From Atribacterota bacterium (GTDB lineage Bacteria > Atribacterota > Phoenicimicrobiia > Phoenicimicrobiales > Stramentimicrobiaceae): a stretch of 42,331 bases of DNA. The first letter of the stretch is position 1; the number at the start of each line of letters is the position of its first letter. Positions 1-42,331 of the stretch are shown here, piece by piece. The DNA lies in the NCBI GenBank assembly GCA_028696495.1, contig JAQVGY010000004.1:1-42331 (forward strand), read 5' to 3'. The notes under the pieces are model-generated. The model was not told where the DNA came from. It made no database searches and saw nothing but the letters and a program-made list of their open reading frames with translations. A program made the position numbers and the translations under genes.

Positions 1-98
1 AATATCTTCTGAGCATGCTGAAAATCATTTTCTACCATGGTAATGAGTTTTGCCGCAGCTCTAATATCACCCTGTCGTACTCTGGTGCTGAAATCCAT
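1..98 (-). CDS. meaB: Methylmalonyl-CoA mutase-associated GTPase MeaB (N-terminal fragment, truncated by window edge)
   Basis: Minus-strand translation from ATG at 98: MDFSTRVRQGDIRAAAKLITMVENDFQHAQKI..., resembles MeaB/ArgK N-terminus; lies downstream of the split mutase genes. Confidence 0.7.
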   Translation of the reverse strand, partial: MDFSTRVRQGDIRAAAKLITMVENDFQHAQKI

Positions 99-118
99 AC
101 CATCTCTCCTATTTAAGT

Positions 119-520
119 TCAGGCAATTTTGATATTCTCTTTAATAAATTCAACTATCTTATTGGTGTCTGTCCCTGGAGTAAAAATCTCTTTGATACCA
201 ATTTTTTTTAATTCTATAATGTCCTCATTAGGAATAATTCCCCCGGCAATCACCAGGATATCAGCAGCATCTTTTTCAGTAAGTAGTTCCATTATTTTAG
301 GAAACAGGTACATATGTGCACCGGAAAGAATACTTAATCCTATCACATTAACATCTTCTTGAATTGCCGTTTCTACAATCTGCTCCGGGGTCTGTCTTAA
401 TCCGGTATAGATAACTTCCATTCCGGCATCTCTCAATGCCCTGGCAATAACCTTTGCACCACGATCATGACCATCAAGACCCGGTTTTGCCACTAAAACT
501 CTGATTCTGGCATTTTTCAT
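119..520 (-). CDS. Methylmalonyl-CoA mutase small subunit / cobalamin (B12)-binding domain protein
   Basis: B12-binding motif [34 protein letters not shown]. Confidence 0.93.
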
Positions 521-538
521 AGTACACCTTCCTTGTTT

Positions 539-2215
539 CTATATCTTTATTGAATCTTTATATTCACCAAAAACTGCTCTCAGTTGATCACATATCTCTC
601 CCAGAGTAGCATAGCTTCTCACACAATCCAGAATTGCAGGCATTACATTATGCTCAGAACCGGCAATCTCTTTCAACTGATTCAAGTTTTTCTGGACTTC
701 TTCTTCATTCCTTTTCTCTTTCACCTTACTCAGTTTTTCTACCTGCCTCTTCTCTATTTCCGGATTGACCTTTAATAAATCCTTCATTGGTTCTTCTTCT
801 GATTGAAATTGATTGACACCTACTATTATTCTTTCCTTATTTTCAATATCTTTCTGATATTTATAAGCACTGTTCTGTATTTCTCTTTGTATAAATCCTC
901 TTTCGATAGCCTTTGGGGCGCCTCCTAATTTATCAATCTGGTTGATGTAGTCCATCGCTCCCTCTTCAATTTCAGTTGTTAATTTTTCAAGGTAATAGGA
1001 GCCTGCCATAGGATCAACTGTTTCAGCAACTCCACTTTCATAAGCAATAATCTGTTGTGTTCTCAATGCTATCCTTACTGACTTCTGGGATGGGAGAGAA
1101 AGTGCTTCATCTCTAGAATTGGTATGCAGGGATTGTGTCCCTCCTAAAACTGCTGCCAGTGCTTGAATAGCTACTCTAACTACATTATTATCGGGCTGTT
1201 GAGCAGTAAGGGTACATCCGGCAGTCTGAGTATGGAAACGAAGCATCATAGACTTTGCATCTTTTGCACCAAAGCGTTCTTTCATAATTTTTGCCCATAA
1301 TCTTCGCGCTGCTCTAAATTTGGCAACCTCTTCAAATAGATCGTTATGTGCATTAAAGAAAAAAGACAGCCGGGGAGCAAAAATATCGATATCGAGTCCT
1401 TTTTCAGTTGCTGCAGTAACATAAGAAATTCCATTAGCCAAAGTAAAGGCTATCTCTTGAATCGCAGTTGCTCCAGCTTCTCTTATATGGTAACCACTAA
1501 TGCTTATAGTATTCCATTTTGGTAATTCCTCTGAACAGTAATCAAAGATATCAGTTATTAGCCTCATAGAGGGTAACGGTGGAAATATATAAGTACCCCT
1601 GGCAATATATTCTTTTAAAATATCATTTTGAATGGTCCCGTTAAGTTTGGTTTTCGGGATTCCCTGTTTTTCAGCAATAGCGATATACATAGCCAATAAA
1701 ACTGCAGCCGGGGCATTAATAGTCATAGAAGTGCTGACCTGATCCAAAGGTATGCCATTAAACAGTATTTCCATATCCTCTAAAGTATCTATCGCCACTC
1801 CAACTTTGCCTACTTCACCATGTGCCATGGGATGTGAAGAATCATAACCAATTTGAGTGGGCAAATCAAAAGCAATGCTTAAACCTGTCTGACCATTTTT
1901 TAACAGATATTTATATCTTTTGTTTGATTCTTCAGCATCTCCAAAACCAGCATATTGCCTCATAGTCCACAATCTTCCTCGATACATAGTCGGCTGAACT
2001 CCCCTGGTATAGGGATACTCTCCCGGATAACCCAGATCATCTATATAATCAAATTTTTCTAAATCGAGTGGGTCATATAATCTATTAACTTCTTTATTTG
2101 AACCAGTAACAAATGTCTTCTTTCTCTCGGAAAACTTTTTTAAAACTTTGTTTAATGAATTACTCTCCCAATCTTTTTTAACCTCTTCTATTCGATTTCT
2201 TTCCTGGTAATCCAA
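539..2215 (-). CDS. Methylmalonyl-CoA mutase large (catalytic) subunit
   Basis: [60 protein letters not shown] motif; TMY context favours methylmalonyl- over isobutyryl-CoA mutase. Confidence 0.93.
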
Positions 2216-2355
2216 CTGGCTATACCTCCTTTTCCATGTTTTGTTAAAATATTTTCAAATATTTACTATTTTTTAGAAAACCTTTATTTAATTATTTAAT
2301 ATATGCTTAAAGTTTCGGTTTCAGACAATAATAAAAATGCTGCCTCTTATCTCTC

Positions 2356-2396
2356 TGATGGGCTACCCTCTATAGCCTGGTTTATAACCGTCATCA
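2356..2396 (-). other. Candidate three-way-junction RNA element upstream of mutase
   Basis: Minus strand TGATG-AC-GGTT(ATA)AACC-A-GGCTA(TAGAGGG)TAGCC-CATCA: closing stem plus two perfect hairpins. Confidence 0.35.
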
Positions 2397-2473
2397 TGTT
2401 AAATATTTTGTTTTATGATATCTTTATATAAATAGATTATTATAAAAAAATTAGTGCAAATTAGATAATAATA

Positions 2474-3319
2474 TTAGCTCATCTGGTGATGGTGAGCTAT
2501 TTTATTCTTCTCTATTATCAAACTGTCAACAGATACATCAATTTTTTTAATATTAATACCTGTAATGTAATCTAATTCTTTTTTTAGATGTTCCTGGATT
2601 GTCCTTACTATCTTAGGTATATTATTGCCATATTTTAAGGTAAGACTGATATTGATTAAAATTCCTTCTTCATTTATATTTATTTTTGTTTTTCCAATTT
2701 TAATAACATCTTTAAAATTCTTTATTTGAAAATAGATGATATCCAGAATGGCATTTTCTGAAATATATAATTTTCCAAAATAACTAAACGGCGGTCGAAC
2801 GACTGTTCGTTCTCCAATTTTTCTTTTAACATACCGTTTTCGATAAAATATTTCTAAAGATTCTACCAAACTTATAGGAAATTTCCTCTGTATTTCAATT
2901 CCCGGCAATGGTATAATGTGTGTCCCCTCTCTGGTTCGACTGGCCCGAGCCACCTGTATCTCTTTTTGGCTGGAAACATCTTCTATGTTAAATACAGTAT
3001 CTATAGGCGGTAGTTCTAAAGTTTCAATTATTTTTTCTACCATACCGGCTGAGGTTCCCAAAATCATTATGCTTTTTGGCTTTTCTTCTTGAATTATCTT
3101 TTTAACTGCCCGAGCATGTTCTTTATCAAAAAAGATTGCCCTTCTGATTGCCTGAATCTTGTTCAATTCTTTTTTTGCTGAAAGGCCTGCTAATATCTTA
3201 TCTTTTTTGATTAATAGCCCATCATCGATGATATAATCAATTTTTTCCCGATGAGCTATCAAAAGTGCTTTATGGCTCTTTCCGGTTCCGCTTTCCCCTA
3301 CCAGAGCAAATACTTTCAT
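2474..3319 (-). CDS. P-loop nucleotide-binding protein with C-terminal Asp23/Gls24 (DUF322)-like domain
   Basis: N-terminal Walker A GESGTGKS; C-terminal ISENAILDIIYFQIKN...ININEEGILINISLTLKYGNNIPKIVRTIQEHLKKELDYITGINIKKIDVSVDSL typical of Asp23 family. Confidence 0.7.
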   Translation of the reverse strand: MKVFALVGESGTGKSHKALLIAHREKIDYIIDDGLLIKKDKILAGLSAKKELNKIQAIRRAIFFDKEHARAVKKIIQEEKPKSIMILGTSAGMVEKIIETLELPPIDTVFNIEDVSSQKEIQVARASRTREGTHIIPLPGIEIQRKFPISLVESLEIFYRKRYVKRKIGERTVVRPPFSYFGKLYISENAILDIIYFQIKNFKDVIKIGKTKININEEGILINISLTLKYGNNIPKIVRTIQEHLKKELDYITGINIKKIDVSVDSLIIEKNKIAHHHQMS

Positions 3320-3345
3320 ATTTTTTACTCACTCCAAATAAACCC

Positions 3346-3370
3346 GGTTAGGGGATTAAATCCCCTAACC
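3346..3370 (-). terminator. Hairpin, probable terminator/processing site after gdhA
   Basis: Perfect inverted repeat GGTTAGGGGAT-TAA-ATCCCCTAACC between gdhA stop and the next start; only a weak U-run follows. Confidence 0.55.
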
Positions 3371-3384
3371 TATATAGTTGTCCA

Positions 3385-4695
3385 CTATTTTTTTGTTTTT
3401 ACCCAGCCTCTTCCCTCAACTGCTCGAGCAACTCTTTGAATGGCAATAACATAAGCCGCGTCACGGGCATACAAATTCTCTTTCTCTGCTAAATCCATAA
3501 CATCATTGAAGGCTGAAGTCATAATATGGTTTAACTTCTCAAAGACTTCTTCCTTTGGCCAGTAATAATTCATATTATTCTGGACCTGTTCAAAGTAAGA
3601 AACAGTAACACCACCGGCATTACATAAGAAATCAGGAATGAGATAAACTCCTTTTTCTTTTATGACTTTATCCGCCTCGGGAGTGGTGGGCGAGTTGGCA
3701 CCTTCCGCATAAACTTTAACAACATCAAATTTAATGTCATTAACATTATCTTTATGGACAGCTGAACCCAGAGCAGCCGGAATTAAAACTGTAACCGGTT
3801 TTGTTATCCAGGCATTTCCATCTTCCTGTTTCCAACCAAATTCCTTAGCTTTTTCTGGGTTAATGGTACCAAACTTATCCAGAGTTCCTGGCGCAAAAAG
3901 ATCTTCAGGCTTTATTCCCTCTTCACAGCTGTAAGTACAGGCTTTCTTATCTTTTGGATCCCAGCAGGACATGGCAACAACCTTGCCGCCATATTCAGTA
4001 AATTTTTCACAACAATATTGTGCATTATTACCAGCTCCTTGAATGGAAGCAGTGGCACCCTTAAAATCAATATTCAATCTCTTAAATGCCTCTCTTACAC
4101 AATAGATAACCCCATAACCGGTCGCTTCAGTTCTTCCCAGAGAACCGCCTACGCCTACTGCCTTTCCGGTTACAAATCCAGGCTTTCTGCTTCTGGCTAT
4201 AGTATCATATTCATCCATAATCCATAACATATCCTGTGGGTTGGTAGCTACATCCGGTGCAGGAACATCCATATCCGGTCCCACTAAATCATATACTTTT
4301 CTGACCCAGCCCCGGCATAGTTTTTCAGTTTCACGTTCAGATAATTCTCTCGGATCACAGGCAACTCCACCCTTTCCTCCACCCAGAGGGATATTGACTA
4401 CTGCACATTTCCAGGTCATCATAATAGCCAATGCTCTAACCATATCAATGGTTTCATTTGCAGCAAATCTTAAACCACCTTTGGCCGGACCGCGAGCGGT
4501 AGAATGCTGGACACGAAATCCGGTAAATGTTTTAGTAGTACCATCATCCATCTCTACCGGTATACGAATCTGAATTTCTCGTTCAGCTTCTCTTAAAAAT
4601 TCCTGCATCGACTTATCTAAATTACCCTTCCTGGCATTTTCATCAAACTGTGCCTGAACAATTTCAAAAGGATTTAATCCTTTCTCTTGAGACAT
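3385..4695 (-). CDS. gdhA: Glutamate dehydrogenase (Glu/Leu/Phe/Val family)
   Basis: MTWKCAVVNIPLGGGKGGVACDP and ASIQGAGNNAQYCCEKF motifs; full length 436 aa. Confidence 0.95.
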   Translation of the reverse strand: MSQEKGLNPFEIVQAQFDENARKGNLDKSMQEFLREAEREIQIRIPVEMDDGTTKTFTGFRVQHSTARGPAKGGLRFAANETIDMVRALAIMMTWKCAVVNIPLGGGKGGVACDPRELSERETEKLCRGWVRKVYDLVGPDMDVPAPDVATNPQDMLWIMDEYDTIARSRKPGFVTGKAVGVGGSLGRTEATGYGVIYCVREAFKRLNIDFKGATASIQGAGNNAQYCCEKFTEYGGKVVAMSCWDPKDKKACTYSCEEGIKPEDLFAPGTLDKFGTINPEKAKEFGWKQEDGNAWITKPVTVLIPAALGSAVHKDNVNDIKFDVVKVYAEGANSPTTPEADKVIKEKGVYLIPDFLCNAGGVTVSYFEQVQNNMNYYWPKEEVFEKLNHIMTSAFNDVMDLAEKENLYARDAAYVIAIQRVARAVEGRGWVKTKK

Positions 4696-4734
4696 TATAG
4701 AACCTCCTCATATTTGTATTTATTTATTTGGAAA

Positions 4735-6165
4735 TTACTGTTTTTTTAGACTTTTTCCTGAAGACAGATAGGCATCAATAAAACGAGCTGCTTTTTTCCC
4801 ATCACCAACTGCCGATATAACTGTTGCTGAACCTCTTACTATATCACCCCCCGCAAAAATACCTTCACAGGTTGTCATTCTGGTTCTTTCATCAACCTTA
4901 AAATATCCCCATTTATTAACTTCCACTCCCCTGGCGCTTCTGGCAACAATAGGATTAGCCATGGTACCAATAGCATCAATAATCATATCCACTTCTAAAA
5001 TGAAATTAGAGTTTTCAATGGGAATAGGGCTCCTTCTACCTGACTCATCCGGTTCACCCAGCTCCATTTTTATGCATTCCATCCCGGTTACTCTCCCTTC
5101 ATTATCCCCTAATATTCTAACCGGTAAAGTTAGAAAATGAAAGATGATTCCCTCTTCTTCAGCATGGTGTACTTCTTCTGCCCTGGCTGGTACCTCTGCC
5201 CTGGAACGGCGGTATACTATATATGACTTTTCAGCACCAAGACGCAGTGCTGTTCTGGCTGAATCCATTGCCACATTGCCTGCTCCGATGGTGGCAGCCC
5301 TTTTCCTTATTTTTATGGGAGTATCGTATTCTGGAAACAGGTAAGCTTTCATTAAATTCGACCTGGTCAAAAATTCATTGGCAGAATATACATCATTCAT
5401 ATTTTCTCCAGGAATATCCATAAAACGGGGTGCTCCTGCTCCATTACATAAGAATATGGCATCAAACTCATTTTTTAAATCTTCTATACTTCTGGTAGCA
5501 CCAATTACCTGGTCACATATGACCTTCACTCCTGTTTGCTCTATCTGACCTACCTCATATTCAACAATTGTTTTAGGAAGCCTGAATTCTGGTATTCCAT
5601 AAACAAGCACACCTCCAGGCTTGTGTAATGCCTCAAAAAGTGTTACCTGATATCCCATCTTGGCCAAGTCTGCGGCACAGGCTAACCCGGCGGGTCCCGA
5701 ACCAACTATGGCTACTTTTGTTTGCTTTTTATTGACACTATCCTTGATTCCGTGTACTCCATTTTCTCTAGCCCAATCAGCTATAAAACGTTCCAATCTT
5801 CCTATGGCAATAGGTTTTCCGCGTTTATTTAAAACACATTCTTTCTGACACTGTTCTTCTTGAGGACACACTCTGCCGGTCACAGCAGGTAATGCATCTG
5901 TCTTTAATATAGTTAAGTAAGCCTTCTTAAAATCTTCCTCTACTATATAGCGGATAAAAGTAGGAATATTTATTTCTGCCGGGCACCCTTTCATACAGGT
6001 GGGGTTTTTACACTGTAAGCATCGTTGCGCTTCATAAATAGCTTCTTCTCTGGTATACCCCAGAGGAACCTCTTTAAAATTATGTATGCGTTCAGAGGGT
6101 AGCTGTTCTCTCATGGGAACTGGTTCTCTTTTCATTCTTTCTTTCATCTCTATCATTTCAGCCAT
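4735..6165 (-). CDS. nfnB: NADPH-dependent glutamate synthase small-subunit-like / NfnB (ferredoxin:NADP oxidoreductase large subunit)
   Basis: CLQCKNPTCMKGCPAEINIPTFI, VAIVGSGPAGLACAADLAKMGYQVTLFEA; pairs with upstream NfnA-like gene. ORF track start at 6273 overlaps NfnA; MAEMIEMKERM start at 6165 is more likely. Confidence 0.85.
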   Translation of the reverse strand: MAEMIEMKERMKREPVPMREQLPSERIHNFKEVPLGYTREEAIYEAQRCLQCKNPTCMKGCPAEINIPTFIRYIVEEDFKKAYLTILKTDALPAVTGRVCPQEEQCQKECVLNKRGKPIAIGRLERFIADWARENGVHGIKDSVNKKQTKVAIVGSGPAGLACAADLAKMGYQVTLFEALHKPGGVLVYGIPEFRLPKTIVEYEVGQIEQTGVKVICDQVIGATRSIEDLKNEFDAIFLCNGAGAPRFMDIPGENMNDVYSANEFLTRSNLMKAYLFPEYDTPIKIRKRAATIGAGNVAMDSARTALRLGAEKSYIVYRRSRAEVPARAEEVHHAEEEGIIFHFLTLPVRILGDNEGRVTGMECIKMELGEPDESGRRSPIPIENSNFILEVDMIIDAIGTMANPIVARSARGVEVNKWGYFKVDERTRMTTCEGIFAGGDIVRGSATVISAVGDGKKAARFIDAYLSSGKSLKKQ

Positions 6166-6166
6166 C

Positions 6167-7015
6167 TTAGTTCTCCTTACACCTACATCCCTTTTTTTCT
6201 TTAAAGGATTGCCAGGATTTGTTTTCTTCTTCTTTGTAGCGGTATATTCTATGCATAAATTCATCCCAATCAACTAGTTGCCCATCAAACTCAGGCCCAT
6301 CAGTGCAAACAAATTTTGTCTCTCCCCCAATGGATACCCGGCAGGAACCACACATACCTGTTCCATCAACCATAATGGTATTAAGGCTGACAATGGTGTC
6401 AACAGGATACGATTTAGTCAGTTCTGTAGTAACTTTCATCATTATTGGCGGTCCAATAGTCCATACTTTTTTAATAGCAGTATCACTATCCAGCTTCTCC
6501 TTTAATGCTTCTGTGACAAATCCTTTTCTTCCATAACTGCCATCATCTGTGGTAACAATTAATTCATCTGAAACAAGTCTTAATTCTTTTTCCATAATCA
6601 CTAATTCTTTGCTTCTGGCTCCGATGATGGCAATTACCTTATTACCAACAGCTTTTAGGTTACGTGCGATGGGATGAATGCAGGCTATACCTGTACCACC
6701 ACCGACTACAACAGTGGTACCAAAATACTCTATCTCTGATTTACGTCCTAAGGGGCCTGTGAAAGAATATAGATAATCTCCTTCCTTAAAACAGGCCAAT
6801 TCATCTGTTGTTTTACCAACTACCTGAAAAACTATATGTATTAACCCCCTATCCCGGTCATAATCAGCAACGGTCAATGGTACTCTTTCCCCTTCTTCTC
6901 TGGTCATCAGGATAATAAACTGTCCTGGTTGAACTGTCTTAGCTATCTCCGGTGCCTCTATCCACATGCTGTACATATCCTGATATAATTTTGTTTTCCT
7001 GTTAATACGATACAT
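6167..7015 (-). CDS. nfnA: Sulfide dehydrogenase/ferredoxin-NADP reductase subunit alpha, NfnA-like
   Basis: FAD/NAD-binding reductase motifs (GGGTGIACIHPIARNLKAVGNKV) and C-terminal 2Fe-2S type CGSCRVSIGGETKFVCTDGPEFDGQLVD. Confidence 0.85.
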   Translation of the reverse strand: MYRINRKTKLYQDMYSMWIEAPEIAKTVQPGQFIILMTREEGERVPLTVADYDRDRGLIHIVFQVVGKTTDELACFKEGDYLYSFTGPLGRKSEIEYFGTTVVVGGGTGIACIHPIARNLKAVGNKVIAIIGARSKELVIMEKELRLVSDELIVTTDDGSYGRKGFVTEALKEKLDSDTAIKKVWTIGPPIMMKVTTELTKSYPVDTIVSLNTIMVDGTGMCGSCRVSIGGETKFVCTDGPEFDGQLVDWDEFMHRIYRYKEEENKSWQSFKEKKGCRCKEN

Positions 7016-7041
7016 CTATTACCTCTTCATATTAATAAAAA

Positions 7042-8253
7042 TTATCCATTAAAATTATTACAAATCTCTGCTGTGTCATGTGCTATCATCAATTCTTCAT
7101 CAGTTGGTATTACAAAAATTTTCACCTTTGAGTTTTCAGTACTGATTATTGCTTTTTTACCTTTTAATCCATCATTCTTCTTATCATCAATCTCTATACC
7201 AAAAAAACTCAAACCCTCACACACTGTTTTTCTTAAAAGAGGCGAGTTTTCACCAATACCGGCAGTAAACACCAGAACATCCAGACCGTTCATCGCTGCA
7301 GTATAGGCACCAATATACTTTTTCAAGCCGTAATATAGTACATCCAGAGTTCTCTTTGCCCTTTTGTTCCCATTTGACACCTGAGCTTCCAAATCTCGCA
7401 TATCACTCGATATACCCTCTGAAAGACCCATAAAACCACTCTTCTTATAGAGAATATCATTGATTTCTTTAAAACTAAGTTTTTCTTTTTCCATCAAATA
7501 GGGAATAATTGCCGGGTCAATATCCCCACAGCGAGTCCCCATTATTACACCTGAAATAGTTCCAAACCCTAAACTGGTGTCAACCGATTTGCCTTCTTTG
7601 ACAGCTGTGATGCTGGAACCATTACCCAGATGGCAGGTTATTACCTTTAATTCTTTCAAATCTTTGCCCAATATTTCGGCTGCTTTTTGAGCAACATACT
7701 TATGGGATGTTCCATGAAAGCCATATCTTCTAATTCGGTATTTTTCATAAAAACTATATGGCAAACCGTAAAGAAATGCTTGCTCTGGAATGGATTGATG
7801 GAAGGCTGTATCGAATACACCAACCTGAGGAATGCCAGGTAATAATTCCTGACATACTTTGATACCAAGGATATTTGGCGGATTATGCAGTGGGGCTAAT
7901 TCAATAAATTCATTGAGGGTATCCATCACATCATCATTCAGCAACACTGAACCCGAATATTTTTCTCCACCATGAACTACACGATGGCCTACTGCCGTAA
8001 TCTCCGAAATACTTTTTATAACACCATATTTGTTATCGAGTAGGGCATCTATGACCAGTTCAATACCTTTGCGATGATCTGGTATCTCTATCTCCTTTAT
8101 AAAAGCATCTTTTCCGGCAGGATAATGATTTATCAATGAACCTTGAATTCCAATCCTTTCCACCAGACCATTTGCTAATAAAGATTCATCAGCCATGTCA
8201 AAAAGTCGATATTTTATTGAAGAACTTCCAGAATTCACCACTAAAATCTTCAT
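7042..8253 (-). CDS. ackA: Acetate kinase
   Basis: MKILVVNSGSSSIKYRLFD; GFHGTSHKYVA; FTAGIGENSPLLR. Confidence 0.96.
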   Translation of the reverse strand: MKILVVNSGSSSIKYRLFDMADESLLANGLVERIGIQGSLINHYPAGKDAFIKEIEIPDHRKGIELVIDALLDNKYGVIKSISEITAVGHRVVHGGEKYSGSVLLNDDVMDTLNEFIELAPLHNPPNILGIKVCQELLPGIPQVGVFDTAFHQSIPEQAFLYGLPYSFYEKYRIRRYGFHGTSHKYVAQKAAEILGKDLKELKVITCHLGNGSSITAVKEGKSVDTSLGFGTISGVIMGTRCGDIDPAIIPYLMEKEKLSFKEINDILYKKSGFMGLSEGISSDMRDLEAQVSNGNKRAKRTLDVLYYGLKKYIGAYTAAMNGLDVLVFTAGIGENSPLLRKTVCEGLSFFGIEIDDKKNDGLKGKKAIISTENSKVKIFVIPTDEELMIAHDTAEICNNFNG

Positions 8254-8285
8254 TTAATTTATCCCTTTCTGAATACAAATTATTA

Positions 8286-8831
8286 CTACTCTTTAACTAA
8301 ATTTTTACCTATTTGAAAGCCATGCTCTAACGCTTTTTTATTTAAATCTCTAATCCTTTCCGGTATTCTGTTTTGCAGGGCATTTTTAATAGCATCTTTA
8401 GATACAATATCTGTTAATTGAACGAGGATGCCTAAAGAAATAATATTTGCTACCAATTGATTGCCCAGAACATCTATGGCATCCTTAGTAATAGGATGTT
8501 GATAGATATTTCCCGGAATAGAGGGAATGTTCAAAACATTTGTTGAATCTACCAGCAATAATCCATCTTCTTTTAAATTGTGCACATACTTATCACAAGC
8601 TTTTTGTGTTAAGGTTAACAAAATATCGGGCTTTTCTATTTTAGGGTAATCTATTTTTTCGTTACTGATAATGACCTCTGCTCTGCTAGCTCCACCTCTG
8701 GCTTCCGGTCCATATGATTGAGTCTGAGCTATTTCGAACCCATCATAAATTCCAGCAGCCTCCGCTAATATAATCCCAGCCAGGATCAATCCCTGTCCCC
8801 CTGAGCCACTTAGACAGATCTCTTTTCTCAT
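8286..8831 (-). CDS. korC: 2-oxoacid:ferredoxin oxidoreductase gamma subunit
   Basis: SGSGGQGLILAGIILAEAA ... QTQSYGPEARGGASRAEVIIS. Confidence 0.92.
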   Translation of the reverse strand: MRKEICLSGSGGQGLILAGIILAEAAGIYDGFEIAQTQSYGPEARGGASRAEVIISNEKIDYPKIEKPDILLTLTQKACDKYVHNLKEDGLLLVDSTNVLNIPSIPGNIYQHPITKDAIDVLGNQLVANIISLGILVQLTDIVSKDAIKNALQNRIPERIRDLNKKALEHGFQIGKNLVKE

Positions 8832-8846
8832 CTTTTTTCTCCTTCC

Positions 8847-9656
8847 TTATTGAATTCTATTACAGGTTTCCTGGTATCTTTCGGTATATTCGGGTATATC
8901 GATATCTAAGAATTCCCCGGTAGGAAATTTTCCTTCTTTTTCTTCTTCTGATAATTTATCCCATACTTTTTTAGGTACTGTTATATTTTTTATCCATTCT
9001 AACATCTGCACAGGTGTCCTCAATTGATTAATCCTACCAAAAGAAATTGGGCAATCTGAAATAATTTCTACTACAGAAAATCCTTTTTTTAGCAATGCTT
9101 TTTTGATAAAGCGAGTAGCCTGATTGACATCAAAGATAGTACTGCGTGATACATAGGAAGCACCGGCACTGGCAGCTAAAGCAGCTAAATCAAAAGTCTG
9201 ATCAATATTACCATATGGTGCGGTTGAACCAAACTTTCCAGTTGGAGTTAGAGGGGAATATTGACCACCAGTCATTCCATAAATCATATTATTTATAATT
9301 ATTGCAGTTATATCTATATTACGGCGAGCAGAATGAATAAAATGATTCCCCCCAATAGCCGCACAATCCCCATCACCCATTACTGTAATTACTTTTAAAG
9401 AGGGATTTGCCATCTTTATACCAGTTGCAAAAGGCAACGCTCTACCATGTGTAGTATTCATAGTATTGAAATCTACATAACCGGTAATACGGCTGGAACA
9501 GCCAATTCCAGAAACCATTGCGATATCATCCTTTTCCCATCCTAAACTATGTATTGCCCTTAATATTGCCCCCAGAATAATACCAATTCCGCAACCTGGA
9601 CACCAGATATGGGGAAACATTTCTTTTCTAAAATACTGAGTAATAGAATTATTCAT
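8847..9656 (-). CDS. korB: 2-oxoacid:ferredoxin oxidoreductase beta subunit (TPP-binding)
   Basis: WCPGCGIGIILGAILRAI; GDGDCAAIGGNHFIHSARRNIDIT; adjacent to alpha and gamma subunits. Confidence 0.93.
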   Translation of the reverse strand: MNNSITQYFRKEMFPHIWCPGCGIGIILGAILRAIHSLGWEKDDIAMVSGIGCSSRITGYVDFNTMNTTHGRALPFATGIKMANPSLKVITVMGDGDCAAIGGNHFIHSARRNIDITAIIINNMIYGMTGGQYSPLTPTGKFGSTAPYGNIDQTFDLAALAASAGASYVSRSTIFDVNQATRFIKKALLKKGFSVVEIISDCPISFGRINQLRTPVQMLEWIKNITVPKKVWDKLSEEEKEGKFPTGEFLDIDIPEYTERYQETCNRIQ

Positions 9657-10798
9657 TATTTGCTTTCCTCCTCAATCTTAGAAAGTATTTCAACAGGATT
9701 AATCAACTCACCATCAACCCTACCATATGGGATAACGCGGCACTTACCTTCAGCCGCCCTTTGTACCTCACGTGCCATCTGGCCTAAATTCAATTCTGGT
9801 ACTATTATTAAATCTACCTGTCCTGCTAATCTATTGATAGTCTCATCGCTAAAAGGCCACAGAGTAACCAATTTCAATAAACCTACCTTTATACCCTTTT
9901 CCCTTGCTAATTTAACTGTTCTCTCTGCTGCCCTTGCCACAGAACCATAGGCAACTATTGCTACTCTGGCATCATCTAATAAATACTCTTCCTCTATAAT
10001 GATATCTTTTTTATTTAATTCAACTTTATTAGTCAATCTTCTTATCAGCTGGTCAACCTCTTTGTTATTAGAAGTGGGGTATCCCTTTTCATTATGAACT
10101 AAACCGGTGAGATGATATCTATACCCGCTTCCAAAATTAGCCATGGGGGGCACAAGGTCCTCATCTGCTTTAAAAGGTAAGAAATTATCTTTATCTACTG
10201 TTGGTTTTTTCCTGTCAATTATCTCTATCTCTTCTCTGGTGGGAATATTTACTTTTTCGCGCATATGAGAAATCACTTCATCTAACAACAACATCACAGG
10301 AGTACGATATTTTTCACTAAAATTAATCGCCTTTATGGTAATATGCAAAACCTCATTCACATCTGAAGGTGCCAGAGCTATCATAGGATGGTCTCCATGT
10401 GTTCCCCAGCGAGCCTGCATTACATCACCTTGAGAAGGCTTTGTGGGCAACCCTGTACTCGGACCACCACGCTGGGAATTAACAATAACACAAGGAACTT
10501 CGGTAATTGCGGCAAACCCTATATTCTCCTGTTTCAGGCATATCCCTGGACCAGAACTGGCTGTCATTGACTTGGAACCTGCTATAGAAGCTCCAATAAC
10601 TGCTGCCATACTGGCAATTTCGTCTTCCATCTGCATAAATACTCCACCCAATTTAGGAAGCCGTACAGCCATACCTTCGGCAATTTCAGAAGCAGGAGTG
10701 ATAGGGTAGCCAGCAAAAAAACGAACACCGGCTAAAAGTGCTCCTTCTACACATGCCTCATTACCCTGTAAAACCTTTACTGATTTGTTTTTATCCAT
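9656..10798 (-). CDS. korA: 2-oxoacid:ferredoxin oxidoreductase alpha subunit
   Basis: GNEACVEGALLAGVRFFAGYPITPASEIAE; SQRGGPSTGLPTKPSQGD. Confidence 0.93.
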   Translation of the reverse strand: MDKNKSVKVLQGNEACVEGALLAGVRFFAGYPITPASEIAEGMAVRLPKLGGVFMQMEDEIASMAAVIGASIAGSKSMTASSGPGICLKQENIGFAAITEVPCVIVNSQRGGPSTGLPTKPSQGDVMQARWGTHGDHPMIALAPSDVNEVLHITIKAINFSEKYRTPVMLLLDEVISHMREKVNIPTREEIEIIDRKKPTVDKDNFLPFKADEDLVPPMANFGSGYRYHLTGLVHNEKGYPTSNNKEVDQLIRRLTNKVELNKKDIIIEEEYLLDDARVAIVAYGSVARAAERTVKLAREKGIKVGLLKLVTLWPFSDETINRLAGQVDLIIVPELNLGQMAREVQRAAEGKCRVIPYGRVDGELINPVEILSKIEEESK

Positions 10799-10803
10799 TT
10801 TAA

Positions 10804-11076
10804 CTAATCCTCCAGACCTTTTTGATTGACACTATGCTCAACAGCTATCTCGTTTTTTTTAACATTAATAGCAAAGTCCGGGCATCTTAACTCACATAAG
10901 TTACAGTGTATGCAATCATCAATATTTTTTGCCTCAGGAAACCCCTTTTCATTGCTAACTAAAACTTTTTTAGGGCAAAAATGAATACATATCCCACATG
11001 ATTTACACCAATTCTCATTAACAGTTATTGTGGTCTTTTCGTTCTTATAAACCTTTATATTATTTTTTTTATCCAT
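10804..11076 (-). CDS. korD: 2-oxoacid:ferredoxin oxidoreductase delta subunit, 2[4Fe-4S] ferredoxin
   Basis: CKSCGICIHFCPKKVL and CIHCNLCELRCPDFAI clusters. Confidence 0.92.
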   Translation of the reverse strand: MDKKNNIKVYKNEKTTITVNENWCKSCGICIHFCPKKVLVSNEKGFPEAKNIDDCIHCNLCELRCPDFAINVKKNEIAVEHSVNQKGLED

Positions 11077-11082
11077 TTGCTG

Positions 11083-12069
11083 TTATGTCACCTCTTTCTT
11101 TTTTATATCAAATATATTTTTCTTCAAAGTATCAACAGAGCCTTTATCAGGAATATAAATAAATTCAATAAGTGGAATGTTTTTAGATATTAATTCCTGG
11201 ATTTCTTTCTTTCTACCAGGGGAGACTATCAGTATATCGCTATTATTAAGTAATTCTTTTAGTTCAACTTTATTGTGAGTGGTTGTATATATTATTTTCT
11301 TATACTTTATACCAACATTATTAATAGATTTTACAACCCTTTCAGCAAATTTGCTGGTTAAACATACTAAACCAATATTCATATCCGGTGATGTGCTACG
11401 AGCAATTTGAACCATTGTTTCGATTTGTGGGTCTAATGCTATGGGGATAATTTTTTTATTTTCACCCATTAAACAACGCTGCATTTCCTTGAGGTGGAAA
11501 AAAGTTGTTACTATTAAATCTACAGTTCTTATTTTTTCTAAAAATTGTTCTTTCTGGTGATACATCTCATCAATTAAGATAGGAGTAATATGTATACCGG
11601 TACCCAATTCTAATTTTTGAGAAAAGTAAAGCAACTGCTCTTGATTACATTCCACAAAGGCAATATGTACATTACTAAAAAGATTCTTCTTCTTATTAAG
11701 GCGATGGTTGACCAGGCGCATAAAATCTTCCAGTTGAATATTCAATTCCAAAGCCTTCTGTATAGCTGAATCAATATTTCTAATCACCGGTAATTTATTG
11801 ATAGTATTAAATAAATTATTTTCCTGTTCTGTATCAGCAATGATAAAAGTTCCCTTACCGGAAATGGAAGAAATTATTTTCTCCTGAACAAGTTCTTTAT
11901 AAGCCATACTAACTGTATTACGGCTAACTTTAAGTTTAAGGGATAAATCTCTTTCGGTGGGTAGTTGTGTGTCTTTTTTTAATTGGCCACTTTGTATCTG
12001 TTCTTTCAATTGTTCTTTAATTTGAAGATAAAGAGGTATTCTAATATTTCTGTTAACTTCAATTTCCAT
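11083..12069 (-). CDS. GntR family transcriptional regulator
   Basis: N-terminal wHTH: IPLYLQIKEQLKEQIQSGQLKKDTQLPTERDLSLKLKVSRNTVSMAYKELVQEKII; C-terminal effector-like domain, no aminotransferase domain. Confidence 0.9.
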   Translation of the reverse strand: MEIEVNRNIRIPLYLQIKEQLKEQIQSGQLKKDTQLPTERDLSLKLKVSRNTVSMAYKELVQEKIISSISGKGTFIIADTEQENNLFNTINKLPVIRNIDSAIQKALELNIQLEDFMRLVNHRLNKKKNLFSNVHIAFVECNQEQLLYFSQKLELGTGIHITPILIDEMYHQKEQFLEKIRTVDLIVTTFFHLKEMQRCLMGENKKIIPIALDPQIETMVQIARSTSPDMNIGLVCLTSKFAERVVKSINNVGIKYKKIIYTTTHNKVELKELLNNSDILIVSPGRKKEIQELISKNIPLIEFIYIPDKGSVDTLKKNIFDIKKKEVT

Positions 12070-12093
12070 AGATTTAATGACCTTGAAGAAAAT

Positions 12094-12117
12094 TGGACTA
12101 ATTGACTAATGGATTAA
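12094..12117 (-). repeat. Three tandem octamers, candidate operator
   Basis: Minus strand TTAATCCA-TTAGTCAA-TTAGTCCA immediately downstream of predicted promoter. Confidence 0.5.
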
Positions 12118-12125
12118 CCATTTAT

Positions 12126-12155
12126 AGAATACCATATATTATTTTATTTTGTCAA
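12126..12155 (-). promoter_or_regulatory. Predicted sigma70-type promoter for gntR-korDABC-ackA-nfnAB-gdhA block
   Basis: TTGACA - 18 nt - TATTCT on minus strand, about 57 nt upstream of the gntR ATG. Confidence 0.5.
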
Positions 12156-12354
12156 TTTATATTCTTTAAAAATCATGCTTCTTTTGGTTTGAAAATTAAC
12201 TGTAATATTAGAATAAAACTAAAAACCCTGCTCCCATAATATTGAAATACTTTTCTTTTTTTATCAGACTACCTCTTCTTTTAAGTATTAGATAAATACT
12301 GCCTTGAAGGAAGAAGGACTTTAAAATAACCTACATATTATTTATCATAATTAA

Positions 12355-14193
12355 TTAATAGTAATACCAGATAGAGCCGTATTCTTCAACATCTTCGCCC
12401 CGTTGTTTTAATTCTTGTAAATATTCATAAATAGGGATATCCTGGTAAAGATAGGGCTCCACCGGGGCAATTCCTTTCTCCCAGGGATGCCAGAGATAAA
12501 CTCTTTCCCCTTGCGAGGTTAGGGCAATTAGCTCCCTATCCTGCCATGCTCTTATATAATTTTTCCCAAGGCGAGGAACATTAAAGACCGGCTCATCGGT
12601 TCGGAAGATTCCTGGTAAGAGGCGGGCCTCCTCTTTGCGTTCCTGCCAGAGACGTGCTACAGGAACCAGATAGTCTTTATGTTCTATCTTTCCTTTAGGA
12701 TAGAAAGTGTAGTACGGGTCGACACCGGCTTTCTTCATTGCTATACGTGCGGAGGCATTCTGGAAACGGCGGCTTGTCTCTAAGGTGTAGACCAACTGAT
12801 TGTAAAAATAAATACCCTTATTCCTTATCTTTCTTACTGATTCAACTAAATCTGGTGTTACCTCAGCCGCACTTTCAATATGTGTCACTATGGCTACATT
12901 ACGCTTACCAGGCTCTACATATTTTGACAGCAATTCAGCTAAACTATGTGTAACTCGATATGGGAGAGTAACAAAAATTCGACTGCCCCAACGAATATTT
13001 ATGACATGTTTAAAAGAACACAACTTATCCATTATGTATTTGATAAGTTCGTCATCTAAAGCCAATGGATCTCCACCGGTAACCAGTACATCGCACATAG
13101 CAGGATGCTCAGAAAACCAGGAGATAGCCTGATCAATCTTATCTTTGGTGGGCATTCCCTCTGGCAGCATAGGTCCGGTAATCTCCCAGTTGCGCTGACA
13201 GTAGACACAGATTTGAGGACAGGTATCATACGGTTTTAATATGGATATCATTGGATAGCGACGGGTGATAAGTTCTTCTGGAGAGGTGTCATTCTCACCC
13301 ATGAAGTCAAAATAATAATTCCTATCCTGACGATGTTTTTCCATCAACTCAACATAATAGATAGATGGAATTACCTGTGAGCGTATTTGATAATCATATT
13401 TTCTATCACTGCGAGAAAAATCGAAGAGTGACAGATAATACGGGGTAATACCAAAAGGAATGCATTTCTCTAAAGATAAGTCGATAGCCCTGACATCATC
13501 ATCAGCTAAAGGTACCAGATGTTTTAGTTTCTCCAGTCCTTCTTTATCTTTAAAAATATGTTTTATATGCCATTGATAATCATACCAATCCTCTTCACTT
13601 GCTGAAAAGAAATCTCTGATTTTAAGTATATTCTGTTTTCGTTCCTCAATTAATTTATCATCTAAACCTGAGGGATAACGGGAAATATATTCATTCACTT
13701 TATTGTAGAGATGGTCAAGATATCTTGAACGTTCTTTTCCGGCTTTTCTTCCCTTAATCTTCTGAAAATCAATCATCTTAATCCCTTCTTTTTCCAGAAC
13801 AGGACCGAGCCAGCCACGTGCTATATTTGATTTTCCGGACATAGCTAAAAAGAGATGGCGACACTCTTCCAAAAAGGCCTCAGTCGGTTGCTTATTCACT
13901 TCAATTTCATTGTGTGTAAGTTCCCACAAAAACTGAAGAGTGCTAAATCCTGCAATCTTTTCATTACGTTTAGAAATAAGATTGGTGAATACCTTAATTG
14001 CCTCTAAGGTAATACCGAAATCTAAACTATGAATTGTCTTTGAGCCTTCCCGATAATCCCACTCTAGCTCTTTACAAAAATTGAATAGTTCTCCCCTGGC
14101 TTCTTCAATATTTTCACTGGTAGTTAATATTCTGTATATCTCTGGTAAAATAGATAAAATTTGTGATAGTCTATTATTATTTTTAGTATTCAT
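12355..14193 (-). CDS. KamA family radical SAM protein (lysine/glutamate 2,3-aminomutase-like) with long N-terminal region
   Basis: CPQICVYCQRNWEITG (CxxxCxxC); DVLVTGGDPLALDDELIKYIMDKL; GSRIFVTLPYRVT. Confidence 0.88.
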   Translation of the reverse strand: MNTKNNNRLSQILSILPEIYRILTTSENIEEARGELFNFCKELEWDYREGSKTIHSLDFGITLEAIKVFTNLISKRNEKIAGFSTLQFLWELTHNEIEVNKQPTEAFLEECRHLFLAMSGKSNIARGWLGPVLEKEGIKMIDFQKIKGRKAGKERSRYLDHLYNKVNEYISRYPSGLDDKLIEERKQNILKIRDFFSASEEDWYDYQWHIKHIFKDKEGLEKLKHLVPLADDDVRAIDLSLEKCIPFGITPYYLSLFDFSRSDRKYDYQIRSQVIPSIYYVELMEKHRQDRNYYFDFMGENDTSPEELITRRYPMISILKPYDTCPQICVYCQRNWEITGPMLPEGMPTKDKIDQAISWFSEHPAMCDVLVTGGDPLALDDELIKYIMDKLCSFKHVINIRWGSRIFVTLPYRVTHSLAELLSKYVEPGKRNVAIVTHIESAAEVTPDLVESVRKIRNKGIYFYNQLVYTLETSRRFQNASARIAMKKAGVDPYYTFYPKGKIEHKDYLVPVARLWQERKEEARLLPGIFRTDEPVFNVPRLGKNYIRAWQDRELIALTSQGERVYLWHPWEKGIAPVEPYLYQDIPIYEYLQELKQRGEDVEEYGSIWYYY

Positions 14194-14263
14194 AGTGGGT
14201 GATATCCTTTATTTTTAAAATACCTTCACAGTCAATACAATTATTAAAATTATTCACGAACAT
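14183..14263 (-). CDS. Small upstream ORF / candidate leader peptide MFVNNFNNCIDCEGILKIKDITHYEY, overlapping kamA start by 11 nt
   Basis: ATG at 14263 preceded by GGAGGG with 8-nt spacing; stop at 14183 inside the kamA 5' end. Confidence 0.45.
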   Translation of the reverse strand: MFVNNFNNCIDCEGILKIKDITHYEY

Positions 14264-14780
14264 TGCCAATTCCCTCCTATTCTAAATTTTCAAAAAGTTG
14301 TCTACCATCTAATAGGTGAGTATTACCCTAAGCTCGTATCTGAATCAAACAAAAACATGTTTTTTGCATATTGTTGATAATAATGTTTTTCTTGAAAGGT
14401 ATCAAATGGGACCCAACAAAATAATGTATTTATAAAAATAATAATTTCTAACTGAGTGATATAAATTACCTTATTTTGAAGCATTTTTTGTGGTTCGGGA
14501 TATTGTTTGTATCCCTAAAAGAAATAATCCGGTCATGGTTTTTCGATTACTTTAATCTTTTACCATTCCCTACAGTAGCTAAAGATGTGGTTTTCTTATA
14601 GTCTTTGGTAAAAACAGGCAATTTACTCTAAATTTTTATTTGTCTTTGAAAAACTTTTACAATATTTATTCATATAAAATTTTAAGTCATAATTTAAATC
14701 AAATTTCCTTTACTTGATAGAAAATTATTACTCCATAATGAAAGTAATTCATATTTCCCTATTAATTCTATTATTAAAGC

Positions 14781-14789
14781 ATTATAGCA
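14781..14789 (-). promoter_or_regulatory. Candidate extended -10 element (TGCTATAAT) for kamA
   Basis: Matches TGnTATAAT; no good -35; would imply a ~500-nt 5' UTR. Confidence 0.3.
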
Positions 14790-14937
14790 TAATATTCAAA
14801 CAGATACATTTGTGCCTCTATTAGCTATTTGTCGACAAATTAATATCATTTAAAAAGTATTATTATTATATTACAGCTTTTCATTTGAAATAAAAATTTA
14901 TAAATTTGTTATTATTAATTATTATTTTAGGAACGGC

Positions 14938-15564
14938 CTATAGCCTTTCCAATACGATTTCTAAAACTTTCTCCTTCTCGCCTTTTACCATATTGTTAAG
15001 GTTTTCTATTTCCTGTGATAATTCCTTTTTGGTATTTTCATCTTTAATCATATTCAAATTTATTTTTACATTTATAATGGCACTATGAAATGCAGCCTCT
15101 GACAGTAATACCCCTACTCCCACATCACTTATGGCATTTTTAGTTCCTTTATCTGCAATTTCTAAACATATATCTATTACTTCTTTACTTTTTCGTGCAA
15201 CTTCTAATGGAACTCTTGCTGCTTCTATTAAGGCACTCTGCATCTTCTTATTTCTGTTTTTTTTCTCCTCTTCATTGGTCCTGGGTAATTTCATAATTGC
15301 CATAAATTGATTAAAAACTTCTACATCTTTCTCCATAAGTTCTTGTAACGTTGCTCTTAAACTCTCGCTCTTCTTGAGTAAATCTTTAATATCATCTTCC
15401 ACTTCTTTATACTGCTCTTTTCCCACTGTAAGATTGCCCACCATTGAGAGCAAAGCAGCACCCATGGCACCGGTCAATGCAGCCACACTTCCTCCCCCAG
15501 GTGTGGCAGCCTTTGAAGAAAGCATTTCCATAAAATTCTTAATTTTCATATCTTTCAGCATCAA
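14938..15564 (-). CDS. Cyclodeaminase/cyclohydrolase family protein (FTCD C-terminal-like, methenyl-THF cyclohydrolase)
   Basis: MEMLSSKAATPGGGSVAALTGAMGAALLSMVGNLTVGK. Confidence 0.9.
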   Translation of the reverse strand: MMLKDMKIKNFMEMLSSKAATPGGGSVAALTGAMGAALLSMVGNLTVGKEQYKEVEDDIKDLLKKSESLRATLQELMEKDVEVFNQFMAIMKLPRTNEEEKKNRNKKMQSALIEAARVPLEVARKSKEVIDICLEIADKGTKNAISDVGVGVLLSEAAFHSAIINVKINLNMIKDENTKKELSQEIENLNNMVKGEKEKVLEIVLERL

Positions 15565-15600
15565 AATTGTCCTCCTTTTCTTAGTATCATAAATGGTAGA

Positions 15601-16723
15601 TTAATTCTTCTTACTTTTTTGTAATGTTCGTAGATAGGCATCAATGAATATTTGTATTTCTCCATCCATGATTTGTTGTATATTACTGCTTTCTACGTCA
15701 GTTCTATGGTCTTTGACCATTTGATAGGGTTGAAAAACATAGGAACGGATTTGATTTCCCCAGGCAATATCCTTCTTATCTCCACTTATCCTTTCCAGGT
15801 CTTCCTCCTTTTTTCTCTGATAATACTCAAACAATCTGGCTTTCAATATCCTCATAGCTGTCAATCTATTACTGTACTGAGAACGCTCATTCTGACATTG
15901 TACTACAATTTTGGTAGGCAAATGTGTTATACGTACTGCCGAATCAGTGGTATTGACATGTTGTCCCCCTGCCCCGGTAGCTCGATAGGTATCTATTCTT
16001 AAATCTGATTCTGCAATATCTATCTGGATATGTTCTTCGATTTCCGGTATTATATCAACCGAGGCGAAAGAGGTGTGCCTCCTCTTATTGGCATCAAATG
16101 GCGAGATACGTACTAAACGATGTATGCCCTTCTCTGATTTTAATAGACCGTAGGCATTTCTGCCACTAACCGTAAATGTAACACTTTTTATTCCGGCTTC
16201 GTCGCCTGGCATAAAATCAACTATTTGTGATTTAAAATTATTTTTTTCTGTCCACCTGAGATACATTCTAAGAAGCATCTCAGCCCAGTCCTGTGACTCT
16301 ACACCACCGGCACCGGAATGTATGGATACAATTGCATTGTTCTTATCATATTCCCCTGAAAAGAGCTGATTTCTCTCATAGATATCAGTTTCGTCTTCTA
16401 ATGCTACTGTTTTAACAGCGAGCTCCTGCCAGGTCTCATCATTATTTTCCTGTCTGTTTAACTCATAGAGAATATCCAATTCTTCCATCTGTTCTTTTAT
16501 CTTCTGATATTCTTCCAATGAATTCTTTAACTCTTTCAGTTCTTTTGTTATCAGGTTGGCTTGTGTCTGATCCTGCCAGAAAGAACTGGAGTTCATCTTT
16601 TCTGAGATTTCTTTTATTCGGTCTTCTTTGTTATTGACTTCAAAGATGTTCTCCCAATTCTTCTATTTTATGTCTCAGGTGACTAATTCTTGATTTTAAT
16701 TCATTTTTATCAATATCTATCAT
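15601..16723 (-). CDS. prfB: Peptide chain release factor 2, expressed via +1 programmed frameshift
   Basis: RF2 body with GAGGQHVNTTDSAVRITHLPT. Upstream frame from ATG 16723: MIDIDKNELKSRISHLRHKIEELGEHL then in-frame TGA at 16642-16640; +1 shift continues EVNNKEDRIKEISEKMNSSSFWQDQ. Confidence 0.93.
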
Positions 16724-16813
16724 TAAATTTGCACTCCTGCTAATTTCTAATCTTTACTCTGGATATAAGTTCATCTATAAGAATATATTATTATCTTTAA
16801 TATTTGTAGCACA

Positions 16814-19342
16814 CTATTTACCGCAACAATACTTATACTTTAATCCACTGCCACAGGGACAGGGGTCATTTCTGCCAACTTTTTTATTGGAAGAAAGGAC
16901 TTTTGGTTTTACTTTACCCTGCTCGTTCTTTCTGTCTTTAACTGATAGTCTTGCTGATTCCTCTGTTTCCTGTTCTCTTTTCATTGTCTGAGGTTTTTGT
17001 TGAATCTTCACTCTATAGATAAACTTAATTCCATCTTCTTTAATATTTTCAATCATATTTTGAAACATGTTGTGTGCTTCAAAGTGATACTCTGTTAAGG
17101 GGTCTTTTTGTCCATATGCCCTCAAACCAATCCCCTGTTTTAAATCATCCAACCTCTTTAAATGGTCCTTCCATTCCCGGTCTACTATTCTCAACAGAAT
17201 CATCTTTTCAATCTGTCTCATCAAGGGAGGACTCAATTCTTTTTCTTTTATCTGATAACCTTCTCTGGCTTTTTTTAATAAATCCTCCTGCAGAGCTTCA
17301 ATAGTCAGTGTTGTAACATCTTTGTTAAAACTTATCTCCAATCCAAAAGTTTCATAAAAATGTTCTTTTAATGCATTTAAATTCCATTCTTCAGGATAAG
17401 CATCTTTGCTGGTGTATCGCTGCAGCATATTGGCCACAGTATCTTCAACCATATTCAAGATAATATCCTTAATATCATTACTCAATAAGACTGTCTTTCT
17501 CTGCTCATAGACAATCTTTCTTTGAAACTCCATTTCATTATCAAACTCTAATAACTGTTTTCTTATTTCAAAATGCCTTCCCTCAACCCTTTTTTGTGCT
17601 CCTTCTATAGAACGAGTAATAAAAGTATGTTCAATTGGTGTCCCCTCTTCTACTCCTAATTTCTCCATAAAACCGGCTATGCGCTCTGAGCCGAATAGGC
17701 GTAAAAGATCATCCTCCAGCGATAAAAAGAAGCGGGAAGAACCGGGGTCTCCCTGTCTACCGGATCTCCCTCTTAATTGATTATCAATTCTCCTGCTCTC
17801 ATGCCGCTCTGTACCAATAACATGCAATCCTCCCATTTCTGCTACACCGGTACCCAGGACAATGTCAGTACCTCTTCCAGCCATATTGGTAGAGATAGTT
17901 ACTTTTCCTCTTTGACCGGCTTCAGCAACAATTTCTGCTTCTTTTTCATGATTTTTGGCATTTAAGACATTGTGTTCTATATGTTCCTTGTTTAACAATT
18001 TACTGAGTTTTTCTGATTTCTCAATCGATACTGTTCCTACCAATATAGGTCTTTCCTGTTTATGTAATTCTTTAATCTCTTCCACAGCTGCTGCAAATTT
18101 TTCTTTTTCAGTCTTATAGATGACATCAGGGTAGCTGTTTCTAATCAGTTTTCTGTTGGGAGGTATTACTAATACCGGTAGATTGTATATTTCGATAAAC
18201 TCATTCTCCTCCGTTTTTGCAGTACCGGTCATTCCAGAGAGTTTACGATATAATCTGAAAAAATTTTGAAAGGTTATAGTGGCAAGGGTCTGACTTTCAC
18301 GGGCAATGGCAACATTTTCTTTGGCTTCAATAGCCTGATGCAAACCATCGCTGTACCTTCTGCCAAACATCAGGCGCCCGGTAAATTCATCTACAATGAT
18401 TACCTCTCCATCTTTTACCACATAATCTACATCTTTTTTAAACAACCTATGAGCCTTGAGAGCTTGAATAATATGGTGCTGTAAATGCATATTGTTCTGG
18501 GCATACAAGTTATCAACTCTCAGCAGCCTTTCCATCCGGGCTACTCCCTCTTCAGTTAAATAGGCAGTTTTTTCCTTTTCATTAATCTTATAATCACGTT
18601 CATCCTGTAATTGATAGATTAATTTATCTATTTGAAAATACTTACTGGTAGATTCCTCGGTAGGTCCGGATATAATTAATGGGGTTCTGGCTTCATCGAT
18701 TAAGATACTATCAACTTCATCGATTATGGCAAATTCATGTTCATGCTGTACAATTTCCTCAGGATTAATGACCATATTGTCTCTTAAATAATCAAAACCA
18801 AACTCATTATTTGTACCATAGACTACATCTGACTGATAAGCCTCTTTCCTCTGTTCGGTATTCATATCATGTTGAATCAATCCCACTTTAAGTCCCAAAA
18901 ATTCGTAAATAGGACCCATCCAAAAACGGTCTCTCTTAGCCAGATAATCATTAACCGTTACAATGTGGACACTCTTTCCTGAAAGGGCATTAAGATAGGC
19001 AGGCAGAGTAGCTACGAGAGTTTTTCCTTCCCCGGTAGCCATCTCTGCAATCTTTCCCTGGTGTAAGGCAATACCTCCAATCAGTTGAACTTCAAAATGA
19101 CGCATATTGATAGTTCTGAGAGCAGCTTCTCTGACAACTGCAAAAGCCTCTGGTAATACTTCCTCTAAAGACATGTCATCGGCAATCAGTTTCTTAAAAT
19201 AATCCGTTTTCTGCTTTAGTTCAATATCTCCCAAGTTTTTTATTTTTGAATCAAATTCATTAATTCTCTCAACCAATGGTTTTAATCTATTCAATTCCCT
19301 TGTATTAGGGTCACCAAATAATTTACTGGTAATGTTAAGCAT
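16814..19342 (-). CDS. secA: Protein translocase subunit SecA
   Basis: [27 protein letters not shown]-terminal SEC-C zinc motif [20 protein letters not shown]. Confidence 0.98.
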
Positions 19343-19362
19343 TGCGAGTATTTCCTCTCTTT

Positions 19363-19941
19363 TTATAGAAAAGCTTCATCTTCTTTTGGCAGTTCTTCTC
19401 CTGACATCATTATTTTCTGAATAAGGATAAATAAGCCCACTAAAATCATAATATCACCAACACTGATAATCGATGTATCAGGAAATGGTTTTGGTATTGA
19501 TATAACATCCCCTAAAAAAGCAAATAAAGTATTATCATTCATTAATGAATGAACTACTCTGGTTCCTGATTCTAATAAACCTGTGTTATTAATATTTATT
19601 ATAGCTCCCTGTTTCACTAACACCGGCATACTGCCTCCATTTAACGTGATGACAAAGCCATTGAGTATTAAACCAAGAATAATATACTTAAAACCAGGCA
19701 ATTTTATATTATGAATTGACACATAAATTAATAAAAAATAAGAAATAATTATAATATATGGGCTATAGGTCAAAATACCAGAAATTCCTATTAAATCAAA
19801 AGCCCATACTCCTAACCTCAATAAAAGAGCAGTAGCAAATATAAGCACACCCTCAATCGAAATAGTAAATAATTTTTCTAACTCACCGCCACGCAACAAT
19901 CCGATGATAATGCTTGTAATAATAATGATTACATATAACAT
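19363..19941 (-). CDS. DUF5317-like membrane protein
   Basis: ~190 aa, multiple hydrophobic segments; [24 protein letters not shown]; ...NGGSMPV... ; adjacent to HD-GYP gene. Confidence 0.6.
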
Positions 19942-21176
19942 TAAACCACCTTCTTCTCCTTTATCAAAGAAATAAATGTCCTTGCTATGGCAGGGTCAAA
20001 TTGTTTGCCCGATTCTCTTTCTATTTCCTCTAAAATATCATTTTCAGATAATTTTTTACGATAAGGACGATCCGAATTCATAGCATCATAGGCATCTACC
20101 ACAGCCAGTAATCGGGCTGTCCTTGGTATTTCCTCACCCTTCAGCCCGTGAGGATATCCTCCTCCTTCATAACGTTCATGATGGTGCAAGACAGTCTGAG
20201 AGCATTTTTGTAAAAACTCAATAGAACCGATAATACTCGCTCCAATAACAGGGTGCTCCTTTATTTTATCATATTCCTCATCAGTCAACCTATCCTTCTT
20301 CCCCAAGATGCGGTCTTCAATTCCAATTTTGCCAATATCATGAAGGATTGCGGCATATTCTAAGTATTCGATTTCAGTTTCGGCAAAATCTAATTTTCTA
20401 GCCAGTTGCACAGCCAGATGGGATACTCTTTCTGAATGGCCAAGTGTATAAGGGTCTTTGGCATCAATGGTGGCAGCCAAAGTACGAATAGTATCTAAGT
20501 ATATCTTTCTCATCCTGGTATATAACTCAAATGATTGCCTGGCTAATAGAAGGGGAAAGAAGAATAAAAGAATGCCTAAAATACCAATATGCACATAGAT
20601 AATAGCCATAATAAAGCCCATCGGTGCTTCGGCCAGGTAACTGGGAATAACCTCTTTAATATTGATTCGGTATACTTTTGATACACTCATTCCTGAATCT
20701 AACGAAATCACGGTGGCTACAAGAATTGAATTAACCAGACAATAAGTGAGGGCACATAAGGCAGCCGGTAGCAAGTAATTAATAATATTTTGGGTTCCTA
20801 CCACACCACCAGATGATATATACACTACACCGGCTAAACCGGAGGACAAAGAATATTGAGCAGCATTAAATAAAGTCTTATACCAATTGTCTCTCTTCTT
20901 TAATATTTCCCAGATAACACTTAAAATTTCTACAAGTATAGCCACTGCCGGGCCATAGACCAGAATAATTACAAAACTTATAGGAAAAGCAACTGTTATT
21001 TGACCACCTGCCGGTAAAAAAACAGATAAATATTCAGCCAACATAGCAATAACAGTAAAAAATAGAATGGGTAGCCATATCTCAGATAATATAGGCATGG
21101 TTGGAAGCAATAAAATTAGGAGAATAATTGCTGATATTAAAACTAATGTAATAAATATTTTTAATTTTTGTTTCAA
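19941..21176 (-). CDS. Membrane-anchored HD-GYP domain protein (putative c-di-GMP phosphodiesterase)
   Basis: Multi-TM N-terminus followed by LGHSERVSHLAVQLARKL...ILHDIGKIGIEDRIL...HHHERYEGGGYPHGLKGEEIP. Confidence 0.92.
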   Translation of the reverse strand: MKQKLKIFITLVLISAIILLILLLPTMPILSEIWLPILFFTVIAMLAEYLSVFLPAGGQITVAFPISFVIILVYGPAVAILVEILSVIWEILKKRDNWYKTLFNAAQYSLSSGLAGVVYISSGGVVGTQNIINYLLPAALCALTYCLVNSILVATVISLDSGMSVSKVYRINIKEVIPSYLAEAPMGFIMAIIYVHIGILGILLFFFPLLLARQSFELYTRMRKIYLDTIRTLAATIDAKDPYTLGHSERVSHLAVQLARKLDFAETEIEYLEYAAILHDIGKIGIEDRILGKKDRLTDEEYDKIKEHPVIGASIIGSIEFLQKCSQTVLHHHERYEGGGYPHGLKGEEIPRTARLLAVVDAYDAMNSDRPYRKKLSENDILEEIERESGKQFDPAIARTFISLIKEKKVV

Positions 21177-21228
21177 TTTTTGTTCTCCGTCTGTAATTAC
21201 ATAAATAGGTCGGTGACCCCTTAGTTAT

Positions 21229-21315
21229 TTACCATTTAAACTTGGCGCCACCGGCCAGTAGCAAGGCCATGACACTGATTAAAAAGCTAATTAGTTTGGC
21301 TTTATTAATTTTCAT
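21229..21315 (-). CDS. Unannotated 28-aa hydrophobic peptide MKINKAKLISFLISVMALLLAGGAKFKW
   Basis: ATG at 21315 preceded by strong SD GGAGGTG; cationic N-terminus plus a single hydrophobic helix plus KFKW C-terminus. Confidence 0.5.
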   Translation of the reverse strand: MKINKAKLISFLISVMALLLAGGAKFKW

Positions 21316-21325
21316 GCCGCACCTC

Positions 21326-21364
21326 CACGGTTTTTCTTTGTCCTGAAATAGAACAAGCAAAAAC
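21326..21364 (-). promoter_or_regulatory. Leader hairpin immediately 5' of the small ORF SD
   Basis: CGGTTTTT-GC-TTGTTC-loop-GGACAA-AG-AAAAACCG directly precedes TGGAGGTGCGGCATG. Confidence 0.5.
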
Positions 21365-21486
21365 CGCTACGCTTCGCTCGGGTATAAACCTATTTTTTTG
21401 CTACTTATTATTCCCTCTTAAATGGTTTTATCTAAGTAATCACCGACCTATCTGATTTGTCCTTTAACTTAATTTTAAAAATATTT

Positions 21487-22158
21487 TTATTTAACCAATA
21501 TCCTTCTGTTAATCGCCTGTAAGATTGCCTTAACCAGAGAGCGGTGGGGGTCATCCTCAATCAGGGCGGCTCCCACTAAATTCTCTTTACCCTGTGCATT
21601 AATTAAGTTAATTGATATCAGAATTACCTCCCTGTCATCCAAATTTACCTTTTTAATCTCTTCCACCTGGAAAAACACCTTTCCATTCAAAAAGGAGGTG
21701 ATTGCTTCCAGGGCGGCCCTGGTAACAATATACTCTCTGTTTTTCTCCCAGTTTACACAATTTATTTTTCCCTCAAAAACTTTATTATTATTTTCCAGCT
21801 TAACCTCAACCTGTAAATTGTCTCCCTCAGAGCTAATCAGCAAATCTGTAAATTTTAATCTTTGGGAGAAAGCTTTTTCTTCTGCTACCTGAGCAATACT
21901 AATTTTTCGATAATCAATCTCTATATTGTATTTAGCCATTAACAGTGATTCTACATCCCTGCATATCTTTTTGGGACTGCAGGAATCCTTCGTAATAATA
22001 TGTATTTCCTCGATTTCTTTATTGTTATCTAAACCAATTTTTGAGAATAATACTCCATTTAAAGAATTTATTGATTTTTCAATATCCTTCACCCTGGAAT
22101 CAAACTGAGGTGAAATGATAAAATTGCGAAAATCATTAACAGGGATATTATTCAGCAT
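21487..22158 (-). CDS. Conserved-looking hypothetical protein
   Basis: Long ORF in operon orientation, SD region ahead; IEEIHIITKDSCSPKKICRDVESLLMAKYNIEIDYRKISIAQ segment looks domain-like. Confidence 0.75.
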   Translation of the reverse strand: MLNNIPVNDFRNFIISPQFDSRVKDIEKSINSLNGVLFSKIGLDNNKEIEEIHIITKDSCSPKKICRDVESLLMAKYNIEIDYRKISIAQVAEEKAFSQRLKFTDLLISSEGDNLQVEVKLENNNKVFEGKINCVNWEKNREYIVTRAALEAITSFLNGKVFFQVEEIKKVNLDDREVILISINLINAQGKENLVGAALIEDDPHRSLVKAILQAINRRILVK

Positions 22159-22172
22159 TGGTTCCCCCTTCT

Positions 22173-22721
22173 TTATGCTTCTGGTTCTATCAATCCAAAA
22201 TTACCATCTTTTCTCTTATAAATCACATTAAATTGAGCAGTCTCTTCATTGCTGAAAACATAAAAATTATGCCCCAATAGCTCCATCTGTAAACCAGCCT
22301 CTTCTGGAGACATAGGTTTGATTACAAATCTTTTGGTTCTGACAATTTTTCTTTCCTGCTCGGCAGGAATATCAATACCAACTTCTTCTCTTTCGGAAAT
22401 ATCGGCAACTTTTTCTTTATTGTATTCACTGCCATACTTGCTATACAGCTTTTCTTTATATTTAATTATCTGTCTTTCCAGTCTTTCTACTACCCTATCG
22501 ATAGAGTTAAAAATACTGTCACTTTCTTCCTCAGCTCTAATTATTGACTTCTTAGCCTGCAGAGTCACTTCAAATATATGTCTATTCTTCTCTACACTGA
22601 TGGTAGCAACTGCTTCCAAAATTTGGTCAAAATATTTTTCCAATTTATTCATTTTTTTTCTGACATAATTATCTACAGAATCTGTTACTTCGATTTGTTT
22701 ACCCTTTATGATTAAATTCAT
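22173..22721 (-). CDS. hpf: Ribosome hibernation promoting factor, long form (HPF/RaiA)
   Basis: MNLIIKGKQIEVTDSVDNYVRKKMNKLEKYFDQI; C-terminal KPMSPEEAGLQMELLGHNFYVFSNEETAQFNVIYKRKDGNFGLIEP. Confidence 0.96.
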   Translation of the reverse strand: MNLIIKGKQIEVTDSVDNYVRKKMNKLEKYFDQILEAVATISVEKNRHIFEVTLQAKKSIIRAEEESDSIFNSIDRVVERLERQIIKYKEKLYSKYGSEYNKEKVADISEREEVGIDIPAEQERKIVRTKRFVIKPMSPEEAGLQMELLGHNFYVFSNEETAQFNVIYKRKDGNFGLIEPEA

Positions 22722-22872
22722 ACTTTCCCTCCTTCAGTTAAATAGATTCTATACCATTATATCATTATATTATAACATTTACCCGATTTTTTTCCTAATC
22801 TATTTAGAAAGAATTTAATAAATTACTTTCATAATTAAATTTTAAATACAAATTCCTTTCTCAAATTATATA

Positions 22873-23088
22873 TTTCCCTCCTTAGACTGACCTGGTCTTT
22901 TCCCCCACATTCGCCTGCTGAGAGGTTTGCTATCTTTTCACTACTACTCTTCTCTTACCATAAAGATATGATAAGGCAGGACTTACTCCAAAACCGCACC
23001 ATGCTCAGTAACTGATAATCGTTACCTTACGTGGATCGCTTTGCCTGCGGCTGGCATCGATTTTCAACCACAGCTCTAAGGAGGGAAA
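22873..23088 (-). ncRNA. raiA RNA: Candidate raiA-motif noncoding RNA (comF-hpf intergenic structured RNA)
   Basis: Perfect 14-bp closing stem TTTCCCTCCTTAGA/TCTAAGGAGGGAAA spanning ~216 nt; internal stems TGCC(AGCCGCA)GGCA, GTAAC(GATTATCA)GTTAC, CTTATCATA(TCTT)TATGGTAAG, CCTGC...GCAGG; located exactly between comF and hpf/raiA. Confidence 0.72.
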
Positions 23089-23100
23089 ATCTGTTCTCTT

Positions 23101-23856
23101 TCAGACTCCACGGGCAAGTGTTAAAACATACAACCTTTCTACTCCAATTTTTCTTAGTTCTTTGCAACAAGCCTCAATACTTGAACCGGTAGTAAATATA
23201 TCATCTATTAATAAGAGGCTCGAAATATTATATTCTTGCCTGGCTGAATTAATAGAATAGACATTTTTTACATTATTTCTTCTCTCTTCTTTTGACAGAC
23301 CAACTTGCGAAAGATTTGCTCTTTTCTTTATTAGTAAATCTTCTGAGAAGGTGACAGAAAAATAATCGGCAATCTGTTTTGCCAGCAAACCACTCTGATT
23401 AAAGCCTCTTTTTAAATAATCATCTTTAAATAATGGAACCGGTATGATTAAATCAATCTCACTAATATTTATTAACTCACATCCTGAAAGATAGTCAATC
23501 ATCAGATCAGCCAATGGTTTAACCAATTTTACCTGTTTTTTATATTTAAGTAAATGTATACATTTTCTTAATACTCCCTGATAGGAGGCAACCGATCTTA
23601 CAAAATAGAAATAATGTTTTTTATTAAGGCAATCAGAGCAAAGGGCACCTTCTTCAAAATCTACTTCTCTGGAAAAAGGCTTACCACATCGGTGACAATA
23701 TGGCAGCGAGATTAACTTGATTAGCTTAAGGCAATCATCACAAATACTATAACCTTTTGACTCTCTAATTGGCTGACCACAATTCTCACAACTAAGTGGA
23801 TAAATAAGACTAAGGAATCCTTCTTTTAGATATTCCCAGAAATTATTATCAGTCAT
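23101..23856 (-). CDS. comF: ComF family phosphoribosyltransferase-like protein
   Basis: Zn ribbon CENCGQPI...CDDCLK...CHRCGKPF...CSDC; PRPP motif LLLIDDIFTTGSSIEACCKEL. Confidence 0.93.
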   Translation of the reverse strand: MTDNNFWEYLKEGFLSLIYPLSCENCGQPIRESKGYSICDDCLKLIKLISLPYCHRCGKPFSREVDFEEGALCSDCLNKKHYFYFVRSVASYQGVLRKCIHLLKYKKQVKLVKPLADLMIDYLSGCELINISEIDLIIPVPLFKDDYLKRGFNQSGLLAKQIADYFSVTFSEDLLIKKRANLSQVGLSKEERRNNVKNVYSINSARQEYNISSLLLIDDIFTTGSSIEACCKELRKIGVERLYVLTLARGV

Positions 23857-23914
23857 ACTTCTATTAATCTATTGATTCTTATTTTAAACTTTTTGATTAA
23901 TAATTGCGATACTA

Positions 23915-25174
23915 TTAAGTACCTTCCTGCCAGCTATTTAAATACTTTTTTTGCTGAACGGTAAGTTCATCAATCTCAATCCCCATACTCTTCAGCTTTA
24001 AAAAGGCAACCTCTTTATCGATTTTCTGAGGAACAGAATAAACCTTTTTGGATAAGGAATTTGCCTGCTTATTCAAGTATTCAACAGATAGGGCTTGATC
24101 TGCAAAACTCATATCCATAACACTGGCTGGATGGCCTTCTGCTGCAGCAAGGTTTAATAATCTTCCTTCAAATAATAAGAATAATTGTTTTTTATCTTTT
24201 AGAATATAAGAAACTATACCTTCTCTCACAACCTCTGTTCTTACTGCTAACTCTCTTAAAGCGGGAATATCTATTTCCACATTAAAATGCCCTGCATTAG
24301 CCAGAATAGCCCCGTCCTTCATTGCTAAAAAATCACCTTCACTGATGACGTTTTTATTTCCGGTTAAGGTGATAAATATGTCTCCAAGCCTGGCTGCCTC
24401 TCGTATTTTACTTACCTGAAATCCATCCATAACCGCCTCGAGGGCTTTCAAAGGGTCTACTTCAGTAATAATAACCCGGGCTCCCATTCCTCTGGCTCTG
24501 CTGGCTACCCCTCTGGCACACCAGCCATAACCACATATTACCATAATTTTACCTGCTAACAGAACATTAGTTGCCCTTAATAGGCCGTCAATTGTACTCT
24601 GTCCGGTTCCATATCTATTGTCAAAAAGGTGTTTGGTTAAGGCATCATTTACGGCAATAATGGGATACTGTAAAACACCTTCTTTTTCCATACTTCTTAA
24701 CCGTATAACACCGGTGGTTGTCTCTTCTGTACCTCCAATAATTTTGCCAATCAGCTCTTTTCTACTGCTATGCACCATGGTAACAAGATCTGCCCCATCA
24801 TCCATGGTGATATGTGGTTCGTAATCCAATACTCTACCAATATGGTCGTAATATCCTTTCTGGTCAATTCCTTTTATGGCGAAAACCGGTATTTGGTAAT
24901 CCTGTACCAGCGATGCAGCCACATCATCCTGTGTGCTTAAAGGATTGGAGGCACATAAGACAGGTTCAGCACCACCTGCCTTCAGGGTAACCATTAAATT
25001 AGCAGTCTCAGTGGTTACATGTAAACAGGCAGCAATTTTAATCTTTTTTAAGGGCATCTCGGTCTCAAAACGTTTTTTTATAGTCTCCAGCACTGACATT
25101 TGACTTTGTGCCCATTTTATCCGGCTCAAACCAGTCCGGGCAAAATTAATGTCTTTAATATCATAGGACAGCAT
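23915..25174 (-). CDS. ahcY: Adenosylhomocysteinase
   Basis: [74 protein letters not shown]. Confidence 0.96.
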
Positions 25175-25213
25175 AATTCCCCTCCCTATAACCTTTTTAA
25201 ACTTTCACTATTC

Positions 25214-25855
25214 CTACTTTAACCACGGATTATCCTCTAATTCTTGCTTCAAAGTTGTAGCAGGACCATGGCCGGGTAAAATTTCATAGGAACTATCAAA
25301 AATAAATAGTTTCTCTTTTATAGAATTCATAAGAACAGGCAAAGAACCTCCCGGGAGGTCTGTACGTCCAATGCCACCTTTGAATAAGGTGTCACCTGTA
25401 AAAATCATACCATCAACTTTTATAGAAACACCTCCGGGAGAATGGCCCGGAGTATGTATTATAGAAAGGTCGAGAAGTCCTACCCTCAAGCCCATTCCAT
25501 CTTCCAGGTATTCATCAGGTAGAGGCGATTGAACTGGTATCCCGGTATAAAAAGAAAAATTCTTTTTATCATCAATCAGCATATCTTCATCTAATTTATG
25601 TATCATCAATTTTGCCGAATACTTTTCTTTAAGAAACTTGTTTCCACCGATATGGTCTCCATGTCCGTGTGTATTAATAATATATTTAAGGTGAAGAACA
25701 TTGTCATCTATTATGTCTAAAAGAGCAGTGCTTGCTTCAGCAGGGTCGATAATGACTGCTTCTTTAGTCTTGGTACAGCTAAGAAGATAGCAGTTGGTAG
25801 CTAATGGTCCCAGGACCAATCTTTTTAATAAAAAGTCTTCCCTGTCTCTGTTCAT
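25214..25855 (-). CDS. MBL-fold metallo-hydrolase (glyoxalase II-like)
   Basis: NTHGHGDHIGG; HTPGHSPGGVSI; FTGDTLFKGGIGRTDLPGG; LPGHGPATT. Confidence 0.93.
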   Translation of the reverse strand: MNRDREDFLLKRLVLGPLATNCYLLSCTKTKEAVIIDPAEASTALLDIIDDNVLHLKYIINTHGHGDHIGGNKFLKEKYSAKLMIHKLDEDMLIDDKKNFSFYTGIPVQSPLPDEYLEDGMGLRVGLLDLSIIHTPGHSPGGVSIKVDGMIFTGDTLFKGGIGRTDLPGGSLPVLMNSIKEKLFIFDSSYEILPGHGPATTLKQELEDNPWLK

Positions 25856-25884
25856 AATCTATTCCTTTCCGCTATTTATTTATC

Positions 25885-26331
25885 TCACAGTTCTGCACTA
25901 TCCAGGATAATGGTAACCGGACCTTCATTGACCAGTTCAACCTGCATCATTGCCTGAAATTGTCCTGTTTGAACAGTAATATGTTCGTCTTTCAAGTATT
26001 GAACATATTCCTGGTAAAGCAAATCAGCTTTCTCCGGCAAAGCAGCATCAATAAAACTCGGCCTTCTCCCTTTTTTGCAGTTTCCGTAAAGGGTAAATTG
26101 AGATACTACCAAAGCCTCACCCTCTATATCTAATAAAGATATATTCATCTTGCCCTGCTCATCATTGAAGATACGTAAGTTTGCCGTTTTTTTTGCCAGT
26201 AATTCGGCTTCCTTTTTGCTGTCATCCTGTTTTACTCCCAACAAAACCAGTATTCCATTTCCAATCTGGGCAATTGTCCTGCCTTCAACTGTTACCGAAG
26301 CCTTGCTTACCCTCTGGATTACTGCTCTCAT
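25885..26331 (-). CDS. dtd: D-aminoacyl-tRNA deacylase
   Basis: [45 protein letters not shown]. Confidence 0.97.
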
Positions 26332-26343
26332 AGTCTACTCCTT

Positions 26344-28473
26344 TCAATCTCCTTCCATTCTTATTACTTCTTTCACCGCCTTAAGACTCCTCAGGCGAGC
26401 CATAATCTCCTTTAGATGGTCAAGTGTGTTGACGGCAATAGTTAGATTAATTATAGCAACGTTGTTTTTATTGGCAACACCTTTGATATATTTAATTCCA
26501 GCTTTATGGTTGAAAAGCACCATTGATATATCGGATATCAAGCTCTTTCTATCTACAGATATTATCTTAATATTTACAGGAAAAGAATTATCTTCTGTAT
26601 CATACCAATCGGCTTTGATAAATCTTTCTTCTTCCTGAGAAAAATTTTTTAAATTAGGGCATTCTGCCCTATGAATAGTAACACCTCTCCCCCTGGTAAT
26701 ATAACCGATGATATCATCACCGGGAACGGGATAGCAGCATTTAGCAAAACGTATTAAAATATTATCTACCCCTTCAATTCTTACCCCCTTCTCAACCTTT
26801 TTTTCTCTAATTATCTCTTCCTTAACCTGGGCTTCCTGTTTTTTCTCCTGAGGTATAAGCTTGTTAATCAGATGAAGAGGATTAAATTTTCTATAACCAA
26901 TGGCTTCATAGAGAGAATCGGGATCGGTATAACCCATTTGCTGGCAGATATCAGCAATTTTCTTTTCAAACTCCGGGCTCCAGGGAACTTTAAACTTTTC
27001 GAGTTCTTTTAAAACCAGAGCTTTGCCTTTTTCTATATTTTCTGTCCGGAATTCTTTCTTAAACCAGGACTTAATTCTGGCCTTGGCGGCAGAGGTTTGA
27101 ACAAATTTTAGCCAATCCCTGCTGGGACCGGTAGAAGTTTTTGATGTGATTATACCAACTATATCCCCACTTTTTAATTCATGATTTAGTGGTACTATCT
27201 TATTATTTATCTTTGCGCCGACACAATGGTGTCCAATTTCAGTATGAATAGCATAGGCAAAATCTATCGGAGTAGAGCCAAGTGGCAGAATTTTTACATC
27301 ACCTTTAGGGGTAAAGGTATAGACCTCATATTGCAATAAATCAATTTTTAAATTTTCCATAAATTCTCGCGGGTCTTTTAATTCTTTTTGCCAGTCCAGA
27401 ATTTGCCTTAACCAGGTAAGCCTCTCTTCAAATTTACTATCTTTTAAAAGTTCTTCTTTCCCCTTATATTTCCAGTGTGCGGCAATTCCATATTCTGCTG
27501 TTCGATGCATTTCCTCAGTTCTAATCTGTACTTCTAAAAGCTCACCTTCGGAAGTAATAACAGTAGTATGAAGGGATTGATACATATTTGATTTGGGCAT
27601 AGCAATATAATCTTTAAATCTACCGGGTACCGGTTTCCAGATAGAGTGAAGAAATCCTAAAGAAGCATAACAATCGGTTATGGTATTACATATAATCCTG
27701 ATAGCCATCAAATCATAAATTTGAAAAAAATCTTTGTCCTGCTCCTTCATCTTCTTATAAATACTATAAATATTTTTGGGTCTACCCTGTATTCTGGCTT
27801 TAATACCAAATTTTTGTAATTCTTCTTCTATTTTATTCTCAATGTACTCAATATATTTTTCTCTTTCTGCCCTGCTTCTGGCAACAGTTTTAGCTAACTC
27901 ACTATATTTCTTGGGGTCTAAATTAAGCAGTGAATAATCTTCTAATTCCCACTTTACCCGGTATAACCCTAACCTGTTGGCAATAGGAACATAAATATCC
28001 AGTGTTTCACGGGCTTTTTTCAAGCGTTTGGCAGCGGGCATGAACTTCAATGTGCTCATATTATTCAGTCTATCTGCTAACTTTATCAAAATAACCCGGA
28101 TATCTTCAGCAATTGCCAGAAACATTTTACGAAAACTTTCTACTTGCCTCTCCTCCTGGGTACGAAAAGAAATCTTACTCAGCTTGGTTACTCCATTTAC
28201 TAACATTGCCACTTCTTCTCCAAAGGCATCATTTATTTCTTCCAGTTTCACTTGAGTGTCCTCCACTACATCATGCAGTAAAGCAGCCACAATAGTAATG
28301 GTATCCATATTTAAATCTGCCAGTATATCGGCCACCTCTAAAGGGTGGGATAAATATGGCTGCCCTGAATACCTTTTTTGATTCTGATGAGCCTTATGAG
28401 AAAAAGAATATGCTTTCATTAAAAAATCAATATCAGCCTCTGGATTGTAAGATTTTATTTTATTTATCAGCAT
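26344..28473 (-). CDS. rel: Bifunctional (p)ppGpp synthetase/hydrolase RelA/SpoT family
   Basis: HD (AALLHDVVEDT), synthetase (YKKMKEQDKDFFQIYDLMAIRI), TGS and ACT domains; 709 aa. Confidence 0.97.
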   Translation of the reverse strand: MLINKIKSYNPEADIDFLMKAYSFSHKAHQNQKRYSGQPYLSHPLEVADILADLNMDTITIVAALLHDVVEDTQVKLEEINDAFGEEVAMLVNGVTKLSKISFRTQEERQVESFRKMFLAIAEDIRVILIKLADRLNNMSTLKFMPAAKRLKKARETLDIYVPIANRLGLYRVKWELEDYSLLNLDPKKYSELAKTVARSRAEREKYIEYIENKIEEELQKFGIKARIQGRPKNIYSIYKKMKEQDKDFFQIYDLMAIRIICNTITDCYASLGFLHSIWKPVPGRFKDYIAMPKSNMYQSLHTTVITSEGELLEVQIRTEEMHRTAEYGIAAHWKYKGKEELLKDSKFEERLTWLRQILDWQKELKDPREFMENLKIDLLQYEVYTFTPKGDVKILPLGSTPIDFAYAIHTEIGHHCVGAKINNKIVPLNHELKSGDIVGIITSKTSTGPSRDWLKFVQTSAAKARIKSWFKKEFRTENIEKGKALVLKELEKFKVPWSPEFEKKIADICQQMGYTDPDSLYEAIGYRKFNPLHLINKLIPQEKKQEAQVKEEIIREKKVEKGVRIEGVDNILIRFAKCCYPVPGDDIIGYITRGRGVTIHRAECPNLKNFSQEEERFIKADWYDTEDNSFPVNIKIISVDRKSLISDISMVLFNHKAGIKYIKGVANKNNVAIINLTIAVNTLDHLKEIMARLRSLKAVKEVIRMEGD

Positions 28474-28824
28474 TTCAATGGTAATTGATTTATTTATTTT
28501 GGATTCCTCTTTACTCGATAAACTACTAACAGCATGGATATAAAATTGTAGATATGTAATAGAATCACTCGTTATTTGAAATAAGCATACTATTTTTGAT
28601 TAAGCTGGTCTATTTTAATGAAAATTGGAGTTACAAAATCTGTTCTAAACCTCTGCTTGCCATCCATTAGTTATGTTCTATTTAACAGATGATTGTTGTT
28701 TTAAAGTATTTGACTATTTGACATTCAGGTAATTATGTTAGCCAGATACAATTTATTTTTCTATGATATTTCTTGAAATGTTTTTATGATGATAAGAGTG
28801 GAAAGTCTACAATTTTTAATATTT

Positions 28825-29343
28825 TTATATATTATACTTTATCAGGGAAAATATTTCATATCCCTTTAATTTCTCTCGTCCTTTTAGCATTTCTAATTCA
28901 ATAATAAAATCAGCACCTACCACTATACCCTCTAATTTTTCAATAAGTTTAAAAACAGCCAGGGTGGTACCACCGGTAGCTAACAGGTCATCTATAACCA
29001 TGATACGGCTGCCTTTTGGAAATGCGTCACTATGGATTTCTAATATACTCTCCCCATACTCCAATTGGTAAGAAATCTTCTCAACCTGATAAGGAAGCCT
29101 GCCCTCTTTGCGAATAGGTACAAAACCTACCTTTAAATTATAGGCAACCGGTGCACCAATGATAAATCCTCGTGCTTCAATACCAGCAATAAAGTCTATG
29201 TTTAAATTTTCACAATGTCTGGTAATCCGGTCAATGGCATAGCGATAAGCATCCTTATCTCTGAGCAATGTGGTGATATCCTTAAATTGAATTCCTTTTA
29301 CTGGAAAATCAGGTACATTTCTTATAATATTTCTTAGATCCAT
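28825..29343 (-). CDS. apt: Adenine phosphoribosyltransferase
   Basis: FPVKGIQFKDITTLL; IEARGFIIGAPVAYNLKVGFVPIRKEGRLP; VIDDLLATGGT. Confidence 0.97.
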   Translation of the reverse strand: MDLRNIIRNVPDFPVKGIQFKDITTLLRDKDAYRYAIDRITRHCENLNIDFIAGIEARGFIIGAPVAYNLKVGFVPIRKEGRLPYQVEKISYQLEYGESILEIHSDAFPKGSRIMVIDDLLATGGTTLAVFKLIEKLEGIVVGADFIIELEMLKGREKLKGYEIFSLIKYNI

Positions 29344-29401
29344 TAGGTTTAATCCTCCTGATAAAAGAACTGGCTAGTTAATATATTTATAATGGAAAAT
29401 C

Positions 29402-30367
29402 TTATTTTTTCTTTTTACTCTTTTTTACTTTTTTAACAACTTTGATTTCTTGTTCTACAGCTTTCTGAGTGCTTGCAGGAATTTTTTTAGCTGATATTGT
29501 ACCTTTTTTATCAAACTCTAAAAGTATAGGACCTGCGATACAGATTGAAGAATAAGTTCCCACAGTGATACCAACTAAAAGTACAAAGGCGAAATCAGAT
29601 AAGGTACCGCCAAAAAAATATAAAGCCAGAACTGGTAATAAAGTAGTAAGTGAGGTATAAATAGTCCTGCTTAATGATTGATTTATACTTAAATCGATTA
29701 CCTCTCCCAAAGGTGAACGTATTTTTGTTTTCAAATTCTCTCTCAATCGGTCAAATATGACAATAGTGTTATTTATAGAATATCCCACTATGGTCAGTAT
29801 AGCAGCTATAATGGGAATGCTTATCTCTTTTTGTAATATGGAAAGGGTCCCCAGGACAATTAACACGGCAACAGCCAGTGCTATAATGGAAGCAATAGCA
29901 TATTTGAATTGAAATCTTATCGTTATATATGCTATCATACCAACAAAAGCGAAGATAACAGCCAGGCTGGCAAGTTGTTTTAAGGATTGGCCGATAACCG
30001 GACCAACCGTCTCTACTCTCAATACCTCAAATACTCCAATTCGTTCTTCGATTGTTTCTAATATCTTCTGCCTCTCTGGAAGTTCGACCTGGACAGTCTT
30101 TATTACAAATTCATTGTTGGATAATGACTGTATGGTGCTGCTGGCTAAATTCATTTCCCCTAACACATTCCTGATTTCGGCAACAGTAACATTGCTCTCC
30201 TTAAAAGCCAATTGAATAAGGGTTCCACCAGCAAAATCAATACTAAAATTAAATCCTTGAAATAATAGTGAAATCAAACTAATCAGAATTACTATACCGG
30301 TAATCGTATAAAACAATTTTCTTCTTGAAACAAATTTAATATCTGCCTTACTAAGAATATTCATCAA
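29402..30367 (-). CDS. secF: Protein translocase subunit SecF
   Basis: FSIDFAGGTLIQLAF; TIVGYSINNTIVIFDRLREN. Confidence 0.97.
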   Translation of the reverse strand: MMNILSKADIKFVSRRKLFYTITGIVILISLISLLFQGFNFSIDFAGGTLIQLAFKESNVTVAEIRNVLGEMNLASSTIQSLSNNEFVIKTVQVELPERQKILETIEERIGVFEVLRVETVGPVIGQSLKQLASLAVIFAFVGMIAYITIRFQFKYAIASIIALAVAVLIVLGTLSILQKEISIPIIAAILTIVGYSINNTIVIFDRLRENLKTKIRSPLGEVIDLSINQSLSRTIYTSLTTLLPVLALYFFGGTLSDFAFVLLVGITVGTYSSICIAGPILLEFDKKGTISAKKIPASTQKAVEQEIKVVKKVKKSKKKK

Positions 30368-30392
30368 TAATCCTCCAATACCATAAACAATG

Positions 30393-31583
30393 TCAAACTA
30401 ATGCTTTCTCGGTCAAACGCTGTCCCAATAATTCTAAAACCAATTTAGTTACCACCAGGGCTGTAAACATACTCACCACAATACCAATGCTTAAAGTAAC
30501 AGCAAACCCTCTAATAGGACCACTGCCAAAATAGAGAAGGGCGATTGCTGCAATCAAGGTAGTAACATTGGCATCAAAAATTGCTACAAATGCTTTAGAA
30601 AATCCTGCTTCAATAGATGCCCTGAAGGTTTTGTCCATTTGTAGCTCTTCTTTAATTCTTTCAAAGATTAATATATTAGCATCAACAGCCATTCCTATGG
30701 TAAGAACAATCCCGGCTATTCCCGGTAAAGTAAGGGTGGCATTGAGTATTGCCAGGCCCCCCATCATCAAAAGCATACATATCAATAATGCCAGATCTGC
30801 AACCAGGCCAAACCATTTATATATAACAACCATAAAGATGAGTATCAAAAATAGTCCTACAATGCCTGCCTTTAAACTACGGTTAATGGAATCTCTGCCC
30901 AGTGTAGGCCCAATAGACCGGTTTTCTAAAATTTTAACTTCTACCGGGAGAGCACCACTTCTCAACAGCAAAGCCAGCCTTTGTGCATCTTCTACCGAAA
31001 ACTGGCCTACAATAGAAGCTTCGCCGCTGGGAATAGGTTCTTGTACTACCGGTGTTGAGATTTCTTGTCCATCCAGTGTAATGGCTAAAATCTTCCCTAC
31101 ATTTTTAGTTGTAGCCTGTTCAAATAGCTTTGCTCCTTCCTCATCAAATTCAAGAATAACATTAGGCCTGCCAAAGCGGTCAAAAGATGTTTTAGCTGTC
31201 TTTAAATAAGCCCCGGTCAATAATGTTTCACCATTCTGGTCTTTAAATTCCAATAAGGCAGTCTTTCCAATAAGGCCCTCAGCCTCCTGGGGGTCATCCA
31301 TTCCAGGCAATTGGACCAGAATTCTCCTCTCTCCCTGACGTTGTATTACCGGTTCTTTTACACCTTCCGGATTGATTCTGTTGGTGATTATTTCTATTAC
31401 CCGGTTTACCGCATCGCTATCAACCGGTGCATTTGGTGAATCGACACATTCTAAAACAATATGCGACCCGCCTTGTAAGTCAAGGCCCAGATTTATATTC
31501 TTATCCAGGGGGAAGACGAAATACAGGGCAAGTCCAATCACCAGTATAACAAAAACCATCCTAAACATTTGTAACTGCTTCAT
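30393..31583 (-). CDS. secD: Protein translocase subunit SecD
   Basis: NLGLDLQGGSHIVLE; IGMAVDANILIFERIKEE. Confidence 0.97.
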   Translation of the reverse strand: MKQLQMFRMVFVILVIGLALYFVFPLDKNINLGLDLQGGSHIVLECVDSPNAPVDSDAVNRVIEIITNRINPEGVKEPVIQRQGERRILVQLPGMDDPQEAEGLIGKTALLEFKDQNGETLLTGAYLKTAKTSFDRFGRPNVILEFDEEGAKLFEQATTKNVGKILAITLDGQEISTPVVQEPIPSGEASIVGQFSVEDAQRLALLLRSGALPVEVKILENRSIGPTLGRDSINRSLKAGIVGLFLILIFMVVIYKWFGLVADLALLICMLLMMGGLAILNATLTLPGIAGIVLTIGMAVDANILIFERIKEELQMDKTFRASIEAGFSKAFVAIFDANVTTLIAAIALLYFGSGPIRGFAVTLSIGIVVSMFTALVVTKLVLELLGQRLTEKALV

Positions 31584-31984
31584 ATTTGTTTTACTCCTCT
31601 GCTTATAAGGGGCGCTCCACCCCTTAAATTATTGATTTCTTTTACCAGTGTTTTACTCTGACTTCATTCTGTTCTATTTAATCATCTATCTATAACCAGT
31701 TTAACAATGGAAATGGAACAGATTAAATTAAAATTGGATTCAAAATATTATTATAATTTAAGATTATAAATAATATATCGCCGATTTATTTGTAATAGGA
31801 TTTATTACCTGTGTATTTATCTATGGTGAAATACTTCTCAGGGATGATGCTACCAGGAATTTCAGTCTTTACAATTATAGGGAAGAAGCCAAATAAATTA
31901 AAACCATATGATTATATTATTAAACAAATTCCTCTGTCAATTCATTTAGTCAAATATTCTCTAACAACAAAATAAAATAACAAG

Positions 31985-32009
31985 AAGGGCAGGTTTAGAA
32001 CCTGCCCTT
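31985..32009 (-). terminator. Intrinsic terminator after yajC
   Basis: Perfect 11-bp stem AAGGGCAGGTT-CTA-AACCTGCCCTT followed on the minus strand by CTTGTTATTTTATTTT. Confidence 0.8.
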
Positions 32010-32039
32010 GACTTTTCCCCTTCAGTTTTCTCCGGGTTT

Positions 32040-32303
32040 TTAGTTTTCTCTTTTTGAGCCGATAGCACTTCTGGTGGTATTAATCTTTACATCTTTGGAT
32101 ATTTCTAAGGTAAATACATCTCCTTTAATCTCTCTGATAATACCATAAATTCCGCCAATAGTAATTACCTTATCCCCCACTTTTAAGCTATCTAACATGT
32201 CTTTATGTTTCTTCTGCCTTTGTTGCTGAGGGCGAATGAGAATAAAATAAAAAATAGCAAAGATAATTATTAAAGGTAAAAATTGTTGAATGCTTTGAGC
32301 CAT
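32040..32303 (-). CDS. yajC: Preprotein translocase subunit YajC
   Basis: MAQSIQQFLPLIIIFAIFYFILIRPQQQRQKKHKDMLDSLKVGDKVITIGGIYG; ATG at 32303 preferred over upstream GTG. Confidence 0.95.
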   Translation of the reverse strand: MAQSIQQFLPLIIIFAIFYFILIRPQQQRQKKHKDMLDSLKVGDKVITIGGIYGIIREIKGDVFTLEISKDVKINTTRSAIGSKREN

Positions 32304-32374
32304 ATATTTATTCCACACCTTTCCTTTGTAATTCCTTAAAATTATACCTAATTAATCTATTTTTTTCAAATATT

Positions 32375-33505
32375 TTAAGTTGTTTCCTCTTGAACTAAAT
32401 AATTATTATAGAAATCTCTCTTAAAAGATTCCAATTTGTCTTCTAAAATTGCCTCTCTTATATTTTCCATCAGTTGCTTCATAAAATGTAAATTATGAAT
32501 TGTTCCTAAAATTGGACCCAGCATTTCTTTGGCTAAATAAAGGTGTCTTAAATAAGCACAGCTAAAATTCTGGCAGGTATAACAGTGACAATTCTGGTCA
32601 ACTGGCCCCAGTTCTTCTTTATACCTGGCATTGGTAATGGATATTTTTCCATTACCAGTAAAGAGGCATCCATTCCTTCCATTTCTGGTGGGCAGTACAC
32701 AATCAAACATATCTATACCTCTTGTAACTCCTTCAATAATTGATTCAGGAGCTCCTACACCCATTAAGTATCTCGGTTTACCAGCAGGCAGCAAAGGCAC
32801 AATATGGTCCAAAATCTCGTACATTAAAGGTTTTGGTTCTCCTACGCTCAATCCTCCCAGGGCGTATCCCGGAAAATCCAGCTCAATTAATTTTAAGCAA
32901 TTTTCTTTACGGATATCATGAAAAAGACCACCCTGGGTAATAGCAAACAATGTCTGGTCTTTTCTGTTATGATATTTCTGGCATTCCTTTGCCCAACTAT
33001 AGGTCCTTTCGGCTGCTAACTGTGTCTCATATTTGTTGGAGGGGTATGGTGTACATTGATCAAAAACCATGGCAATATCTGAACCCAGAGCCATTTGAAT
33101 TTCCATTACCTTTTCTGGATTAATAAAATGTGTCGAGCCGTCGATATAAGATTGAAAGGTAACTCCATCATCATTAATTTTGTTTATTCTCCCTAAACTA
33201 AATACCTGAAATCCTCCGCTATCAGTCAAAATTGCTTTATCCCAACCCATAAATTTGTGTAATCCACCACATTCCCGAATAAGCTGATGCCCGGGCCTTA
33301 AAAAGAGATGATAGGCATTACTCAGTATTATGGAAAAACCTAATTCATCAATCTCTTTGGGTAAAATACCCTTGATAGTAGCCTGGGTCCCTACAGGCAT
33401 AAATACCGGTGTTTCAACTATACCATGTGTTGTCTTAATAATACCCAGCCTTGCCTTATTATTAGCCTCATTTATCTCTTTAAGAACTTTAAACTGAAAA
33501 GACAT
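32375..33505 (-). CDS. tgt: tRNA-guanine transglycosylase
   Basis: TPVFMPVGTQATIKG; DSGGFQVFSLGRINKI; Zn motif CHCYTCQNFSCAYLRHL. Confidence 0.97.
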   Translation of the reverse strand: MSFQFKVLKEINEANNKARLGIIKTTHGIVETPVFMPVGTQATIKGILPKEIDELGFSIILSNAYHLFLRPGHQLIRECGGLHKFMGWDKAILTDSGGFQVFSLGRINKINDDGVTFQSYIDGSTHFINPEKVMEIQMALGSDIAMVFDQCTPYPSNKYETQLAAERTYSWAKECQKYHNRKDQTLFAITQGGLFHDIRKENCLKLIELDFPGYALGGLSVGEPKPLMYEILDHIVPLLPAGKPRYLMGVGAPESIIEGVTRGIDMFDCVLPTRNGRNGCLFTGNGKISITNARYKEELGPVDQNCHCYTCQNFSCAYLRHLYLAKEMLGPILGTIHNLHFMKQLMENIREAILEDKLESFKRDFYNNYLVQEETT

Positions 33506-33616
33506 TTTATCTCTTTTCTTCTTCTAATAGAATAAAAATATTTTACTTTTTATCAGTACCCGTACCAAAGTCTGGTTAGAAATCCAAAGCAAGCCCTATT
33601 TGCTCATAAATTGAAA

Positions 33617-34639
33617 TTATTGTATGAACATAGCGTCCCCAAAACTATAAAAACGATAACCTTCCCTGATAGCTTCATAATACGCTTTAAAAAGAAAATC
33701 TTTCCCGGCAAAGGCAGCGGCCAGCATTAAAGGTGTCGAGCGGGGTAAATGAAAATTAGTAATTAAAGCGTTAATAACTTTATAATGATAGCCTGGATAA
33801 ATAAATAAATTGGTCCAGCGAGTACCTTCAGAAACTCTGTTATTGATAAAAGCAGATTCCAGAGCGCGTGTAACAGATGTTCCCACTCCTATAATCTTTC
33901 TCTTCTCCAAAAAGGCTTTGTTAATAGTTTTAGAATTTTCAAGTGTTATAGTATAGAGCTCCTCTTTCATCTTATGTTCTTCCACCTGATAAGCTTTTAC
34001 TAATTCAAAAGTCCCTCTTCCAATATGTAAGGTTAAGTAGATTATATCAATACCTTTTTTTTTAATTTTAGACAGCAGCTCTTCTGTAAAATGTATACCT
34101 GCAGTCGGTGCAGCTATAGAGCCCTCATTTCGAGCATATACGGTCTGATAACTATCGGGATTTTTAAGATTTTTTTTAATATAGGGAGGAGTTGGAATAT
34201 TACCAATCCTATGCAGTATTTCTTGAATATCCCCCTCTGCCTCCATTTCAAGAAGGAAGATTCCCTGTTCCTCATCTTTATTGAGCACTATGGCGGATAA
34301 TTGTTCTGAAAAAACAATTTCCGTACCTGGAGGAGCTTTTCTACCAGGCTTCAAAAGTGCCTGCCAGCAATTATCCGATATGGGATTAATTAATAAAACT
34401 TCGATTTTTCCGCCACTCTCTTTCTTAGAGCCAAATAGGCGGGCGGGTACTACTTTGCTATCATTTAGTACAAGAAGATCGCCCGGGCTCAAGAGTTCGA
34501 TTATCTGAAAAAATTTTTTATGTTTTATTACCCCATCTTTTTTATCAAGAACCATTAGTCTACAATCTTCCCTCTTTTCCAGCGGTTCTTGAGCAATATA
34601 TTTAGGTGGTAATTCAAAGTCAAATATAGTGATATCCAT
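33617..34639 (-). CDS. queA: S-adenosylmethionine:tRNA ribosyltransferase-isomerase QueA
   Basis: MDITIFDFELPPKYIAQEPLEKREDCRLMVLD; AAPTAGIHFTEELL; LHIGRGTF. ATG at 34639 (GAGG SD) preferred over the TTG at 34651. Confidence 0.97.
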   Translation of the reverse strand: MDITIFDFELPPKYIAQEPLEKREDCRLMVLDKKDGVIKHKKFFQIIELLSPGDLLVLNDSKVVPARLFGSKKESGGKIEVLLINPISDNCWQALLKPGRKAPPGTEIVFSEQLSAIVLNKDEEQGIFLLEMEAEGDIQEILHRIGNIPTPPYIKKNLKNPDSYQTVYARNEGSIAAPTAGIHFTEELLSKIKKKGIDIIYLTLHIGRGTFELVKAYQVEEHKMKEELYTITLENSKTINKAFLEKRKIIGVGTSVTRALESAFINNRVSEGTRWTNLFIYPGYHYKVINALITNFHLPRSTPLMLAAAFAGKDFLFKAYYEAIREGYRFYSFGDAMFIQ

Positions 34640-34661
34640 TATAAACCTCAAGAAAATCTGT

Positions 34662-36074
34662 TTAATATATCTTGCTTAATTTGATTCCCTGATAATAATA
34701 TTTTAAAATTTCATCATACTTAAATCCTCGGGTAGCCATTCCATAAGCTCCCCACTGCGAGAGACCTACGCCATGACCACTGCCTTTCCCCTTAAAAGTC
34801 AATATTAAAATTTCTGGACTTTCGCTCTTTTTGATAACTTTTGGTTTTTTTACCACCTTTGGTTCTGATAAATCTTTTGGTCGATTTAATAAATCGATTA
34901 ACTCTGAAATGGAAAAATCCCTATCCTCCTTCAAAATATCACTCACTCTTTTTTGTGGTGCCTCTTCTTGCACTGGCTCTTCATATTCAATATTACAGTC
35001 ATCCTCTTCTATATCTCCTTTGCTGTTACCTCCTTCGCTTTCCATAATAAATAGTGTGCTTCTAATTAAACCAGGCCCTATCAGCAGTCTAAAATCGTTA
35101 GTTTTTAAAGTAATCTTTTTACCATTATCTCCCAGGATATCGACTGATTTTACTCTACCTGATTCTGTTTTTTCGCCAATGACAACCTCTTCAATACTAT
35201 TTAGTATATAGTCGTTCCTGGACAATTTTGTTAAAAACTCTTCTCCTGTTAAGGAATAACTCCACTGATGATTAGGGGGAGAGACAATCGCTTCATACTC
35301 TGAAGTAACACTTCTTAAATAAGGAACATAGCCACCCCATACATCTTCACAATTTTCCGTACACCCTCCGCTATCTGAGTGGTAGACAGCATTAATTGGC
35401 TGTCCTTCATATGTGGCAATTATACCCCTGGTATCATTTATGGCTCTATTGGTAGCGGGGTGCTCACAAAGAACCCCACCATATTCTTGACTGCTGGTTG
35501 TAGCACAAACATTAAACCCCTGACTTATAAATTTGTTCATATTGGAAAGGGCGAAGGTTCTGGCAGCTATAGCCTGGGCTTTCAGTACTTCAGCAGGCCA
35601 TTCCGGTGATATCTCTTTCTTCAAGACCCCATAGAGGTATTTTTCAATCTCTACAATGTTTATGACTTTAAGAAGAGATTTATTTATATTTATTTCAATA
35701 TCACCTCTATATTTTTTATCCTGCACTTGAAGGAAGCCATCACCAATGGGAATAACTTTAATACCTTTGCTCATCCTAAAAAATTCATTATTAATTCTTA
35801 TCCCTTGTGGTTCAGCAGCTATTTTAAATATCTTATCGTCTCTTTGGAGCAACAGATTCTCTCCATTAGAAAGATCAAAAATCTTTAACCCCTTATCACC
35901 TCTTATGCTAATATCCTTGTAATCTATAAATATTCCTACTCTTATAATAGGAATATCAGCCATTACTTCCGTGCTAATCATCAAAAAAATAAAGAAAATA
36001 ATAAAAATAGGTTTCAATCGCCGGTAAAACTGGGAAATTTTATTATCACCAATGTAGTTCAGTAATTGTTTCAT
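34662..36074 (-). CDS. SpoIID/LytB domain protein
   Basis: LKKEISPEWPAEVLKAQAIAARTFALSN; QEYGG; VYHSDSGGCTENCEDVWGG; GKGSGHGVGLSQWGAYGMA. Confidence 0.93.
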   Translation of the reverse strand: MKQLLNYIGDNKISQFYRRLKPIFIIFFIFLMISTEVMADIPIIRVGIFIDYKDISIRGDKGLKIFDLSNGENLLLQRDDKIFKIAAEPQGIRINNEFFRMSKGIKVIPIGDGFLQVQDKKYRGDIEININKSLLKVINIVEIEKYLYGVLKKEISPEWPAEVLKAQAIAARTFALSNMNKFISQGFNVCATTSSQEYGGVLCEHPATNRAINDTRGIIATYEGQPINAVYHSDSGGCTENCEDVWGGYVPYLRSVTSEYEAIVSPPNHQWSYSLTGEEFLTKLSRNDYILNSIEEVVIGEKTESGRVKSVDILGDNGKKITLKTNDFRLLIGPGLIRSTLFIMESEGGNSKGDIEEDDCNIEYEEPVQEEAPQKRVSDILKEDRDFSISELIDLLNRPKDLSEPKVVKKPKVIKKSESPEILILTFKGKGSGHGVGLSQWGAYGMATRGFKYDEILKYYYQGIKLSKIY

Positions 36075-36117
36075 CTAATATACTCCATTTGCTTAGTCTA
36101 ATTTTGGTAAAAAATGT

Positions 36118-36339
36118 CTATTTAAAGATTCGAAAGAGAAGTGTTAGCAAAATACTAACCAGAATACATAAACCTATGGGGAAATAAAAAACAAAATTTT
36201 TCCTTCGGATTAAGATATCACCGGGCAGGCGAAAAGACAAAGAAGGTAATTTATCCAGCAATATAAAGACTATGCCGGCAGCCAGTATCATTATACCAAT
36301 GACAATAAGCATTTTGCCAAAAGCACTGGGGTTGCTCAT
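36118..36339 (-). CDS. DUF2905-like small membrane protein
   Basis: GKMLIVIGIMILAAGIVFILLDKLPSLSFRLPGDILIRRKNFVFYFPIGLCILVSILLTLL; typical position after ruvB. Confidence 0.85.
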   Translation of the reverse strand: MSNPSAFGKMLIVIGIMILAAGIVFILLDKLPSLSFRLPGDILIRRKNFVFYFPIGLCILVSILLTLLFRIFK

Positions 36340-36356
36340 CTCTTTGAAAATCTCCT

Positions 36357-37391
36357 TTAAAATAATGTTGAATTATCATCCCCGATTAACTTGTACTTAC
36401 TTTGCTCAAAATAACGATAAGCAATTTCAGTCGCTTTTCTTCCTTGAGGAGTTCTGGTTAAAAACCCTTTCTGTAAAAGATAAGGTTCATGTACATCACA
36501 TATAGTTTCTTTATCTTCATTTAGAGAAGCTGCCAGGGTCCCCAGTCCAACAGGACCACCTTTAAACTTGTTCATAATGGTTAAAAGTAAACGTTTATCG
36601 ATTTCACATAAGCCCTGGTCATCAATTCCCATATTTTTGAGAGCAAAAAAAGCTATCTCATTGTTTATAATTCCCTTCCCTTCAATCTGAGCATAATCTC
36701 GCACTCTTTTCAAGAGCCGATTGGCGATTCTGGGCGTTCCACGGGAACGTTTGGCAATTTCATTTGATGCAGCCTCTTCTATCTCTACACCCAGAATTGC
36801 AGCAGAACGTGTAATAATTTGACGAAGGTCATCTTCATTATAATATCCTATTCGAGAGATAACCCCAAAACGACTTCGTAAAGGTGAAGTAATTAAGCCA
36901 GTTCTGGTGGTAGCCCCTATCAGAGTAAACATTGATAAACCGATACGTATTGAACGAGCACTGGGACCCTTGCCAATAAGAATATCTAAAGCAAAATCTT
37001 CCAGCGCCGGGTATAGTATCTCTTCCACGGCTCTATTGAGACGGTGTATTTCATCAATAAATAGAATATCTTTTTCTTTAAGATTAGTTAAAATAGCAGC
37101 TAAATCACCTGCTCTTTCAATAACCGGACCGGAGGTCATTTTAATATTTACACCCATCTCCCTGGCAATAATGTTAGCCAGTGTTGTTTTTCCCAACCCG
37201 GGTGGTCCGTATAACAAAATATGGTCCATAGGCTCATTCCGTTTTAGGGCAGCTTTAATATAGATAGAAAGATTGTTCTTAACATTTTGCTGACCAATAA
37301 AATATACCATCTTCTGTGGCCTTAAATCTGTTTCAGAATCTAAACTCTCTGTTTTTAAGTCTTTTTCAATTAAGTCTTCTTTTTTATCCAT
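36357..37391 (-). CDS. ruvB: Holliday junction branch migration DNA helicase RuvB
   Basis: [45 protein letters not shown]. Confidence 0.98.
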
Positions 37392-37432
37392 AATTAAATA
37401 ACTCTATTTTCTATCAGTTGATAATAACTGTT

Positions 37433-38020
37433 CTATTTTTTTAAAGCTTCCTTTATTAAATCCTCTATTTTAATTGAATTTTGGTCCGGGATATTTTCTA
37501 AAGTTCTTATAATTTTCTGCCTTGCTTCTCTCTCAGAATAACCCAAACCTTTCAAGGCTTCAACTCCTTCATATATAAAGTCCTTCTTCTCTTCTTGAGC
37601 AATTGTTTCCTGGTCAATTTTTAACTTTTTAAATTTTTCCTTGAGTTCCAGAACAATCTTTTTAGCTAATTTAAGCCCGATACCGGGTATATTGTTCAAA
37701 AGAGTATAATTTTCCGAGAGCACTGCAATCTGAAAGCGCTCTGGTCCCAGATCTGAAATTATGTTGAGGGCTATCTTAGGCCCTATTCCAGGGGTATCGA
37801 TTAACATCCTAAAAAAATCTCGCTCTTCTTTACCTGGGAAACCATATAACAACATGCGGTCTTCTCTTACATAGAAATAGGTGTAGATAGTTTGGGGATA
37901 TTTATTAATATCAAATTTATCACTTGATGGAACATTGACCGAATAGCCTATACCGTTTACATTAATTACAATAAAGCCAGGCTCTATCAATTCTAACTTT
38001 CCCGTTAAAGAAGATATCAT
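37433..38020 (-). CDS. ruvA: Holliday junction branch migration protein RuvA
   Basis: MISSLTGKLELIEPGFIVINVNGIGYSVNVP; helix-hairpin-helix GIGPKIALNIIS / GIGLKLAKKIVLELK. Confidence 0.96.
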   Translation of the reverse strand: MISSLTGKLELIEPGFIVINVNGIGYSVNVPSSDKFDINKYPQTIYTYFYVREDRMLLYGFPGKEERDFFRMLIDTPGIGPKIALNIISDLGPERFQIAVLSENYTLLNNIPGIGLKLAKKIVLELKEKFKKLKIDQETIAQEEKKDFIYEGVEALKGLGYSEREARQKIIRTLENIPDQNSIKIEDLIKEALKK

Positions 38021-38125
38021 AGCTTCTATCCTTCCAATAAATGATAGAAATAAGAGATTATAAAATTTTATAATACCCTCTTTCTATTAACCAATTTAGT
38101 CAGAAATAAGCATTTTTTTGAATTT

Positions 38126-38602
38126 CTAATATGAATGCTTGTTATGAATATGGCAAATGGCTACTGCCAGAGCATCTGCAGCATGATCAGTATCTGGTTT
38201 CTCTGGCAGGCTTAACAATATCTTGACCATCTCCTGTACCTGAAGCTTACTGGCTCTACCATAACCAACAACGGATAATTTTATCTGTAATGGTGTGTAA
38301 ACAAAAAAATCAATTTCTAAAAGGGTTGCGGTTAACGCTACTACTCCTACAACCTTTCCCACATTTAAGGCACTTCTGATATTTTTACTAAAAAATATCT
38401 CCTCAAGAACTATTTCCTGAGGAGAGTAGCTTTTAATAAGATGATTTATCTTTAAATGTATTCTTTTAATCTTATCAGTGAAGGTTTCACTTATATTGTT
38501 TGCAATACAGCCATAGTTGACAGCACTTATTCTATCTTTTTCTATTTTCACCAAACCGTAACCAGTATTATTGAGACCTGGATCAATACCTAAAATAATC
38601 AA
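38126..38602 (-). CDS. ruvC: Crossover junction endodeoxyribonuclease RuvC
   Basis: MIILGIDPGLNNTGYGLVK; DHAADALAVAICH. Confidence 0.97.
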   Translation of the reverse strand: MIILGIDPGLNNTGYGLVKIEKDRISAVNYGCIANNISETFTDKIKRIHLKINHLIKSYSPQEIVLEEIFFSKNIRSALNVGKVVGVVALTATLLEIDFFVYTPLQIKLSVVGYGRASKLQVQEMVKILLSLPEKPDTDHAADALAVAICHIHNKHSY

Positions 38603-38612
38603 AACCGTTCCT

Positions 38613-39362
38613 CTATCCAGCTGTAAGTTCTTCCATTATTTTATCATCAATATTGAAATTGGCATATACATTCTGTACATCATCATGTTCCTCCAATTGT
38701 TCCATTAGGTTTAACATCTGTTCGGCTTTTTTCCCATCTAATTCTACAGTGGACTGGGGGACCATGGTAATTTCTGCTAAGGAGTATTCTACCTGGTTTT
38801 CTTCCAATAATTTCTTAAACTTTTCAAACTCTGAAGTGGCCAAGGTTACTTCAATATTTTTTTCATCTATTTCAATATCATCAACCTCTACCTCTAAAGC
38901 TAAATCAAGAATCTTGTCCTGATTCACCTTATCCCTATCAAATGAAAAGTAAGCCATCTTAGTAAAAATCCAGGCTACACATCCGGTAGAACCAAGGTTT
39001 CCTCCATTTTTGGAAAATATTCTCCTTATTTCGGAAACAGTTCTGTTACGATTATCGGTAACCACCTCTGCCAGAACAGCCACACCTCCAGGACCATAAC
39101 CTTCATAAATAACTTCTTCATAGGATACTCCATCTAACTCACCGGTCCCTTTTTTAATGGCTCTTTCAATATTTTCATTGGGCATATTGTTTTCTCTGGC
39201 CAGTTGTATGGCATTACGCAGGTCAGCATTCGTTTCCGGATCAGAACCATGGCGTGCTGCAACAGAAATAGATCTGATAATCTTACCAAATAATCTACCT
39301 CTCTCAGCATCAGCTTTACCTTTTTTTCTCTTAATGGTACTCCACTTCGAATGTCCTGACAT
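38613..39362 (-). CDS. YebC/PmpR family DNA-binding/translation protein
   Basis: MSGHSKWSTIKRKKGKADAERGRLFGKIIRSI; IYEGYGPGGVAVLAEVVTDNRNRTVSEIR. Confidence 0.97.
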   Translation of the reverse strand: MSGHSKWSTIKRKKGKADAERGRLFGKIIRSISVAARHGSDPETNADLRNAIQLARENNMPNENIERAIKKGTGELDGVSYEEVIYEGYGPGGVAVLAEVVTDNRNRTVSEIRRIFSKNGGNLGSTGCVAWIFTKMAYFSFDRDKVNQDKILDLALEVEVDDIEIDEKNIEVTLATSEFEKFKKLLEENQVEYSLAEITMVPQSTVELDGKKAEQMLNLMEQLEEHDDVQNVYANFNIDDKIMEELTAG

Positions 39363-39508
39363 AAGATCTTCCCCTTTAATGTTTTTCTTATTTTAGCATA
39401 TAAAAAAGACTGTTTCAATTACTGAAAAATCATACAAGCTTGCTAAGGTAGCCAGATTTGCTATTCTTTCATTGAAACTACATTTATCTTGAGTATCTAT
39501 TTTGCAGT

Positions 39509-40255
39509 TTAAATATTTAGCACAGGTGGTCTTTTACGTTTATGGGCACTTGTTCGATTCATTGCCAAAATAGTTTTTTCTATCTCTTTATTCTTTAGTG
39601 TTCCGTATTTCAGAAAACTATCTAACTGTTCATAGCTAAAACCCATTTCTTGTTCATCGGTCTGGTTTTCCCATAATCCTGCTGAAGGTGGTTTGGAGAT
39701 TATATTTTCAGGTATTTCCAAAAAACGAGCAATTTCAAATATTTCGGTCTTTAAGATATTTCCTAATGGTAGGATATCAACACCCCCATCACCATATTTA
39801 GTAAAATACCCGATAGATATTTCACTCTTATTACTGGCGCCTACAACTAAATAATCAAAGATACTGGCGAAATAATAGAGTACTATCATTCTTAATCTTG
39901 GTTTAATATTAGCTCTGGCCATTATATTTTTATGGTCGATTTGAGTAATTGATAAAATTTGATGATAAATTGGGGTAAGATCAATATTTTTGTAGTTTAC
40001 ATGGTATTTATTGATAATCTTCATTGCATCAAGAATATCATTTTCAGCACTTTCACAGGGGAGTATTAAAGCCATAGTATTATCAGAGAAGGCTCTCTGG
40101 CATAAAACAGCAAGAACAGCCGAATCCAACCCCCCGCTTAAACCGAAAATAACACCTTTTCTTCCGGCTTTTTCTACACTATTTTTTATCCAGATAATTA
40201 TCTTTTCAACTCTTTCCTGTAATAACTCTTTATTTAATTTTTTATTCTTTTCCAT
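39509..40255 (-). CDS. nadE: NH3-dependent NAD+ synthetase
   Basis: GVIFGLSGGLDSAVLAVLCQRAF; VVGASNKSEISIGYFTKYGDGGVDILPLG; start corrected to MEKNKK (SD GGAGGGAG) because the upstream ORF extension lies in 5S rRNA. Confidence 0.95.
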   Translation of the reverse strand: MEKNKKLNKELLQERVEKIIIWIKNSVEKAGRKGVIFGLSGGLDSAVLAVLCQRAFSDNTMALILPCESAENDILDAMKIINKYHVNYKNIDLTPIYHQILSITQIDHKNIMARANIKPRLRMIVLYYFASIFDYLVVGASNKSEISIGYFTKYGDGGVDILPLGNILKTEIFEIARFLEIPENIISKPPSAGLWENQTDEQEMGFSYEQLDSFLKYGTLKNKEIEKTILAMNRTSAHKRKRPPVLNI

Positions 40256-40273
40256 TCTCCCTCCAATAAAAAA

Positions 40274-40390
40274 TTCCCGGCAGTGTCCTACTCTCCCACA
40301 GATATACTGCAGTACCATCGGCGCTGGAGGGCTTAACTTCTGTGTTCGGGATGGGAACAGGTGGTTCCCCTCCGCCATGACCACCGGGAA
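40274..40390 (-). rRNA. rrf: 5S ribosomal RNA
   Basis: Reverse complement of a canonical 5S with closing helix TTCCCGGTGG...CCGGGAA; GGGAACCACCTGTTCCCATCCCGAACACAGAAGTTAAGCCC. Confidence 0.96.
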
Positions 40391-40433
40391 AACTTAAAAT
40401 AAAAGGTAGTAAAGTATTTTTTTATAGAGTGAT

Positions 40434-42331
<1,898 letters not shown>

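Follow-up and report, generated by a model that had tools for sequence, protein, structure and literature searches.

The window (the whole 42,331-nucleotide stretch of Atribacterota DNA that was analysed) carries on its minus strand a block of genes in the order hpf/S30AE, a gene for a 223-residue protein, the element described here, MASE9-HD-GYP, DUF5317, SecA and PrfB, the last two of which were assigned by reading the sequence (Table 1). The 223-residue protein has no family match above the cut-off. The operon is headed by a raiA RNA, upstream of the hpf/raiA gene; within this Atribacterota order it occurs in 20 of 24 genomes, and it was not found in families f3–f7. The raiA RNA has been described from Bacillota and Actinomycetota (PMC11706538), and deletion of the RNA (ModT) in Clostridioides difficile raises c-di-GMP (PMC11706538), so that two c-di-GMP-linked features lie in one operon. 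At the end of the contig (window positions 40275–42331) there are a 5S rRNA gene and a partial 23S rRNA gene on the minus strand. The ORF listed at 39509–40384 begins in overlap with the 5S gene, and its listed start is therefore too far upstream.

Table 1. Features of the operon and of the element in the window
Feature	Position	Strand	Basis
raiA RNA	22878–23083	−	RF03072, 170.3 bits
HPF/RaiA ribosome hibernation factor (S30AE), at the head of the protein genes	22173–22721	−	PF02482, PF16321
Uncharacterised 223-aa protein	21487–22158	−	Upstream gene conserved across Atribacterota
Outer stem, 5′ arm (AGATAGGTCGGTGATTACTTAGATAAAACCATTTAAG in mRNA sense)	21417–21453	−	Pairing searches; shuffle test
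Motif GAGCGAAGCGTAGCGG	21364–21379	−	Invariant alignment columns; one W position in f1/f2
Hairpin CGGTTTTTGCTTGTTC...GGACAAAGAAAAACCG, immediately 5′ to the ribosome-binding site	21328–21366	−	MFE fold; group consensus folds
Shine–Dalgarno sequence GGAGG	21322–21326	−	AACCGTGGAGGTGC invariant in f1/f2
28-aa ORF (stop included in the coordinates), predicted single-span membrane peptide MKINKAKLISFLISVMALLLAGGAKFKW	21229–21315	−	Conservation, pN/pS
Outer stem, 3′ arm	21203–21240	−	Pairing searches; shuffle test
MASE9-HD-GYP protein, 411 aa	19941–21176	−	Pfam PF20972, PF13487
DUF5317 membrane protein, next operon gene	19363–19941	−	PF17248

The element occupies the space between the genes for the 223-residue protein and the MASE9-HD-GYP protein, and the mRNA sense is that of the minus strand. 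The inverted repeats recorded in a preliminary description of this DNA are present: the ungapped arms (21205–21227 and 21429–21451) are 23 nt long, 83% complementary and separated by 201 nt, and with gaps the pairing extends to the limits given in Table 1. The longest uninterrupted stem of 16 bp (score 33.5) was reached by none of 300 dinucleotide shuffles, and both strands of the segment fold better than all shuffles (z of about −5.6). In mRNA sense the order of parts is a 5′ arm, a motif of the GAGCGRAGCGG type, a hairpin, a strong Shine–Dalgarno sequence, an ORF of 25–29 residues and a 3′ arm. In the window these correspond to the arm TAGGTCGGTGA..., the motif, the hairpin, the ribosome-binding site GTGGAGGTGC, an ATG, 28 codons, a stop codon and the arm ...TCACCGACCTA; the 3′ arm in f1 overlaps the last codons and the stop of the ORF. 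A perfect 12-nt AT-rich inverted repeat (21153–21164 and 21475–21486) lies just outside the element.

Between the arms, the stretch GAGCGAAGCGWAGCGGTTTT...AAACCGTGGAGGTGC is nearly invariant in f1 and f2. In f4–f7 the motif takes the form AGCGRAGCGG and is followed by a covarying hairpin of the CCATCTC/GAGATGG type, with a loop that ends in AGCGRA, in place of the hairpin seen in the window, and then by the ribosome-binding site. The Rfam 15 covariance models gave no match above the gathering score at the element in loci from f1, f2, f4, f5, f6 and f7. A consensus promoter scan for antisense or independent promoters was at chance level relative to shuffles.

The peptide gene and the MASE9-HD-GYP protein

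The 28-residue ORF that the preliminary description had placed inside the repeats proved to be a real gene; its status as a conserved peptide gene and its link to MASE9-HD-GYP did not feature there. The peptide is conserved in 37 Atribacterota loci with a length of 25–29 residues. In the proposed frame pN/pS is 0.11 for f1 and f2 together and 0.20 for f4–f7, a pattern that is absent in shifted frames, and on these values the ORF is under purifying selection. The layout comprises a Lys-rich N-terminus, about 17 hydrophobic residues, LAGGA or LASGA, x-[FLYVA]-x-W and a final 0–2 residues, giving a C-terminal pattern ...LLLAGGAxFxW in which the Trp is invariant in Atribacterota. The f4–f7 peptides are weak matches of the first profile (E values of 9e-4 to 0.95) and were accepted on the basis of their identical synteny and not of these values. 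All named matches of the peptide come from 'Candidatus Atribacteria' or Atribacterota MAGs. No match was obtained among the Pfam, NCBIfam, PHROG and PADLOC profiles, none was found in plasmids, and a literature search for such a peptide returned nothing.

In both Atribacterota and the second phylum described below, the peptide gene is followed by that of the MASE9-HD-GYP protein. Its HD-GYP catalytic motifs are intact and the HD and GYP residues are invariant, and the protein is predicted to be a phosphodiesterase that degrades cyclic di-GMP. The predicted structure has a mean pLDDT of 87.7. With Foldseek, the C-terminal half matches HD-GYP structures and the membrane half (MASE9) gives weak matches to ECF S-components (RibU, ThiT and FolT; probability up to 1.00, E values of 0.08–1). 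These matches are suggestive only, as hints that the MASE9 half might be an ECF S-component-like sensor that binds a small molecule. The collection of papers searched contained none on MASE9.

Position and pairing of the outer stem

The preliminary description had offered two readings of the repeats, one of which was a MITE, that is, a nonautonomous element of the IS630/Tc1 type with a TA target duplication. In the genome from which the window derives (1.09 Mb, about 90% complete) there is one copy of the element. It is present in each of the nine further genomes of the family, with 81–90% identity, and in nine genomes of the sister family, with 75–77% identity over the core, and it has the same flanking genes in all of these relatives. 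The other Atribacterota families examined have the same gene neighbourhood with a different element sequence, and the position is constant in every Atribacterota genome in which the assembly spans the site. No empty site was found in relatives with the locus assembled. In the sister-family genomes without the element the upstream gene either has no match (G013, G014, G015 and G018) or runs off the end of the contig (G011), and as far as can be told these apparent absences are assembly gaps. Family f3 and some f4–f6 genomes lay outside the synteny check for the same reason.

The TA dinucleotides noted on both outer sides are there, and they form the outermost pairs of the stem (T1–A319 and A2–T318, invariant in 17 of 17 order-level sequences) and so do not represent a target duplication. 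The presence of TA at both ends fits stem pairs because TA is its own reverse complement, and in many species the pairing runs on beyond it. Dispersed copies in its own genome, variable or empty sites in relatives with the locus assembled, and a TA duplication outside the repeats were all looked for and not found. Seen in the window alone, the segment is like MITEs and IS630/Tc1-type elements in having inverted ends flanked by TA; unlike these, it is a single-copy segment with a position that is fixed phylum-wide, and its ends covary, being unrelated between families yet mutually complementary. The probability that it is a MITE or another mobile-element remnant is, in our estimation, negligible.

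The homologous loci in f4, f5, f6 and f7 were located with the peptide as anchor, and in these the element again lies between a gene of the 223-residue type and HD-GYP. The arms are unrelated in sequence across families, as is seen from the pairs GGGTGGGCCAACAG/CTGTTGGCCCACCC (L074), GGACCGGGACGAGCC/GGCTCGTCCCGGTCC (L067), ATAGGGTTAGCCGG/CCGGCTAACCCTAT (L072), TTCAGGGCAGGCCAG/CTGGCCTGCCCTGAA (L080) and AGAAAAGGCGGCCAGG/CCTGGCCGTCTTTTTT (L079). To assess pairing, the sequence preceding the motif was matched with that following the stop codon, and the longest helix without interruption was compared with 300 dinucleotide shuffles; this statistic replaced RNAduplex energies, which were too permissive. 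Of 36 loci (families f1/f2, f4, f5, f6 and f7), 31 exceeded the shuffles at p < 0.01, the exceptions being L010, L016, L020, L068 and L081; these loci are not independent and by eye represent roughly nine unrelated arm sequences. When the 5′ region of one family was combined with the 3′ region of another, the family's own score was reached in nine of 1000 combinations. A long-range stem of about 14–21 bp closes the whole unit, and it is shown computationally to be maintained across families through base pairing and not through sequence. The second reading in the preliminary description, of a very long-range mRNA stem around the ORF or a conserved RNA device, is borne out in that the arms change completely between families while their complementarity stays. 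That description had also envisaged a segment that is single copy, identically placed in all relatives and lacking conserved pairing; copy number and position are as stated there, and the pairing is conserved.

In f1 and f2 the 11 outermost pairs hardly vary (97% paired across the 17 order-level sequences), and the changes are nearly all to wobble pairs, with some U–A/U–G exchanges. The compensatory evidence thus lies between families and not within f1 and f2. At the flanks of the Watson–Crick stem cores G–U juxtapositions outnumber A–C juxtapositions (80 versus 36). This excess bears on whether the stem acts at the RNA or at the DNA level, and it makes the mRNA strand, rather than its complement, the likelier one to fold. 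In f6 the 3′ arm runs into T6, and a role of the stem as a terminator in this family is conceivable.

Relatives beyond Atribacterota

The peptide profile built from Atribacterota has matches in other phyla, in genomes G359 (E = 1.2e-6), G370 (4.4e-4), G223 (0.0028) and G095 (0.0046). Five other weak matches were partial or lay within longer frames and were treated as chance. In a second phylum the peptide is present in nine of 17 genomes, as a single gene or in tandem, where two or three near-identical copies lie 122–183 bp apart (tandem copies are seen in L146, L148 and L150). The next gene is MASE9-HD-GYP in each readable case. Conversely, the full-length MASE9-HD-GYP orthologues found by a protein search of this phylum have the peptide directly upstream in eight of eight cases; a ninth orthologue is cut by the end of its contig. 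In G359 a peptide array stands at the end of a contig and no MASE9-HD-GYP orthologue is assembled. Of the tandem arrays of near-identical copies in L146, L148, L150 and L139/L144, several reach the end of a contig, probably because longer arrays break the assembly. Locus L148 has a c-di-GMP-I-GGC riboswitch (positions 1259–1335; RF03167, 61.9 bits) about 160 nt before two tandem peptide genes and MASE9-HD-GYP.

A third group, f53, has a stand-alone peptide gene away from HD-GYP in two of three genomes, and there hpf is followed at once by a MASE9-HD-GYP-like gene, with no peptide gene between the two. The linkage of the peptide and MASE9-HD-GYP genes is constant in Atribacterota and the second phylum and lost in f53. 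The stand-alone relatives L140 (3999–4070 of G370:C60) and L142 (G095:C10) each have a strong inverted repeat after the peptide gene and the common upstream sequence AACCCGACAAAGTTGAAAAATG before it. Inspection of the loci outside Atribacterota revealed no comparable outer stem, from which it follows that stem and peptide are separable and, as regards the second phylum, that the stem would be dispensable for the basic function of the peptide.

Possible roles and comparison with known systems

From the sequence comparisons, the segment is a conserved Atribacterota mini-cistron within the operon hpf – (223-residue gene) – element – MASE9-HD-GYP – DUF5317. We regard this anatomy (a paired mRNA stem and not a MITE, a real peptide gene and a link to HD-GYP) as highly probable. 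The constant linkage to a catalytically intact HD-GYP protein and the maintained stem are evident from the sequences; for the peptide, a role as partner or signal is proposed. The peptide would insert in the membrane and act with the MASE9 sensor domain, whether as its small partner or as a signal that is released, to set the c-di-GMP phosphodiesterase activity of HD-GYP. The outer stem may set the peptide cistron apart as a stable or processable mRNA segment, with excision by RNase III, as in pre-rRNA stalks, and/or protection as candidate routes. Such separation could raise the output of peptide and make its amount independent of the neighbouring genes, an end that the tandem gene copies of the second phylum might reach by dosage. 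We consider it reasonably likely that the element encodes a very small membrane peptide, serving the phosphodiesterase as partner or signal and expressed from a stem-closed mini-cistron, with the molecular role inferred; for the specific mechanism of a partner combined with RNA processing the chances appear to be even at best. A broader proposal, which we put forward tentatively and think rather unlikely to hold in full, is that of an ancient module of at least two phyla, in which the 25–29-residue membrane peptide would be a dedicated ligand or subunit of the MASE9 (ECF S-component-like) HD-GYP phosphodiesterase and, in Atribacterota, would lie within a dual-function stem-closed RNA released from the hpf/raiA operon.

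Three other roles were weighed against that of a membrane partner expressed from a stem-closed mini-cistron. The peptide could be a pheromone, made as a signal-peptide-like precursor from which the C-terminal tail (KFKW, GFSWR, HFRW and others) is cleaved after A-G-G-A or A-S-G-A and sensed by MASE9-HD-GYP, with the stem only tuning expression. The small residues at −3 and −1 before the tail, the identical tandem genes of the second phylum, such as dosage of a secreted signal would call for, and the adjoining gene for a membrane sensor are all consistent with this. However, the tail lacks the divergence between species that is usual in pheromones (note the invariant Trp in Atribacterota), and, MASE9 apart, no receptor, exporter or protease is encoded in the block; we judge a pheromone to be improbable. 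A somewhat smaller probability is given to an attenuator of the leader-peptide or riboswitch kind, in which translation of the ORF, or a ligand at the region of the GAGCGRAGCGG motif and hairpin, would control HD-GYP translation through alternative pairing of the 3′ arm. Such a device would account for the highly conserved noncoding motif before the ORF and for the location of the element directly before HD-GYP. By eye, a few f5 and f6 loci suggested that the 3′ arm might also pair with the ribosome-binding site of HD-GYP, but overall such pairing was no better than in shuffles (p < 0.05 in three of 27 loci, mean p of 0.53). Further, no Rfam riboswitch matches at the element, and the peptide is itself conserved and occurs elsewhere in tandem or stand-alone, unlike a mere leader.

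The combination of a tiny hydrophobic peptide with an mRNA segment that is paired end to end also recalls type I toxins, in which the mRNA is held inactive by end pairing of the hok/fbi kind and by an antisense RNA. This identity is very improbable for a gene with vertical, phylum-wide, single-copy synteny inside an operon; in a consensus promoter scan no antisense promoter scored above shuffles, the ribosome-binding site is not clearly occluded in the predicted fold and copies elsewhere are in tandem and apparently well translated.

Annotation systematically misses tiny genes, and the present one is conserved phylum-wide and beyond. Its predicted partner is fixed, a phosphodiesterase for c-di-GMP that carries a membrane sensor domain, and the peptide is a concrete candidate input for MASE9 sensors. 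The RNA architecture around the gene is held by base pairing alone, and one operon of uncultured bacteria ties together ribosome hibernation (hpf), the raiA RNA and c-di-GMP.

By analogy, the element somewhat resembles dual-function RNAs and small membrane partners, yet it belongs to none of the families tested. Dual-function RNAs with a tiny ORF, such as RNAIII/hld of Staphylococcus aureus, are structured RNAs with long-range pairing and a hydrophobic or amphipathic peptide of about 26 residues. The element has in common with RNAIII the long-range pairing of a structured RNA around or near such an ORF; it differs in that it forms part of an operon, has neither a promoter nor a terminator of its own that could be recognised, and is unrelated in sequence, host phylum and gene context. 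In the mRNAs of hok-like type I toxins the ends pair around the ORF of a small hydrophobic peptide, as they do here, but the element is a vertically inherited single-copy operon gene adjoining HD-GYP for which the promoter scan revealed no antisense antitoxin. The processing stalks of pre-rRNA are long perfect stems that close a segment of the transcript and are cut by RNase III. The outer stem likewise closes a segment of a polycistronic RNA and is kept through pairing and not sequence; it encloses a tiny mRNA instead of an rRNA, and cleavage is here a proposal. KdpF, CydX and AcrZ are small membrane proteins that act as partners of sensors or transporters. The peptide has no sequence relation to these and its putative partner is the MASE9-HD-GYP protein, and it shares with them the arrangement in which a single-span peptide of 25–50 residues is encoded beside its membrane partner.
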